The position numbers were made by a program, and so were the translations under genes. Shown here piece by piece: positions 1 to 64,000 of a stretch of 64,000 nt of DNA. Source of the stretch: an uncultured Pseudohongiella sp. GTDB lineage: Bacteria; Pseudomonadota; Gammaproteobacteria; Pseudomonadales; Pseudohongiellaceae. How positions within the stretch are numbered: the stretch's first letter is position 1; every line of letters starts with the position of its first letter. The stretch spans positions 1 through 64,000 of the forward strand of contig CACAEJ010000001.1 in the NCBI GenBank assembly GCA_902531515.1, in the 5' to 3' direction. The notes beneath the pieces are model-generated. The model was not told the origin of the DNA and made no database searches. It saw only the letters and a list, made by a program, of their open reading frames with translations.

Positions 1-279
1 CTAAAAGCGGCGAAGCTAGATGCTGCCGGCATTATTGATAAGGCAAACAAGCGAGCCGCACAAATTGTGGAAGAGGCTAAAGATCAAGCGCGAGAGGAAG
101 GGCAACGCATTATTGCTAATGCAAATGCGGAGCTTGAACAAGAAGTTAACCGAGCAAAAGAAGCGCTCAGAGCTCAAGTTTCAGCCATAGCGGTTGCTGG
201 CGCTGAAAAAATTCTTGAGGGCTCTATTGATCAGGCAGCTAACGAAGAAATGTTAAATAAATTAGCATCAGAACTTTAA
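1..279 (+). CDS. atpF: ATP synthase F0 subunit b, 5' truncated by window edge
   Basis: This is the C-terminal part of the b subunit, the peripheral stalk linking membrane Fo to catalytic F1. The reading frame is open from base 1, so the start and the membrane helix lie outside the window. The visible 92 residues are a charged, Ala/Glu/Lys-rich helix without Gly or Pro breaks, typical of the b-subunit dimeric coiled coil that binds subunit delta. It is followed 10 nt later by atpH, the usual order b-delta-alpha-gamma-beta-epsilon. Identification rests on composition and position in the operon. Confidence 0.93.
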
Positions 280-289
280 GTTTTAAGCA

Positions 290-826
290 ATGGCAGATAC
301 AACTACACTTGCAAGACCCTACGCTAAAGCCGCTTTTGAGGTGGCTTCGCAAGATAATGCACTAAAGAACTGGTCTAATCTCCTAGCTTTGCTCTCTTCT
401 GTGTCAATACAGCCGACAGTTAACTCGGTGTTGCGTGATCCATCTCTTTCCTCCAGTCAAATCGCAGCTTCTTTTGAGAGCGTTTGTGGTGAAGAAATAG
501 ACAGCAAGAGCAAAAACTTTATTCGTCTCCTAGCAGAAAATAAGCGTTTGATATTGTTATCAGAAATTGCTGAACTATTCGAAGTATTGAAAGCCGAGCA
601 AGAGCGTTCTCTAGAGGTTGAGATAACCTCGGCTTTTGAAATTAGTCCAGAAATTTCAGAAAAATTAGCTGTCTCGTTAAAAAAGCGATTGGAAAGAGAA
701 ATTAATCTAACGACGAGTATCGATGAATCGTTGGTGGGTGGCGCGGTAATTCGCGCCGGCGACATGGTGATCGATAGCTCGGTTCGTGGAAAGTTAACCA
801 AATTAGTTGAAACAATAAATTCTTGA
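290..826 (+). CDS. atpH: ATP synthase F1 subunit delta
   Basis: Subunit delta (OSCP type, 178 residues, normal bacterial length) caps F1 and joins it to the b-subunit stalk. The N-terminus (TTTLARPYAKAAFEVA) is the classical delta start with the Arg-Pro-Tyr-Ala motif. The C-terminus holds the conserved ending around DSLVGGAVIRAGDMVIDSSV. The gene starts 10 nt after atpF with no strong Shine-Dalgarno sequence, which suggests translational coupling. Next comes atpA after 24 nt. Confidence 0.96.
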   Translation: MADTTTLARPYAKAAFEVASQDNALKNWSNLLALLSSVSIQPTVNSVLRDPSLSSSQIAASFESVCGEEIDSKSKNFIRLLAENKRLILLSEIAELFEVLKAEQERSLEVEITSAFEISPEISEKLAVSLKKRLEREINLTTSIDESLVGGAVIRAGDMVIDSSVRGKLTKLVETINS

Positions 827-850
827 CGTTTTAGGATATAGGACATAGCG

Positions 851-2395
851 ATGCAACAACTGAATCCATCAGAAATCAGTGAGATTATAAAGCAAAGGAT
901 CGACAAACTAGACGTGTCTGTTCAGGCAAAGAACGAGGGCACAATAGTGAGTGTGATGGACGGAATCATTCGAATTCATGGTCTGGCAGACGTCATGTAT
1001 GGCGAAATGATCGAGTTCGAGGGAGGCATTTACGGAATGGCTTTGAACTTAGAGCGAGATTCTGTTGGAGCCGTGGTATTAGGCGACTATCTTCAGCTGA
1101 AGGAAGGCCAGACATGTAAATGCACGGGACGAATCCTTGAAGTCCCCGTTGGCCCAGAGCTCGAAGGCAGAGTGGTGGACGCGCTTGGAAAGCCTATTGA
1201 TGGTAAGGGCCCTATAGAGGCAAAACTCACTGACCCAATCGAAAAGGTTGCACCAGGTGTAATCGCCAGACAGGGTGTGGATCAGCCCGTACAGACAGGT
1301 TTGAAATCAATAGATTCAATGACGCCAATAGGACGAGGACAGCGAGAGTTGATTATCGGTGACCGTGAGGTTGGCAAAACAGCGGTTGCAATAGATACGA
1401 TCATCAACCAAAAAGGTAAGGGTGTTAAATGCGTGTATGTGGCAGTTGGACAAAAGGCCAGCTCTATCTCCAATGTTGTTCAAAAACTTGAGGAGCATGG
1501 CGCAATGGAGTACACGGTTGTCGTCTCCGCTTCTGCATCCGATCCTGCTTCAATGCAATTCATAGCACCTTATTCTGGATGCTCTATGGGTGAATACTAC
1601 AGAGACAGAGGCGAGGATGCTCTGATTATCTATGATGACCTAACTAAGCAGGCCTGGGCCTATCGTCAGATTTCGTTGCTACTAAGAAGGCCCCCGGGGA
1701 GAGAGGCATATCCAGGCGATGTATTTTACTTACACTCTCGTCTTTTGGAGCGAGCGGCGAGAGTAAGCGCTAACTACGTTGAAAAGTTTACCGAAGGTAA
1801 AGTGAAGGGCCAAACAGGGTCTCTAACAGCGCTGCCCGTGATCGAGACACAAGCGGGTGATGTTTCCGCATTTGTCCCCACCAACGTGATTTCCATCACT
1901 GATGGCCAGATATTTTTGGAAACTGATCTTTTCAACTCAGGTATCCGTCCAGCAATGAATCCTGGTATCTCGGTCTCGCGTGTCGGGGGTGCTGCGCAAA
2001 CTAAGATTATTAAGAAACTTGGGGGCGGGATTCGAATAGCCCTTGCTCAGTATAGAGAGCTGGCAGCTTTCGCTGCTTTTGCGTCTGATTTGGATGATGC
2101 TACCAGAGCGCAGCTTGAACATGGTCAGCGCGTGACAGAATTAATGAAGCAGAAGCAGTATTCCCCATTATCAATTGCAGAGATGGGGGTATCTCTTTTT
2201 GCAGCTAATGAAGGATTTTTGGAAGACATAGAGCTAAACAAAGTCTTGGATTTCGAATCAGCTCTTCTGGCGTATATGAACAGCGAGCATGGAGATTTGT
2301 TAGGCAAGATTAACGAAAGCGGCGATTACGATGATGAGATAGAAAAAGCTTTTAGGGCCGCGCTTGAAAAATTTAAGTCAACTCAAACTTGGTAA
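851..2395 (+). CDS. atpA: ATP synthase F1 subunit alpha
   Basis: Non-catalytic nucleotide-binding subunit of F1, 514 residues, full length. N-terminal beta-barrel at about 25-95, nucleotide-binding domain at about 95-375, C-terminal helical bundle after that. The P-loop at residues 170-177 reads GDREVGKT, while most bacterial alpha subunits have GDRQTGKT, so two adjacent P-loop positions differ. The rest is conventional, for example the segment [20 protein letters not shown]. The gene lies in the standard operon position between atpH and atpG. Confidence 0.98.
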
Positions 2396-2448
2396 GGGCC
2401 ACGTATATTTCTTTATAGAAATTAGATAACTACTAGGCAATTAAGAAT

Positions 2449-3309
2449 ATGGCGAGTGGAAAAGAAATTCGAACAAAGATTGCGAGTATAAAGAATACTC
2501 AAAAGATCACTAAAGCCATGGAAATGGTTTCTGCAAGTAAGATGAGGAAGGTGCAAGACCGCATGAAGCTTGGCAAGCCATACTCGCAGCGAATCCGGTC
2601 CGTTATTGGCCATATAGCAAACTCAACCCCTGAGTATAAGCATCCGTATTTTGATACTCGAGACGCTAAGCGTGTTGGTTACATAGTCGTATCGACTGAT
2701 CGAGGATTATGTGGCGGATTAAATATTAACGCCTTTAAAACCACTGTTGCCTCAATGAAAGAATGGTCCGACCAGGGTGTGGAGATAGACATATGCACTA
2801 TCGGCGCAAGGGCGGCAACTTTTTTCAATAACTATGGTGGAAATGTAGTAGGAGCGGTTCGAGACATCGGTGATGCTCCAGAGGTTTCAGATCTTATTGG
2901 TGCCGTGAAAATTATGCTTGATAAGTTTGATGGTGGAGAAATAGATAGACTGATGGTTGTTAGTAACGACTTCATCAATACTATGACCCATAAGCCTGTG
3001 GTAAACCAATTAATCCCTCTCCAACCTTCTGAAGAAGAGGGTCTGCAGCATCACTGGGATTATCTCTATGAACCTGACGCGCAAGAACTTTTGGATGGAC
3101 TGTTATTGCGTTTCATCGAATCACAGGTTTATCAAGCAGTGGTAGAAAACAATGCGTGTGAACAGGCAGCTCGGATGATTGCCATGAAAAGCGCATCGGA
3201 TAATGCTGGCGACTTAATAGAAGAATTAGGGCTTGCATACAATAAAGCAAGACAAGCAGCTATTACACAAGAGCTGTCGGAAATCGCCGGCGGGGCGGCA
3301 GCAGTATAG
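2449..3309 (+). CDS. atpG: ATP synthase F1 subunit gamma
   Basis: Central rotor shaft of F1, 286 residues. The N-terminal helix has the conserved pattern [19 protein letters not shown] that sits inside the alpha3beta3 ring. The middle Rossmann-like segment contains [11 protein letters not shown], and the C-terminal helix ends with [15 protein letters not shown]. Both ends are intact. It lies 53 nt after atpA and is followed by atpD. Confidence 0.97.
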
Positions 3310-3318
3310 TTTATTTAA

Positions 3319-4743
<1,425 letters not shown>

Positions 4744-4794
4744 ATCTAATTACATCTGAGTTTTATAGCTTCAGAACCGAAACAGGTAAGGTAA

Positions 4795-5208
4795 ATGGCC
4801 ACAACAATGCAATGCGACATAGTGTCAGCTGAAAAGAGTATTTTCACTGGCGCAGTTGAAATGGTAGTTGCTGCTGGGTCTCTCGGAGACCTCGGCATAA
4901 GTTATGGACACGCGCCCTTACTTACTGCACTTTTCCCGGGTCCGGTTCGCTTAATTTTAGAAGGTGGCGAAGAGGAAGTATTTTATGTCTCGGGTGGATT
5001 CCTTGAAGTCCAAAAAGAGGTAGTGACTTTACTGACTGACACCGCGATGAGGGCCGAAGATGTCGATGAATCAGCGGCCTTAAAAGCCGTTGAAGATGCT
5101 GAAAAGGCGATGTCGAACCAGAATTCAGAGTTTGATTATAGTACAGCTGCGGCACAGCTTGCAGAAGCTGCTGCTCAGCTCCGTGCTTTGAAGCAGATGA
5201 AAAAATAG
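4795..5208 (+). CDS. atpC: ATP synthase F1 subunit epsilon
   Basis: Subunit epsilon (137 residues) links gamma to the c-ring and can inhibit ATP hydrolysis. The N-terminal beta-sandwich is visible in [18 protein letters not shown] and [16 protein letters not shown], and the C-terminal helical hairpin is Ala/Glu rich. It is the last gene of the operon; a strong intrinsic terminator begins 23 nt after its stop codon. Confidence 0.97.
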
Positions 5209-5231
5209 TACTTCTAGCAATGGAAATAATT

Positions 5232-5262
5232 AAAAAAGGTAGCACTTGCTACCTTTTTTTTT
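5232..5262 (+). terminator. Intrinsic terminator after atpC
   Basis: Perfect 12-bp inverted repeat (AAAAAAGGTAGC / GCTACCTTTTTT) with a four-base ACTT loop, continuing into a run of T. It ends the atp operon and separates it from glmU. The A-tract on the other arm means it could also work in the opposite direction. Confidence 0.92.
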
Positions 5263-5303
5263 GGTAATCTAAATCTTATAAAAATTTGATCTAAGGTTTT
5301 AAG

Positions 5304-6689
5304 ATGGAAGCGGTTATCCTGGCAGCTGGCAAAGGAACAAGAATGCATTCCCAATTACCGAAGGTGCTACAGACCATCGGCAATAAACCAATGCTTGCGC
5401 ATGTAATAGATTCAGCGGAATCTGCAGGCGCAAGAAAGATACATATAGTTGTCGGTAATGACGGCGAGCAAGTGAAAGACCAAATTCTAAACTTTGCCTC
5501 CCAAATCGAGGTTTCTTGGGTATTACAAAAGGAACAACTCGGCACGGCTCATGCGGTTCTGCAAGCAGTTCCTCACTTTGAAACAAAAGCTCAAGATGAT
5601 CATATATTGGTGCTCTACGGTGACGTCCCTCTTATAAAACCCGATACTTTGAGACAGTTATTGGTCAGTACAAGAGCTGACGCAATCGGCATTTTGACTC
5701 TGATTACTAAAAATAATAAAGGTTTGGGAAGGATACTCAGGAGTGAATCGAATGACGTAATAGGTATTGTTGAAGAGAAGGACGCGTCTGACTTGCAAAA
5801 AGAGATTAAAGAGGTGAATAGTGGCATTATGGCACTGCCTGTTGCTCGGTTAGAAAGTTGGCTCAATAGAGTCGAAAACAATAATCAACAGTCAGAGTAC
5901 TATTTAACCGACATTATCGCTCTCGCTGTTTCTGAGAAAGTTGCGATTAACTCTGTTGTTGTCATAAACGAAATAGAAGCCCAAGGGGTGAACGATAAAT
6001 CTCAATTGGCATTAGTAGAGAGGCATTTTCAAATGACTAAGTGTACACAGCTTTTAGAAGAAGGAGTGATACTTAAAGACCCTTCGAGAACTGATATAAG
6101 AGGAAAGCTTAGCTGTGGTCATGATGTAGAGATTGATATTAATACACTATTTGAGGGCAGTGTTATGCTTGGCGATAATGTAAAAATCGGGCCAAATGCA
6201 ATCATAAAAGACTCTTCGATTGGGAATGGTACACAAATCTTGCCTGGTACTATTATAGAGGGAGCAACTATCGGTGAAGAAACGATCTTGGGTCCAAATG
6301 CGAGAATTAGACCGGGTACTATAGTAGGGAACAACGTAAAGGTCGGTAATTTTGTAGAAACCAAACAAGCCATTCTAGGTGAGGGAACAAAAGCAAATCA
6401 CTTGGCTTACATTGGAGATGCTGAGATTGGTAAAAACTGCAACATTGGCGCGGGCACTATATTCTGTAACTATGACGGAGCAAACAAGCATAAGACTATT
6501 CTGGGGAATAACGTTTTTGTTGGATCAAATAGTGTTTTAGTGGCGCCAGTTAAGTTAGAGGATGATTCTTTTGTTGCAGCGGGGTCAGCGATCAATACAA
6601 ATGTACCAGAGGGCCATCTTGCAGTTGGGCGCGCCAAGCAGAGAACCATTAGTGGTTGGAAGCGCCCTACAAAAAATACTAAAAGCTGA
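5304..6689 (+). CDS. glmU: Bifunctional GlcNAc-1-P uridyltransferase / GlcN-1-P acetyltransferase
   Basis: Makes UDP-GlcNAc, the precursor of peptidoglycan and lipid A, in the last two steps of the pathway. The N-terminal pyrophosphorylase domain (about 1-225) has the nucleotide-binding signature LAAGKGTRM at residues 6-14. The C-terminal half (about 250-440) is a left-handed beta-helix of hexapeptide repeats, with the acetyltransferase segment around NHLAYIGDAEIG and AGTIFCNYDGANKHKT. The 461-residue length is normal. It stands first in a two-gene unit with glmS, 5 nt downstream, so precursor supply and use are likely co-expressed. Confidence 0.97.
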   Translation: MEAVILAAGKGTRMHSQLPKVLQTIGNKPMLAHVIDSAESAGARKIHIVVGNDGEQVKDQILNFASQIEVSWVLQKEQLGTAHAVLQAVPHFETKAQDDHILVLYGDVPLIKPDTLRQLLVSTRADAIGILTLITKNNKGLGRILRSESNDVIGIVEEKDASDLQKEIKEVNSGIMALPVARLESWLNRVENNNQQSEYYLTDIIALAVSEKVAINSVVVINEIEAQGVNDKSQLALVERHFQMTKCTQLLEEGVILKDPSRTDIRGKLSCGHDVEIDINTLFEGSVMLGDNVKIGPNAIIKDSSIGNGTQILPGTIIEGATIGEETILGPNARIRPGTIVGNNVKVGNFVETKQAILGEGTKANHLAYIGDAEIGKNCNIGAGTIFCNYDGANKHKTILGNNVFVGSNSVLVAPVKLEDDSFVAAGSAINTNVPEGHLAVGRAKQRTISGWKRPTKNTKS

Positions 6690-6694
6690 ATTTT

Positions 6695-8530
6695 ATGTGC
6701 GGAATTGTAGGCGCTATATCAGAAAGAAAAGTCTCTAGGATACTCCTTGAGGGATTAAAACGCCTTGAGTATCGCGGGTATGACTCCGCGGGTATCGCGC
6801 TCCTGTCTGAGACGAGCGCCAAGCTTCAACTGTTGAGAAGCATTGGCAAAGTCAAAAAACTTTCAGATACAGTCATAAAAAGAAAGCTACAGGGTGACAC
6901 TGGTATTGCACACACGCGCTGGGCGACCCATGGTAAGCCGTCAGTAAAGAACGCTCATCCCCATTCTTCACAGAATGAAATCGCTATAGTCCACAACGGG
7001 ATTATTGAAAATCATGAGTCACTCCGATTTCGGCTTGCCAAAAAAGGGTATGAGTTTAAAACAGAGACAGACAGTGAGGTAATCGCTCACCTCATACATC
7101 AAGAGAAAAAAAATGGGAAAGTATCCTTACTTAATTCTGTGATGAAAGCGTTACAAAAACTCAATGGAGCATATGGGGTATGTGCGATCGACAACTCTCA
7201 ACGGGACCAGATTATTGTTGCTAGAAGTGGTTCTCCCATCGTTATTGGGGTCGGCATCGGAGAGAATTTTATAGCGTCTGATCCACTTGCTTTAGGCCAT
7301 GTTACTGATAGGTTTATCTATTTGGAAGAAGGGGATATCGCACAGGTAACGCGAGAGAGTATAGAGATTTGGAGTGGTGCCAAACAAGTATCTCGACCAA
7401 TTACTACCGTTGACTCCAAAATAAAAGATGTTCAAAAAGGCGAGTATAAGCATTTTATGCTCAAGGAAATTTATGAGCAGCCCGCGGTAGTAAAGGACAC
7501 GTTGGATGGAAGAATAACAGCCCGCAAAGTTTTAGAAGAGTCCTTTGGGGTAAAGGCCGGCGATTTCTTTAATAAAACGAAACAAGTCCAAATAGTTGCA
7601 TGCGGCACTAGTTTTCATGCCGGATTAATTAGTAAATATTGGTTGGAGTCTATTGCTAAAATTCCATGTCAAGTAGACATAGCGAGTGACTACCGGTATA
7701 GAGACATCATTGTCGAACCTGGAACACTTTTAGTTACAATCTCACAATCTGGAGAAACCGCGGATACTCTTGCGGCATTGCGGTATGCTAAAAAGCTGAA
7801 TTATATCGCCACTCTTGCTGTCTGTAATGTTGCTACCAGTTCACTTGTCCGAGAGTCGGATTTCAGTGTTCTGACTATGGCTGGGCAAGAGATTGGAGTA
7901 GCTTCAACTAAAGCATTCACTACGCAACTGGTTCTGTTATTAATCTTATCTATTGTGCTTGCAAGAAGGAACGGCTTGCGGCCAGCACAAGAGACAAAGC
8001 TAGTGAAAGATTTAATGAAGCTCCCTAGGCTAATAGATAAAACGCTTCAGCTAAATAAAGACATTAAAAAAATCTCTAAGCAATTTTCAGGAAAGAACCA
8101 CACCCTGTTTCTTGGGCGGGGCATTCAGTATCCAGTAGCAAAGGAAGGGGCGCTGAAGTTGAAAGAAATCTCTTATATACATGCGGAGGCTTATCCTGCG
8201 GGAGAGCTAAAGCATGGCCCGCTGGCTTTAGTTGATAGCAAAATGCCGGTAATCGCGGTTGCACCAAAAGATGAGCTCTTGAGTAAGCTTCGGGCTAATT
8301 TATCTGAGGTTAGTGCCCGAGGCGGTAAGTTATATGTGTTTGCTGACGAAAGCATAAATTTCGAGAGTGACAAACGCTGCAAGGTCGTGAATGTACCTCA
8401 TTGCCCAGAGGTTTTAGACCCAATAATTTTTACGATTCCATTACAGCTTCTTTCGTATCACGTTGCGGTCATGAAAGGGACTGACGTAGACCACCCTAGG
8501 AATCTAGCCAAATCTGTCACGGTGGAGTAA
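6695..8530 (+). CDS. glmS: Glutamine-fructose-6-phosphate aminotransferase (isomerizing)
   Basis: Converts fructose-6-phosphate and glutamine to glucosamine-6-phosphate, the first committed step to UDP-GlcNAc. The protein starts MCGIVGAI, giving the N-terminal nucleophile Cys2 after Met removal. The Gln amidotransferase domain covers about 1-240, with RLEYRGYDSAGIAL and HTRWATHGKPS. Two SIS sugar-isomerase domains follow, with VACGTSFHAG and SQSGETADT, and the ending HPRNLAKSVTVE is typical. Length 611 is normal. It follows glmU by 5 nt. No glmS ribozyme context is expected or seen in this lineage. Confidence 0.97.
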   Translation: MCGIVGAISERKVSRILLEGLKRLEYRGYDSAGIALLSETSAKLQLLRSIGKVKKLSDTVIKRKLQGDTGIAHTRWATHGKPSVKNAHPHSSQNEIAIVHNGIIENHESLRFRLAKKGYEFKTETDSEVIAHLIHQEKKNGKVSLLNSVMKALQKLNGAYGVCAIDNSQRDQIIVARSGSPIVIGVGIGENFIASDPLALGHVTDRFIYLEEGDIAQVTRESIEIWSGAKQVSRPITTVDSKIKDVQKGEYKHFMLKEIYEQPAVVKDTLDGRITARKVLEESFGVKAGDFFNKTKQVQIVACGTSFHAGLISKYWLESIAKIPCQVDIASDYRYRDIIVEPGTLLVTISQSGETADTLAALRYAKKLNYIATLAVCNVATSSLVRESDFSVLTMAGQEIGVASTKAFTTQLVLLLILSIVLARRNGLRPAQETKLVKDLMKLPRLIDKTLQLNKDIKKISKQFSGKNHTLFLGRGIQYPVAKEGALKLKEISYIHAEAYPAGELKHGPLALVDSKMPVIAVAPKDELLSKLRANLSEVSARGGKLYVFADESINFESDKRCKVVNVPHCPEVLDPIIFTIPLQLLSYHVAVMKGTDVDHPRNLAKSVTVE

Positions 8531-8534
8531 GTCT

Positions 8535-9632
8535 ATGCTGTTAGGTTCGAAAAATTTGGCAATTTGTATTTATTTAGCGTCTTTCGGTATTGCAATTAAT
8601 GCATATGCACAAAAATTTATCCCCTTTGGTGTTGAGTTTGAGGACCATCAGAAACCGATTCCGGTAAAAGTCGTGATTGTTACGATGTTTGAAATTGGAG
8701 AAGATTTGGGAGATCGGGCGGGAGAATTTCAATTGTGGAAAGAGCGACAGGGATTGAATGTCCAGATTGCTTTTCCTCACTCACACCACGACTTGTTTTA
8801 TAATGAGGATACCCAAGTGCTGGGAATAGTTACCGGTATTGGTACCGCTAAATCAGCCTCAGCAATCATGGCGCTTGGACTAGATTCTCGACTTGATTTA
8901 TCCAGTGCTTACTGGATTATCGCAGGAATAGCCGGCATTGATCCTGAAGACGCCTCTATTGGCTCTGCTGTTTGGTCTTCTTATTTGGTTGATGGAGATC
9001 TGGCTCATGAGATTGATCCAAGAGAGATGCCTATTAATTGGGATTTTGGTTATTTCGCGCGTAATACTACTTCGCCTTTTGATCCGAATAAACCTGCACC
9101 CACGGGAGAGGTGTTTGTTGCGAATCAAAGTTTGCGAGACTGGGCGTTTGACCAAACAAAGGATATTGTTCTTCCAGACTCTAAATCATTAGAAGAAACC
9201 CGAATGCTTTATACAGAACATCCTAATGCAAGAAAACCACCATTTGTTTTGAAAGGTGGACACATTGCAGCGATGACCTTTTGGCATGGTGAGATACTTA
9301 ATGAGTGGGCGAACAGATGGGTAGCTTACTGGACGGAAAGCAAAACTGACTTTGTAACCTCTGCTATGGAAGATACGGGGACATTTCAATCTCTCGAGTA
9401 TTTAGATCGTATCGATCGTGTAGATAAAAATAGAGTGATGGTGTTAAGAGCGGGAAGTAACTATACCATGCAACCTCCTGGAATGACGGCTGCTGAGAAT
9501 ATGTTGAAGGAAAACAAGGGTTTCGCTGGCATGGAAGCCTCCTTAGAATCGCTATATATAGTCGGCTCGACGGTTTTAGAAGAGATCGTTGGTAATTGGG
9601 GAAAATACAATGACACCATTCCAGGGATTTGA
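8535..9632 (+). CDS. Secreted purine nucleoside permease-family (NUP) protein
   Basis: 365 residues. A signal peptide of about 25 residues ends in an AYA-Q cleavage site. The mature part begins PIPVKVVIVTMFEIGEDLGD and continues through TGIGTAKSASAIMALGLD, YWIIAGIAGIDPEDASIGSA and SAMEDTG, all features of the NUP family (Pfam PF06516). The family was named after yeast nucleoside transport, but its fold resembles nucleoside phosphorylases, so a periplasmic nucleoside-binding or nucleoside-cleaving role is equally plausible. A good ribosome site (GGTGGAG, 7 nt before ATG) lies directly after glmS, so it may be read through from glmUS. Confidence 0.85.
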   Translation: MLLGSKNLAICIYLASFGIAINAYAQKFIPFGVEFEDHQKPIPVKVVIVTMFEIGEDLGDRAGEFQLWKERQGLNVQIAFPHSHHDLFYNEDTQVLGIVTGIGTAKSASAIMALGLDSRLDLSSAYWIIAGIAGIDPEDASIGSAVWSSYLVDGDLAHEIDPREMPINWDFGYFARNTTSPFDPNKPAPTGEVFVANQSLRDWAFDQTKDIVLPDSKSLEETRMLYTEHPNARKPPFVLKGGHIAAMTFWHGEILNEWANRWVAYWTESKTDFVTSAMEDTGTFQSLEYLDRIDRVDKNRVMVLRAGSNYTMQPPGMTAAENMLKENKGFAGMEASLESLYIVGSTVLEEIVGNWGKYNDTIPGI

Positions 9633-9659
9633 TTCCATGTCGCGCGAATTTATCCACTT

Positions 9660-10043
9660 ATGCTTTTGATTTACGCTCACATTTCCTTTGCTTTAGCGGC
9701 GGTTCCAGTTGGTGTATTTATTTTTCTAACCAAAAAGGCAACAGCGCAACATAAGTTAGTTGGACGCTTCTGGGTTGTAATTTTGTTGATTGTTTCTTTG
9801 TCAGCAATATTTATTCAAGAAATAAATCTCCGAGGGTATTCGTTGATTCACCTTTTAATTCCGTGGACTATAGGTTCGCTAGTTTATTCTATTTGGAGTA
9901 TTAGACGGTTCAAGGAGACTCGCTTAAAAAATACAGATACGCCCATATGTACTCTGGAGTATATATCGGGGCCCTTTTGGTTGCTGGGGCCTTTACTTTA
10001 CTTCCAGGTCGATTTTTATATGGAGTTGTTTTCGGGTGAGTAA
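9660..10043 (+). CDS. DUF2306-like integral membrane protein
   Basis: 127 residues with about four hydrophobic helices (roughly 3-22, 37-53, 61-80 and 105-122). The pattern AHISFALAAVPVGVFIF, then KLVGRFWVVILLIVSLSA and a later IHLLIPWT, resembles the DUF2306 family of predicted membrane proteins, whose function is unknown. It lies 27 nt after the NUP gene on the same strand. A hairpin ends the transcription unit before the convergent PQQ dehydrogenase gene. Confidence 0.7.
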   Translation: MLLIYAHISFALAAVPVGVFIFLTKKATAQHKLVGRFWVVILLIVSLSAIFIQEINLRGYSLIHLLIPWTIGSLVYSIWSIRRFKETRLKNTDTPICTLEYISGPFWLLGPLLYFQVDFYMELFSGE

Positions 10044-10060
10044 TTTTGAAGTAAAAAGTT

Positions 10061-10090
10061 AACAGGGGAAGCGGAATCACGACCCCTGTT
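10061..10090. terminator. Hairpin between convergent genes
   Basis: Perfect 8-bp inverted repeat AACAGGGG / CCCCTGTT around a 14-base loop, placed between the stops of the plus-strand membrane-protein gene and the minus-strand PQQ dehydrogenase gene. Short T-rich stretches follow on both sides. It probably acts as a bidirectional terminator, but the T runs are weak. Confidence 0.55.
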
Positions 10091-10104
10091 TCTAGATTAC
10101 ATTT

Positions 10105-11949
10105 TTAGTTATCTATTTTAAAAACGTACAATTGCCCCCCTTCTGGGATAGATATATCTGCACCCGCGAACGCTGCTATGCCTTGGAAATTACCGGATGC
10201 TATTGCTACATATGCGTCTCCATCTAGTTCATAAGCAATAGGTTGACTGCGAACACCTCCGCCTAGTCGTTTTCTCCAAACCACGTCTCCAGTTTCAGCA
10301 TCAAGCCCTAAGGCATGCCCTGTTTGGCTTCCTGTAAAAACCAAGCCGCCAGCTGTGCTGAGTGTCCCTGCCATCATTGGCTGCGGATCGTAGTATCGCC
10401 AGGCTATGTCTCCGGTGTTGTAGTTAACCGCTGAAATATGCCCGTAGGCCGCAACATCGCCAATTTCATCCGGGACTCCATCAACAGGGATGGGTAATCC
10501 ACCTGTGAACATTTGACCTTCAACAAACATGCTCAGGCCTTTCTGCATTAATTGACAACTCTCTATCACAGGTATGAACGCAAGCCCGAGATCAGGGTTC
10601 AAAGACCCAGCAACAGAGCCGTTCATACCACCTAATGCGCCTGGGCAGATGCGCATTGTTGGCTCCTCACTTGGCAGGGCCTCTGGGTTGACTACAGGTC
10701 TCCCGCTCGGTTCCATAGAGTCTGCCCAATTCAATTGTTCCATATAGCTTGTAGCTCTTATAAACTCGCCATTTGCCCTATTAATTGCGTAAAAGAAGCC
10801 ATTCCGGTTGGCTTGCACTAGCGCTTTGATAGATTGTCCATCCTGCTCTAGGTCTGCTTGGAACAAGTGGGAATTTCCATCGTAATCCCATACATCGTGG
10901 GGTGTGAATTGGTAGTACCAGACCCTTTCTCCTGTATCCGGATCAATTGCTAAAACGCTATCAGAGAAAAGATTATCGCCGAGCCTTGCATCGCCATTCC
11001 AATCTGGAGCTGGATTTCCAGTAGTCCAATAGACCAGATCGAGCTCGGAATCATAGGTACCAATTGTCCACGCAGGCGCCCCGCCAGTTTCGTAAGAATT
11101 CCCCGACCAGGTTTCGTATCCGGGCTCACCTTCAGCGGGAACCGTATAGTGTCTCCATTCTCGCTCACCGGTATTTATATTATACGCATCAAAAAAGCCA
11201 CGTACGCCAAACTCACCACCGCCAACTCCGATTAGCGCAAGATCCTTAACAATTAATGGTGCAGAGGTAGCACTAAATCCTCTGAAATATTCAATTATTT
11301 CTGAGTCCCATAGCTTCTCACCGCTAAATCTGTCAAAGGCCAGGATTCTTGCATCAAGTGTGGCCATAAAGATTTTGTCGCCATGAATTGATGCCCCTCT
11401 ATTGGCAGGTCCGCAGCACAGTCTCAAGTCTTCTGGTTGGGGGTGGTCGTACCTCCAATACATTTCCCCTGTTCTAGCATCAAGAGCGATCAATCTATTG
11501 TACGAAGTCGTGAGATACATAATTCCATCATAAACAATGGGTGAGACAGCAAATTGACCCAAAGTCCCTGACGGAAAACCCCATTCAAAACTCAAGCGAT
11601 CAATGTTTTCGGTGGATAACTGTTCAATGGGGCTGTGTCTATTGTTGCTGTAATCTCCTCCATATTGAAGCCAGTTACGGCCTGAGGCACTCTGGGGCTC
11701 GGTGAGCATTTCATTACTGACAGGACCTTCCCCATCACCAATATCTCGCTGATTGATCCAATGGGTTGTTGAAATTACTAGAGCTTCGGCAACATCATCA
11801 CCGTTAAAAGTGTTTGAGCTTTCAGACATCTCCGGAACATCGGGCGAAGGACTAGACTGCTGTTCGGCTGGAGAACAGCCCCAAAGAAATATTGTTGAAA
11901 GCAGGGTCAGTAACGATAATTTTATGTTAGATCTATTTAGTGATCTCAT
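10105..11949 (-). CDS. PQQ-dependent dehydrogenase, lipoprotein form
   Basis: 614-residue quinoprotein of the methanol/ethanol dehydrogenase type. The signal peptide ends in lipobox LWGC, so the enzyme is probably lipid-anchored in the periplasm. The eight-bladed propeller shows typical pieces: NNRHSPIEQL, the vicinal cysteine pair in LRLCCGPANRGAS (a disulfide that packs on PQQ), TTGNPAPDWNGDARLGDN and HDVWDYDGNSH. There is no C-terminal CXXCH haem domain, so electrons must leave through a separate carrier. The cytochrome c gene 42 nt upstream on the same strand is the obvious candidate. The substrate (an alcohol or aldose sugar) cannot be read from the sequence. Confidence 0.9.
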   Translation of the reverse strand: MRSLNRSNIKLSLLTLLSTIFLWGCSPAEQQSSPSPDVPEMSESSNTFNGDDVAEALVISTTHWINQRDIGDGEGPVSNEMLTEPQSASGRNWLQYGGDYSNNRHSPIEQLSTENIDRLSFEWGFPSGTLGQFAVSPIVYDGIMYLTTSYNRLIALDARTGEMYWRYDHPQPEDLRLCCGPANRGASIHGDKIFMATLDARILAFDRFSGEKLWDSEIIEYFRGFSATSAPLIVKDLALIGVGGGEFGVRGFFDAYNINTGEREWRHYTVPAEGEPGYETWSGNSYETGGAPAWTIGTYDSELDLVYWTTGNPAPDWNGDARLGDNLFSDSVLAIDPDTGERVWYYQFTPHDVWDYDGNSHLFQADLEQDGQSIKALVQANRNGFFYAINRANGEFIRATSYMEQLNWADSMEPSGRPVVNPEALPSEEPTMRICPGALGGMNGSVAGSLNPDLGLAFIPVIESCQLMQKGLSMFVEGQMFTGGLPIPVDGVPDEIGDVAAYGHISAVNYNTGDIAWRYYDPQPMMAGTLSTAGGLVFTGSQTGHALGLDAETGDVVWRKRLGGGVRSQPIAYELDGDAYVAIASGNFQGIAAFAGADISIPEGGQLYVFKIDN

Positions 11950-11991
11950 TTTTCTTTCATCTCCAAAGTCAATAACTGGTTAGAAAAGGGT

Positions 11992-12366
11992 TTACGAGCA
12001 TTTCGCTCTATTTGATTTAAGGAACGCAATGACCTTCCATAGATCATCTTCGCCTTCTGGGAAATTTGTCCCAAATCCAATCATGCGAGTGTTTGGAACA
12101 CCATTGGTAACGGTATTGAAAATTTCTTGATCAGAGCCGCCGTGCTTCCACTCGCAGTCAAATAAATATACTGCGTCGATGACTTCAGGCGTTAGCCTGT
12201 GACAGTATCCCGCGCACGTTCCAACGAAAATAGAGCGTCCACGCTGGACAGCTGCAGCATCTGCTAGATAATCGTCCGCTTGACTTGGTGGCTCTGTGCC
12301 GGGACCACAAGAAACTAGAATGATGGGAATCAAGCAGATTAGAGCTGTAGGTTTTACCATTCGCAT
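11992..12366 (-). CDS. Lipoprotein cytochrome c with CX3CH haem motif
   Basis: 124 residues. The signal peptide ends in lipobox LVSC (Cys20). The haem-attachment site reads CAGYCH at residues 51-56, with three residues between the cysteines instead of two; I checked the codons on the minus strand. Met95 in NTRMIGFG is a plausible axial ligand, and the tail DDLWKVIAFLKS is the usual class I cytochrome c ending. It lies upstream of and in line with the PQQ dehydrogenase, so it is most likely that enzyme's electron acceptor. The spacing may be handled by normal cytochrome c maturation, as for some other variant motifs. Confidence 0.85.
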   Translation of the reverse strand: MRMVKPTALICLIPIILVSCGPGTEPPSQADDYLADAAAVQRGRSIFVGTCAGYCHRLTPEVIDAVYLFDCEWKHGGSDQEIFNTVTNGVPNTRMIGFGTNFPEGEDDLWKVIAFLKSNRAKCS

Positions 12367-12719
12367 AACTAAATTCAGTACCTAGAAATTAATGTAAAGG
12401 CTATCTGCATCATAACCCCAACATAGGATATCGTTTTATAGAATGTAAAAACGACAATATGCTGTAATTTATAGCTTGTAAATTTTATTGCCCTGAAGAT
12501 CTTGTAGACTTCAACTATGCTTAAAGTGAAACAAGAACTTTTAGCTTATGGTTCGAGAGCTATCCAGTATGGCATCCGGTCTGGGGCCAGAAATTTCCTT
12601 TTCAAAATCCGAGACAAATCGACACGTATATTAATACCAGAATATTGTGACAACTGACAACCCTAAAAAAGGCAATAGTTTTCAAATAGCTCAGTTATTT
12701 TGATCATCACAGAGATAGA
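12367..12719. other. Intergenic region, no convincing gene
   Basis: A 353-bp AT-rich gap between the start of the cytochrome c gene (reading leftwards) and the stop of the HexR-like gene. It presumably carries the promoter for the cytochrome/PQQ dehydrogenase pair on the minus strand, but I see no near-consensus -35/-10 pair. A 46-codon open frame on the plus strand (12517-12657) has no ribosome site and no recognisable product. Confidence 0.6.
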
Positions 12720-13571
12720 TCAACTCGGAGTTCTTAGAGCCTTTTGACTTTTTTCGAGGCGTTTTAAATGCTCTTTCAGTAAGGGCTTTCGGTGACGGGC
12801 GACACCTGTTGCCAGAACATCGATTACAACAAGATGAGCAATTCTAGAAGAAACTGGTGTAAATGATTCCAAATCTTCCTCCATATTGACATAAATCGCC
12901 AAATTACAAAGTCGGGATAGAGACGTATTTTGAGGTGCCAAACCAATAACATTAGCTCCAGCCTCCCTAGCAAGTTCTACACTTTGCAGGAGTGCTTGTG
13001 TCTCGCCGGATTGGGAGATTGCAACTACGACATCTTCGGGGCTAAGAGATATTGCTGACATTCGTTGAATATGAGGATCTGTATACGCGGCCGAAGAGAG
13101 CTGAAGCCGAAAAAATTTGTGTTGGGCATCAGCAGCGACAGAGCCAGACGCGCCAAAGCCATAAAACTCGACTCTGCGCGCGCTGCTTATCGTGGCTATT
13201 GCCTGCTCAAGAACTTCAGAGTTAATTTCATCTCTGACTGTTATCAATGAGCCGACGGTCGTATCAAAGACCTTGCTTAGCAGGTCTGCTACCGTGTCGC
13301 TGTCTTCGACAGCAAATTGCGTAAAGACTGATCCAAGGCCAAGTTGTTGAGCCAGCTGTAACTTAAACGACTGGAACCCATCGAACCCTATCGCCCGACA
13401 GAATCGGATTACTGTCGGTTCACTGACAGCAGAATTAGAAGCAAGGTCAACAATGCGCATCTTTATAACTTCACTTGCGTTTGCTAAAACATAAGCTGCT
13501 ACCTTCGCTTCAGATTTGCGAAGAGCGGGTTGGCTCTCGGTGATACGCCTGATTAGATTAGGTGAATTCAA
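12720..13571 (-). CDS. hexR: HexR-like transcriptional regulator (RpiR family)
   Basis: 283 residues: N-terminal RpiR-type helix-turn-helix (about 1-77, with SEPTVIRFCRAIGFDGF) and a C-terminal SIS sugar-phosphate-binding domain (about 120-255, with FYGFGASGSVAADAQHKFFR and AISQSGET). The arrangement, and the ending around SRIAHLVVIDVLATGVA, match HexR, which senses KDPG and controls central carbon genes (zwf, edd, eda, gap) in gammaproteobacteria. None of those targets is in this window; the neighbours are the PQQ operon and a divergent FemAB-like gene. The HexR name is a family-level call; another RpiR paralogue is possible. Confidence 0.83.
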   Translation of the reverse strand: MNSPNLIRRITESQPALRKSEAKVAAYVLANASEVIKMRIVDLASNSAVSEPTVIRFCRAIGFDGFQSFKLQLAQQLGLGSVFTQFAVEDSDTVADLLSKVFDTTVGSLITVRDEINSEVLEQAIATISSARRVEFYGFGASGSVAADAQHKFFRLQLSSAAYTDPHIQRMSAISLSPEDVVVAISQSGETQALLQSVELAREAGANVIGLAPQNTSLSRLCNLAIYVNMEEDLESFTPVSSRIAHLVVIDVLATGVARHRKPLLKEHLKRLEKSQKALRTPS

Positions 13572-13641
13572 GTAGCACCTGTAACATTGAAATCAAGGAA
13601 CATGCTACTGAATTTAACATAATCTAGCCAATAGATTTAAC

Positions 13642-14805
13642 ATGATAAAACGCCACATCCATTTTGTAGAATCAATTGAAGAAATAGGAAGCGAGATATG
13701 GAACAATCTTGCCGGCATCGACAACCCGTTTACACGGTATGAGTTCCTATACTCTTTAGAGTCTTCAGGATGCACTACAGAGGCGACGGGCTGGAAGCCC
13801 TATCATGTTTTAGTGACCGAGGGTGATACTGAGAGAGAAAACTTTGATCGACCAATAGCTGTTATGCCTCTCTATTTAAAGAGTAATTCTTGGGGCGAAT
13901 ATGTTTTTGATTGGTCGTGGGCAGAATCGTATGCAAGGCATGGGATAAATTACTATCCAAAGCTCGTAACTTCTATTCCTTTCACGCCTTCCGTTGGCAG
14001 CAGAATCATGATGCAAGTCGATATTGATCGGGTCACTATCGCGCAATTAATCTATGAAGCCATCCAACTAAAAGCAGAGACTTTAGGAGTTTCATCCTGG
14101 CATGTACTGTTTCCGAAGGAAGAAGAGCATGAGTTACTTTGCAGCATTGGGACCCAGTCACGTGTAGCTACCCAATTTCATTGGTTTAACGATGGCTATG
14201 CTAACTTTTCTGATTTCCTTGCAAGTCTAAATGCAAGAAAGCGCAAAGCAATAAGAAAGGAGCGAAAAAAGATTGAAGATGAGGGAATAACTTTTCGGCA
14301 AACAGGTGGAGCCGATATTAGCGAGGAGCAATGGTCCGATTTCTACCTTTTTTATCAGACTACGTATTTATCAAGGGGAATGCAGGGATACCTCGATATA
14401 GAATTTTTTCGACAAATCGGTGAAGTAATGCCGGAACAGATTTTGTTGATAAATGCGACCAAAGACAGTCGCGATGTAGCTGCAGCGTTATTTCTAAAAA
14501 GTAAGGATTCCTTGTTTGGGCGTTATTGGGGTAGTCGAGTCGACCAACAATTTCTTCATTTTGAAACATGCTACTACCAAGGGCAGGAGTATGCGATTGA
14601 AAACCGGCTAAATGTTTTTGATTCTGGAGCACAAGGAGAGCATAAAATTCAGCGAGGGTTTAAACCTATCTACACCTATTCAAATCATTGGCTTGCAAAT
14701 GATGATTTTTCGCTTGCCGTTAAGAAATTTTTGAGGGAGGAAAGGCTACACATAGAAGAATATAAAACGCAGGCGGCAGCTCTACTGCCGTACAAAAAAC
14801 AGTAG
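13642..14805 (+). CDS. FemAB-like GNAT-superfamily protein (DUF482 type)
   Basis: 387-residue soluble protein. Segments FDWSWAESYARHGINYYPKL, FTPSVGSRI and LNARKRKAIRKERKK are characteristic of the FemAB-like/DUF482 family (Pfam PF04339). The C-terminal half has the GNAT-like part with YWGSRVDQQFLHFETCYYQG and the conserved FDSGAQGEHKIQRGF. Family members are predicted aminoacyl or acyl transferases, sometimes labelled peptidogalycan biosynthesis proteins, but the substrate is not established. The gene is divergent from hexR with a 70-bp gap. Confidence 0.85.
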   Translation: MIKRHIHFVESIEEIGSEIWNNLAGIDNPFTRYEFLYSLESSGCTTEATGWKPYHVLVTEGDTERENFDRPIAVMPLYLKSNSWGEYVFDWSWAESYARHGINYYPKLVTSIPFTPSVGSRIMMQVDIDRVTIAQLIYEAIQLKAETLGVSSWHVLFPKEEEHELLCSIGTQSRVATQFHWFNDGYANFSDFLASLNARKRKAIRKERKKIEDEGITFRQTGGADISEEQWSDFYLFYQTTYLSRGMQGYLDIEFFRQIGEVMPEQILLINATKDSRDVAAALFLKSKDSLFGRYWGSRVDQQFLHFETCYYQGQEYAIENRLNVFDSGAQGEHKIQRGFKPIYTYSNHWLANDDFSLAVKKFLREERLHIEEYKTQAAALLPYKKQ

Positions 14806-14809
14806 AAAT

Positions 14810-15415
14810 CTATTCTGATCGTGAAAATATTAAAATTTGATTATTTGCAGGCATGCTTTCATCGACGACTAAACTTAACCCCGCATTAGCTGCCAGAGTA
14901 TTTATGTTTTCAAAATCTCTGATGCCACTTTTTGGATCTCTTGTTTTTAGCCAGTCATCAAATTGGGCGTTGCTCTCTGTTGTATACTTACCTTCGTACT
15001 TAAACGGCCCGTAAATAAAGACCAGTCCTTGCTTTTTAATGACACCAGGAATCCCCGCAAAAAATCTCTCTACAGACTTCTCAGACATAATATGCAAGCT
15101 ATTGGCTGTAAATAACAATTCGTAGTTACTCATGCCCCAGTTGGAATCGTTTACGTCAAGGGGTAAAGCTAAGGGCAAATTCCGTAAATTTGCTGCGGTG
15201 ATTCTTAGATTTAAATCGGCGACAGCTTTCGGTAGGTCAGATGTTTGCCAATATAAGTTTGGAAATTTCTGAGCGAAAAACTCACCATGCTGGCCTGTTC
15301 CGCCTGCAATTTCGAGGAGGTTTTCTTGACTACAGATGTACCTTCTTAAGACCTTCAGTATAGGGTGTTTGTTATTCTCACATGCCTGACTGTAGGGCAA
15401 ATGTTCTTCGAGCAT
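14810..15415 (-). CDS. DUF938 family SAM-methyltransferase-like protein
   Basis: 201 residues from the ATG at 15415, which has AAGG 6 nt upstream and lies just after the yaaA stop. A longer frame from 15484 would overlap yaaA and adds residues that the family lacks. The segment ENNKHPILKVLRR and the SAM-site-like LLEIAGGTGQHGEFFAQKFP are the DUF938 hallmarks, followed by FTANSLHIMS and VFIYGPFKYEGKYT. The fold is class I methyltransferase; no substrate is known. It is probably co-transcribed with yaaA. Confidence 0.85.
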   Translation of the reverse strand: MLEEHLPYSQACENNKHPILKVLRRYICSQENLLEIAGGTGQHGEFFAQKFPNLYWQTSDLPKAVADLNLRITAANLRNLPLALPLDVNDSNWGMSNYELLFTANSLHIMSEKSVERFFAGIPGVIKKQGLVFIYGPFKYEGKYTTESNAQFDDWLKTRDPKSGIRDFENINTLAANAGLSLVVDESMPANNQILIFSRSE

Positions 15416-15426
15416 GCCTTTTACTC

Positions 15427-16209
15427 TTACAAACCTTTTTTGCGTTTGAAGACTAGTTTCGATTCCGTCGATTCGCCTGAGCAATACGAGTAACCTTCTG
15501 CATCAAACTCCATTAATTTTTCCGGAGATTTGATTCTGTTTTTCACTATGTATGCAGCCATGAGCCCCCGGGCTCTTTTAGCAAAAAAGCTTATTATGCG
15601 GTATCTGTCTTTGGACCAATCTTTAAACTCGGGTGTGACTATTTCAGCATTAACCCCTTTGGCTTTGATTGATGAGAAATACTCATTGCTGGCTAAGTTT
15701 ACGAGAAATCTTGTCGATTTTGGCTGAGCATTTAGTTCCGTATTGATTCTATCTGTAATTTTCGTGCCCCAGAATTCATATAAATTGCTCTTATTTTTTA
15801 TCCCGAATTTGCTTCCCATTTCGAGTCGATAGGCTTGCATCAAATCGAGAGGCCTTAGTATTCCGTAAAGACCGGATAATATTCTAAGGTGTTTTTGAGC
15901 ATAGTTTAGATCATAAGTATTTAACTCCTCTGCCTTGAGGCCCAAGTAGACATCGCCTTTGAAAGCGAAGATAGCTTGTCTTGAATTATCTAGTTTGAAA
16001 GGGGTTTTCCACTCATTGAATCGGTGAAAGTTTTCATTTGCCAGCTTGTCACTGATGCTCATCAATGAGGAAATACTAGCAGGAGAGAGCTTGCTTAGGC
16101 TGCCTACAAGCTCAGAGGCTTCCTTTAAGAACTGCGGATTAGAGTGTTTTTTCGTGGCTACCTTAGAATCGAAGTCTAAAGATTTAGCTGGAGAAATAAT
16201 TGTCAACAT
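15427..16209 (-). CDS. yaaA: Peroxide stress protein YaaA (DUF328)
   Basis: 260 residues, normal length. It starts MLTIISPAKSLDF and contains LSGLYGILRPLDLMQAYRLEMG and the ending EGYSYCSGESTESKLVFKR, the typical order for YaaA. In E. coli YaaA lowers intracellular iron under hydrogen peroxide stress, and its fold binds DNA. The downstream DUF938 gene follows after 11 nt on the same strand. Confidence 0.93.
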   Translation of the reverse strand: MLTIISPAKSLDFDSKVATKKHSNPQFLKEASELVGSLSKLSPASISSLMSISDKLANENFHRFNEWKTPFKLDNSRQAIFAFKGDVYLGLKAEELNTYDLNYAQKHLRILSGLYGILRPLDLMQAYRLEMGSKFGIKNKSNLYEFWGTKITDRINTELNAQPKSTRFLVNLASNEYFSSIKAKGVNAEIVTPEFKDWSKDRYRIISFFAKRARGLMAAYIVKNRIKSPEKLMEFDAEGYSYCSGESTESKLVFKRKKGL

Positions 16210-16237
16210 AAGCTACATTGTCTCAATGAATTTAACT

Positions 16238-16735
16238 TTAATCTTGGGAATCAAATTCCAACCACCATTCCAATGGTGTTGTTCCATCTTCTGGATCATA
16301 TATATTTCCATAATACCAAACCACTTCAGGATAATCTTTACACGTTGTATTTAGCAGAGATTCAATAGTCTCAAAACCTATGGAAATATGGATGGTATAG
16401 ACTAAGGCACGAGGTGTTTGAATATCCAAACAGCCACCTATTTTTTCGAATTTCGAGGTAAGCGCCTGCTCTACATTGATTAGTTCCTCTTGGCCAAATA
16501 CTCTTATGCAAATATTGCCGCTGCGGTTTATTAGTTCATATTCAGCTTTATCTGGGTTAATCTGACGGACGACGTCTCCTGCCGCTAGATTTCGCGTCAG
16601 TAATGGCGACTTCATTAGTCTGAAATGTTGGGGAGTATCAGTCAAGAATTCAACATTCAAGCTCTCGAATACAGGTTCGCCATTTGATTTTATTCCAGCC
16701 AAGAATGGAAGTTCCGCTTTGTCAGGGTTTTTCAA
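16238..16735 (-). CDS. DUF4265-like protein
   Basis: 165-residue soluble protein. The pattern VFESLNVEFL, then RNLAAGDVVRQI and LINRSGNICIRVF, resembles DUF4265 proteins, whose role is unknown. The start is a TTG at 16735 supported by GGGAG five bases upstream; there is no in-frame ATG before residue 41. The C-terminal half is acidic with several Trp. It is upstream of yaaA on the same strand with a 28-bp gap, so it may be the first gene of a three-gene unit. Confidence 0.68.
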   Translation of the reverse strand: MKNPDKAELPFLAGIKSNGEPVFESLNVEFLTDTPQHFRLMKSPLLTRNLAAGDVVRQINPDKAEYELINRSGNICIRVFGQEELINVEQALTSKFEKIGGCLDIQTPRALVYTIHISIGFETIESLLNTTCKDYPEVVWYYGNIYDPEDGTTPLEWWLEFDSQD

Positions 16736-16820
16736 CTTAACTCCCGATGTTTTCTTGGTATATTTTAGGCGCAGTAAAGCTGCAGGCTTGGTTTAAAACA
16801 TATATGAATCGTTTTTTAGC

Positions 16821-17183
16821 ATGATAGAACGCTTTAAAAGAATTGCCACTATTTTGAAGCGAATTCGCTCAATTATTATTTTTTGCGCAGCTTTCAGCTC
16901 TTGTATGATGTTGCTTAGCGTTTTCCAGAGCCCTTGGTTCAGTGGTGAATTTTGGCTTATCCCAAGCCTACTTGCTTTTTGCTGGTTTTTAGTGCTCTTC
17001 AGTTTTGGAGAACTCTTCGCTTCAGTGCCGGATTTATCGGCAAAGCAAACTTATTGGGGACGTAGATTCTTGAATTCGATGCACAGAACTTGGTATCGAA
17101 TTTTGGGCGCCGCTTTAATCATTATTTTTATTGCGTTGATTCTTTTGAGCTATCAGTTATTACGACAGTGGTATCTGAGATAA
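16821..17183 (+). CDS. Small membrane protein of unknown function
   Basis: 120 residues with a basic N-terminus and three hydrophobic helices (about 17-36, 46-67 and 92-113). I do not recognise a family. The ATG at 16821 is the first in frame; no strong ribosome site is visible. It is divergent from the DUF4265 gene and directly precedes the TRAP permease genes (42 bp), so it could be transcribed with them, but nothing links it to transport. Confidence 0.65.
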   Translation: MIERFKRIATILKRIRSIIIFCAAFSSCMMLLSVFQSPWFSGEFWLIPSLLAFCWFLVLFSFGELFASVPDLSAKQTYWGRRFLNSMHRTWYRILGAALIIIFIALILLSYQLLRQWYLR

Positions 17184-17225
17184 ACTTTAAGTAGTAAGAC
17201 CCTTTCGATTTTTGTGGATTGGAAA

Positions 17226-17738
17226 ATGAAGAATTACAGGCTTAATTCGATTATAAAGATCATAGATCAAATAACAGATAAAACTGGTCGCGTTGGCTCT
17301 TGGTGCTCTCTTGTTATGGTAGTGGTTATGGTGCTTGTAGTTATCCTCCGTTATGGACTCCAATTCGGTTCTATAGCGCTTCAAGAATCGGTAATGTATC
17401 TAAACTGTGTAATTTTTACTTTCGGTGTTGCTTTTACATTAAAAGAAGGCGGCCATGTTCGAGTGGATGTCATATATTCTAAACTAAGCAGTAAAAAGAA
17501 GGCTCTAATCGATCTCTGCGGAACTCTTATTTTCTTGACGCTAACGGCTGGGTTCATTTTATGGACCAGTTGGGAATATGTTTCAGTTTCATGGCGTATT
17601 AGAGAAGGCTCTGCTGAGTCAAGCGGTTTGCCTTACGTTTATATCTTGAAAACTAGTATTTTGATCATCCCAATAATGTTATTAATGCAGGGATTTTCTG
17701 AATCTTTAAAAGCCTATAAAATAATTCAAAAGAATTAA
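17226..17738 (+). CDS. TRAP transporter small permease (DctQ type)
   Basis: About 170 residues with four predicted helices. The conserved pattern VVILRYGLQFGSIALQE, then CVIFTFGVAFTLKEGGHVRV and the ending of helix four, identify the DctQ small membrane subunit. I chose the ATG at 17226 because GTGGA lies 8 nt upstream; a GTG at 17214 is possible but has no ribosome site. It is followed 2 nt later by the large permease, an obligate partner in Na+-driven TRAP uptake of organic acids. Confidence 0.9.
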   Translation: MKNYRLNSIIKIIDQITDKTGRVGSWCSLVMVVVMVLVVILRYGLQFGSIALQESVMYLNCVIFTFGVAFTLKEGGHVRVDVIYSKLSSKKKALIDLCGTLIFLTLTAGFILWTSWEYVSVSWRIREGSAESSGLPYVYILKTSILIIPIMLLMQGFSESLKAYKIIQKN

Positions 17739-17740
17739 GC

Positions 17741-19123
17741 ATGGTTCAATTTCTTCCTTTCTTATTGTTCTTCGCGGTATGCGTTTTACTTATGGTTGGC
17801 TATCCGGTGGCAATAACCATGGCAGGTGTGTCGCTGCTATTTGCCGCTGTGGGCAGTATTTTTGGGGGTTTTGATCCAGCTTACATAACGCTCATCCCAA
17901 ATCGAATATTCGGTATTTTGGTCAATCAAAACCTATTTGCCGTACCTCTTTTCGTTTTTATGGGTTCGATGTTAGAGAAGTCGAGAATAGCGGAGAGCTT
18001 GCTTAAGAGCATGGAGATTTTATTTGGAGGGGTCCCGGGCGGTTTAGGACTTGCAGTTATACTTGTCGGGATGTTGTTAGCAGCAAGCACAGGGATTGTG
18101 GGTGCAACTGTGGTCACCTTGGGAGTTCTATCCTTGCCCACAATGCTTAATTCTGGTTATAAGCCAGCTTTAGCTTGCGGCACTTTGTGTGCCACTGGAA
18201 CACTCGGTCAAATAATCCCTCCATCCATATGCTTGGTGCTTCTGGGAGAAGTAATATCCAATGCTTATCAGCAATCTCAATTAGATGCCGGCATCTTCGC
18301 TCCAAATTTCGTGTCAATTGGCGATCTTTTTGCAGGAGCTCTTCTCCCAGGTCTACTCCTTGTGTTGGGCTATGGGGTTTATCTAGTTTTGGTCGCTACA
18401 TTTAGACCAGATGATGCTCCTTCCGGCAAAAAGCCGGCTCTTGAACAGGATAGGAAAAGACAGCTTCTAAGTCTTGCGAAGGGACTTTTACCTCCGGTAT
18501 TTTTGGTTCTATCTGTTTTAGGCTCAATTCTTAAAGGAATTGCGACACCAACCGAGGCTGCGAGCGTCGGTGCGATGGGTGCAATTTTGCTTGCTATCGT
18601 AAAGCGGAACTTGTCTTTAGGCGTACTACAAGAGGTGTCGCTAGAAACAATGCGAACAACGTCAATGATTTACTTGATTCTAGTCGGCGCAACAATATTT
18701 TCTTCTGTGTTTAGGGGGTTTGGTGGAGAAGAGCTAATTGAAGGGTTCTTAACCGGGCTGCCAGGCGGCGTTCTTTCCGCAACTTTTGTCGTCATGTTCT
18801 TCATATTTTTACTTGGCTTTATCTTAGACTTTATCGAGATAACGTTTATGGTTGTCCCTCTGGTAGGACCAGTTTTGCTGGGAATGGGTATTGACCCGAT
18901 CTGGTTGGGCGTAATGATCGCAATCAATCTTCAAACTTCGTTTTTAACGCCTCCTTTCGGTTTCTCACTTTTCTATCTGCGTAGCGTGGTTCCAGATTCG
19001 GTAGCTACGAGCGAGATTTATAGGGGGGTGGTACCTTTTATTATGATACAAATTCTAATTTTGCTACTCATCGCGCTACAACCAGGGATAGCTACTTGGC
19101 TACCTTCGTATTTTGTAAGATAA
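17741..19123 (+). CDS. TRAP transporter large permease (DctM type)
   Basis: 460 residues, strongly hydrophobic with about a dozen helices: the Na+- and substrate-translocating subunit. Typical segments are NLFAVPLFVFMGSMLEKS, ATGTLGQIIPPSICLVLLG, GIATPTEAASVGAMGAI and NLQTSFLTPPFGFSLFYL. Its length and the VPDS segment near the C-terminus fit the mannitol/chloroaromatic branch of the family. It ends 28 bp from the convergent binding-protein gene. Confidence 0.95.
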   Translation: MVQFLPFLLFFAVCVLLMVGYPVAITMAGVSLLFAAVGSIFGGFDPAYITLIPNRIFGILVNQNLFAVPLFVFMGSMLEKSRIAESLLKSMEILFGGVPGGLGLAVILVGMLLAASTGIVGATVVTLGVLSLPTMLNSGYKPALACGTLCATGTLGQIIPPSICLVLLGEVISNAYQQSQLDAGIFAPNFVSIGDLFAGALLPGLLLVLGYGVYLVLVATFRPDDAPSGKKPALEQDRKRQLLSLAKGLLPPVFLVLSVLGSILKGIATPTEAASVGAMGAILLAIVKRNLSLGVLQEVSLETMRTTSMIYLILVGATIFSSVFRGFGGEELIEGFLTGLPGGVLSATFVVMFFIFLLGFILDFIEITFMVVPLVGPVLLGMGIDPIWLGVMIAINLQTSFLTPPFGFSLFYLRSVVPDSVATSEIYRGVVPFIMIQILILLLIALQPGIATWLPSYFVR

Positions 19124-19151
19124 ATTCGGATGGTGCGAGAGATAACACATT

Positions 19152-20285
19152 CTAGTCCAGCGGTAGATTCCGAGCTTCTATAAAAGCTTCTTCGGCGATC
19201 CGATTATAATTTATTACATTGTCTCGAAAGTTCCTCCACGACTCGAAGACTCTGGTGGTTTGTTCGTCTACGAGTGCCATCTCAGAGACCACCTCCTCGG
19301 ATATTCTATGTAGCTCAGTGAGGACATCATTAGGTAATTTTCTGAGCTGTACATCGTGCTCTTCGACAAGAACTCTCAGTGCTTCATTGTTTCTCGCCAT
19401 GAGTTCGTCTAGCAACAGTTGGTTCATAATCTCTGTTCCAGCCATTAATATCTCTTGCAGATCAACTGGCAGTGACTCAAACTTTTCCTTATTAAAGATT
19501 GTTTCAAGAGTTGAGCCTGGTTCATGCCAACCAGGATAGTAGTAGTATTCGGCAACGGTGTGATAACCGGCAGCAAGATCATTATAAGGACTTACGAATT
19601 CTGTCGCATCAAGTGCTCCGGTTTGTAATGCTGTAAAAACTTCGCTCACCTGCATGGTGACCGGAACCCCTCCTGCTCTGCGAAAAACCTCACCACCAAG
19701 GCTAGGAATCCGCATTGTTAATCCTTGTAAATCCTCCAGGGAGTTTATCTCTTTGTTAAACCATCCGAACATTTGGACGCCAGAATTTCCACCTCTTACT
19801 GGGATTAAGTTAAAAGGCGCGTAAAGTTCTCGCCAGAGCTCATTCCCTCCTCCGTATCTCAGCCAGGCATCTTGTTCGTAACTAGTCATTCCAAACGGAA
19901 TAGAGGAAAAAAAAGGAGTGCCAGGTATCTTTCCTTGCCAATAATAAGCGCCGGAGTGACCAATTTCTGCCACGCCTTGTGAAACAGCATCGAACACCTC
20001 TAGACCTCCAACTAACTCATTAGCGCCATACACTCTTATTCTCATCCTGCCGTTGCTCATTGTCTCAACAATTTCCGAAAAGTATTCCGGCGAAGTCCCT
20101 AGAGCAGGTAAATTCTTTGGCCATGAAGTAATCATTTTCCATTCGTAATAGGACTCTTCTAAAGGCCCTATTGATGAGGTAGGTTGATCATCCTGAGTGC
20201 AGGATGTTAGTGCAGCCACGAGAAAAGCAAGCAGAAAGGCCGTAGTTGAAGCATATTTGAGTTTTCTTATTATCTTTATCATCAT
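19152..20285 (-). CDS. TRAP transporter substrate-binding protein (DctP/TakP-like lipoprotein)
   Basis: About 377 residues from the ATG at 20285, preceded by GGATAGG; a longer frame from 20333 would run into uvrD. The signal peptide ends at lipobox LTSC, so it is lipid-anchored. The segment MITSWPKNLPALG, then GGLEVFDAVSQGVAEIGHSG, PGLW-like FGWFNKEINSLEDLQGL and YYYPGWHEPGSTLE closely follow the pattern of TakP-type binders for 2-oxo acids. It is convergent with, rather than upstream of, the permease genes, and starts 5 nt after the uvrD stop, so it may depend on uvrD transcription or a promoter inside uvrD. Confidence 0.92.
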   Translation of the reverse strand: MMIKIIRKLKYASTTAFLLAFLVAALTSCTQDDQPTSSIGPLEESYYEWKMITSWPKNLPALGTSPEYFSEIVETMSNGRMRIRVYGANELVGGLEVFDAVSQGVAEIGHSGAYYWQGKIPGTPFFSSIPFGMTSYEQDAWLRYGGGNELWRELYAPFNLIPVRGGNSGVQMFGWFNKEINSLEDLQGLTMRIPSLGGEVFRRAGGVPVTMQVSEVFTALQTGALDATEFVSPYNDLAAGYHTVAEYYYYPGWHEPGSTLETIFNKEKFESLPVDLQEILMAGTEIMNQLLLDELMARNNEALRVLVEEHDVQLRKLPNDVLTELHRISEEVVSEMALVDEQTTRVFESWRNFRDNVINYNRIAEEAFIEARNLPLD

Positions 20286-20290
20286 GTCGC

Positions 20291-22513
20291 CTATCCGATA
20301 ACCTGTAAGTTTGCGTACGATAACACTAACCATTTACTGCCCGCAGAGTCAAAATTTACTTGGACTCTTGCGTTTGGGCCTTGACCTTCGTAGTTTAGGA
20401 TAACGCCTTCTCCAAATTTACCATGCAAAACTCGTTGTCCAAGGGATAACTCTGTTTGAGGTATTTCCCCATGACTGCTAGCCCGACTACCAGGCTTATT
20501 TAAATAAGTGATATTCAGTGAACCTAAGGGTTGCTTAGCAGATGTTTTCATCCGAACTTCGTCAATAAGGGTTGATGGAATCTCCTTGATAAACCTGGAC
20601 GGCCTACTTAGAGAGACATCGCCATGAAGGCGTCTTGATTCCGCATAGCTTAGGACTAGTTTTTCTTTAGCTCTTGTTATGCCAACATAACAAAGCCTTC
20701 TTTCTTCCTCGAGTCCTGTGATATTGTCCATCGACATCTTATGGGGGAATAGACCTTCTTCCATTCCAGATAGAAATACTAACGGAAATTCCAAACCTTT
20801 TGCGGAATGCAGGGTCATTAGTTGCACAGCATCGTCTTCTTCACTGGCTTGGGTATCACCTGAGTCTAAAGATGCCTGATCTAGAAAAGAGGCTAAAAAT
20901 CCTTTAGAAGTCAAGTCTAACTCTTCGTTTTCTTCAGACAATAAATCAGGCGCATCAAAATTGTTGCAAGCAGTAATTAGTTCTTCCAGGTTTTCAATTC
21001 TGGCTCTTGCCTTCTCTCCACCCTCTTTTTCATGATGACTAATGAGCCCGCTATTAACAATGACGTGTTCAGCTTTCTGATGAAGCTGCAATATAGAACA
21101 ATCAGAATCTAATTTGTCTATTAGTGCTAGGAATGCCAAGACAGAACTCGCTGCTCGTGACGATAGCATGTTCTTGTTCACACATTCTACGCAGGCCTTC
21201 CATAAAGAAATACTGTTTTTTCTTGCGACATCTGTAATTAATTCTAACGTTCTACCGCCTATTCCACGCGTGGGAACATTTATCACTCGCTCGATAGCCG
21301 TATCATCATTGCGATTAACTATTAGTCTCAAATAAGATAGAGCGTTTTTAATTTCAAGTCGATCGTAAAACCTATGTCCGCCATAGATTTTGTATGGCAT
21401 GCTAACTCTTAGTAAAGCCTCTTCAAGCTCCCTGGATTGTGCGTTGGAGCGGTATAGGATTGCACTATCTTTGCGGGGGTTTCCTTTGTTGAACCACTCT
21501 TGTAAGCGATCAACAATAAATCTTGCTTCCTCTTGCTCATTGAAGGCTTCATATAGACTAATAGCTTCTCCTTCCCCGCAATCAGTCCAGAGATTTTTAC
21601 CCAGTCTTCCATTGTTATGTTCGATTAGTTTATTGGCAGCCTTTAGTATAGTGGATGTAGATCTATAATTTTGTTCTAAGCGAACGATGTCTGCATCGGG
21701 GAAGTCAGTGTTAAATTTTTGTATATTTTCTATTTTTGCGCCACGCCAACCATAGATAGATTGGTCGTCATCGCCAACTACCATCATTTTATTGAAACTG
21801 CCCGCAAGGACTTGTAACCAAGCGTACTGTATTGAGTTTGTATCTTGAAACTCATCTACCAGAATAAACTGAAATCGCCGTTGATAGTGCGCCAAAATTT
21901 GTGGATTATTTAACCAGAGTTCATGTGCTCGCAGCAGAATCTCCCCAAAGTCGATCATCCCACCGTTATTGCAAGCGTTTTCGTAAGCCTTATAGATTGC
22001 GAGTTGAGTCTTTGTGTAATCGTCATCAAAATGTTCTATGCTGTGAGATCGCAAGCCTTCATCTTTTTGAGAGTTGATATACCATTGACACTGCTTAGCG
22101 GGCCATTTTTCTTCATCGATTCCAAGGGTTTTTAACAAACGTTTGATTAAACGGAGTTGATCATCTGCGTCAAGGATTTGAAAATCTTCAGGAAGGTTTG
22201 CTTCCCTCCAGTGTGATCGCAACAGTCTGTGCGCCAACCCGTGAAAAGTTCCTACCCACATCCCACCAGTTGGCTGCTGCATTAATTCTTCTATTCTTCC
22301 TCGCATTTCTCTTGCGGCCTTGTTGGTGAAAGTTACTGCGAGGATCGAAAAGGGCGAAATATCCTCAGCTTCAATAAGCCATGCAATCCGGTGAACTAAA
22401 ACACGGGTCTTGCCGCTGCCCGCGCCAGCAAGGACCAGTAAATTATTCGCTGGGCTGGCGACGGCGTTTCGTTGTTGCTCATTTAACGAACTTAAAATGT
22501 GAGATACATCCAT
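20291..22513 (-). CDS. uvrD: DNA helicase II (UvrD)
   Basis: 740 residues from the ATG at 22513, which gives the family start MDVSHILSSLNEQQRNAV. Superfamily 1A 3'-5' helicase for mismatch and nucleotide-excision repair. Motif I is AGAGSGKTRVL, motif II DEFQDTN, motif III GDDDQSIYGWRGA, with LMTLHSAKGLEFPLVFLSG and YVGITRAKEKLVLSYA further on. A C-terminal beta-domain covers the last 60 residues. I see no clear LexA-type palindrome in the 90 bp upstream, unlike E. coli uvrD. It is divergent from gcdH. Confidence 0.96.
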   Translation of the reverse strand: MDVSHILSSLNEQQRNAVASPANNLLVLAGAGSGKTRVLVHRIAWLIEAEDISPFSILAVTFTNKAAREMRGRIEELMQQPTGGMWVGTFHGLAHRLLRSHWREANLPEDFQILDADDQLRLIKRLLKTLGIDEEKWPAKQCQWYINSQKDEGLRSHSIEHFDDDYTKTQLAIYKAYENACNNGGMIDFGEILLRAHELWLNNPQILAHYQRRFQFILVDEFQDTNSIQYAWLQVLAGSFNKMMVVGDDDQSIYGWRGAKIENIQKFNTDFPDADIVRLEQNYRSTSTILKAANKLIEHNNGRLGKNLWTDCGEGEAISLYEAFNEQEEARFIVDRLQEWFNKGNPRKDSAILYRSNAQSRELEEALLRVSMPYKIYGGHRFYDRLEIKNALSYLRLIVNRNDDTAIERVINVPTRGIGGRTLELITDVARKNSISLWKACVECVNKNMLSSRAASSVLAFLALIDKLDSDCSILQLHQKAEHVIVNSGLISHHEKEGGEKARARIENLEELITACNNFDAPDLLSEENEELDLTSKGFLASFLDQASLDSGDTQASEEDDAVQLMTLHSAKGLEFPLVFLSGMEEGLFPHKMSMDNITGLEEERRLCYVGITRAKEKLVLSYAESRRLHGDVSLSRPSRFIKEIPSTLIDEVRMKTSAKQPLGSLNITYLNKPGSRASSHGEIPQTELSLGQRVLHGKFGEGVILNYEGQGPNARVQVNFDSAGSKWLVLSYANLQVIG

Positions 22514-22584
22514 GGGGTGATATTCTATCAAATTGAGAGACTTGCGCTTGTTAAAAAACAGTTATTGTTTAGGTGATTTTGAAA

Positions 22585-22612
22585 TTGTCATTTAGAGATT
22601 GTTCGCTAGTTT
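22585..22612 (+). promoter_or_regulatory. Candidate sigma70 promoter for gcdH
   Basis: TTGTCA (22585-22590) and TAGTTT (22607-22612) are separated by 16 bases in the divergent uvrD/gcdH gap, 58 bp before the gcdH start. The -35 is good, the -10 only fair. Confidence 0.3.
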
Positions 22613-22670
22613 GATAGAATGTGTTCTCAGCTTTGAGTTAATTTACGACAGTTTTAGATGGGAGAATTTG

Positions 22671-23864
22671 ATGTCTGTACGAGCAAATGAAGTTCCATTC
22701 AATTGGAAAGACCCTTTTTTGTTGGAAGAACAATTGACAGAAGAGGAAAGGATGGTGCGAGACACAGCCAAGCAGTATGCGCAGAATGAGTTGCTCCCAA
22801 GGGTACGAGAAGCCTACCGAAATGAGGAAACGGACCCTGATATTTTCCGAGAAATGGGTCAGCTAGGCTTATTAGGAGCCATGATTGAAGGTTATGGTTG
22901 TGCAGGCATGAATTACGTATGTTATGGCTTAATTGCAAGGGAAATAGAGTCGGTAGACTCGGGGTATCGATCTATGATGTCTGTGCAATCGAGTTTGGTG
23001 ATGCATCCGATTAATACTTTTGGCAGTGAATTTCAGAAGGAAAAATATTTACCTAAATTAGCGAGTGGAGAATTCATTGGGTGTTTCGGATTAACAGAAC
23101 CTGACCATGGGTCTGATCCAGGCAGTATGAATACGCGGGCGAAAGAGGTGGCCGACGGCTACATTTTAACTGGTGCTAAAAATTGGATAAGTAATTCACC
23201 AATTGCAGATGTGTTTGTGGTTTGGGCAAAAGATGAAGACGGAGTAATTTCAGGATTCATACTTGATAAGAATATGAAGGGGCTATCAGCTCCTAAAATT
23301 GAGGGGAAATTAGCTTTAAGGGCATCCATTACTGGTGAAATAGTCATGGATGAAGTGTTGGTCCCGAAAGAAAATAAATTACCAGGAGCTAAAGGATTAA
23401 ATGGACCATTTAGTTGTTTAAATTCGGCTCGACTTGGAATTGCATGGGGCGCGTTGGGTGCGGCCGAAACTTGTTGGCATACTGCTCTTGACTATACATT
23501 GGATAGGAAACAGTTCGGAAGGCCTTTAGCTTCAAATCAGATTATCCAGAAGAAACTAGCGCAGATGCAAACGGATATTAGTCTAGCGTTACAAGGGTGT
23601 TTGCAAGCTTGCCGAATGAAAGATCAAGGAAAGTTGGCGCCGACTTTGATTTCGCTATTGAAACGAAACTCGTGTTTAAAAGCGTTAGATACTGCGAGAG
23701 AAGCTCGGGATATGCTAGGAGGCAATGGAATTTCAGATGAATACCCTGTCATGAGACATGCTCAAAACCTTGAGGTAGTTAACACTTATGAGGGTACTCA
23801 AGATATTCACGCCCTTATTCTTGGCCGCTCTCAAACAGGCATCCAAGCGTTTACAGGGAGATAA
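22671..23864 (+). CDS. gcdH: Glutaryl-CoA dehydrogenase
   Basis: 397 residues from the ATG at 22671, with GGGAG 7 nt before it; a longer frame from 22599 adds 24 residues without family support. Oxidises and decarboxylates glutaryl-CoA to crotonyl-CoA in lysine, tryptophan and glutarate breakdown, passing electrons to ETF. It matches the GCDH branch of acyl-CoA dehydrogenases: [36 protein letters not shown], and the catalytic Glu in [16 protein letters not shown]. No regulator or CoA-transferase of the pathway lies next to it. Confidence 0.93.
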
Positions 23865-23882
23865 ACTGTCTTCGAACTTTTT

Positions 23883-24788
23883 TTAAAGATAATTAGATAC
23901 AGTTCCTAAAAAGATTATCGCGCCTACCCAGCTGTTGTTAAGGAATGCTTTAAAACACAAGTCAGGTAGTCGATCCTTAATTAGGTACTGCTGATATATA
24001 AGAAATAGACTCGCGATGCTGATTGAGGCATAAAAAAAATCGCCGAATTGCAAGTGAATTGCTACTAGGGCTAGAGTTAGAATAAAACCTATTTGGAGTA
24101 TTCCAATCATTATTCGATCTGCATAGCCGAACAGGATGGCTGTGGACTTTACCCCTGCTTGGAGATCATACTCTCTGTCGACCATCGCATATTGTGTGTC
24201 GTAAGCAACTGTCCACAAGACATTAGCTATGAACAATAGGAATGCTATTGGGGGAATATCCTTCAAAGTAGCAGTGAATGCCATTAATATACCCCATGAA
24301 AAGGCAATTCCAAGTATGATCTGCGGTAAATTAGTGTACCTCTTCATGAACGGGTAGATTACGATTACTGCTATAGCTAAAAATGAAAGCAGTATTGTTT
24401 CAACATTAGTAAAGAGTAACAGACAAAAGCCAATACTGGATAAAATAAAGAAGCAAATTAATGCTTCGCGTTTACTCAACTTTTTTATAACTAACGGCCT
24501 ATCCTGAGTACGTTTGACTTTCCGGTCTATTTCGTAGTCGGCGAAATCATTGATGCAACAACCAGCAGACCTCATAACAACGGTCCCCAGAGAGAAAACA
24601 ATTAATAACGAAAAGGAAGGCAGTCCTTCAGCAGCTATCCAGAGAGATGTAATCGTTGGCCAGAAAAGTAGGTAAATTCCTATTGGGCGATCTATTCTTG
24701 TTAGTTGAATGAATTGGGGAAATTTCTGTAGCATAATTGGTGTTAGATTCATCAGTTCTTCCCAAGGACTATTCTCAAAAAAATTCAT
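23883..24788 (-). CDS. ubiA: 4-hydroxybenzoate polyprenyltransferase
   Basis: 301 residues, about eight or nine membrane helices. Adds the polyprenyl tail to 4-hydroxybenzoate in ubiquinone synthesis. The two Asp-rich prenyl-diphosphate sites are present: NDFADYEIDRKVKRTQDRPL and DTQYAMVDREYDLQAGVKS. The start is uncertain; Met13 or Met19 would give a length closer to the usual 285-290. It is convergent with gcdH. No ubiC is seen nearby. Confidence 0.95.
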   Translation of the reverse strand: MNFFENSPWEELMNLTPIMLQKFPQFIQLTRIDRPIGIYLLFWPTITSLWIAAEGLPSFSLLIVFSLGTVVMRSAGCCINDFADYEIDRKVKRTQDRPLVIKKLSKREALICFFILSSIGFCLLLFTNVETILLSFLAIAVIVIYPFMKRYTNLPQIILGIAFSWGILMAFTATLKDIPPIAFLLFIANVLWTVAYDTQYAMVDREYDLQAGVKSTAILFGYADRIMIGILQIGFILTLALVAIHLQFGDFFYASISIASLFLIYQQYLIKDRLPDLCFKAFLNNSWVGAIIFLGTVSNYL

Positions 24789-24881
24789 TTGTTTTTCAGG
24801 CGACGATTTATTAATGACACTTGGTGAACTTCAATAGCCAATACTTAATGGATAATCACTTGAAAAATTTTGCTATATTTT

Positions 24882-26969
24882 CTACACGTTAACGTATTCT
24901 TCTTTGTCACTAAGCCATCGCCGGATTAAAGAATCGACTAAACCTTGATGGTTCTTCATTAAAATCTCAGATGAAGTTTTGACATCTTCTAAGAGAAACG
25001 CGTCTCTTTGTAGGTTGGCAATTTTGAAAGACACTAAGCCAGCTTGATTAGTTCCAAGGACTTGACCCGGACCACGTAATTCAAGGTCTTTCTCTGCAAT
25101 GTGAAATCCATCGCAACTGTCACGTAAGACTTTGAGTCTGAGCTTGCTGTCTGGGGATATGGGCGATTGATAAAGCAATATACAGTGGCTTTGACCGCTC
25201 CCACGACCAACTCTTCCCCTAAGTTGATGAAGTTGAGCTAATCCTAAACGCTCCGCATTTTCTATGATCATCAAGCTGGCATTCGGAACATCGACACCCA
25301 CCTCTATAACTGTTGTCGCTACTAATAGTTGAACCTCGCCTTTTTTGAAGTCCGACATAATTTTGTTTTTTTCTTCGCTCTTCATGCGACCATGAATCAG
25401 GCCTATATTGATATTGTCCAGCAGTTTGACGAGATTTTGGGCGGTCGCTTCTGCTGCTTCGCACTCCAATGTCTCTGACTCCTCTATTAGTGTACAAACC
25501 CAATAAACTTGGCTTCCGTTGACGCATGCTGCCTTTATCCGTTCTACGATTTTATCTCGCCGCTCGCTTGAGATAACGGCGGTATTCACCGGCACTCTAC
25601 CTGGAGGTAATTCTCTAATGACGGTGGAATCTAAATCAGCATAGACGCTCATTGCTAGCGTTCTGGGTATTGGCGTTGCGGTCATGACTAACTGATGAGG
25701 TTGAATCTCCGAAGAATTTGCTTTGTTTCTTAGACTAAGCCGTTGGTGGACACCAAAGCGGTGTTGCTCGTCAATGATTATTAGTCCGAGCTTTTTATAA
25801 ATTACTCCCCGCTGGAATAAGGCATGTGTCCCAATTAAGATTTGGCAAGAACCGGACTCCAACTCTCTTAAAGTCTTTGCTCTTGTAGACCCTTTGACTT
25901 TGCCGCTTAGCCAGCCCACTTTTATGCCGAGACGCCGATACCATTGTCTAAAATTGTGAAAGTGTTGTTCGGCAAGTATTTCTGTTGGTGCCATCAGCGC
26001 GACTTGAAAACCACTGCCGATTGCCTGTAAAGAAGAGAGTGCCGCTACAACCGTTTTCCCAGAACCTACATCTCCCTGAAGAAGCCTAAGCATCGGGGTA
26101 ATTTTAGTTAGGTCCTGAGCAATATCTCTCGATGCCGATTTTTGACCGATCGTCAGCTCAAATGGAAGTTGTCTAAGAAATTTTTCTCCTAGCTCCTTGT
26201 TTACTTTAAAACTAGGCGCACATTTTTGGTCGGGGTTTTGCCTAAATTTTCGCATACATAAGCGATGCGCAAGAAGTTCCTCAAAAGCCAGTCTCTTTTG
26301 GAAAGGACTCAGACTATTATTAAGCTTGTCTAAATCAAGGCAGGCGGGTGGGTTATGCAACATCTTTATTGCATCTGTCAGACCGCAAAGATCATAGTTG
26401 CTTAAAATTTGCGGGGGCAAGAAGTCTACTAAACCATTAGATTGGCCAAGAATCTCTAACCCCTGTTGTATAAAGCCTCTGAGTCTTTTTTGCTGGATAC
26501 CATCGGTGGTTGGGTAAATTGGAGTCAATTTACTTTCTGACGAAACATTATCAGAATTATCAATCTCTCTATACTCAGGGTGATATATTTCAAAACCCTT
26601 GCTACCACGTCGGATTTCTCCATAACAGCATAAAAATTTCCCCGGGGCTAAGGAATCTCTTTGTGCAGAGCTAAATTGGAAAAAACGTAAATAGATAAAA
26701 CCGGTGGTATCGCGCAGCATACACTGCAAGCTTCTACGCCGACCAAAAAGAATGTTATTAGATATGATCTCTCCGCTTATTTGAACGCGATCCCCCAGCT
26801 TTACTGAATTGATAGGGCTTAGTTTGGTTCGATCCTCATATCTAAAAGGTAAATGAAAAAGTAAATCTTGTAGGTTGTGAATTCCAAGTTGACTAAATTT
26901 TCGTTCAAGGGAGGGACCTACTCCTTTGAGTGAAGTTAGAGAAACAAATTCGAAAGTTTTGTCTGGCAT
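24882..26969 (-). CDS. recG: ATP-dependent DNA helicase RecG
   Basis: 695 residues from the ATG at 26969, which aligns with the family start (then VSLTSLKGVGPSLERKF); a GTG 12 nt upstream is possible. Reverses stalled forks and processes Holliday junctions and R-loops. The N-terminal wedge domain with an OB fold is at about 50-150. Helicase motif I is GDVGSGKTVVA, motif II IDEQHRFGV, then VMTATPIPRTLAMS and QLHQLRGRVGRGSGQSHCIL. Downstream of ridA on the same strand, as in the pseudomonad order. Confidence 0.97.
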   Translation of the reverse strand: MPDKTFEFVSLTSLKGVGPSLERKFSQLGIHNLQDLLFHLPFRYEDRTKLSPINSVKLGDRVQISGEIISNNILFGRRRSLQCMLRDTTGFIYLRFFQFSSAQRDSLAPGKFLCCYGEIRRGSKGFEIYHPEYREIDNSDNVSSESKLTPIYPTTDGIQQKRLRGFIQQGLEILGQSNGLVDFLPPQILSNYDLCGLTDAIKMLHNPPACLDLDKLNNSLSPFQKRLAFEELLAHRLCMRKFRQNPDQKCAPSFKVNKELGEKFLRQLPFELTIGQKSASRDIAQDLTKITPMLRLLQGDVGSGKTVVAALSSLQAIGSGFQVALMAPTEILAEQHFHNFRQWYRRLGIKVGWLSGKVKGSTRAKTLRELESGSCQILIGTHALFQRGVIYKKLGLIIIDEQHRFGVHQRLSLRNKANSSEIQPHQLVMTATPIPRTLAMSVYADLDSTVIRELPPGRVPVNTAVISSERRDKIVERIKAACVNGSQVYWVCTLIEESETLECEAAEATAQNLVKLLDNINIGLIHGRMKSEEKNKIMSDFKKGEVQLLVATTVIEVGVDVPNASLMIIENAERLGLAQLHQLRGRVGRGSGQSHCILLYQSPISPDSKLRLKVLRDSCDGFHIAEKDLELRGPGQVLGTNQAGLVSFKIANLQRDAFLLEDVKTSSEILMKNHQGLVDSLIRRWLSDKEEYVNV

Positions 26970-27050
26970 AACGTTAAGCACGAGAAATGCTAATTTTTTA
27001 AAAGTATATGAGCTTTTACTGGATTCAGCTAGAGAGCGGTTTTACCAAAA

Positions 27051-27443
27051 TTATTCAAGTCCAGCAGCTAGAATCGCGTCGATTTCCACTGAAGCCGACT
27101 TCGGTAAGGAACTTACTTCTATGGTCGCCCGCGCTGGATATGGTTTCCTAAAATAACTTGCCATGATTTCGTTAATCACAGAGAAAGCGCTTAAATCAGT
27201 CATATAGATCGTAAGCTTTACAATATCGTTTAAATTTCCTCCACTGGCTTCAGCTACCGCTTGGAGGTTTTTAAAAACCTGATGGACCTGCTCGCCTAAA
27301 TCGTCCCCTACAAGTTCCATTGTTTTCGGAACAAGCGGTATTTGACCTGAGATAAATACCAGCGAGTCAATCTTTATAGCTTGTGAGTACGGCCCAATTG
27401 CTTTCGGCGCATTGGATGTATTTATAGAATGCTTATCAGCCAT
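27051..27443 (-). CDS. ridA: Reactive enamine/imine deaminase RidA
   Basis: 130 residues, the usual RidA length. Hydrolyses 2-aminoacrylate and related imines released by PLP enzymes. Family segments: APKAIGPYSQAI, FISGQIPLVP, VFKNLQAVAEASG, the catalytic Arg in YPARATIEVSSLP, and VEIDAILA. The start ATG overlaps the spoT stop as TAATG, so translation is coupled. Confidence 0.95.
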   Translation of the reverse strand: MADKHSINTSNAPKAIGPYSQAIKIDSLVFISGQIPLVPKTMELVGDDLGEQVHQVFKNLQAVAEASGGNLNDIVKLTIYMTDLSAFSVINEIMASYFRKPYPARATIEVSSLPKSASVEIDAILAAGLE

Positions 27444-29632
27444 TAATGACTACCTAGTTGTGTTTTTATAACTTTACGCACTTTGCGACTCTTAACCCTG
27501 GTTACTTTACTTACAGCCTTAATCAATCTCACGCGCTTCATTACCCTAGCCAAATGAACACGATTTTTCACATTCAACGATAAATTAACGATGCTGAATT
27601 TTGCATCTCTTTCTACAGTACTTATTTTTTCTATGTTAGCTTCGACTCCGGTAATCGTTGTTGCAAGAGTTGCAATTATTCCTCTCTGATTTTCCAGCTC
27701 GACCCGAAATTCAACAGAGAACTCACCTTCCACATTGGGATCCCAAGTAACTGCTACGCACTTATCGGGGTTGTCCTGAATTTCGGCGATGTTAATACAA
27801 TCTTCTGTATGAATTACCATGCCTCGCCCGGAACTAATATGCCCTACAATCGGGTCTCCGGGGATCGGGTGACAGCACTTCGCATAATTCATAACCATTC
27901 CTTCGGAGCCAAGAATTGCAAATGTGCTAGTTTGCTCCCTCGAATTCCTATTCTCAATGCCTAGGTTGCTTTCTTGTTTGGCTGCTGCTAGAAGCTGGGC
28001 AATTATATAAGCCATACGGTTACCAAGACCAATCTCTTCCAAGAGTTGGTCTAAGCTTTGCAAATTAAATTGTTGTACTAAACTATCGATGCTCTCTTTA
28101 GGGACTGAATCAATTTGGCTGCCAAAATTTGCTAAAGCCTTATTAAGTAATCTTTTACCCAGCGTGATTGATTCAGAATACTTCTGATTTTTCAGATAGT
28201 GCCTTATATTGCTTCTAGCTTTACCAGTAATCACAAAGCTTAACCAAGCTGGATTGGGTTGTGTACCAGGCGCGGTGATAATTTCAACTGTCTGACCACT
28301 TTGCAATGGTTCACTCAGTGGCGCTAATCGTCTGCTTATCCTACATGCTACGCAAGAGTTTCCTACGTCGGTGTGAATTGCATAAGCAAAGTCGACGGCC
28401 GTAGAACCTGTTGGAAGTTCAAAAATCTGGCCCTTGGGAGTGAAGACATAGATCTCATCTGGGAATAAATCGATTTTGACGTTTTCAATGAACTCAAGCG
28501 AATTTCCAGCATGCTTTTGCATTTCAAGTAAGCCATTTACCCACTCTCTGGCTCTAATCTGTGCGTTGCTTGGTAAGTCATCGCTAGATTTATAAAGCCA
28601 ATGAGAAGCAATGCCATTGTTTGCCATAGCTTCCATCTCTTCAGTTCGAATCTGGATTTCTATCGGAACACCGTGCATTCCAAATAATGTGGTATGAAGT
28701 GACTGATAACCGTTAGCCTTTGGAATTGCGATGTAATCTTTAAATCTTCCTGGTACTGGCTTATATAAGCTGTGAACAGCCCCAAGAACTCTATAGCAGG
28801 TGTCTACGCGATCAACTATTATCCTAAAAGCATATACATCCATAATTTCTGAGAAGGACTTTCTCTTGCTTCTCATTTTTTCATAGATGCTATAGAGATG
28901 TTTTTCTCTTCCGATAGTTCTCCCCGGCAAATTCTCTCTCTCGAGGCAGGCCTCTAATGAAGTCTGGATTTGACTGACAATTTCTTTCCTATTACCCCTA
29001 ATTCTTTTTACTTCAGCACTAATTCTTTTTGCTCGCATTGGATAAAGAGCTGAAAATCCTAGTTCTTCAAACTCAATTCGAACATTATTCATTCCAAGCC
29101 TGTTAGCGATAGGGGCGTAAATATCTAGAGTTTCTCTTGCGATACGGCGTTTCTTTGTGGCGCCCAAGACCCCCAGAGTTCTCATATTGTGCAAACGATC
29201 TGCAATTTTAACCATTATCACGCGCAGGTCCTTTGCCATAGCCATAGCCATTTTCCGAAAATTTTCCGCTTGTGCCTCTGCCCGAGAACTAAAGGTAATC
29301 TTATTTAGTTTGCTAACTCCATCCACTAAGTCGGCGACAGTATTTCCAAATTGGTTCTTAATCGCGGTTTTTGTTATCCCGGTGTCTTCGATAACATCAT
29401 GTAGCATGGCTGCCATCAAACTTTGATGATCCATATGCATTTCGCTTAAAATCAGAGCTACAGCTAGGGGGTGGGAGACGTAGGGATCACCGCTGTGCCG
29501 GAATTGCCCGTCGTGAGCCTGCTCCGCATAAAAATAAGCTCGACGAACACTGTTTACCTGGTCTTTTGCTAGATAAGTTGATAGACCCTCACTAAGGGCT
29601 TTTATGGAACCTTCTTCTGCTAAAACTTGCAA
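27443..29632 (-). CDS. spoT: Bifunctional (p)ppGpp synthase/hydrolase SpoT
   Basis: 729 residues. The N-terminal HD hydrolase domain (about 30-150) keeps its metal-binding residues, for example FRHSGDPYVSHPLAVAL and MLHDVIEDTGITK. The synthetase domain (about 230-340) has RFKDYIAIPKANGYQSLHTT. A TGS domain (about 385-450, VFTPKGQIFELPTGSTAVDF) and a C-terminal ACT domain follow. The intact HD motif makes it a SpoT-type enzyme rather than a synthase-only RelA. It lies between rpoZ and ridA on the minus strand. Confidence 0.95.
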   Translation of the reverse strand: MQVLAEEGSIKALSEGLSTYLAKDQVNSVRRAYFYAEQAHDGQFRHSGDPYVSHPLAVALILSEMHMDHQSLMAAMLHDVIEDTGITKTAIKNQFGNTVADLVDGVSKLNKITFSSRAEAQAENFRKMAMAMAKDLRVIMVKIADRLHNMRTLGVLGATKKRRIARETLDIYAPIANRLGMNNVRIEFEELGFSALYPMRAKRISAEVKRIRGNRKEIVSQIQTSLEACLERENLPGRTIGREKHLYSIYEKMRSKRKSFSEIMDVYAFRIIVDRVDTCYRVLGAVHSLYKPVPGRFKDYIAIPKANGYQSLHTTLFGMHGVPIEIQIRTEEMEAMANNGIASHWLYKSSDDLPSNAQIRAREWVNGLLEMQKHAGNSLEFIENVKIDLFPDEIYVFTPKGQIFELPTGSTAVDFAYAIHTDVGNSCVACRISRRLAPLSEPLQSGQTVEIITAPGTQPNPAWLSFVITGKARSNIRHYLKNQKYSESITLGKRLLNKALANFGSQIDSVPKESIDSLVQQFNLQSLDQLLEEIGLGNRMAYIIAQLLAAAKQESNLGIENRNSREQTSTFAILGSEGMVMNYAKCCHPIPGDPIVGHISSGRGMVIHTEDCINIAEIQDNPDKCVAVTWDPNVEGEFSVEFRVELENQRGIIATLATTITGVEANIEKISTVERDAKFSIVNLSLNVKNRVHLARVMKRVRLIKAVSKVTRVKSRKVRKVIKTQLGSH

Positions 29633-29668
29633 AATGTTTTACCACCATTTGATTTAGGCGAGCTATGA

Positions 29669-29962
29669 TCAAGGTTCGTTACTTTGAAGGTCTTCTTGTT
29701 GTGAGATTATTTGAGCATCATCCAAGTTACTATCTTCTATTTCCTCAATTTCAACGCTAGGTTTCTCAGTAAGAATATCAGCATTGACGAATCCATCAGC
29801 AATCTCTCGGAGTGCGATCACTGTTGGTTTATCATTATCTGCCTCAACCAATGGGTCTTTCCCTCCTGTTTGAATTTGGCGAGCTCGTTTGCTTGAAACC
29901 ATCACTAACTCGAATCTGTTGTCTACATTATCTAGACAGTCTTCTACTGTAATTCTTGCCAT
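29669..29962 (-). CDS. rpoZ: RNA polymerase subunit omega
   Basis: 97 residues from the ATG at 29962; the frame stays open to 30049, but the family starts [20 protein letters not shown]. Assists assembly of beta' into RNA polymerase and forms part of the ppGpp site, which fits its place just before spoT (36 bp). The C-terminal tail after residue 70 is acidic and variable, a little longer than in E. coli. Confidence 0.95.
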
Positions 29963-30141
29963 ACTAAAGCCTAATATAGTTCTAAAACTATGGTTTGATT
30001 CTGAATGAAAAACCGGGAGCTTGATTTTATTGGTGTCTGGTTGCTCCAACTAACCTGGGCCATTTCCCAGAGAGGCCGAGATTCTACCGATTTTTCACTT
30101 AAAATCCAACTACTTACCAAAATTAATTCTTAAGTGAACTA

Positions 30142-30759
30142 TCAATCTGAGGTCAAATCTAACAGAAGGTTTGCAAGATTCGCTTTCTGCGCTTCGATTT
30201 CAAGTCGTTGAGATTGTATTATCGATATAACATCATTTACGGTCTCGTCAAATTTATCATTCACTACTACATAATCTGCGTCGGTGACGTGGGAAATAAC
30301 CTCGCGGGCTTGATTCATACGGACTTCGATTATCTCGCTATCATCTTGTTGTCGTTTATATAAGCGCTCGGTTAATGCTTTTAGCGATGGAGGTAAAATA
30401 AATATTGAACAAGCTTTGGGAAACAGATTTTTTACCTGTTCGGCTCCTTGCCAGTCTATTTCAAGAATAACATCGTTGCCGCGTTCAAATTCTTCACTGA
30501 CCGAAGATTTGGAAGTTCCGTATTTGTGACCGTAAACGTCAGCAGTCTCTAGAAAATCTTCTCTAGAATGCATATCCAAAAATTCGACTTCGTCTATAAA
30601 GTGATAATTTTCGCCATCTATTTCTCCTGGTCTAATCGGACGAGTTGTAAATGAAACCGATACAGCAAGATTGGCAATTTGTTTTAGTAACTCGTTAACC
30701 AAAGTGGTTTTCCCTGCCCCAGATGGGGCAGTTACTATGAAGAGGATTCCTTTTTTCAT
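30142..30759 (-). CDS. gmk: Guanylate kinase
   Basis: 205 residues. Phosphorylates GMP to GDP. P-loop APSGAGKTTLVNELL at about residues 10-24, GMP-binding region SVSFTTRPIRPGEIDGENYHF, and the conserved VILEIDWQGAEQVKNLFP. Starts immediately after the yicC stop on the same strand, so the pair is coupled; rpoZ follows 179 bp downstream. Confidence 0.96.
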   Translation of the reverse strand: MKKGILFIVTAPSGAGKTTLVNELLKQIANLAVSVSFTTRPIRPGEIDGENYHFIDEVEFLDMHSREDFLETADVYGHKYGTSKSSVSEEFERGNDVILEIDWQGAEQVKNLFPKACSIFILPPSLKALTERLYKRQQDDSEIIEVRMNQAREVISHVTDADYVVVNDKFDETVNDVISIIQSQRLEIEAQKANLANLLLDLTSD

Positions 30760-31626
30760 TTATTCTATATTTTGAATTTGCTCACGCATCTGTTCAATCA
30801 AGACTTTGAGCTCAACTGCGCCTTGCGTTGTTTCTACGACAATGGACTTAGAGGACAGAGTATTCGCTTCTCGGTTCAACTCTTGCATAAGAAAATCAAG
30901 TCTCCTACCTATCTGACCATCTGAATCTATTACTCTTTTTACCTCTTGTAAATGAGAATCTAATCGATCTAGTTCCTCGTCGACATCTGCTTTTTGAGCC
31001 AGTATTGCTATTTCTTGTTCTAACCTTGTCAATTCAAACTCAGCTTTAAGCTCTTCTAACCTGAGAAGTAAATTTTCTTTCTGTTTTGTAATTATTGCAG
31101 GCATTTTTGATCTTATAGAATCGACAATACTCTGGATCGATTCAATACGCTTTAATAACAAATATCTAAGAGATTCACCCTCTCTCTTGCGGGTTACTAT
31201 CAGGTCATTTAACGCTTTTCCGAAAAGCGTTAAAGCTTCCTGTTTAAATACCTCCTCCTCAAGCGACTGATCACTAATTACTCCGGGCCACTTTAAAATA
31301 TCTAAGCTACTTATTACGGAGTCACCGCCGGTTTGCTTGTTAATTTCGGAGTTTGCTCTAGTTAATCGAGAAATCAACTCTAGGTTTAGTTGCCAGTCTT
31401 TCTCTTTACTTTCTAGCGCTTGAAATTTGAGCTGGCACTCTACTTTGCCCCGATGAAGTTTTTCTCTTAATTGTTTTCGAACGGAGTTTTCTAGGTTGCG
31501 AAAGTTTTCCGGCAAGCGGATGCTCGGTTCCAAATAGCGATGATTAACAGAACGAATCTCCCAGGTTAGAGAGCCCCACTCACTTTCAACTTGCTTTCTG
31601 GAGAAGGCTGTCATGCTATGAACCAT
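30760..31626 (-). CDS. yicC: YicC family endoribonuclease
   Basis: 288 residues. Starts MVHSMTAFSRK (the family has a short lead into SMTA), with the conserved WEIRSVNHRYLEPSIRLPE and, near the end, GRRLDFLMQELNREANTLSSK. E. coli YicC is an endoribonuclease that acts with PNPase. The central part is strongly helical. It is divergent from rph across a 144-bp gap, the usual gammaproteobacterial arrangement. Confidence 0.94.
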   Translation of the reverse strand: MVHSMTAFSRKQVESEWGSLTWEIRSVNHRYLEPSIRLPENFRNLENSVRKQLREKLHRGKVECQLKFQALESKEKDWQLNLELISRLTRANSEINKQTGGDSVISSLDILKWPGVISDQSLEEEVFKQEALTLFGKALNDLIVTRKREGESLRYLLLKRIESIQSIVDSIRSKMPAIITKQKENLLLRLEELKAEFELTRLEQEIAILAQKADVDEELDRLDSHLQEVKRVIDSDGQIGRRLDFLMQELNREANTLSSKSIVVETTQGAVELKVLIEQMREQIQNIE

Positions 31627-31770
31627 GTCTATGTCCCTTTACGTTACGAGTTAATATCTTAACTCAATATGGGTTTATATTGTTAAAAACCTAAACTTGA
31701 GGTTAGCTCGTAACTTCTTGGGAATTAGAGGATAATTCAATCTGTGTTTATACGGGAGCTCTAAATTAGC

Positions 31771-32505
31771 ATGGGTGAGATAAAGAGGTCAGGAGGTCGC
31801 AATAGTGACGAGCTGAGAGAAGTTTCAATTACCAGGGGATATACCAAATACGCTGAGGGTTCGGTTCTTGTTGAGTTTGGTGATACCAAGGTTTTATGCA
31901 ATGCTTCCGTCGAAGACTCTGTCCCCAGATTCCTTAAGGGGAAAGGGCAAGGCTGGGTTACGGCTGAGTATGGCATGATACCGCGATCAACTGGCAGTAG
32001 AATGGATCGAGAAGCGACAAGAACGCAAAGAGCAGCCAGAAGCGTAGAGATACAAAGACTAATAGGAAGATCCTTGCGGGCAGTTGTAGATCTTGAAAAA
32101 TTGGGTGAACGTACAATCAAGGTTGACTGTGATGTATTGCAAGCAGATGGAGGCACACGAACTGCATCAATTACAGGGGCAACCGTCGCTCTTGTTGATG
32201 CTATCTCTCATGTTTTAGAAGCGAATATGCTAACCGAATCGCCTTTTAAGCAGTTAGTAGCCTCCGCCTCAGTAGGGCTTTTTAATGGAGAAGTAATTCT
32301 TGATCTTGATTACGTGGAAGATTCAGGGGCAGAGACCGATATGAACGTTGTCATGACAGAGTTTGGTCAATACATTGAAATACAGGGCACTGGTGAGAAT
32401 GGTGATTTCAGCCGAAGTCAACTATTAGACATGATGAAGCTTGCCGATTTTGGAATTAGCGAGCTGATAAAAAAGCAGAAAAACGCATTAGCTTTCAGCA
32501 TGTGA
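31771..32505 (+). CDS. rph: Ribonuclease PH
   Basis: 244 residues, full length. Phosphorolytic 3'-5' exoribonuclease trimming tRNA 3' ends. Segments [51 protein letters not shown] and [18 protein letters not shown] are diagnostic. It is intact, not frameshifted as in some E. coli K-12 strains. It is followed by pyrE after 13 nt. Confidence 0.97.
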
Positions 32506-32518
32506 ACACGAGGATAGT

Positions 32519-33166
32519 ATGCAAAACTACCAGCTTCAGTTTCTAGAGTTTGTTATTGAACACCAGATACTTAAATTTGGCGAGTTCGAGCTAAAGTCGG
32601 GTAGGATTAGTCCATATTTTTTTAATGCCGGCCTTTTTAATTCTGGCAAGAAATTAAATTTCCTTGCGAAATCATATGCTGAGGCAATTGTAGAATCAAA
32701 CCTAACTTTTGATGTCCTTTTTGGCCCGGCTTACAAAGGCATTCCTTTAGTATCGACTACCGCAATAGTTCTCGCTAAAGACTATCATATAGATAAACCC
32801 TTTGCTTTTAATCGCAAAGAAGTTAAACAGCATGGTGAAAAGGGTTTAATTGTTGGTGCTAATCTTCAAGGAAGGATTCTGATCTTGGATGATGTCATTA
32901 CGGCTGGCACAGCAATAAGAGAGGTTGTTGAAATTATAGGAAGCGCTGGCGCAAGCGTATCAGGCATTGCAGTCGCTTTAGATCGACAAGAGAGGGGTTT
33001 GGGTGAATTATCTGCAATTCAAGAAATTGAGCAGACGTTAAACATCTCAGTAATAAGTATTATTAATCTTGAAAGCATAATCTTGTACCTCAGCTCATCA
33101 AAAGACAATGAGTTATTGAAATACTTAGACGGAGTCGTAAAATACAGAAAGCTCTTTGGGGTTTAA
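32519..33166 (+). CDS. pyrE: Orotate phosphoribosyltransferase
   Basis: 215 residues. Makes OMP from orotate and PRPP in pyrimidine synthesis. FGEFELKSGRISPYFFNAGLF, the GPAYKGIPLV segment, FNRKEVKQHGEKG and the PRPP loop ILILDDVITAGTAIRE are all present. It forms a unit with rph and is convergent with slmA. Confidence 0.97.
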   Translation: MQNYQLQFLEFVIEHQILKFGEFELKSGRISPYFFNAGLFNSGKKLNFLAKSYAEAIVESNLTFDVLFGPAYKGIPLVSTTAIVLAKDYHIDKPFAFNRKEVKQHGEKGLIVGANLQGRILILDDVITAGTAIREVVEIIGSAGASVSGIAVALDRQERGLGELSAIQEIEQTLNISVISIINLESIILYLSSSKDNELLKYLDGVVKYRKLFGV

Positions 33167-33178
33167 TGCTAATCTAAT

Positions 33179-33793
33179 TTATTTTAATTGAAACGGCATT
33201 AACAGATTTTTACTTAAAAAATCCCATTGAATATCCCAATTTTCAAGAGGCGAATTTTTAAATTCGCTTCTTACAAACTGTAAAAGCCGACCTTCTGTCG
33301 ACGCGAGTAAAAGGTTTGCAATCGCAGCCGGCGAAGCAGAAGGTCTTAGGTTTTCTCTTATTTGAGCCTCACGCAGCACTTGTTTTAGCTGAGATTCTAT
33401 GCGGTCGTAGAATCGTGAAATGCGTGTTCTTAAACCTTCAGTTTCGCCCACTAATGCGTCCCCAGTAAGCAGTCGCGTCATGCCTGGATTCTTTTCGCAA
33501 AATGTGAGTATCAAGGTGAGAATTTTATAGCATCTGACATCTGTAGATTGCTCTTCTTTCAATACCCTTGATATTCGCGAGAATAAAGTTTCCTCAATAA
33601 ATTTAATTAGATCATCAAACATTTTCGTTTTACTCGGAAAGTGTCTATATAAAGCAGCTTCTGAGACACCTACTTGGTCTGCCAAAGATGCCGTAGTAAT
33701 TCTTGAGCCTGGAGATGTTTCGAGCATACGAGCCAGTGATCGAAGTATCAGTTCTTTACGAGATGTTTTATTTTTATTGGGCATCAAAAACAT
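33179..33793 (-). CDS. slmA: Nucleoid occlusion factor SlmA
   Basis: 204 residues, TetR family. Binds specific chromosomal sites and blocks FtsZ assembly over the nucleoid. The N-terminal helix-turn-helix is ITTASLADQVGVSEAALYRH, and the C-terminal SlmA part is seen in PGMTRLLTGDALVGETEGLR. The position between pyrE and argB is the conserved one for slmA. AGG lies just before the ATG at 33793; the ATG at 33784 is an alternative start. Confidence 0.92.
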   Translation of the reverse strand: MFLMPNKNKTSRKELILRSLARMLETSPGSRITTASLADQVGVSEAALYRHFPSKTKMFDDLIKFIEETLFSRISRVLKEEQSTDVRCYKILTLILTFCEKNPGMTRLLTGDALVGETEGLRTRISRFYDRIESQLKQVLREAQIRENLRPSASPAAIANLLLASTEGRLLQFVRSEFKNSPLENWDIQWDFLSKNLLMPFQLK

Positions 33794-33849
33794 TTAACCT
33801 GGTTCTAATAACGCGTATGTTTACTTTAGTTTCGGGTTTCAACTTAGCT

Positions 33850-34776
<927 letters not shown>

Positions 34777-34813
34777 TTAAATAAGATATTTTTAAAAAAG
34801 CATTCTTTCACAA

Positions 34814-36013
34814 TTATTCCATTAGGCCTTCTTTGAGAGTGCAAGAAATTAATTCTATCATTTGTCGGGCTACCACAGATTTGTTTGCTGGGCCAAGTTG
34901 TCGTTCTGAGCTGTGATCAATCGCCGTGACGGTGATGTTATCATTATTGAAAGTCTCGACCGCGTTGTTTGCGAATAGTAAATCAAGATTTTTCTCTTCA
35001 AGTTTTTGTCTGCCGTTCTCCACTATTGAGTTAGTTTCAGCCGCAAATCCAACGGCAAAAGGTTTTATTGCTAATTCTGTAACCTTAGAAATTATGTCCG
35101 GATTCTTTATTAGTTTTAGATCTAGATTCTCTTTGCTCTTTTTTATTTTTTCGTCCGTAAATTTCGCTGGTCTGTAATCGGCAACTGCAGCTACGCCAAT
35201 GAAAATATCTATATTCGTTGGTAAGCTCATCACTCTTTCCAACATTTCCTCTGCGCTTTCAACATTGATGCGCTCCACACGAGCAGGTGTCTCAAGACTG
35301 ACTGGCCCACTTATAAGGGTAACTTTCGCGCCTTCAGCTGCTGCTTCAGCCGCTAGAGCGTACGCCATCTTCCCAGAGCTGTGATTAGAAATGTAGCGCA
35401 CGGGATCAATCGCTTCCCTTGTCGGGCCGCCGGTGATCACAATGCTCTTTCCTGCCAGTAAACCAAGCTCGAATAGCTCTGAGCTTCTTTTAACTAGTTC
35501 CTCTGGCTCCAACATCCGGCCAAGTCCAATCTCCCCACATGCTTGCTCTCCTTCTCCTGGTCCAAATATTTTGATACCACGCAGAGCAAGTTCACTGAGG
35601 TTTTTTTGAGTCGCAGTACTTGACCACATGACTTGGTTCATTGCCGGAGCGATGGCAATTGGAGCCTGAGTTGCTAAGACTAATGTGGATACTATGTCAT
35701 TGGCTTCACCTTGGGTGATTTTGGCCATAAAATCTGCCGTTGTGGGGGCAATAAGAATTACGTCTGCCCATCGAGCTAGCTCGATATGCCCCATAGCTGC
35801 CTCAGCTTCAACATCAACTAAATTAGTGAATACGTGGTTACCAGAAAGAGCTTGGAGAGTGAGTGGGGTAATGAACTCTTGCGCGGCGTCAGTCATAGCG
35901 ACCCTTACCTCGGATCCAGCTTGAATAAAGAGCCGTACCAGCTCCGCACACTTGTACGCTGATATTCCTCCGGTAATTCCAAGCAATATGCGCTTGTTAG
36001 TAAGGCTTAACAT
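34814..36013 (-). CDS. coaBC: Phosphopantothenoylcysteine synthetase/decarboxylase
   Basis: 399 residues from the ATG at 36013 (a GTG 9 nt upstream also keeps the frame). The N-terminal CoaC flavin decarboxylase has ITGGISAYKCAELVR, the conserved His in MGHIELARW, PAMN, and the active Cys in EQACGEIGLGRM. The C-terminal CoaB synthetase begins near residue 190 with VITGGPTREAIDPVRYISNH and ends with the usual FANNAVETF region. It makes 4'-phosphopantetheine for CoA; coaD, the next step, is also in this window but far away. Confidence 0.95.
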   Translation of the reverse strand: MLSLTNKRILLGITGGISAYKCAELVRLFIQAGSEVRVAMTDAAQEFITPLTLQALSGNHVFTNLVDVEAEAAMGHIELARWADVILIAPTTADFMAKITQGEANDIVSTLVLATQAPIAIAPAMNQVMWSSTATQKNLSELALRGIKIFGPGEGEQACGEIGLGRMLEPEELVKRSSELFELGLLAGKSIVITGGPTREAIDPVRYISNHSSGKMAYALAAEAAAEGAKVTLISGPVSLETPARVERINVESAEEMLERVMSLPTNIDIFIGVAAVADYRPAKFTDEKIKKSKENLDLKLIKNPDIISKVTELAIKPFAVGFAAETNSIVENGRQKLEEKNLDLLFANNAVETFNNDNITVTAIDHSSERQLGPANKSVVARQMIELISCTLKEGLME

Positions 36014-36409
36014 GAGGAGCACCGAGATTGTTGATCTTAAACGTTTACGCTAGACTAGCAGCTCGTGTTTTCTGGCGCAATTTTAAGGTTCTTTTCCGTT
36101 CATTTACTTTTTTAAATATGATGGTAATTATCAAAAATTAGGCTATTCGGTGCACTCTTTTTGAGGAATAGTATACGGCCATTTTAAATTAAAGAATTGA
36201 ACAGGCGAAGCATTAGAATGAAAGTAAGTACTTACTATATAAATGTTTAGATGTTTTTAATGAATACAGTTTTAAGTAATTTGATATTGATTGGGGCTTT
36301 TGGTATAAAACGCGCCTAATTTTATTCAGATGGATTAAATTTGCCTTAACAAGACAACTTGCGTGGCGCGAATTTGACAAAAGTCTGAAATATTTAAAGG
36401 GTTTTGAAA
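36014..36409. other. Intergenic region upstream of rpmB; radC absent
   Basis: A 396-bp AT-rich gap between the divergent coaBC and rpmB. It contains the rpmB promoter listed separately and a second possible -10-like element (TAGTAT near 36168). In many gammaproteobacteria radC sits here; I see no trace of it. A long open frame on the minus strand across rpmB is an antisense shadow. Confidence 0.6.
36281..36309 (+). promoter_or_regulatory. Near-consensus sigma70 promoter for rpmB-rpmG
   Basis: TTGATA at 36281-36286 and TATAAA at 36304-36309 are separated by exactly 17 bases. It lies about 100 bp before the rpmB start, which leaves a leader of roughly 95 nt. It is the best promoter match in the window, as expected for ribosomal protein genes. 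Confidence 0.75.
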
Positions 36410-36646
36410 ATGTCCAGAGTTTGCATGGTGACCGGTAAAAAGCCGATGTCGGGGAATAACGTTTCACACGCACATAACAAAACTCGGCGCAGATTTTCTC
36501 CAAACATACAGAGTCATAGGTTTTGGGTGCAATCTGAAAATAGATTTGTGAAGTTGCGGGTTTCAACAAAGGGAATGCGGATAATTGATAAGGTCGGTAT
36601 CGATCAAGTTTTGGCAGATATCCGTAAAAAAGGCACAACAGTTTAA
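36410..36646 (+). CDS. rpmB: 50S ribosomal protein L28
   Basis: 78 residues from the ATG at 36410, with AAAGGG upstream (36396-36401). Starts [20 protein letters not shown] and has the family's basic core RRRFSPNIQ and [15 protein letters not shown]. It is a zinc-free form typical of gammaproteobacteria. It is followed after 23 nt by rpmG. Confidence 0.97.
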
Positions 36647-36669
36647 GTGTAAGAAATGAGGTTACGTCT

Positions 36670-36825
36670 ATGAGGGATAAAATTAAGTTGGTCTCAAGCG
36701 CTGGCACCGGGCACTATTACACAACTGATAAGAACAAAAGAACAATGCCTGACAAGATAGAGGTTAAGAAATATGATCCAGTTGTTCGCAAGCATGTTAT
36801 ATACAAGGAGGCTAAAATAAAGTAA
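36670..36825 (+). CDS. rpmG: 50S ribosomal protein L33
   Basis: 51 residues, normal length. It reads [20 protein letters not shown] and continues through [17 protein letters not shown], the standard L33 pattern without the CXXC zinc pairs. It lies directly after rpmB in the conserved rpmBG pair; the spacer contains GAGG. Its stop at 36823-36825 is followed by a GC-rich stretch that I cannot resolve into a clear terminator. Confidence 0.96.
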
Positions 36826-36882
36826 CCAGGCCTAAAGTTTGGTCGGACCGGTCGGCCCAGACGATAACTACTCGCTTTTTTG

Positions 36883-37851
36883 TTACTTTCCGCGACTTAA
36901 ACCTTTAGACAATCTTTCTGTAGCAATCTTGAGCGCGGAATCTTCTTCAATTTCCCTTTTTAACTTTCCAACTGTAGTTGATACGGTGCCGTAACGTTTC
37001 AATTTGAAAAGCTTGGCTATATGTTGGAGTGTCACTCCCGAGAGTTCTTGGCATAGGTACATGGCAACCCAACGCGGTATGTTTTTTGAACCTGGCCCGC
37101 GAGCGGCCTTATAAATGCTTGCTTCGGTGACTCTAAACCTCTTAGCAACCGCAGAAATAATTCGTTTACATGAAGGACGCCACTTAGCGTTTGCTCCTCT
37201 AGAAATACCGCGAACAGCAGTTGCAGATCGCTTTTTCCGAGATGATTTTCGAAACTTCTCGTCTCCCATTATCGAAGAGAGATTCTTCTTTCCATAAAAT
37301 CTAGCCATCTCATCATCAACGCCGTCTGCTAAATATCTTTTATAAGCTAACGCTCGCTTAGATACCTGCACTTTTAACTGCCTTTGAGTCTCCGTCCGAT
37401 TAAACCATGAGGGTGGATTAGCCTTGCGTGTGAAAAACCTGTAGCTACTGTATGGATAGTGGGCTAGCTCAGAAGATCTGACCTTAGAATGTATGTATCT
37501 TGAAAGTGGAAGTAAATAACCTTCTGCTTGTATCAACACCGCTTTATATCGACCTCTGAAAAGAGAACCTTCGCTTCGCTTCATCTTTTGGTAATGTTGC
37601 GTGTATAAACCATCTACCTGCCTCATGAATCTCGACAAATTACCTTCAGGTGTTTTTATTATTAGGTGGTACTGATTTCTAAGTAAACAATAAGCGTGTA
37701 CTTCTACATTTAGTCGGGAACAAGCATCGGCCAAGCTTTCAAGGAATTGGTCGTAATACCTATCTGAAGGAAAAACACGCTGGTTATCTAAACCATAGTT
37801 AGAAACGTGGTACACAGCATCGGGATATTCAATTCGAAGAGGTCTGGCCAT
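36883..37851 (-). CDS. REP-associated tyrosine transposase with altered HUH motif and DnaA-like tail
   Basis: 322 residues. The N-terminal Y1-transposase domain starts MARPLRIEYPDAVYHV and keeps LSRFMRQVDGLYTQHY and GSLFRGRYKAVLI. In active relatives the metal-binding pair reads His-hydrophobic-His in a NHYH context; here it is NQYH at residues 59-62, with a CAG codon for the first His. Tyr83 is the candidate nucleophile. The C-terminal part (about 225-310) resembles a DnaA domain IV helix-turn-helix (VTEASIYKAARG, LQHIAKLFKL, STTVGKLKREI), as in many members of this family. It sits between rpmG and cmoB and could be single-copy and non-mobile. Confidence 0.85.
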   Translation of the reverse strand: MARPLRIEYPDAVYHVSNYGLDNQRVFPSDRYYDQFLESLADACSRLNVEVHAYCLLRNQYHLIIKTPEGNLSRFMRQVDGLYTQHYQKMKRSEGSLFRGRYKAVLIQAEGYLLPLSRYIHSKVRSSELAHYPYSSYRFFTRKANPPSWFNRTETQRQLKVQVSKRALAYKRYLADGVDDEMARFYGKKNLSSIMGDEKFRKSSRKKRSATAVRGISRGANAKWRPSCKRIISAVAKRFRVTEASIYKAARGPGSKNIPRWVAMYLCQELSGVTLQHIAKLFKLKRYGTVSTTVGKLKREIEEDSALKIATERLSKGLSRGK

Positions 37852-37882
37852 CTTTAAGTTCTCTATTTAGTAGTGCTTGATA

Positions 37883-38040
37883 GAATTAGAGCTGACCCTA
37901 TATCTAGCTTAATTATCGGGCCGCGTCAACTTAATTCAACCAAACCATCCGGTTTTGAATAAGAAAACACTCCTCAAACGTGTGTCACTGCAGACGCAAT
38001 ACCCCATTTTTCAATATAAATAGCCTTGACCCCTTTGCTT
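37883..38040. repeat. Two short related motifs upstream of the transposase gene
   Basis: Around 37883-37903 the plus strand has AATTAGAGCTGACCCTATAT and around 38015-38040 TAGCCTTGACCCCTTTGC: an AT-rich lead, TAG, a variable pair, then TGACCC(C). From memory, similar GGGGTCA-containing stretches flank this class of transposase in other genomes. A third CTTGACCCC lies on the minus strand near 50617-50625. The matches are short and may be chance. Confidence 0.3.
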
Positions 38041-38047
38041 CAATAGA

Positions 38048-39022
38048 CTATCCATTCAAAGAAGCTACTATGATTATTCTTCTAGGCGACGGGTATCCTT
38101 CAATGGTCAAGGCATTATTTGAACGATCTAGTCCTTCACCAAGTGAATCAAATGGCATCCATTTGGTCTTTCTTTGCTCTAATGTTGTTGTTGTCGACGT
38201 ATCCAGCACATTAATGTTGTTAAACCCGCATCTTGCCAACCACTGCTCGAGAGTGCCCCGGGAGGGAATAAACCAGACATTATTCATGCGGGCATAATTC
38301 TTTCTTGGCATCAGACAGAACCCCGTAGGGCCATCTACGAAAAGTGTTTCGAGAATTAGCTGCCCTGTTGGTGCTAGACATTTTTTGAGTTGCAGTATGT
38401 GGTCTATTGGAGAACGTCTATGGTAGATTACACCCATCGAGAATACTGTATCGAAGCAATAGCTGCTTGTCGTAACATCTTCTAGTCGATATGGTAAAAC
38501 GTAATTGTCTGTTTGTGGTAGAAATAATTTGATCGCCCAAAATTGTGAAAGATACGGAAGGTGCGGCTCTAATCCTATAACAAGGTTTGCACCCGCCTCT
38601 AGCATTCGGAATCCGAAATAACCATTACCGCTTCCGACATCAAGAATACGTTTTCCGGCGAGAGGCCGGATCTGTTTTATTAACCGGGCCCATTTCATAT
38701 GGCACTTCCACTCAGAATCTATATGTATACCGAATAAGCTGAAAGGCCCCTTTCTCCATGGTTTTAGCTTTTCAAGCTGATCATATAGAATTTTGTACAA
38801 ACTCTTATCTAAGTCGTTTTTGTTCCCGATTTCAATTAAATCCCCAAAAGTATTATTTGCTGTATAGTTTCTTGATATTTTTGAAAGTTCCTCTCGAGGA
38901 GTCAAAAATCGCCCTTGACCGACTCCCACGAACTTAGCCTGATTGGTAAAAGGCTCCAGTGCACTCAATTTACTCTCTGATATTTTGTCTTGTAGGCGCT
39001 TAAGGTCGTTATTCACTTTCAT
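38048..39022 (-). CDS. cmoB: tRNA U34 carboxymethyltransferase
   Basis: 324 residues from the ATG at 39022, which overlaps the cmoA stop (ATGA) and gives the E. coli CmoB length. Transfers a carboxymethyl group from carboxy-SAM to 5-hydroxyuridine 34, giving cmo5U. SAM-site ILDVGSGNGYFGFRMLEAGA, then GVIYHRRSPIDHILQLKK and LETLFVDG and IPSRGTLEQWLARCGF are diagnostic. It is downstream of and coupled to cmoA. Confidence 0.95.
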   Translation of the reverse strand: MKVNNDLKRLQDKISESKLSALEPFTNQAKFVGVGQGRFLTPREELSKISRNYTANNTFGDLIEIGNKNDLDKSLYKILYDQLEKLKPWRKGPFSLFGIHIDSEWKCHMKWARLIKQIRPLAGKRILDVGSGNGYFGFRMLEAGANLVIGLEPHLPYLSQFWAIKLFLPQTDNYVLPYRLEDVTTSSYCFDTVFSMGVIYHRRSPIDHILQLKKCLAPTGQLILETLFVDGPTGFCLMPRKNYARMNNVWFIPSRGTLEQWLARCGFNNINVLDTSTTTTLEQRKTKWMPFDSLGEGLDRSNNALTIEGYPSPRRIIIVASLNG

Positions 39023-39825
39023 TTTACAGCAAGCATGGATGCAAAGTTTAGACACTGAAACCAGACGCTGAAAGTCTGAAATCCGATAGATTTTAATCGA
39101 CTCTGATGTGTATCCAAGGATTCGGGAATCAATATGTTCTCTAAAGCAAGTCTTTTCTGGCTTATCTCTAATTTGCTGTAACCTTTCGACTCTTTGAATT
39201 TATGGTACATATCGATAATCAGATTATTTAAAATCTCGTCCTTAAATGCTATTTTTTCCGACATAACCAAAACCCCTCCAGGCACCAGACCATCGCGTAT
39301 ACGTGCGATTAGTTCGTGCCGAAGGGGAATAGGTAGAAACTGAAGCGTGAAATTTAAAACTACTATGGACGCGTTTTCTATCTTAGTTTTACTAATATCT
39401 TCACATTGAATCTCGATTTCTTTTGCCGAGGAACCAAGTTGAATTTTTCTTTGCTTAAGCCTCTCTATCATGGCTCTTGAATTATCGACTGCTACCAAAG
39501 AAAAATCCTTGCCTTCTAGTCGCTTACTTATCTCAAATGTCACGCCTCCGAGACTGCAACCTAAATCGTAAATTTTAGTTCCGGGTTTGTGATATAACTC
39601 GCCAAAACCACCTATCATATCTACAATCGTCTTATATCCAGGAATTGAGCGCAATATCATGTCGTCAAATACACCAGCGACTTTCTCATCAAATACAAAA
39701 TCTCTCGGAGGAATCCTTTTAGCGAAAAGATTGTCTTTAGATATTTTTCTGTAAGTCAAAGAGAGAACCTGTTTGTAATTTTTATGGAGTAACAACGGGA
39801 ATCGATATAAGCTGATAGATAACAT
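39019..39825 (-). CDS. cmoA: Carboxy-S-adenosyl-L-methionine synthase
   Basis: Makes carboxy-SAM from SAM and prephenate for CmoB. The conserved core FDEKVAGVFDDMILRSIPGY, IYDLGCSLGGVTFEIS, VVLNFTLQFLP, GYSKLEISQKR and the ending FQCLNFASMLA identify it. The frame from the ATG at 39825 gives 268 residues, about 20 more than usual, without a ribosome site. A TTG at 39759 preceded by AGG would give 246, very close to E. coli CmoA, and may be the true start. Confidence 0.94.
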   Translation of the reverse strand: MLSISLYRFPLLLHKNYKQVLSLTYRKISKDNLFAKRIPPRDFVFDEKVAGVFDDMILRSIPGYKTIVDMIGGFGELYHKPGTKIYDLGCSLGGVTFEISKRLEGKDFSLVAVDNSRAMIERLKQRKIQLGSSAKEIEIQCEDISKTKIENASIVVLNFTLQFLPIPLRHELIARIRDGLVPGGVLVMSEKIAFKDEILNNLIIDMYHKFKESKGYSKLEISQKRLALENILIPESLDTHQSRLKSIGFQTFSVWFQCLNFASMLAVK

Positions 39826-39908
39826 CCATAAGTGATACTTTTGAACTAGAATTAAGTTTTTTCATAGCGTATTTTCTATAGTAAATTACTTCTATTATCT
39901 GACAATAT

Positions 39909-40451
39909 ATGCCACATTTAAATGGTGTAGTTTCCCATCTTTTACCAAAATACTTGACTTTATTTCACTCACTTGGTCGAGATAGAGAAGTTTTAGATTT
40001 AGCATGTGGCAACGGCAGGAATGGCTTATTTCTCTTAGGAAATAACATTCGCGTCACATTTGTGGATAAAAATGAAAAGGCGTTAGCCGAGATTTATTCC
40101 AGTATTAAGAAAAATGGAGGTCAGCGCTACAAGTGTTTACAGACCGATCTGGAAAAAGGAGAAAATAGCTTATTTGAGCCGGAGAGGTTTGGCACGATTT
40201 TAGTATTCAACTATCTTCATAGGCCATTATTCCCGTTAATCAGGTCGGCCATTTTAAAAGGAGGATTAATCTTTTATGAGACATTCACTACCGCTAATAC
40301 GAAATTTGGAAAGCCTAAAAATGCAAATTACCTACTGAAGGAGGGAGAACTTTTGGAAAAGTTTGAGGGCTGGGAAATAATTGAGTATTTTGAGGGGGTT
40401 AAACTTGACCCTCAAAGGTCTATCGCAAGTATAGTTGCCAGGAAACCCTGA
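39909..40451 (+). CDS. Class I SAM-dependent methyltransferase, TehB-like
   Basis: 180 residues. The SAM-binding motif VLDLACGNGRNGLFLL and an acidic residue at the end of strand 2 (VTFVDKNEKAL) are clear, followed by TILVFNYLHRPLFPLI and FYETFTTANTKFGKPKNANY. The last pattern is seen in small methyltransferases related to tellurite-resistance TehB. The substrate is unknown. It is divergent from cmoA and 6 nt from the next gene on the same strand. Confidence 0.85.
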   Translation: MPHLNGVVSHLLPKYLTLFHSLGRDREVLDLACGNGRNGLFLLGNNIRVTFVDKNEKALAEIYSSIKKNGGQRYKCLQTDLEKGENSLFEPERFGTILVFNYLHRPLFPLIRSAILKGGLIFYETFTTANTKFGKPKNANYLLKEGELLEKFEGWEIIEYFEGVKLDPQRSIASIVARKP

Positions 40452-40457
40452 TCTATC

Positions 40458-41192
40458 ATGACAAGAAATAAAACAGTTTCACTAAATAGAGGCAACACGA
40501 TCCAATTGCCGTATGATAACTGTCAGTGTGAGGTACTTCGCACAAATAGGAAGACGTTGACCCTATATATAAAGCACCAAAAAGTTTTGGTACGTTGTCC
40601 TTTGGGAGCCACTGATGAAGAGATAGATGAGTTTATTGACTCTAACTACGGTTGGATAATAGATAGATTGAAGGAGGAGCGAATCTTTCAAAAAGAAATG
40701 TTGAACATAGAAAATAACCGTAAGATTTTTTACAGAGCCAAGGAGCTAACGATTGTTCTCAGAGAGCGGCGGGAAAAAAAAATATTAGTTAGCAGAGACA
40801 AGTTTATAATTCAATGCAATGAGATTAATCCTTCGGCTGCAAAAATTCAGGTAGAAGACTACCTAATAGATAAGGCAAGTGAATACATCATACCAAGAGC
40901 TAAGGGCCTTGCTCAGCATTTAGGTGTAGACAGTAAAATCAAAGAAATAAAATTACGAAAAACCAAATCTAAATGGGGACACTGCACATCTAAAGGCATA
41001 ATTCAATTTAATTGGCTCATCATGCTCGCGCCTTATAGCATTATTGACTACATCATAACCCACGAGGTGTGTCATCTTATTCATATGGACCATTCTCGAC
41101 ACTTTTGGAATCTAGTAGAATCTATCTGCCCGGGTCATAAAGATTATGTAGCTTGGCTCAAAAACCATGAGCATCGTTTTTGGTTTGACTAG
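40458..41192 (+). CDS. YgjP-like zinc metallopeptidase (DUF45)
   Basis: 244 residues. The C-terminal zinc site is THEVCHLIHMDHSRHFW (HEXXH at 202-206, further His residues at 212 and 215), preceded by KSKWGHCTSKGIIQFNW, the signature of the YgjP/M48-like DUF45 family. No signal peptide, so it is cytoplasmic. The physiological substrate is not known. It ends 3 bp from the convergent trmB stop. Confidence 0.9.
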   Translation: MTRNKTVSLNRGNTIQLPYDNCQCEVLRTNRKTLTLYIKHQKVLVRCPLGATDEEIDEFIDSNYGWIIDRLKEERIFQKEMLNIENNRKIFYRAKELTIVLRERREKKILVSRDKFIIQCNEINPSAAKIQVEDYLIDKASEYIIPRAKGLAQHLGVDSKIKEIKLRKTKSKWGHCTSKGIIQFNWLIMLAPYSIIDYIITHEVCHLIHMDHSRHFWNLVESICPGHKDYVAWLKNHEHRFWFD

Positions 41193-41195
41193 AAT

Positions 41196-41885
41196 CTATT
41201 GTTTTTGATAAAGCAGGTCCCAAATTTCGTTCCCCAATTTTCTTCCTCGCCTTTCGAATTTTGTCTCTGGGCGCTTTGGATTTTCCCAAAAAGCTTTTGG
41301 AGCAACCGCATTTGACATTGAGGAAACACTTTCCAATACTTCAATCATATGCTCAGCGTAGGGTAACCAATCAGTTGCAAGATGAAGATATCCGTTACTC
41401 TTGAGCTTTCCTGAAATATTTTGTACAAATTCAGGTTGGATAATGCGTCGTTTGGCGTGCCGTTTTTTTGGCCAAGGGTCAGGGAAAAATACTAGAACAC
41501 GGTCAAGAGATTGTTCTTTAAAAGCGCTCTTAAAAACCTCGGCTGCATCATCACAAATTAGCTTTAAATTTTTTATGCCTAGCCGCTCTATATCGTTTAA
41601 TGTTCTCCCAATACCTGGTTTGTGGACCTCAATGCCAAGAAAATTAACTTTCGATTCCTCTAGGGCCATATTAATTAGAGAAGACCCCATGCCAAAGCCC
41701 ACCTCTACAGTAACAGGCAAGGAATTCTTGTAGATTTTATCTAGATCCAACGACTCTCCTGAAAAAGGAATAACATTATCACTGCACAACTTTGCGATGG
41801 CTTGCCGCTGAGAGCTGGTCATTCGCCCTGATCGTATAACGTAACTTCTTACCGGGCGATCTTTGCTGTGCTTATCTTTTATCAC
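41196..41885 (-). CDS. trmB: tRNA (guanine-N7)-methyltransferase
   Basis: 229 residues. Methylates G46 in tRNA. VEVGFGMGSSLINMA (SAM site), NFLGIEVHKPGIGRTL, and the catalytic segment FFPDPWPKKRHAKRRI are all present; the C-terminal TKFERRGRKLG is typical. It lies after the thiS/thiG remnant, as intact trmB follows thiG in pseudomonads. Confidence 0.96.
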   Translation of the reverse strand: MIKDKHSKDRPVRSYVIRSGRMTSSQRQAIAKLCSDNVIPFSGESLDLDKIYKNSLPVTVEVGFGMGSSLINMALEESKVNFLGIEVHKPGIGRTLNDIERLGIKNLKLICDDAAEVFKSAFKEQSLDRVLVFFPDPWPKKRHAKRRIIQPEFVQNISGKLKSNGYLHLATDWLPYAEHMIEVLESVSSMSNAVAPKAFWENPKRPETKFERRGRKLGNEIWDLLYQKQ

Positions 41886-41900
41886 TTTTGGTTAGCGATT

Positions 41901-42164
41901 TTAGGAAAAAGTTCCTTCTATTGGAGACGAGGCGCTTGCACAAAGTCTCCTTGGCATCCTCCCTGCAAGATAGGCGTCGCGGCCGGCCTCTATCCCTTTT
42001 TTCATTGCGGAGGGCATTAGTATAGGCTCTTTAGCCTCCGCAATAGCCGTATTAATTGATACACCATCACATCCAAGCGCCATCGCCACCTTAGCATCTG
42101 ATTTATAGACCATTACGTCAAAATTTTCTTTAACTGCCGTGCCGTTTAAAATTACAGAAATCAT
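41901..42164 (-). pseudogene. In-frame deletion remnant of thiS-thiG (thiazole synthesis)
   Basis: 87-codon open frame. Residues 1-14 ([14 protein letters not shown]) look like the start of the sulfur carrier ThiS. Residues 23-87 match the C-terminus of thiazole synthase ThiG ([37 protein letters not shown]), including its normal end. The bridge FDVMVYKSD resembles an internal ThiG strand, so two deletions may have occurred. Intact thiS plus thiG would take about 1 kb. The ThiS diglycine tail and the ThiG catalytic Lys region are gone, so no thiazole synthase can be made. The position between DUF423 and trmB is the ancestral thiSG site. Confidence 0.85.
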
Positions 42165-42173
42165 TTGAGGCTG

Positions 42174-42557
42174 TTATTTTTGAAAATTTGGTTTTGCTCC
42201 GAAAATGCAAAGAGCGATCCAGCCGAGTATAAAGAAAATTCCTCCAATAGGTGTAATGATTCCTATTCCGCGTACCTCAGTCAATGCCAAGAAATACAGG
42301 CTTCCTGAAAAAAGTATTATACCTAGTAAAAAAGAGTAAGCGCTGAATTTTAAGACGCGCACATGAGGAAAATGTAGGCTAAGCATACTTACGGCTAGCA
42401 TGGCTAATGAGTGGTACATATGATACGTGACACCAGTTTGGAATGTTCTTAAGAGTTCTTCCGTGATGGATTCTTTTAAAGTATGCGTAGTAAAAGCACC
42501 CAATAGGACCGCAATGAGTCCGTTTACTGCAGCTATTGATATTAAAGGGTGAATCAT
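42174..42557 (-). CDS. DUF423 membrane protein (YgdD family)
   Basis: 127 residues with four hydrophobic helices. The pattern LIAVLLGAFTTHTLKESI, then TGVTYHMYHSLAMLAVSM, GIILFSGSLYFLAL and ITPIGGIFFILGWIAL is that of DUF423/YgdD. Function unknown. It follows rpoH on the same strand, where pseudomonads carry DUF423 between mtgA and thiS. Confidence 0.92.
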   Translation of the reverse strand: MIHPLISIAAVNGLIAVLLGAFTTHTLKESITEELLRTFQTGVTYHMYHSLAMLAVSMLSLHFPHVRVLKFSAYSFLLGIILFSGSLYFLALTEVRGIGIITPIGGIFFILGWIALCIFGAKPNFQK

Positions 42558-42626
42558 TTAAAAGACAAGATTTTGTGGTGACAAAAAGCCGCAAATATTT
42601 AGTGGCTCTGATCGTAAAATTTCCAG

Positions 42627-43487
42627 CTAGGCCCGCATATAGACTTTAATTTTATCCATTGCGGTCTTCTCAAGTTGCCTGATTCGCTCAGCCGACACAC
42701 CGTACTTCTCTGCTAGATCATGAAGGGTTGACTTTTTATCACTCAGCCATCGGCTTTTAAGGATGTCTTGACTTCGGCCGTCAAGTTCAGAAATAGCGAG
42801 GCGCAAGTGGCTATTTGTTGCTTCCTCCCACTCATCATTTTCAATATTGACAGCAATATCCGAGCCTTTGTCCTCAAGAAAGTATGCGGGTGCTTTGTAA
42901 GGAATATCATCCTCACTGTCTGCTTCAAAATCAAATGACATATCATAAGCACTCATGCGCCCTTCCATTTGGCGGACCACTTTGGCGTCTACCCCTAGAC
43001 CCTCAGCAACCGCTTCGGTTTCCTCATTGTTCAGCCATCCAAGTTGTTTTTTTGAACTCCTCAGATTAAAAAAGAGTTTGCGCTGTGCCTTAGTAGTGGC
43101 TATTTTCACAATTCGCCAATTGCGCAGAATATATTCGTGCATCTCTGCCTTGATCCAGTGGACTGCAAATGACACCAACCTAACACCGACCTCTGGGTTA
43201 AAGCGCTTAACAGCCTTCATTAACCCAACGTTACCTTCTTGGATTAGATCTGCTTGAGAAAGCCCATAACCTGAATATGATTTGGCCATATGAACTACGA
43301 AACGGAGGTGCGCTAAGACCAACTGTCTAGCTGCATCAACGTTATCTTCATAATAGTACTTGTTAGCAAGCTCTCTCTCCTGTTCTGGAGTTAAGACAGA
43401 AATACTATTAACCGACGCGACATAGGCGTTTAGGTCTCGTCCGGGCATCGTTGGATGAATAGTTTGTAAATTTTTTCCAGTGTCCAT
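42627..43487 (-). CDS. rpoH: Heat-shock sigma factor RpoH (sigma-32)
   Basis: 286 residues. Region 2 ([58 protein letters not shown]), the RpoH box (QRKLFFNLR) and region 4 ([20 protein letters not shown]) are in order. Normal length. Downstream is DUF423; upstream lies a 431-bp gap and then ftsY, where ftsE and ftsX would be expected. Confidence 0.96.
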
Positions 43488-43918
43488 TTCTAGAAACTAC
43501 CTAATAAATTGAGCTTGTCTCACTGTATACTCACAGCGCTTTAAACCTAGATCACTCCAGATTTTATCATTTTCTTCTGCAATTCGCCATTTCCTCGAAT
43601 TGCTTACCTTTTGGGGGTATCCAGCCTACGATTTATCAATCTAGGTGCAATTCTATGGAATCGCTACATAACAACCCTTATCATGCCTAGAAATGGGTGC
43701 TTCAAAGCGATTTTTCAACCATAAAGATGCGAATATTTTTATCAGACCGGATTAATTTAATATAGTTTTCTGCTTTTGGAATAATATCTGACTGACTTTT
43801 TAAGGGTTATATCTTGAAATTTACCACATTTTTACAACATTTAGACACTTTTAGTATGAAATAGATGCTTTTCGTAACCTTATTTCACTTTTGGGTCCCT
43901 TTAATGATTTTATAGGAA
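43488..43918. other. Intergenic region between rpoH and ftsY; ftsE and ftsX absent
   Basis: A 431-bp AT-rich stretch with stops in all frames and no recognisable protein. It presumably holds the rpoH promoter and a 5' leader on the minus strand; a TATACA-like element lies near 43526. In most gammaproteobacteria ftsE and ftsX fill the space between ftsY and rpoH; I see no fragment of either. Confidence 0.6.
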
Positions 43919-44830
43919 CTAATCAGAAAACAGAGCTGATATAAATAGTTTCGAATCAAAGGCTTTCAAATCATCAATCCCCTCACCCACTCCCACAAAC
44001 CGAATCGGCAGATTTAGCTTCTTTGAAATAGCAAAAATGATCCCGCCCTTAGCAGTGCCATCAAGTTTTGTTAGGGTAATGCCTGTCAATTCAGCATATT
44101 GATTGAAGCTTTCAGCCTGCGCTAGAGCGTTTTGACCGGTAGTAGCATCTAAAACCAGCAGTATTTCGTCAGGCAAACTATCATCCTGCTTTTTTAATAC
44201 CCTTACAATTTTTTCGAGCTCATTCATTAAATTATCTTTGGTATGGAGACGACCTGCTGTGTCGGCAATGAGAACATCAATATGTCTTGATTTAGCAGAT
44301 TGATAGGCATCGAATATCACGGATGCGCTATCGGAGCCCTTCTGCTGTGCGACAACCGGCACTCCGTTGCGAGAACCCCATACTTCAAGCTGTTCGACTG
44401 CTGCGGCTCGGAAAGTATCGCCTGCTGCCAACATGACCGATTGACCCTGGCTTTGAAGTCGTTTCGCTAATTTTCCTATAGTCGTCGTTTTACCAGCACC
44501 GTTAACACCGACGGTCAAGATCACAAACGGTTTATGCTGCTTCACGGTACAAAGAGGCGCAGAACAACTCTCTAAGATTGATTCTAATTCGTCTTTCACT
44601 AGCCGCATTAGCTGATCAGACTTGGAGGTGTCTTGATCTCTTGCGTGCAACTCTATCTTTTTTACTATTTCATTTGCAGCCTCGATACCGACATCAAAGC
44701 TAAGGAGCTGCGTCTCTATATCTTCGAGCAAGTATTTATCCACCTTATTCCTGCTAAGAAGTAGAGACTTTAGGCCATTGCTTAAGTGGCCTCGAGTTTT
44801 CGACAAACCTTGCCTTAATTGCTTCAACAA
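43919..44830 (-). CDS. ftsY: Signal recognition particle receptor FtsY
   Basis: 303 residues: NG domain only, without the long acidic A domain of E. coli FtsY. Docks SRP-ribosome complexes at the membrane. The GTPase P-loop [15 protein letters not shown] is at about 108-122, then [35 protein letters not shown] and [11 protein letters not shown]. It is divergent from rsmD across 165 bp, a common gammaproteobacterial arrangement. Confidence 0.95.
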
Positions 44831-44995
44831 AATTATTTACCTTAATAAATATATGGAACTAAAAATTCGCTAACGAATATCCTAACATTTGAACCGGGAC
44901 AGTAGAATTAACAAAAACGGCTAAACGGAATGACTGCAGTTAAAGACACATTGTAAGATTCCATCTATTGGGTCTTTTTTGATTGGTTAAAAACG

Positions 44996-45574
44996 ATGAC
45001 TAGTAACGACAATTCAGTCCGAATAATTTCAGGCAAGTACAAGTCGAGGAACATTAAGTTTCCTAGTCGGCCGCAGATCAGGCCGACAGGGAACCGGATC
45101 AGAGAGTCACTCTTTAATTGGCTTCAAGTTGAAATTTCTAACTCTCGATGCTTAGACTTGTTTGCAGGAAGTGGCGCCCTTGGGATCGAAGCGTTATCGA
45201 GGGGTGCCGCAGCCGCCACATTTATTGAATCAGATCGTGAAGCGGCATTTTATTTAAAAAAAAACTTACTAAGCCTTGATGCGACAAATGGTAGCGTAAT
45301 TGTGGCCGATGCCATAAATTTTCTTAAATGCTCAAAGGATATCGATCCATTCAATATTGTTTTTTTAGACCCGCCGTTTAAAGGCAGCCTTCTAGCTGAT
45401 TGTGTCGATCTGCTTGAGAGTAATTATATGATTTCAGATCATGGCAATATTTATATCGAAACCGAAACAGAGTTTAGTCAGGAGATATTGCCCATGAGCT
45501 GGCAGCTAAAGCATAAAAGACAAGCGGGGAGAGTATCTTATTATTTATATAAAAAATTAGATAAAAAGGTATAA
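44996..45574 (+). CDS. rsmD: 16S rRNA (guanine-966-N2)-methyltransferase
   Basis: 192 residues. VRIISGKYKSRNIKFP, RPTGNRIRESLFNWL, LDLFAGSGALGIEALSRGA and the catalytic VFLDPPFKGSL are in order. N6/N2 amino-methyltransferase of the RsmD family. It is divergent from ftsY; coaD lies 142 bp downstream. Confidence 0.94.
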   Translation: MTSNDNSVRIISGKYKSRNIKFPSRPQIRPTGNRIRESLFNWLQVEISNSRCLDLFAGSGALGIEALSRGAAAATFIESDREAAFYLKKNLLSLDATNGSVIVADAINFLKCSKDIDPFNIVFLDPPFKGSLLADCVDLLESNYMISDHGNIYIETETEFSQEILPMSWQLKHKRQAGRVSYYLYKKLDKKV

Positions 45575-45716
45575 CCGTCCCGTACAAATAAGTACCATGT
45601 CGGTCGGTCTTCCCGAAAGAATTGAGCAAGAATTTTGTTTGGTCGAGAACATTGATTGAGCATACCAAGGCAATTCGCTATTATGTTTCGTATCTGCAAA
45701 TGTAAACGGGGGAAAT

Positions 45717-46187
45717 ATGAGAATCGCGGTCTATCCTGGAACATTTAACCCGATTACGAACGGCCACACGGACCTTGTAGAGAGAGCAGCTGGATTGTTT
45801 GATAAGATTGTTGTCGCCGTTGGCACGAACACGCAAAAAGGAAAGGGGTTACCAGCAACTGAGAGAGTAGCTCTTGCAACCGAGGTTCTTAGGGAGATAG
45901 GTAATGTCGAAGTTGTATCCTTTGATGGTCTGTTAACTGATTTTGTCGATGAGAAAGGTGCAAATATAATTCTTCGAGGATTACGAACGGTTGCCGATTT
46001 TGAATACGAATTTCAACTAGTCGGAATGAATCGGGCTCTAAATCCAGAAATAGAAACAGTTTTTCTAGCTCCTGCAGAGCACTTGTCTTACATTTCTTCA
46101 ACCCTTGTTAGAGAGATTGCATTTTTCGGAGGCGATATTTCTAAGTTTGTCCATCCGGCGGTCGCAAAAGCAATTCTAAAGACTTAA
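45717..46187 (+). CDS. coaD: Pantetheine-phosphate adenylyltransferase
   Basis: 156 residues. Fourth step of CoA synthesis. The nucleotidyltransferase signature TFNPITNGH (residues 9-17), [30 protein letters not shown] and the ISSTLVREI motif are complete. The start has a strong purine-rich site (GGGGGAAAT) just upstream. It is convergent with mutM, 2 bp between stops. Confidence 0.97.
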
Positions 46188-46189
46188 GT

Positions 46190-47005
46190 TCATCTTTGGC
46201 ATTTTTTGCAATAAACTGTGCTTCGCTGAGCAAGTCGGATCTCACAAAGAGGCTTTCGACAAGACTTGCATTTTTCTCCACTACGACCATAGACATTTAG
46301 TGACTGTCTAAAATATCCAGGATTACCATCGCCGCCTGTAAAATCTCGAAGAGTCGTCCCCCCAGCATTAATGGCCTCTTCGAGAACACTTTGTATCGAA
46401 AAAGCAAGCTTTTCGTATCGCTTAAGCGAAATTTTGCCAGCGGATATTTTCGGATTGATTCCTGCTAAGAAAAGTGCTTCATTAGCATAAATGTTTCCTA
46501 CTCCCACAACAATTTTGCTATTCATAATGAATGATTTTATTGAGACTGAACGTTTCCTACTCGCGAGAAAAAGATGCATGCCTCCGAAACCTTCATCCAG
46601 CGGTTCCGGTCCCAAATTTATAAGGAGAGGATGCGTATCTTGATTTTTGCTTTGCCATAAAACACAACCAAATCTTCGCGGATCTTTAAACCTTAGAATG
46701 TGACCTTCGTCGAAACAGATATCGACATGATCGTGCTTCCCGGGTAACTCGCCTTCTTTAACTATGCGTAAACTCCCACTCATACCGAGATGGATTAACA
46801 TTGTTCCCAAGCCATTTTCGAAAAGAAGATATTTCCCGCGACGTGTGAGTCTTTGGAATTTTAAACCTTCCAGTAACGAGGGAAGTTCAACTGGGACACT
46901 CCATCTAAGACTGCTTTGCCGTACGTAAATTTTCTTTACCCGATGATTGGTGATAAAGGGTTTCACCCCTTGGAGTGTGGTTTCGACTTCTGGAAGTTCA
47001 GGCAA
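46190..47005 (-). CDS. mutM: Formamidopyrimidine-DNA glycosylase
   Basis: 271 residues. Excises 8-oxoguanine. The N-terminus PELPEVETT supplies catalytic Pro2 and Glu3. The helix-two-turn-helix has GVGNIYANEALFLAGINP, and the C-terminal zinc finger pairs CKSC with CKKC. The segment GGTTLRDFTGGDGNPGYF is typical. Confidence 0.97.
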   Translation of the reverse strand: MPELPEVETTLQGVKPFITNHRVKKIYVRQSSLRWSVPVELPSLLEGLKFQRLTRRGKYLLFENGLGTMLIHLGMSGSLRIVKEGELPGKHDHVDICFDEGHILRFKDPRRFGCVLWQSKNQDTHPLLINLGPEPLDEGFGGMHLFLASRKRSVSIKSFIMNSKIVVGVGNIYANEALFLAGINPKISAGKISLKRYEKLAFSIQSVLEEAINAGGTTLRDFTGGDGNPGYFRQSLNVYGRSGEKCKSCRKPLCEIRLAQRSTVYCKKCQR

Positions 47006-47116
47006 CTTTTATTTACCAGTTTCAGACTAACTAATAGGTCACTTTGGAAGCAGTCGTTATAATCAATCTTTAAAGAGAAGTGAAGTATCTCTGAAAATCA
47101 TAGCGGAAGAAAATCT

Positions 47117-49123
47117 ATGCAGACGAAAATAATCCTGGGCGTTGATGCCGGCGGAACATTCACAGACTTCGTGTTAATTAGAATGGGAGAAACCATATCC
47201 GTTCGGACCCTGAAGATTTTATCTTCACCTGATGCGCCAGAGAAAGCCATCCTCCAAGGAATCGGAGAGTTAGGTCTTGTCTCCGAGTTAAAGAACGGAG
47301 ATATGGAAATTGTTCACGGCAGCACTGTTGCCACCAATGCAGTTTTAGAGAATAGGCTCGCAAAGACTGCATTCGTTACGAATCACGGTTTTAAGGATCT
47401 GCTAACCTTAGGGAGGCAAACGAGACCGGCTTTATATCAGTTGGAGTTCGAGCCGATTGTGCCACCAGTGCCGCGTGACCTGTGTTTTGAGGCAGGTGGT
47501 AGGTTAGGCGCAGATGGTTCTGTAATTGAAGGACTCGAGCAAGTTGAAGTCGAGAATTTGCTGACTCAAATAATTTCGCAAGACCCGGAGTCGGTAGCTA
47601 TTAATCTTTTATTTTCCTTTGTTAATCCGAAATTTGAAATAATACTGGAGAAGGCTATTGCAAAGAGACTGCCTTCTGTTTCTGTGAGCCGCTCTTCGGC
47701 AGTCTTACCAGTGTATAAGGAGTTTGAGAGAGGTGTTGCGACATGGCTAAATGCAGCATTACAGCCAGTAATTCATCGATACCTTGTTAGTTTGAAAGAG
47801 AACTTAGGCAACTCTAAATTGCAGATTATGCAATCTAGTGGTGAAACGATTTCAGGGGAAACGGCTGCGGAAAAAGCAGTAAATCTATTACTCTCGGGTC
47901 CAGCAGGAGGTCTGAAAGCTGTTCAATACATAGGAAAGGAGATTGGAGAAAAAAAATTAGTTAGCTTTGATATGGGAGGAACCTCAACAGACGTTGCCCT
48001 TATTGATGGAAAAATCGAAACGACAACTGAAGGTACTTTAGGGTCTTACCCTATCGCGGTGCCAATGTTAGATATGCATACGATTGGTGCCGGGGGTGGC
48101 TCGATAGCATTTATCGATGAAGGAGGGCTGCTTAGGGTTGGCCCACAGTCCTCCGGAGCCTCGCCTGGGCCGGCTTGTTATGCTAAGGGTGGACTAGAAC
48201 CCACAGTAACGGATGCTCACCTAGTATTAGGTAGATTGTCAGACAAATCGGGATTAGCTGGGGGTTTGAAGTTAGAGAAAAAATTTGCTATCGCAGCCGT
48301 GGAGAAGATCAGCTTTCCACTAGGGTTGAGTGTTGAAACGGTGGCTCGTGGCATTATTCAAATTGCGAACGAACACATGGTAGAAGCAATACGTTTAATT
48401 TCCGTAAATAGAGGTCACGATCCGAGAGATTTTACTCTTGTGAGTTTCGGTGGGGCGGGGGGTCTGCACGTATGTGAGATTGCAGAAGGGATGCAAATGG
48501 AAAGAGCTATTGTTCCTGCCTATGGGGGAGTGCTATCCGCCCTAGGTATGCTTGCTGCGGAGAGGGGACGTCAATTTGTTCATACTGTTAACCTTATCGC
48601 AGATAATTCGACTGAAAGAGATATTGATGAACGTTTGGCTAAACTTTCTGAAGAAGGACGCCGAGTCTTAATCAGCGAGGGTATAGATGAAGAGAATCTC
48701 AGGGTAGATTACTCTGCGGACTGTCGCTATCAAGGGCAGTCGTACACGCTGAACTTAGCCTGGGGAGGATTGCCTAACTTTTCGGTGCTATTTGCTGAGT
48801 TGCATCAATTGAGGTATGGATATTCGCTGAAGGAAAAGGTTGAAATTGTCAATTTGCGGGCAACTGTTCATACCCCGGCCAGGGATTTCAGTTTAACTGA
48901 TTTTCCGATAGATGATGACTTAAACAATTTCAACGTGAGTGTTAGAGATTCTGGCGAAACAGAGGAAGAATTGTTTCAAACGGAGGAATTAAAAGAAGGA
49001 AATAAAATCAACGGGCCGGTCGTGATTTCTCAGTATGCTTCTACGACATACGTCGCTCCAGGCTGGCAAGCCCATTTTGATGTGAAAGGGAATTTGTCTC
49101 TAACCATCAAGAAAGTGGAATGA
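47117..49123 (+). CDS. Hydantoinase/oxoprolinase A-family protein
   Basis: 668 residues. The ATP-dependent HyuA/acetone-carboxylase-beta-like fold: N-terminal phosphate site LGVDAGGTFTDFVLI, then HGSTVATNAVLENRLA, the central LVSFDMGGTSTDVALIDG and TIGAGGGSIAFIDEGG, and SFGGAGGLHVCEIAEG. Relatives hydrolyse N-methylhydantoin or 5-oxoproline and normally need a B subunit encoded next door. No B subunit is adjacent here: a TPR protein gene follows. The substrate is uncertain. The ATG at 47117 lies a short distance after GGAAG. Confidence 0.88.
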   Translation: MQTKIILGVDAGGTFTDFVLIRMGETISVRTLKILSSPDAPEKAILQGIGELGLVSELKNGDMEIVHGSTVATNAVLENRLAKTAFVTNHGFKDLLTLGRQTRPALYQLEFEPIVPPVPRDLCFEAGGRLGADGSVIEGLEQVEVENLLTQIISQDPESVAINLLFSFVNPKFEIILEKAIAKRLPSVSVSRSSAVLPVYKEFERGVATWLNAALQPVIHRYLVSLKENLGNSKLQIMQSSGETISGETAAEKAVNLLLSGPAGGLKAVQYIGKEIGEKKLVSFDMGGTSTDVALIDGKIETTTEGTLGSYPIAVPMLDMHTIGAGGGSIAFIDEGGLLRVGPQSSGASPGPACYAKGGLEPTVTDAHLVLGRLSDKSGLAGGLKLEKKFAIAAVEKISFPLGLSVETVARGIIQIANEHMVEAIRLISVNRGHDPRDFTLVSFGGAGGLHVCEIAEGMQMERAIVPAYGGVLSALGMLAAERGRQFVHTVNLIADNSTERDIDERLAKLSEEGRRVLISEGIDEENLRVDYSADCRYQGQSYTLNLAWGGLPNFSVLFAELHQLRYGYSLKEKVEIVNLRATVHTPARDFSLTDFPIDDDLNNFNVSVRDSGETEEELFQTEELKEGNKINGPVVISQYASTTYVAPGWQAHFDVKGNLSLTIKKVE

Positions 49124-49207
49124 TCCTCAAGATGTTCAAAAACGTATAGTATTAAATTCGAATTCTTCTTGGCCCAGTCCGCTTTTTGTCTCAAAATATG
49201 GTCTAAA

Positions 49208-50584
49208 ATGAATATTTATCTATTAAATTTGCGTGTAATTATAATATGTTTGGCTTTCTTTCTTGGGGAGGTTTCTGCTCAAGACGAAAATACTGATGAG
49301 CCTTCGGTTGAGGATAACGCGCGAGCTCGAATGTATTATCTTGAAAAACCGATAGTTGTAGACTCTAACTCTTCGCCAACTCTTACTAATGTTCCCTTGC
49401 GTCGAGGCATTGAGACTTCGGAAATTGACTTACAATCTGGCGCAGACAGTGAAACTCTTCAGCGCTATGTGCTTGCGATAGAAATGATAGAGGATACCGG
49501 AGGCGTCTGGGATAGTCAGTTGGTTGAACAGTTATCGACACTAGGGAATCTGCAACAGCAGCGACTCAACCACCCGGCCGCAATCGAGGCGTACAGGAGA
49601 GCCATTCAAATTAATAGAATAGCTCAAGGATTGCATACCCCTGATCAAATACCATTCCTTGAGAATATGATTGATAGTCTTGTTGCCGCCGAGGATTGGG
49701 AGCAAGCAGATTTGTATAGTGATTATCTCTTTTTTGTCCAGCACAAAGCTTACGGGATCAATGATCCACGTTTAATACCGGCACTAGAGAGATTGGCTTC
49801 ATGGAACATTAGAGCATTCAATTTAGGTTATGGGGATCAGCTTGGTGCTCGATTGAGCACCGCTCAAATGCTCCTTAGTGCTGGCCTCCGTGCTGTTGTT
49901 GCGCACTATGGCCGGCGAGATGAGAGGTTTCTCCAGTATCTGAAGGATTTGGCTAGATCCGCTTATTATGTGAAGATGTATCCAGAGTATTTGGCAGGCT
50001 TAGATCAACCTGAATTTAGAGCTAGGCAGGAGAATCTCCGGCAGAAGCTGAACAGCAACACAATCTATCCTCGAAGTTTTAGCCTCGGAGAGGCCGCACT
50101 GAAAGATATTATTAATTACCATATTCAGGAAAATGGTAGTGTCTTTTTAATCGCAGAGGCGATAACTCATCTTGCGGATTGGTATCTTCTTTTTGATAGA
50201 AGATCAAATGCTCAAAACCGTTATCTTCAGGCTTGGAGCCTTTTAAGCACAGAGCCCAATGGAGATCAACTCAAGGAGAAACTATTTGGGCATGTTGTGC
50301 CCTTGCCAACGTTCATGGAAGGACCAAAAAACCTGGAGATGAGAGCATCTATACCTAAGGTTCGGTCGAATTTAAAATACTCAACCGCAGATGTGTCATT
50401 TTCCGTGTCGATTACTGGAGGGGTCAGAGATCTTGATGTGCTGACAGAAGAAAATGACGAAAATGCCAATCTGTTGTCACGACTGAGGAGAAGTATTCGC
50501 TTTTCAAAGTTCAGACCTGTCATCGAGAACGGACAGCCAGTGCATAGTGCCGGGCACGTTTTTCGATACCGATATTGGTATTAA
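49208..50584 (+). CDS. Secreted TPR protein with TonB-C-like end
   Basis: 458 residues from the ATG at 49208, which gives a clean signal peptide ending VSAQDE; a longer frame from 49169 would bury it. Helical repeats at about 95-300 look like tetratricopeptide repeats (for example NHPAAIEAYRRAIQINRIAQ). The last 60 residues (VSITGGVRDLDVL, SIRFSKFRPVIENGQPV, GHVFRYRYWY) resemble the TonB C-terminal fold used by many periplasmic proteins. First gene of the co-directional block that runs to the window end. No specific function is recognised. Confidence 0.75.
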   Translation: MNIYLLNLRVIIICLAFFLGEVSAQDENTDEPSVEDNARARMYYLEKPIVVDSNSSPTLTNVPLRRGIETSEIDLQSGADSETLQRYVLAIEMIEDTGGVWDSQLVEQLSTLGNLQQQRLNHPAAIEAYRRAIQINRIAQGLHTPDQIPFLENMIDSLVAAEDWEQADLYSDYLFFVQHKAYGINDPRLIPALERLASWNIRAFNLGYGDQLGARLSTAQMLLSAGLRAVVAHYGRRDERFLQYLKDLARSAYYVKMYPEYLAGLDQPEFRARQENLRQKLNSNTIYPRSFSLGEAALKDIINYHIQENGSVFLIAEAITHLADWYLLFDRRSNAQNRYLQAWSLLSTEPNGDQLKEKLFGHVVPLPTFMEGPKNLEMRASIPKVRSNLKYSTADVSFSVSITGGVRDLDVLTEENDENANLLSRLRRSIRFSKFRPVIENGQPVHSAGHVFRYRYWY

Positions 50585-50797
50585 AAAAAGCATTTAGAAT
50601 GTAGCATCTTTCAATGCGGGGTCAAGTTAGAAAAAGGCTCGCTCGGATATATGTCTTTTTCAAGATAATTCTGTGCACAAAAGTTGTTAAAATAGTTGAA
50701 AAACTAAAAACCGTAGCTAAAACCTTTGATTTTCGTCGAATTGGCTAGAAGATAACTTGTAGTTATTACGTTAACTGTGAAAGGAAACTCTAGTAGA
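50585..50797. other. Spacer before the lipoprotein-PEGA-ExbB-vWA gene block
   Basis: 213-bp AT-rich spacer, the largest gap between 49208 and the window end, hence the likeliest site of a promoter for the genes that follow. Weak candidates are TTGGCT with TATTAC 17 bases later (about 50741-50769). It also holds the GCGGGGTCAAG stretch mentioned with the transposase motifs. Confidence 0.4.
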
Positions 50798-51793
50798 ATG
50801 AACAGCATGAAATGTAAAATTAGACCTTTAGGTATAGCAATCTGCACTGCGTATTTGTTGTTGGCAGCGTGTCAGAGCTCGAGCCAAAGTTCGCAAAGTT
50901 CGCCTTCGATGCCTATGCCATCTTCCTCAAGCCAGAGTTCGTCTAGCTCTAGATCCATGCCATCTCCTTCAAGTCAGAGTTCGTCGATGCCATCAAACTC
51001 AGACCCGAGCTCGTCAAGCTCTCAGGGTCGGTCGGCATCACGAGGAGATCAAGGCCAGCCTTCGCCAACAGGGGCCCAAAAAAATCCAGCGACAGCGTCT
51101 CCTAGGCAACAAAGCCAGCCGGTTGGCGATGCTTTGCCTGCAGCAGGTGGGGGCGCCGCGATGCCATCAGGTGATAATAGAAGAGATGGACAGCCGGGAG
51201 ACGATCGAATTGTATCTACTGGCGGTAGGGATATTTCTACGGGAGATGTTAATGACCAAAGTGGGATAAATTCATCTAATATACCTAACAAAAGCAGTCA
51301 AAGTGGAGATTATAGCCTAGATACCCTGCCTAATGGGGTTCTCAGTGGCTCTAATAAGACTCAGGGCCGTGGCCCGATGACTTCGTCGGAGCGAGCACGA
51401 GTGCTTGATGAAAGGCTTCGGAAAGGTTATGAGACATTCGATGGCTTTATCTTAAGCGAAAGAGAGAAAGCTCAGAACGAGAGCAATGCGGCGGGAAGTG
51501 CACAGCCTGGAGCAGATGGAGGTGGTGGAAATGCACAATATCAACCTCAAACCATTCAGGAAGTAGCCGGAGACCCTTCTGGCGTTTCAGGTGCTCCACC
51601 ATCTCCTTCGGCAAGCCGGGAAGTAGCAGAGAGTTTTCCAGCCCCAGACGACATCCCAAGCGGGAGGGACGATGACGTGGTAGCGCGCCAGTTGCGGGAA
51701 GCTGCGATGCGTGAACCAGATCCAGAGCTCAGAGAGGCGCTATGGGATGAATATCGCAACTACACCGGGTTAAGCGGAGGTACAGATCAATGA
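50798..51793 (+). CDS. Serine-rich low-complexity lipoprotein
   Basis: About 331 residues from the ATG at 50798 (AAGGAAA about 12 nt upstream; a GTG at 50777 is also open). The signal peptide ends in lipobox LLAAC. Immediately after the Cys comes a Ser/Gln/Pro/Met-rich stretch of about 60 residues, then Gly/Pro-rich disordered sequence. Only the parts around SSERARVLDERLRKGYETF and VVARQLREAAMREPDPEL look folded and helical. Probably an outer-membrane lipoprotein with a flexible tether. Its stop overlaps the next start (ATGA). No family recognised. Confidence 0.75.
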   Translation: MNSMKCKIRPLGIAICTAYLLLAACQSSSQSSQSSPSMPMPSSSSQSSSSSRSMPSPSSQSSSMPSNSDPSSSSSQGRSASRGDQGQPSPTGAQKNPATASPRQQSQPVGDALPAAGGGAAMPSGDNRRDGQPGDDRIVSTGGRDISTGDVNDQSGINSSNIPNKSSQSGDYSLDTLPNGVLSGSNKTQGRGPMTSSERARVLDERLRKGYETFDGFILSEREKAQNESNAAGSAQPGADGGGGNAQYQPQTIQEVAGDPSGVSGAPPSPSASREVAESFPAPDDIPSGRDDDVVARQLREAAMREPDPELREALWDEYRNYTGLSGGTDQ

Positions 51794-52974
51794 AGATAAC
51801 GTACGGATATATTTTTGCATTTTCGTTTAGCGTCTCATTTTTAAATGGATGTGCGACACACACAGTTAAGACGACTTCTTACACACCGGTCATTCAAGAT
51901 AGTCAAAACGTGAGTGAGGACTTTCTGCTTGATGTTGGAATTGCAATCTTTGATCCAGGAATTGATGAACTGGATGATGACCAGGAGCAGGTAACAAACC
52001 ACCAGGTTCGTTTAGCTGAGTCGAGATATGCTCCTTATCTTCTGTCAGAAACGCTTCAGCGTTCAGCAAACTGGGGTATTGTGCGCCTGATGCCAAACTC
52101 AAATAGTCCCATGGATGTCTTCATCGATGGTGTAATTATAGAGTCAAATGGTGAAGAGATGGGCATGAGAATTGAAGTGTCTGATTCCAGTGGTCGTCAT
52201 TGGTATACCAAGGAGTATGAGCAGGCTATAAGTCAGTTTAGTTATGACCCTTCGCAGCGGCAACAGAATGATCCATTCCAAATTCTTTACAATAATATTG
52301 CAAACGATTTATTGGCATGGCGTAAAAAAAATCTTGATGAGTCAAACATTACTGAAATTCGAACAATATCAGAAATGCTCTTTGCAAAGAGATTCTCTTC
52401 GGAAGTTTTTGATAGCTACCTCTTACAAGATCGAAACGGTGTTTATCAAATCACTTCATTGCCTGCGAATGAAGATCCGCTGCTTCAGCGCATCCGAGAC
52501 ATCCGAGAGCGAGATTTCATGTTCATCGATACCGTACAAGATTACTACGCTACTTATGTTCGTCAAATGCGTTTGCCTTATGACTCTTGGCGGGAGCAGA
52601 GCTATCACGAAACTATTGAGCTCCGAGAACTAGAAGCTTCCGCAAAACGCAGATTCATTGCTGGCGCAGCAGCCGTTGTGGGAGGTCTCGCTGCCGCCAC
52701 GCAAGGCAGTAACTATGGCACTCAGGTAGGAGGAGCTTTTGGAGTTGGAGCTGGAGCTTATTTAATAAGAAGCGGATTCGACAAGCGAGCTGAGGCGCGA
52801 ATGCACATGGAGGCTCTTGAAGAGCTTGGCCAGTCATTGGAAAGCGAAGTCGCTCCTCAAGTCATTAGTTTAGAAGATAGGACAATAACTCTAACGGGGT
52901 CTGTTGAGGAGCAATACGAACAGTGGCGAGAAATCTTGGCAGATCTCTATGCGGTTGAAGTGGGTCAGCTTTGA
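51790..52974 (+). CDS. Lipoprotein with C-terminal glycine-zipper segment
   Basis: 394 residues. The signal peptide ends in lipobox LNGC. A mixed alpha/beta domain (about 40-180, including VGIAIFDPGIDEL and DVFIDGVIIESNGEEM) is followed by a helical region and, near residues 287-325, a Gly/Ala-rich membrane-like segment (AGAAAVVGGLAAATQG, VGGAFGVGAGAYLI) of glycine-zipper type. The C-terminus has EDRTITLTGSVEEQYEQW. Translation is coupled to the serine-rich lipoprotein by an ATGA overlap. I do not recognise the family; the role is likely outer-membrane or envelope-spanning. Confidence 0.75.
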   Translation: MKITYGYIFAFSFSVSFLNGCATHTVKTTSYTPVIQDSQNVSEDFLLDVGIAIFDPGIDELDDDQEQVTNHQVRLAESRYAPYLLSETLQRSANWGIVRLMPNSNSPMDVFIDGVIIESNGEEMGMRIEVSDSSGRHWYTKEYEQAISQFSYDPSQRQQNDPFQILYNNIANDLLAWRKKNLDESNITEIRTISEMLFAKRFSSEVFDSYLLQDRNGVYQITSLPANEDPLLQRIRDIRERDFMFIDTVQDYYATYVRQMRLPYDSWREQSYHETIELRELEASAKRRFIAGAAAVVGGLAAATQGSNYGTQVGGAFGVGAGAYLIRSGFDKRAEARMHMEALEELGQSLESEVAPQVISLEDRTITLTGSVEEQYEQWREILADLYAVEVGQL

Positions 52975-53016
52975 TTTAAAACGTTATTTTAGACCGTAAA
53001 ATCAGTAGAGTAAGAC

Positions 53017-54558
53017 ATGCCTAAAACCGATGAAGAGAAAAAGATTGATGAATCGTCTAAAATTGATTTAACGGGTCAAGTATCTCTAAATACCGTTCGG
53101 ATCTCCGACTCAAATAAACCTCCCATATGGATGTGGTTCAGCGTTGCTGGCCTAATTCTCATTGCACTTTTAGTCATTTTTGTATTGCCAGTACTGGTTA
53201 ATCGGTATCAACTACCACTTGAGCCAAGAATTGATATATCGCAAATACAGCAAACCAGTTCCACTGATTCCGCTACCCGCGAAATATCTCCTTTTGAGCA
53301 AGCTCAACGGGCGAGACAACGCAAGGAAGCACAAGATGTTCTGGCAGAGCTCCTTAGACTCCAATCAGAATTAGAGCAATTAGAAGTCGCATCCTGGGCT
53401 ATTCTCGAATTTGATTCCGCCCTTGAGACAGCAGGTTTGGGTGATAATTTTTATAGAGACCAAAATTTTGCAAAAGCCACTGAAACATATACTGAGGGGC
53501 TTGCTGAGTTACAAGGAATATTAAATTCCGTTGAAACAGTTTTCCAGAATACTTTGAGACAAGCAGAGGATGCTTTCGGCCGGAAAGATGCAGTGACTGC
53601 TACTGATGAGTTTACTCTTGCTGTTTTGTTAGACCCGAGCAGCGAAGATGCAGAGATCGGATTGAAGAGGGCTCTGGTACTCGATCAGGTCCTGACTCTA
53701 ATAGACTCAGCCGAACAACTGTTAGAAGACAATGCGCTTGAAGAAGCGAAGCACGTATATGAAGAAGTCGTCTCGTTAGACAATTATAACGAGTCTGCCA
53801 GACAGAACATTGACCAGATCAAGCAACTAATTTTAGAGGCAGATTTTTCGCGGGTAATGTCAAGAGGTTATGAGCTACTGCAAATTGGAGACGCTGAACA
53901 AGCTATTGTTCAGTTTGAAAGCGCGTCAAGTCTCGGAGTAAGTGAACAACAAGCTATGGCTGCGATAAGGCAGGCAGAAAATGAGATCGCTAACGCCAAG
54001 ATCACAGTTATTCGAGAGGATATTGTGTCTTCGGAGAATCAGGAAAACTGGCACAACGCTGTTACTCACTATGACAGTGTTTTAGAGATTGACTCAAATA
54101 TCGTATTTGCGGTCGAAGGTCGAGACTATGCAAGTAAGCGAGCACAATTGAATGACTTACTCGAAAGTGCAATTACTGGGCCTGACCGATTTTATGAAGA
54201 CGATGTCTTTCAACAAACTCTTGATATTTACTATACTGGCCGTGAAGTCGAAAAACAGCGGGGAGGTCCCGTGCTATCTGACCAGCTTGACCAATTGGAG
54301 CAACTGCTAGAGACCTCTCAAATTCCAATAAAAATACAATTCGCTTCAGATAATTTAACTGACGTCACGATACTGAGGGTGACAAATCTTGGACTTTTTG
54401 AAAACACTTCGGTGCAGCTAAAGCCGGGAAGATATGTAGCTCAAGGCAAGCGTATCGGTTATCGAGAAACGCGAACTGAATTTGTAGTAGGTTTTGGACA
54501 GACTCCAAACATAGTAAACGTTCTGTGCACCGAACGTATAGTTCCAACTAATAGGTGA
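53017..54558 (+). CDS. Inner-membrane-anchored TPR protein
   Basis: 513 residues: a 36-residue charged cytoplasmic N-terminus, one transmembrane helix at about 37-61, then a long periplasmic part. Residues 90-330 are helical with TPR-like units (FYRDQNFAKATETYTEGLAE, DAVTATDEFTLAVLLDPSSE, ALEEAKHVYEEVVSLDNYNE, NWHNAVTHYDSVLEIDSN). A small C-terminal beta domain (about 430-513, IKIQFASDNLTDVTILRV, RYVAQGKRIGYRET) has a PEGA-like look. It overlaps the PEGA/FGE gene by 4 nt, so the two are probably co-translated and act together. Confidence 0.78.
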   Translation: MPKTDEEKKIDESSKIDLTGQVSLNTVRISDSNKPPIWMWFSVAGLILIALLVIFVLPVLVNRYQLPLEPRIDISQIQQTSSTDSATREISPFEQAQRARQRKEAQDVLAELLRLQSELEQLEVASWAILEFDSALETAGLGDNFYRDQNFAKATETYTEGLAELQGILNSVETVFQNTLRQAEDAFGRKDAVTATDEFTLAVLLDPSSEDAEIGLKRALVLDQVLTLIDSAEQLLEDNALEEAKHVYEEVVSLDNYNESARQNIDQIKQLILEADFSRVMSRGYELLQIGDAEQAIVQFESASSLGVSEQQAMAAIRQAENEIANAKITVIREDIVSSENQENWHNAVTHYDSVLEIDSNIVFAVEGRDYASKRAQLNDLLESAITGPDRFYEDDVFQQTLDIYYTGREVEKQRGGPVLSDQLDQLEQLLETSQIPIKIQFASDNLTDVTILRVTNLGLFENTSVQLKPGRYVAQGKRIGYRETRTEFVVGFGQTPNIVNVLCTERIVPTNR

Positions 54559-56276
54559 CTGTGTTGGAAGATAATGACAAGAGCAAAAGTATTTCGGATA
54601 CTATAATTCCTATAGATTTCTCTCCCAATGATGGCAAAGGATCAGGTCAAACATTTAAGTTTAAATTAGTTCACGCTGTCCTCCTTTTTTTTGGTTCTAT
54701 ATTCGGATTTTCAGGCTGGTTTGTCCTTACAGCCAAGTCCGTTTTCGTTCAGGTAAATCCAATCACAGCGCAAGTGGAGATAAATGGCGGCATCAATATA
54801 AGACTTGGACAGAGATATTTAATCCGTAACGGTGAGTACTCGCTGAGGCTGACCAACGACGGTTACCACGTAATGAACACAGATCTGTATATTACGGAGG
54901 ATCAATCTCAAACGCATTCCTTTGAAATGGATCGATTGCCCGGAGTCGTTTCAGTTACTACCCCGGGACTAGCTGGCGCGAGAGTTCAAATAGATGGAGT
55001 TGACGTCGGAATTACACCATTAAGAGATATTCCGGTAGAGTTTGGCGCGCACTATCTACAGATATCTTACGACAGGTATTTGGATTTCGAGATGGATATA
55101 AATGTTGAGGGCAGAGGAGTTGAACAGGAATTCTCCGCGCAGCTTGAACCGGCGTGGGCAGTAGTTGGTCTAACAACGACTCCCGATGGCGCTGAAGTGT
55201 TGTTGGACGGGGTGGTTATTGGGGAAACGCCGTTAGATGCTGAAATCATAGAAGGCAGGCGAGATATAATGCTGAAGCTCGCTGGCTTCAAAGCCTGGAG
55301 CGATCAACTATCTATAGTTGCGGGTGAAGATTTCGTTGTGCCGAGTGTTGAGCTGGAACCGGCAGAAGGTTTAGTTTTTGTTCTCAGTAATCCTCCTGAA
55401 GCTTCATTAACTGTAGGAGGCGAATTTAAAGGTCTGACACCCCTAGAAGTCGCTTTGGTCCCCGGCCAAGACCACGAGCTAACCTTGTTTAAAAACGGGT
55501 ATAAGTCAAAAAAATCCATAGTGCGCACAGTTCCTAATGAGGAAAAGTCAATCTCTATTTCCCTCCAGGCAATAACCGCTGACGTCGAAGTTATAGCGTA
55601 TCCTGAAGATGCGGAATTATTCGTCGATGGAGACTATAGGGGATCGGCTAATCAAATTGTCCAACTGATGGCGGCTAGCCAGCAAATTGAAATTCGCAGA
55701 GAAGGGTACGTCCCATATGTCACAGATTTCACTTCACGACCCGGAATTGATCAGGTAATACGGGTCAGTTTGAAGTCACTAGAGCAAGAGCGCTTGGAGC
55801 AGATCAAGCCAATAATTACATCCGTTGCGGGAGAGAGCCTTAAGCTTTTCTACCCAAATGCCTTTACCATGGGCGCATCCCGCCGAGAAGCGGGTAGAAG
55901 ACCAAACGAAAATATTAGGGAGATCCTATTGGAACGCCCGTTCTACTTTGGATTTAAAGAGGTAACAAATGCAGAGTATCGGATGTTTGATAGTCAGCAT
56001 TCTTCTGGAACCGTTTCGGGAGTTACCTTAAATAATGAAAATCAGCCCGTAGTTCAAGTAAGTTGGTCCAAAGCGGCTCTGTTTTGTAATTGGTTGAGTC
56101 AACAAGAAGGATTGCCGCTCTTTTATCAATCGCAAGATGGAGAAATCACCGGTTTTAATGCTGAAGCTACTGGATATCGTCTCCCCTCTGAAGCTGAATG
56201 GGCATGGGTTGCCAGAACTAATGACAGTGGCAATAGTCTAAAGTATCCTTGGGGTGATCAATTGCCCCCCCCCTGA
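54555..56276 (+). CDS. Membrane-anchored PEGA-repeat protein with FGE/SUMF1-like domain, frame interrupted
   Basis: 573 codons as read. Start GTG at 54555 overlaps the previous stop. One transmembrane helix (about 39-61) precedes about five PEGA beta-domains (roughly 62-128, 131-198, 202-268, 272-338, 342-407), with repeats such as GARVQIDGVDVGITPL and GAEVLLDGVVIGETPL. From about 426 comes a formylglycine-generating-enzyme-like domain (AFTMGASRREAGRRPNENIR, EVTNAEYRMF, ATGYRLPSEAEWAWVAR, YPWGDQLPPP). The frame stops at 56274 right after nine C's. Removing one C joins it to the next frame and completes a 691-residue protein. FGE-like domains need not be oxidases; here the domain may be a binding module. 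Confidence 0.8.
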   Translation: MTVLEDNDKSKSISDTIIPIDFSPNDGKGSGQTFKFKLVHAVLLFFGSIFGFSGWFVLTAKSVFVQVNPITAQVEINGGINIRLGQRYLIRNGEYSLRLTNDGYHVMNTDLYITEDQSQTHSFEMDRLPGVVSVTTPGLAGARVQIDGVDVGITPLRDIPVEFGAHYLQISYDRYLDFEMDINVEGRGVEQEFSAQLEPAWAVVGLTTTPDGAEVLLDGVVIGETPLDAEIIEGRRDIMLKLAGFKAWSDQLSIVAGEDFVVPSVELEPAEGLVFVLSNPPEASLTVGGEFKGLTPLEVALVPGQDHELTLFKNGYKSKKSIVRTVPNEEKSISISLQAITADVEVIAYPEDAELFVDGDYRGSANQIVQLMAASQQIEIRREGYVPYVTDFTSRPGIDQVIRVSLKSLEQERLEQIKPIITSVAGESLKLFYPNAFTMGASRREAGRRPNENIREILLERPFYFGFKEVTNAEYRMFDSQHSSGTVSGVTLNNENQPVVQVSWSKAALFCNWLSQQEGLPLFYQSQDGEITGFNAEATGYRLPSEAEWAWVARTNDSGNSLKYPWGDQLPPP

Positions 56277-56631
56277 GAGTTCCGGAAACTTCGCAGACAT
56301 TACGGCTCAAAGTTACCTAGGCGAGATAATGTTTGATTATGACGATAAATATTTTGCAACATCACCGGTAGGTTTTTTTGCACCAAACCATTACGATATC
56401 TACGACCTGGCGGGCAACGTTGCGGAATGGGTACATGATTACTATGGCGCAGTAGGCTCTGTTGGAGTAGAGGTTGATCCTTTGGGACCAGAGCTTGGCC
56501 AATTCCATACAATCCGAGGCTCTAGTTGGTCTCACGGCGCGGTCACTGAAATGCGTCTGTCCTTTCGAGATTTTGGCGAAGAACCCCGAGACGATGTTGG
56601 TTTTCGTATTGCTCGATATCTAGAGGAGTAG
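56254..56631 (+). pseudogene. 3' part of the PEGA/FGE gene, in shifted frame
   Basis: From about 56274 this frame continues the FGE-like domain: ESSGNFADITAQSYLG, NHYDIYDLAGNVAEWVHDYY, FHTIRGSSWSHGA and the closing DDVGFRIARYLEE. These are exactly the pieces missing from the preceding frame, so they belong to one gene. It has no ribosome site or plausible start of its own. Expression as a full protein requires 8 (or 11) C's in the tract, slippage at the tract, or correction of a sequencing error. Confidence 0.8.
56265..56273 (+). repeat. C9 homopolymer tract causing the frameshift
   Basis: Nine consecutive C's inside the FGE-like domain, preceded by ATTG and followed directly by TGA in the upstream frame. 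A C8 tract restores a continuous reading frame. Poly-C/G tracts of this length are known slippage sites for phase variation and for transcriptional slippage, and also known sites of sequencing error. Confidence 0.9.
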
Positions 56632-56662
56632 CGGTGAGATGAGCCTCTGGAGGGCGCAAGCT

Positions 56663-56902
56663 ATGAAGTTCTTTTTTATACTGGTTGTTTTGATTTTAAA
56701 TCTGGTTGCTCATGCTCAAGAAACCGAGTCGATAGAGGAGGAACAATATCCTCTTAGTGAATCCCAAGATGTTGAGGATGAAGAAGTTCAACAAGATGAG
56801 AACGGAGAAAACATTGCACCTGACTCTAATTCTGGAACACGTTTTATTCCCACCGAACAGATTTCACAAGACTTAGGGGTCTCCTTTCCGGTTGACATAT
56901 AA
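56663..56902 (+). CDS. Small secreted acidic protein
   Basis: 79 residues from the ATG at 56663, chosen because GGAGG lies 9 nt upstream and it gives a compact signal peptide (MKFFFILVVLILNLVAHAQE). An earlier ATG at 56639 is open but less well placed. The mature part is about 60 residues, very acidic (many Glu/Asp) and probably disordered. It ends with the ordered-looking motif FIPTEQISQDLGVSFPVDI. Similar tails occur, as I recall, on other small gammaproteobacterial secreted proteins. It lies between the FGE-like gene and the proton-channel gene. Confidence 0.7.
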   Translation: MKFFFILVVLILNLVAHAQETESIEEEQYPLSESQDVEDEEVQQDENGENIAPDSNSGTRFIPTEQISQDLGVSFPVDI

Positions 56903-56925
56903 TAAGCCACAAAAAGGGATAATTT

Positions 56926-57735
56926 ATGAAGCAAGGCTCTTTATACGAAGCACTATTTCAGATTGGTGCACTTATCTTTGTGATAATAATAGTACATGCA
57001 ACATATGTAACGGTTATACGTCCGAATGCTGATTTGATACAGGAGCAACAGCAACTTTTGCAGCAGCAAGATGAAAATTTTGTACCAGAAAGATCAGTCT
57101 TTATTATTTTAAGAGATTTCGAGCAGGAGACCTGCATTATTTTAATGTTATGGGCCATGGCTATAATCAGCATGAAAACGCAACACACCTTGAGAGAGCG
57201 AACTCTGCTAGATCGCACATTGGTAAACCTACAAGACGGAGTGAGTATTTTGCCGGAGGACTGCAGAAATTACTCTAGGCCTGTGCAAGCCTTATCTAAT
57301 CGAGAGCGTGAATTCTTATTGCCACGGGCGCTATTGGCAGGACTTCATCGATTCCAGAGCACAGAAAATATTCAAGCAGTTTCTTCTATTGTAAAAGATA
57401 CATGTGAAACTGAAGCTGACAGAATGGAAACAGAACTAACTATTGTTAGATATATTGCGTGGGCGATTCCGTCGATTGGATTTTTGGGGACTGTTCGAGG
57501 TATTGGAACGGCTCTTGGTCAGGCCTACCAGGCGGTCAGTGGAGATATTGTCGGAGTAACTCAAAGTTTAGGAGTCGCATTCAACTCAACTTTTGTTGCT
57601 CTTGTGGTAAGTATTGTCCTGATGTTCATACTGCATCAGCTGCAGTTACTTCAAGATCGTTTAGTTCTCGATTGTCAGAACTATTGCGATGAGAGGCTTA
57701 TAAGACATATGCAAGTGCCTGAAAAAATTGAGTAG
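56926..57735 (+). CDS. MotA/TolQ/ExbB-family proton-channel protein
   Basis: 269 residues, about four membrane segments: 10-30, 68-84, 174-198 and 215-238. The last two carry the family signature IPSIGFLGTVRGIGTALGQA and LGVAFNSTFVALVVSIVLMF. Thr189 and Thr222 sit where ExbB/TolQ have their channel threonines. The cytoplasmic region (85-173) is charged. An extra N-terminal helix distinguishes it from plain ExbB. In known systems five such subunits surround a pair of ExbD/TolR/MotB helices; the matching helices here are probably those of the two vWA proteins downstream. Confidence 0.88.
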   Translation: MKQGSLYEALFQIGALIFVIIIVHATYVTVIRPNADLIQEQQQLLQQQDENFVPERSVFIILRDFEQETCIILMLWAMAIISMKTQHTLRERTLLDRTLVNLQDGVSILPEDCRNYSRPVQALSNREREFLLPRALLAGLHRFQSTENIQAVSSIVKDTCETEADRMETELTIVRYIAWAIPSIGFLGTVRGIGTALGQAYQAVSGDIVGVTQSLGVAFNSTFVALVVSIVLMFILHQLQLLQDRLVLDCQNYCDERLIRHMQVPEKIE

Positions 57736-57761
57736 AACAAGTTTATTTTAGAGAAACTAAT

Positions 57762-59114
57762 ATGTCCGTTAAAGTCATCGAAATTAATGACTCCAACATA
57801 AGAGTGGGCGACGAGACAGGGATCGTATTCCAGAGTCCAGGGTTTGCATTAGTTACCGAAGATAAACTAGAAGTCGGGGAGTTTGCGGAGCGACAATCGC
57901 GCATTCAGCCCACCAATAGCTTTAGTAAATACTGGTATGAGCTAAATCTTGAACCTATATCTCATAGCTCAAAAGTAAGACATCACGCTGATCTCGCGTA
58001 CGCTCAACTTATGCATTTAGCAGAAGCGGCTGATATTGATCAAGATGTTATCTTCTCCGTACCTGGCAACTTTTCAAAAGATCAACTTGCAATCTTACTG
58101 GGATTAGCTCGGCAGACAAATTTTTCACCAATTGGATTTGTAAATTCAGCTCTTGCTGATTCAATTCAAGCTACTCACAAAAAACAGAGTCTGCATGTAG
58201 ATATTCAATTACATCAAGTGGTAATCACTACAATAGTTATAAATGAGGCATATTTTAAGGTTGAAAATGTTTTGCAGCTACCGGGCGTTGGCATGCAGAA
58301 TTTCATGAATTTAATTATGCAAGTAGCAACTGATTTGTTTATTGATCAATGCCGCTTTAACCCCCAGCATGATGCTATTTCAGAGCAAGACTTATACAAC
58401 GCGCTCCTTTCTTGGTTGTCAAATCATGAAGAGGGCACAACAGTTCAACTAGAACTACAGAGTAGTGATACAGTGCATCTAGCTAAGTTGCCTTGGGAAA
58501 ATTTAACAGCAGTACTTGATAGATATTATCGAAAAATTAATGAACAATTAAGTGCGCTTACGGTCGGGCTCGAAGTCCAACTGATATTGAGTGAGTGTCT
58601 CAGCCGCCTCCCTGGCTTTTTACGGACTATCCCTAGTGATCTACAATATGAAGTAGCATCTGTTTACCAGGGAGCAAGAGCATGCATAGATCATCAAAAA
58701 CTTATTGCATCAAAAGACGGAGAAATAACTCTCATTGAGAAATTAAAAAAATCTGAGTTGGGGATTGACGAGTTAGTCCCAAAAAACGAAGTGCAACAGA
58801 GTGAGTTAGCGAGTCATTTACTTTTTGGTAATGAGGCGATCAAACTTCGCCGGGTGGTTATCAGGAATATGCCAGGAAAATCAGAGGCACGCGAATCCTC
58901 GCAGGAGATTAATCTTGCTATGGAAGGCTTACCAGAACACTTAGGGACTATAGATAACACAGGCTCCGGCATCTATTTTAATTCCACGAATGATCATGCG
59001 ATCTTGAATCATCGATCAATTAGCAAAGGAATTCATTCATTGCAACTTGGAGATCACATAAGGTTTGAGGAGTCTGGCGATGAGATCCGTTTAATTAAGG
59101 TGCGAAATGGCTAG
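57762..59114 (+). CDS. Degenerate Hsp70/actin-fold protein with FHA-like C-terminus
   Basis: 450 residues, no signal or membrane helix, so cytoplasmic. The N-terminal 330 residues follow the Hsp70/actin layout: VIFSVPGNFSKDQLAILLGLA corresponds to the strand-helix after phosphate loop 1, and HVDIQLHQVVITTIVINEAY to the phosphate 2 strand. The nucleotide-binding glycines of DnaK (DxGTT, GGGT) are replaced, so ATP hydrolysis is doubtful. The last 65 residues (GIYFNSTNDHAILNHRSI, LQLGDHIRFEESGDEIRLI) resemble the second half of an FHA beta-sandwich. It lies between the channel gene and the vWA genes and overlaps the next start by 8 nt. Confidence 0.65.
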   Translation: MSVKVIEINDSNIRVGDETGIVFQSPGFALVTEDKLEVGEFAERQSRIQPTNSFSKYWYELNLEPISHSSKVRHHADLAYAQLMHLAEAADIDQDVIFSVPGNFSKDQLAILLGLARQTNFSPIGFVNSALADSIQATHKKQSLHVDIQLHQVVITTIVINEAYFKVENVLQLPGVGMQNFMNLIMQVATDLFIDQCRFNPQHDAISEQDLYNALLSWLSNHEEGTTVQLELQSSDTVHLAKLPWENLTAVLDRYYRKINEQLSALTVGLEVQLILSECLSRLPGFLRTIPSDLQYEVASVYQGARACIDHQKLIASKDGEITLIEKLKKSELGIDELVPKNEVQQSELASHLLFGNEAIKLRRVVIRNMPGKSEARESSQEINLAMEGLPEHLGTIDNTGSGIYFNSTNDHAILNHRSISKGIHSLQLGDHIRFEESGDEIRLIKVRNG

Positions 59115-60210
59115 TAATAGTAAATCAAACAGACGGAAAGTTAATCCCTTGAGTCTAGCGTTTCTGGACGTAATGTTTTGTGGCTTTGGAGCAGTTATTC
59201 TTATCTTTCTGATTATAGATCACGCTAGCAGCGTATCTCCAGAAGCTAATAACCCAGAACTTACCGCAGAAATTAATTTGTTGGAAGAAGAGGTAGAAAC
59301 CGGTCAACTAGGTTTAGTTGAGATTCGAAACACTTTATCTGCAGTTTCATTAGAAGTAGTCACTGCCGAGGGCCTAGCCAATCAAATAATGGAGGAGATT
59401 GATTCATTCCTCCAAGAGCTGGCAGCATTAGAAAACAACAGCATGGCCACTGAAGAGGATATCGCTCAGTTGCGTTCCGATGTGGAGGCTCTTGAAGAAG
59501 AGCTATTACGTCTTCAAGCAAGCGCCTTTGAGCAGGAAGGGAACAGCGTTCGTCAGTTTCTTGGTGATGGTAACCGTCAGTATTTATCAGGGCTCTTCTT
59601 AGGTGGGCAGCGAATATTGATTTTGTTGGATAGTTCCGCATCCATGCTTGATAGTACGATAGTAAATATTATTCGCACTCGCAACATGGATGACGACCGT
59701 AAGAGAAGTGCGCCTAAATGGCAGCGGGTAGTCAATACAGTTGACTGGGTAAGCACACAGCTACCAATTACAAGCCAGTATCAGATTTGGAGTTTTAACA
59801 CGAGTTATACACCAATACTTCCAGAAACAGGTAATGCTTGGCTAGAGGCTGCAGACCGTGATCTTCTGAACGAAGCTATTGAAAATGTAAAAAGCCTTGT
59901 GCCCGAAAATGGAACTAATCTGACCCAAATTTTCAGAGCTGTCGCGAGTATGTCTCCTCCACCAGATAATATATTTCTTATTACTGATGGATTGCCTACA
60001 CTAGGTGATAGAAACTCCTCTAATTCCTTAGTGACACCGTCTGAGCGGCTGGAATTTTTTGAAGAAGCAGTCGAGGAGCTATCCCCAGGAACACCAATTA
60101 ATGTAATACTGATGCCTCTAGAAGGCGATCCAAGCGCTGCGGCAGCCTACTGGCAGTTGGCACAATATACAAAAGGTTCGTTTTTAACGCCCTCCAGGGA
60201 TTGGCCTTAA
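59107..60210 (+). CDS. ExbD-like helix + coiled coil + vWA domain protein (first of pair)
   Basis: 367 residues. A short basic cytoplasmic N-terminus leads to one membrane helix at about 16-38 reading FLDVMFCGFGAVILIF; FLDVM with Asp21 is nearly the FIDVM of ExbD, whose Asp takes the proton. A long helical, Glu/Leu-rich coiled coil covers about 50-140. The periplasmic von Willebrand A domain (about 168-360) has the MIDAS residues: D175, S177 and S179 in DSSASM, a Thr in ENGTNLTQ, and D294 in ITDGLPT. No TolR/OmpA peptidoglycan domain is present. Its start overlaps the upstream gene, implying coupled translation. Confidence 0.82.
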   Translation: MASNSKSNRRKVNPLSLAFLDVMFCGFGAVILIFLIIDHASSVSPEANNPELTAEINLLEEEVETGQLGLVEIRNTLSAVSLEVVTAEGLANQIMEEIDSFLQELAALENNSMATEEDIAQLRSDVEALEEELLRLQASAFEQEGNSVRQFLGDGNRQYLSGLFLGGQRILILLDSSASMLDSTIVNIIRTRNMDDDRKRSAPKWQRVVNTVDWVSTQLPITSQYQIWSFNTSYTPILPETGNAWLEAADRDLLNEAIENVKSLVPENGTNLTQIFRAVASMSPPPDNIFLITDGLPTLGDRNSSNSLVTPSERLEFFEEAVEELSPGTPINVILMPLEGDPSAAAAYWQLAQYTKGSFLTPSRDWP

Positions 60211-60258
60211 GAATATGACTTACTTTATGTTTGTAGGCTCACAGACTTATTTTGTTAT

Positions 60259-61269
60259 ATGAATACACGTAAAAACAGAGAAACAGACTCTTTTACGGTA
60301 TCTTTTTTAGATGTCGCATCGTGTGGTTTTGGCGCCATGATCATTTTATTAATGATCACTAAATCGTCTGCTCCTACCACGTTAGAAGCGACTGAAAGTG
60401 CCATCCCGGAAGGCTCGGTCGCAGAATTACAGGACCAACTTTTTCAAATCCGCGGCGAAACTGTGATTGTCAACCGTGAGCTAAACGCTAAGCAGGAACA
60501 GCTTTCGGCGAATAAGGAACGTGTGGCTAGATTGCGAAGAGACTTAGAGAATATTCAGGGCCGATTCAATACGACAAAGGATCTTTCCGATGAAACAACA
60601 GATGAAATGGGACGCCTCGCCTTAGCCCAGCAGAGCTTAACAGAAGAAATGCAGCGTTTGCTGGCAAATACTAGCGCGCCTGATAACAATGTGATCGGAG
60701 GCGTGCCGGTTGACAGTGAATACATAATCTTTGTGATAGACACTTCCGGAAGTATGTTTCAGAATCCTAGCTGGGATAAAATGTTGGAGGTGATTGAGGA
60801 CACTCTCGATGTGTATCCCGAGGTAAAAGGAATTCAGGTTATGAACGATATGGGTGATTATATGTTTGATTCATATCGCGGAGACTGGATTCCAGATACG
60901 CCAGGCAGACGGAGTCAAATCATATCTACGCTGAGGACATGGAATCCATACAGTAATAGCAGCCCTGTCGAGGGCGTTACTCGTGCGATAAACACTTTCT
61001 ATGCTCCCGATAAGAAAATAAGTATTTATGTCCTCGGTGATGATTTTCAGCCAGGTGGTTCTATAAGAGAAGTGCTTCAAACTATTGACAGAATTAATCT
61101 CGAAGATGCTAATGGTGATAGACTAGTTCGAATTCATGGGATCGGTTTTCCTACTATCTTTGCTGGTCCGCGACGATTTCAGCAGAGTGTCTATAGATAC
61201 TCTACCTTGATGCGGGAAATGACGATCCGAAACGGTGGTACGTTTGTCGGTTTGAACGATTATCAATAA
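60259..61269 (+). CDS. ExbD-like helix + coiled coil + vWA domain protein (second of pair)
   Basis: 336 residues with the same architecture as the gene before it: membrane helix at about 13-35 reading FLDVASCGFGAMIILLMI (Asp18), coiled coil at about 52-135, vWA domain at about 153-336. The MIDAS motif is DTSGSM (D161, S163, S165), with SNSSPVEG and VLGDD at the other metal positions. The shared helix pattern FLDV--CGFGA shows the two are paralogues, but their vWA domains differ considerably, so they may form a heterodimer inside the proton channel. 48-bp gap to the previous gene. Confidence 0.82.
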   Translation: MNTRKNRETDSFTVSFLDVASCGFGAMIILLMITKSSAPTTLEATESAIPEGSVAELQDQLFQIRGETVIVNRELNAKQEQLSANKERVARLRRDLENIQGRFNTTKDLSDETTDEMGRLALAQQSLTEEMQRLLANTSAPDNNVIGGVPVDSEYIIFVIDTSGSMFQNPSWDKMLEVIEDTLDVYPEVKGIQVMNDMGDYMFDSYRGDWIPDTPGRRSQIISTLRTWNPYSNSSPVEGVTRAINTFYAPDKKISIYVLGDDFQPGGSIREVLQTIDRINLEDANGDRLVRIHGIGFPTIFAGPRRFQQSVYRYSTLMREMTIRNGGTFVGLNDYQ

Positions 61270-61309
61270 TTTTGCGTATACTAAAGGTACAGGTGTCTTG
61301 AGTACTAAA

Positions 61310-61936
61310 ATGAAAATTCGATTCAAAAACCAGCCTCTCTATCTCAGGTTATCAGTTTTTTCAATAATGATATCTCTAATGTCTTCATGCGGGGTTAGCA
61401 ATTTAGTGATAGAGGGGAGCTTTCCGACACCAAATATTAATAAAATTCCGCTGACCATGGCTGTTTATTATGATGAAGCCTTAAAAGAATTTTCTTATAT
61501 GGAGTATAGTGAGACCGGGCGGGAAGAAATAAATATCGAGAGCGGCGAATCGCATATTAATCTTTTCAATGCTGTGCTTCCGGCGATGTTTGACGAAGTT
61601 ATTGAGATCGAAGGTTTCGATGATCCAAAAGTTCTGGAGGTAGATGCTATTTTTGCGCCAGTGATTGAGGAATTTCAGCTAGCGCTTCCGGAAAAGACTA
61701 AGCTTGAGGTCTATGAAGTTTGGATCAAATACAATATGCGAATAGTTGATAGTATGGGCGACTCCTTAGCGGATTGGGTAGTGACTTCTTACGGGAAAAC
61801 TCCAACTGAAACTTTTCGGTCCGTCGAAAACGGTATTAATGAAGCGGCTGTAGTTGCATTGCGGGATCTTGCTTCTAGCTTTTCGCTGAATTTTACTCGA
61901 ATACCAGAGGTGCAGGATTGGTTAAACAGCCTTTAA
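61310..61936 (+). CDS. Lipoprotein of unknown function
   Basis: 208 residues from the ATG at 61310 (a TTG at 61298 is also open). The signal peptide ends LMSSC-G, an acceptable lipobox. The mature protein is acidic with alternating beta strands (NKIPLTMAVYYDEALKEFSY, LEVYEVWIKYNMRIVD) and GKTPTETFRSVENGINEAA near the end. This resembles the general shape of small assembly lipoproteins that bind a partner in the periplasm, but I cannot name a family. It follows the second vWA gene by 40 bp. Confidence 0.72.
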   Translation: MKIRFKNQPLYLRLSVFSIMISLMSSCGVSNLVIEGSFPTPNINKIPLTMAVYYDEALKEFSYMEYSETGREEINIESGESHINLFNAVLPAMFDEVIEIEGFDDPKVLEVDAIFAPVIEEFQLALPEKTKLEVYEVWIKYNMRIVDSMGDSLADWVVTSYGKTPTETFRSVENGINEAAVVALRDLASSFSLNFTRIPEVQDWLNSL

Positions 61937-61963
61937 GGGAGTTCGAATCTAACTGGTGATCCT

Positions 61964-62629
61964 ATGAAAGGAACTTCGAAAATTAAGGTATCTCTTACTT
62001 GCATATGCACTCTTATGCTTGCTTCGTGCACGAGCACCACCGTAGATGAATTTAGACAAGGTGAGACTGGCATTGAGAGTGACGAATCTGTAGTGATTCT
62101 TGGGCGCCGTCAGGCAAGTGACTTCGAGACAAAATCAGATTTTGTGGAATGCGTAGGGGATCGAATGAGTCAGGGAGAAAATGCGATATCGATTATTCCC
62201 GAGAGAGAATTTATTGATGCAATGTTTCCTTGGTTTGAACCACGAACCGCACCATTGCGTGCAAGCGACCTCGAACAGTTGCTTGCCGAGGATGTGGTTG
62301 CCCAAAAGATGAATGAATTCGGTATTAGGTACATGGTTTGGGTCGAAGGATTTACTGAGACAACTGGCAGAACAGGTTCAATATCTTGTACAGTAGGCCC
62401 TGGAGGAGGGGGCTGCTTCGGCTTCGGTACCTGGGAAGATGATGCTAATTTCGATGCGAGAGTTTGGGATGTGATTTCCTTAAGAAATGTAGGAACTATT
62501 AATACAGATGCAACCGGTCAATCTTATCTTCCAGCACTCGTTGTTCCTATACCGTTGATTGCTAGGGTAGAAACGAATGCTTGTAATCGTCTCGCAGCCC
62601 AACTAAAAGACTTTGTGAATGGCGAGTAA
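61964..62629 (+). CDS. Lipoprotein of unknown function
   Basis: 221 residues. The signal peptide ends in lipobox LASC. The mature domain has ESVVILGRRQASDFETKSDF at the start, a central VAQKMNEFGIRYMVWVEGFT and a Cys/Gly-rich turn (CTVGPGGGGCFGFGTWEDD) with strands around it; four Cys in the mature part besides the lipid-bearing one could form disulfides. It may be a paralogue in style of the preceding lipoprotein, but sequence similarity is not evident by eye. It lies 3 nt before the M48 protease gene. Confidence 0.72.
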   Translation: MKGTSKIKVSLTCICTLMLASCTSTTVDEFRQGETGIESDESVVILGRRQASDFETKSDFVECVGDRMSQGENAISIIPEREFIDAMFPWFEPRTAPLRASDLEQLLAEDVVAQKMNEFGIRYMVWVEGFTETTGRTGSISCTVGPGGGGCFGFGTWEDDANFDARVWDVISLRNVGTINTDATGQSYLPALVVPIPLIARVETNACNRLAAQLKDFVNGE

Positions 62630-62632
62630 GTC

Positions 62633-64000
62633 ATGCTTAACCTTAGAATTAGAACTGGCTCTACTATGAGAAATAACAGCTGTAATGAGAAAGTAGAATT
62701 CCCTTGTACTGTTAGAATAATTCTTCCTATGATGTGCTTGTTGACTTTTCTTCCTATCATAAATTCTTGCGCGGTTAATCCAGCGACGGGCAGTACAAAT
62801 TTAGTACTCATGTCAGAGAACAGGGAAAAAGAAATAGGTCTTGAGGAACATGAAAAAGTACTTGATAGCATGACGCTTTTTGAAGATGAAAAATTGCTCA
62901 ATTATGTTCGGGATGTGGGCAATCGAGTAGCTCGAGTCAGTCATCGACCAGACTTGGAATATCAGTTCCATATTATAGATAGTCCAGAGATAAATGCCTT
63001 TGCTCTGCCAGGAGGGTATGTATACATAAATCGCGGATTACTAACTTATTTAAACTCAGAGGCAGAGCTCGCTGCTGTTTTAGCTCATGAGATTGGCCAT
63101 ATAACTGCAAGGCATGCTGTTCAGCAACAGGCGAGGGGTGCTTTGGCTAGAGGGGCTGCTGTGGCGGGCGGGATTGTTGCTGGAATTGCAACAGGGTCCG
63201 GTTACGCAGCATCTCAAATCAGTGAAGTTGCTTCTATTTGGGCTCAGACCGGTTTAAGTGGTTTCGGTAGAGATAACGAACTTGAGGCAGACAGCCTAGG
63301 AGCCGAATATCTCTTGGCTGCTGGTTATGATCCGGCAGCCGTAATAGATGTGATTACTGTATTGAAGAATCAAGAGGATTTTAATCGCTTAGTAGCTGGC
63401 GGGGGAGGTACCTATCATGGGCTTTTTGCCACCCACCCTCGGAATGACAAACGTCTTCAGGAGGCTGTTGCACAAGTAGGTAGACTAGAGACTGATGAAG
63501 TCAAGATGATTGATGAAGAAGTATTCAGAATTAACCTTGACGGATTAATTATCGGACAAAGCAACGCTTCTCAAATGACAGACACACGAAATCGGTACTA
63601 TCAGGATTTGCTTGGATACACTGTAGTTTTCCCAGATGATTGGGAAATTGAAACGACTACGACCACGGCAACCGCAAAAGACTCAACGTTAGGATCTCTT
63701 CGGATAGAAGTGCAGCGCCTTCAAAATAGCGTTGACCCTCGATCTTTTATTCAAAATGTTTTGGGCATACGGAATCTCACAAAGTCAGAGGGTTTGTCTC
63801 AATTTCGCCTTCAAGGCCACACTGGAGTCACGGAAAGTGACAGTGCCGGTATCAAAGAGCGGGTTGCTGTTATTTATTTAGGCCCTAGGGCTTTTATCTT
63901 TAGAGGTGACATAGTTCCTAATGCCAACGAAGCAGAGGTAGACCAGATGATGCTATCTTCAATTCGATCTTTTCGCGCAATTCAAAGAGGAGAGGTGGCT
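62633..64000 (+). CDS. M48-family metalloprotease lipoprotein, 3' truncated by window edge
   Basis: 456 codons are open to the last base, without a stop. The signal segment ends in lipobox INSC, then AVNPATGSTNLVLMSE, the usual start of BepA/LoiP-type envelope proteases. The zinc site is AHEIGHITARHAVQQQ, and the third ligand is in DNELEADSLGAEYLLAAGY; ATHPRNDKRL follows. After about residue 330 there is a further beta-rich domain (YTVVFPDDWEIET, QFRLQGHTGVTESD). Family members degrade or mature outer-membrane proteins. The gene may belong to the preceding block, 3 nt away. Confidence 0.9.
   Translation, partial: MLNLRIRTGSTMRNNSCNEKVEFPCTVRIILPMMCLLTFLPIINSCAVNPATGSTNLVLMSENREKEIGLEEHEKVLDSMTLFEDEKLLNYVRDVGNRVARVSHRPDLEYQFHIIDSPEINAFALPGGYVYINRGLLTYLNSEAELAAVLAHEIGHITARHAVQQQARGALARGAAVAGGIVAGIATGSGYAASQISEVASIWAQTGLSGFGRDNELEADSLGAEYLLAAGYDPAAVIDVITVLKNQEDFNRLVAGGGGTYHGLFATHPRNDKRLQEAVAQVGRLETDEVKMIDEEVFRINLDGLIIGQSNASQMTDTRNRYYQDLLGYTVVFPDDWEIETTTTTATAKDSTLGSLRIEVQRLQNSVDPRSFIQNVLGIRNLTKSEGLSQFRLQGHTGVTESDSAGIKERVAVIYLGPRAFIFRGDIVPNANEAEVDQMMLSSIRSFRAIQRGEVA

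Follow-up and report, generated by a model that had tools for sequence, protein, structure and literature searches.

Only a few types of proton-driven envelope motor are known. The type closest to the locus analyzed here is the TPH-vWA family, which, in the parts of its description consulted here, combines a TolQ-like gene with heterologous vWA pairs, lacks TolR/ExbD and occurs in Proteobacteria (PMC12204202). The same parts report an Asp in the transpore helix, a ring of Thr residues and AF3 predictions with the helices inside the pore; the family was predicted in 2025 and no function was assigned to it (PMC12204202). A second relevant system is Agl-Glt/Nfs of Myxococcus, for which the consulted sections describe AglQ and AglS with ExbD/TolR domains and without a vWA axle, GltG as one TM protein joining an FHA and a TonB_C domain, and GltF as a secreted protein of 89 aa (PMC3169522).

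The window, that is, the whole stretch of 64,000 nucleotides analyzed here from an uncultured marine Pseudohongiella sp., ends in a run of genes, here labelled A to M, that shares the core of the TPH-vWA motors. The run and its key sites are as follows.

A, 49208..50584, + strand: secreted TPR protein (weak TPR matches)
B, 50777..51793, + strand: lipoprotein with a long Ser/Gly/Gln-rich linker (lipobox LAAC)
C, 51790..52974, + strand: lipoprotein with a putative FlgT/PelC/CsgG/TolB-N-like N-domain, then a long helical hairpin
D, 53017..54558, + strand: single-TM protein, N-tail cytoplasmic and TPRs periplasmic (TM 43-61; weak TPR matches)
E, 54555..56631, + strand: protein with one TM helix, five stretches of PEGA and a domain resembling FGE-sulfatase (split here into 54555-56276 and 56254-56631)
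Nine-C run, 56265..56273, + strand: point at which E loses its frame in the present assembly
F, 56639..56902, + strand: secreted micro-protein, listed at 87 aa, with a conserved C-terminal tail
C-terminal P-V-D-I codons of F, 56888..56899, + strand: tail conserved in profile-found copies
G, 56926..57735, + strand: channel subunit of the MotA/TolQ/ExbB family (MotA_ExbB 5.2e-16)
Thr189 of G, 57490..57492, + strand: putative pore threonine, kept in 131/131
Thr222 of G, 57589..57591, + strand: putative pore threonine, kept in 131/131
H, 57762..59114, + strand: protein of Hsp70-NBD fold whose nucleotide loops are degenerate; FHA-like domain at the C-terminus
I (vWA protein 1), 59107..60210, + strand: N-terminal TM helix with an Asp, coiled-coil-like stretch, periplasmic vWA
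Asp21 of I within the TM helix (FLDVxxCGFGA), 59167..59169, + strand: kept in 137/137
MIDAS-type DxSxS of I, 59629..59643, + strand: D 136/137, S 137/137, S 137/137
J (vWA protein 2), 60259..61269, + strand: layout as in I (DTSGSM signature, alignment)
Asp18 of J within the TM helix, 60310..60312, + strand: kept in 136/136
MIDAS-type DxSxS of J, 60739..60753, + strand: D, S and S each 136/136
K, 61298..61936, + strand: accessory lipoprotein (lipobox)
L, 61964..62629, + strand: accessory lipoprotein (lipobox LASC)
M, 62633..64000, extending beyond the window end, + strand: accessory, M48-type metalloprotease by reading (HEIGH), identified by ORF and synteny

The ORF list of the window confirms the reading frames of the original prediction and its start/stop overlaps at B/C (51790/51793), D/E (54555/54558) and H/I (59107/59114). 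The gaps, predicted to lie mostly below 50 bp, are 3-48 bp where genes do not overlap, with A/B at 192 bp as the sole exception. The genes do form a single-strand run; however, they number 13 (A-M) and not about 14, because relatives carry E as an undivided gene (median length 694 aa; in L098, a single 691-aa ORF), which this assembly splits. The prediction that nearly all products carry a signal peptide, lipobox or membrane helix agrees with simple scans, in which A, B, D, E, F, G and I-M each showed a lipobox or a hydrophobic stretch. Inspection of C shows 'NGC', and lipobox-like sites are present in 102/114 family members; H has neither feature and is predicted to be cytoplasmic. Scans for promoters (21 found vs 26.8 in shuffles) and terminators (15 vs 11.7) were uninformative.

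The gene order was compared in 139 loci, including five duplicates and hence 134 distinct loci, collected through their resemblance to vWA1 or H and therefore not a random sample. Scored on profile-assigned genes with unassigned ORFs skipped, the order A-M is present in 73/134 distinct loci, many loci being truncated at contig ends, and B-J in 95/134. Co-location in related genomes, on which the original prediction depended, holds: same-strand neighbours at ≤2 kb are found for G-H in 119/122, H-I in 124/124 and I-J in 136/137 loci, the exceptions to G/H/I/J adjacency being L191, L192, L194 and L201. In L191 and L194, G is relocated behind J; in L192, which has long flanks (19 kb), I, J, H, E, D and B are present, and G, C and F were not found. 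Median intergenic gaps across loci are -8 to 41 bp, except for A/B (114 bp). M comes after L in most loci, and H was assigned in 124/139. Flanking genes vary outside the genus, and those downstream of M are alike within it. Because the gene order recurs at the level of genus, family, order and class, it exceeds chance; moreover, the order B-C-D-E-G-I-J is also present in a family from another class of the phylum. That these are envelope genes of unrelated function that merely lie side by side could be argued from the few rearranged clusters and from the lack of K, L, M and A in some class-level loci; against this, the core order is kept across two classes, in both of which B, C, D, E, F, G, I and J are found, and we consider mere co-location very improbable.

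Carrier genomes number 74/293 at the order level (two weak), 37/370 at the class level (five weak) and 19/397 at the phylum level (six weak, one fragment), in tallies that count weak matches and the window's own genome. Cultured carriers include Microbulbifer, Pseudohongiella and Pseudohalioglobus. A mobile element was considered and rejected, as J, the only protein searched, had no match in plasmid or phage records.

Several features of the TPH-vWA motors recur in this locus. The TolQ-like G adjoins the vWA genes, with H between; the vWA genes are paired and heterologous (137/139 loci, two clades); the N-terminal transpore-helix Asp is present in 137/137 copies of I and 136/136 of J; and no PF02472 (tolR/exbD) match was found among window proteins A-E, G-J, K and L. 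A MotA/TolQ/ExbB-type G with two essentially invariant threonines and vWA proteins with an essentially invariant TM Asp lend good support to the motor originally predicted, as does the published AF3 placement of the helices in the pore (PMC12204202). Duplicates are counted in the figures for G (each Thr 131/131), I and J, whereas short copies (two I, one J, one G) are excluded. The Pfam VWA_2 match is slightly above cut-off for I (5e-6) and below it for J (0.035), for which the vWA call comes from the DTSGSM signature and the alignment. A PDB sequence search with G (E<=0.001) gave no match. Both I and J are present in 137/139 loci, the other two being cut by contig ends, and they form two clean clades with no misplacement in a tree of 265 sequences that omits four I and six J without the search motif, several through an altered motif, and one J for length. 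From this pairing and phylogeny, with I and J as different proteins that each bear an Asp helix, an obligate I:J heterodimer is the probable form of the axle.

As in the original prediction, the locus could not be matched to the familiar systems. Membership in Tol-Pal, Ton and the flagellar stators was rejected on the equivalog scores of G, all far below cut-off (TolQ 30.3 bits vs 221; ExbB 22.2 vs 135.35; MotA 12.7 vs 340), and T9SS/Gld membership on that of GldK (52.1 bits vs 350, longer piece of the split E). For Zorya, ZorA matched G weakly (1e-4) and none of ZorB/C/D/E matched among ten proteins scanned; the two systems share a MotA-family channel, while the axle partners here are vWA proteins. 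A replacement of Tol-Pal was likewise rejected, TolB (TolB_N) being present in 61/61 carriers examined, which are a part of those found, picked mostly for completeness. With TolQR-TolA-Pal and ExbBD-TonB the locus shares a 5:2-type channel subunit, the pore Thr, the TM Asp and, on A in some relatives, a TonB_C-like domain. By contrast, in place of the ExbD/TolR periplasmic domain it has vWA domains on two unlike axle proteins, and no full-length TolA/TonB-like transducer was recognised.

The description as unnamed stands only in part: the core of motor and vWA pair is already in print (PMC12204202), while no published description of the remaining parts was found. Judging by titles, abstracts and passages, PMC12204202 is the only place in the literature searched where a vWA axle is described; its main text does not contain PEGA, formylglycine, kinase or Hsp70, and 'FHA' occurs there solely as FhaC. 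Thus, F, the FHA-tailed degenerate Hsp70-fold H, the PelC/CsgG/TolB-N-like C and the D kinase seem undescribed so far.

Formylglycine-generating enzymes have two active-site cysteines. E matches PEGA (1.2e-44) and FGE (8.9e-16 and 3.7e-16, two pieces searched apart); however, the cysteine pair is missing from 20 E copies, whose final 270 residues contain a single Cys or none (the copy in the window is the split one). In nine loci, the N-terminus of E is weakly FHA-like (17 PDB matches, E 0.0013-0.8, to entries that, by name, presumably mostly bear FHA domains), and SRxH is absent from it in all nine. Of 15 members of the A family that were scanned, seven have a TonB_C-like C-terminal domain (E<=0.05; best 1.7e-6), and the window's own A has no TonB_C match. 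The family tails of B show about 45 conserved C-terminal residues, and B has no Pfam match at E<=1. The window's K and L have no Pfam match either; the K family gave one match at E 0.041 among 14 members. The alignments A1-A4 were built from 14/19 loci, and a PDB search with A10 gave two weak kinesin matches.

Residues ~38-184 of C have a moderate fold match to FlgT/PelC/CsgG/TolB-N (best Foldseek E 0.0028), at 7-16% identity to these chains; unlike them, C continues into a long helical hairpin (230-305, 309-353). A PDB sequence search (E<=1) gave no match. This resemblance speaks for a machine for secretion or surface transport (polysaccharide, lipoprotein, adhesin), comparable to Agl-Glt/Nfs or to an exporter of the curli/Pel type, in which C would be the outer-membrane ring. 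So does a part list like that of Glt/Agl: a TolQ-like motor, two unlike axle paralogues, FHA, TonB_C, TPRs and a small secreted protein, there GltF (PMC3169522, sections consulted). However, scans of the window proteins revealed no substrate, no glycosyltransferase and no beta-barrel, and no Glt, Agl or Gld model scored above its cut-off; we regard such a machine as improbable.

H is not featureless: in its structural model, a nucleotide-binding domain folded as in Hsp70 is accompanied by a beta domain at the C-terminus. Hsp70 ATPases have glycine-rich phosphate loops. H lacks them, the stretches matched by sequence position reading mostly E-[LI]-N-D and [DE]-[LI]-Q-L-H-Q. In five loci (L163, L174, L184, L187, L193), D carries an N-terminal Ser/Thr kinase domain. 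In all five, the FHA domain of H is above the Pfam cut-off, and an SRxH-bearing FHA is present in 5/5 kinase loci vs 0/95 kinase-less loci, a comparison in which the kinase loci are few and from about three lineages and which was framed once three had been seen. Kinase-less D was called by length and catalytic motif, and Pfam was run on six long D, the window's D and one further short D. In the window's lineage, D has no kinase and the FHA of H is degenerate, with no Pfam FHA match in the window's H. In some lineages, the D kinase and a phosphothreonine-type FHA of H may thus form a cytoplasmic switch, which the window's lineage would have lost jointly. One might then regard the whole as a sensory machine in which G/I/J couple proton-motive force or envelope strain to a cytoplasmic signalling module made of the D kinase and the FHA of H; the PEGA, TPR and vWA domains would then act as sensors, and movement would be a by-product. 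Kinase-TM-TPR proteins with a matching FHA in five loci and the PEGA-rich E are in line with this. However, because most loci lack the kinase and the G/I/J residues are still invariant in them, the task conserved at the core must be something other than kinase signalling, and a sensory machine is in our view unlikely.

On the observed synteny, conserved residues, domain content and kinase/FHA co-occurrence, we put at about 0.62 the probability that A-M encode, as one operon, a motor of the 5:2 type (MotAB/ExbBD/TolQR) that spans the envelope and is driven by protons. The assembly, stoichiometry, motion and direction of force that we infer for this motor would be as follows. G would form a membrane pentamer and I and J its axle, each placing a single helix with its Asp inside the pore and extending a helical stretch and a MIDAS-type vWA into the periplasm. 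D (TPR) and E (PEGA, FGE-like) would be periplasmic arms anchored in the inner membrane, and H (degenerate Hsp70 fold, FHA-like domain) would form the cytoplasmic face. C and B, with K and L where present, would be the lipoproteins, C possibly forming a ring in the outer membrane, similar to PelC/CsgG, and B serving as a tether, while the short strand-like C-terminal peptide of F would bind the machine on its periplasmic face. Proton flow would rotate or tilt the axle so that the vWA domains move against their partners. The likeliest class of cellular task is outer-membrane maintenance or transport of surface components.

F is readily missed by annotation, yet few positions in the system are as well conserved as its final residues. 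In profile-found copies, the FPxDI C-terminus has Pro in 120/120, Asp in 119/120 and the final Ile in 120/120, the profile itself containing the tail. A restriction of F to profile-found loci was rejected, as the tail was read, without demanding the motif, in six divergent and seven other-class loci. Among open frames in the loci, 151/46,333 end in P.D[IFVLM], F genes counted in. Altogether, the tail is found in 138 loci, 119 via the profile and 19 via the ending-dependent search alone, and the 138-locus figures are partly so by construction because that search required P.D[IFVLM]. The idea that absence of F explains MIDAS loss was rejected, DxSxS being kept; the I copies in L192 and L206 did not fit the simple DxSxS pattern. 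In position and strand-like alternation, the F tail resembles the D-box (motor box) of TonB. We tentatively speculate that F is a TonB/TolA cut down to its motor box, clamping a hetero-axle 5:(1+1) rotary motor. On this equally doubtful reading, the C-terminal strand, with its alternating hydrophobic residues before the PxDI-COOH end, might bind in the groove or at a MIDAS of the I:J vWA pair and switch the motor on or couple it to the outer-membrane ring, with gating by kinase-FHA (D, H) in some lineages.

These findings add a conserved parts list to a motor family that had been predicted without a function, together with testable residues, cultured carriers and an asymmetrical two-protein axle. 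Thus, a predicted motor of unknown use becomes open to deletion, crosslinking and structure experiments.

The cluster comprises 13 genes, A to M, all running in one direction in the window region and either overlapping or separated by gaps of 3-48 bp, with 192 bp between A and B as the sole exception.

Genes of the cluster (+ strand, from 49208, in order)
A, TPR protein, secreted
B, lipoprotein
C, lipoprotein
D, TPR protein with a single TM
E, PEGA/FGE-like protein with a single TM, split in this assembly at a nine-C run
F, micro-protein, between E and G
G, channel subunit, MotA/TolQ/ExbB
H, soluble protein
I, vWA protein (vWA1)
J, vWA protein (vWA2)
K, lipoprotein
L, lipoprotein
M, M48-type protease (by reading), extending beyond the window

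The nine-C run that breaks the E frame lies at 56265-56273 of the window; E is one ORF in relatives, and the break may be an assembly error or real. In the near relatives L022-L035, more co-directional genes, similar in size at about 350, 350 and 375 aa, lie downstream of M.

Per-gene profiles were run against 138 loci and the window; for order counts, scored among assigned genes, five duplicates were taken out, leaving 134 loci. Among profile-assigned genes, the B-J order is kept in 95/134 loci and the A-M order in 73/134. The co-directional gene cluster proposed in the original prediction is real and its order recurs in relatives. Contig ends cut many of the loci lacking a full order, and A, K, L, M or H is absent from some class-level loci. 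Median intergenic gaps are -8 to 41 bp (A/B, 114), and the flanking genes vary once outside the genus. The cluster is rearranged in L191, L194 and L201, G lying behind J in the first two and on the opposite strand in the third; in L192, no G, C or F was found within the 19 kb fetched. In one family of another class of the phylum, eight loci have B-C-D-E-G-I-J in order and one more, whose contig is short, has G-I-J; H was not found in these nine loci.

Counting weak matches and the window's own genome, relatives of vWA1 are present in 74/293 genomes of the order, 37/370 of the class and 19/397 of the phylum, with named carriers including Pseudohongiella, Microbulbifer, Parahaliea, Pseudohalioglobus and HTCC2080. 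Genomes G121, G171 and G272 have an additional, far more divergent vWA1-type copy (e.g. L210, L211), which suggests a second version of the system.

The proposal that G, I and J form a motor is well supported. G has a MotA_ExbB domain (5.2e-16) and scores far under the TolQ, ExbB and MotA equivalog cut-offs. Thr189 and Thr222, which we take to be the pore threonines of TolQ/ExbB, are each present in 131/131 copies. The N-terminal helix of I and J reads FLDVxxCGFGA, its Asp being kept in 137/137 and 136/136 copies, respectively, and both vWA domains retain the MIDAS-type DxSxS motif; the J vWA match alone is weak (0.035) and the assignment rests on alignment. No ExbD domain was found among the window proteins scanned. 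I and J form two clades with none of 265 sequences misplaced, and both are present in 137/139 loci, the other two stopping at a contig end; this points to an axle that is an obligate heteromer of I and J. Because the genome has five further MotA_ExbB genes, G represents an additional motor. TolB is present in 61/61 carriers tested.

Conservation of F looks weak apart from its C-terminal end, where 120 profile-found copies have Pro at -3 (120/120), Asp at -1 (119/120) and Ile as last residue (120/120); a signal-peptidase-like site, by a rough pattern, follows the hydrophobic core in 117/120. Profiles missed F in several divergent loci. Reading the E-G gap with no motif required revealed a small frame with the F ending in six of eight such loci, the others being L196, where a motif search (P.D[IFVLM]) found F, and L192, where no G was found. 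The same reading brought F to light in the other class (7/8 loci read, frames of roughly 50-80 residues), and the motif search added F in L244 and L249. Overall, an F ending lies at most 500 bases upstream of G in 132/142 loci; of the remaining ten, four have no sequence upstream of G, while in six the profile did find F, in one case with the ending FPANI. Only 151/46,333 open frames, F genes included, have such an ending. Across 138 loci, 19 of them motif-selected, hydrophobic residues predominate at 0, -2, -4, -6, -8 and -12, an alternation like that of a beta strand. The TonB D-box peptide is given as QPISVTMVTPAD in PMC10907165. F and the D-box are alike in their place after a hydrophobic segment, strand-like pattern and PxD[IL] ending, a likeness we would regard as resemblance, with no homology implied.

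D of L158 (3295-5511) has a kinase-like N-terminal stretch without catalytic residues and is placed near kinase-bearing L163/L174 in the tree, making it a possible intermediate. There is weak evidence for an extra N-terminal FHA-like domain on E in L163, L174, L182, L183, L184, L185, L186, L187 and L193. H is short in L195 (337 aa) and L196 (323 aa), and because an Hsp70-like domain by itself would account for roughly that length, it possibly lacks the FHA-like domain there.

The original prediction considered the system unnamed. This does not hold for the motor core: PMC12204202 (2025) describes TolQ-like genes with heterologous TPH-vWA pairs and no TolR, whose transpore helix carries an Asp, and presents AF3 models that place the helices inside the pentamer. 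Its section on the TPH-vWA family gives force transduction as the sole function and no phenotype; PEGA, formylglycine, kinase and Hsp70 are absent from the main text, and 'FHA' occurs solely within FhaC. The literature search returned no other description. Within the literature searched, the conserved operon, the micro-protein F, the Hsp70/FHA protein H and the kinase co-occurrence appear to be new.
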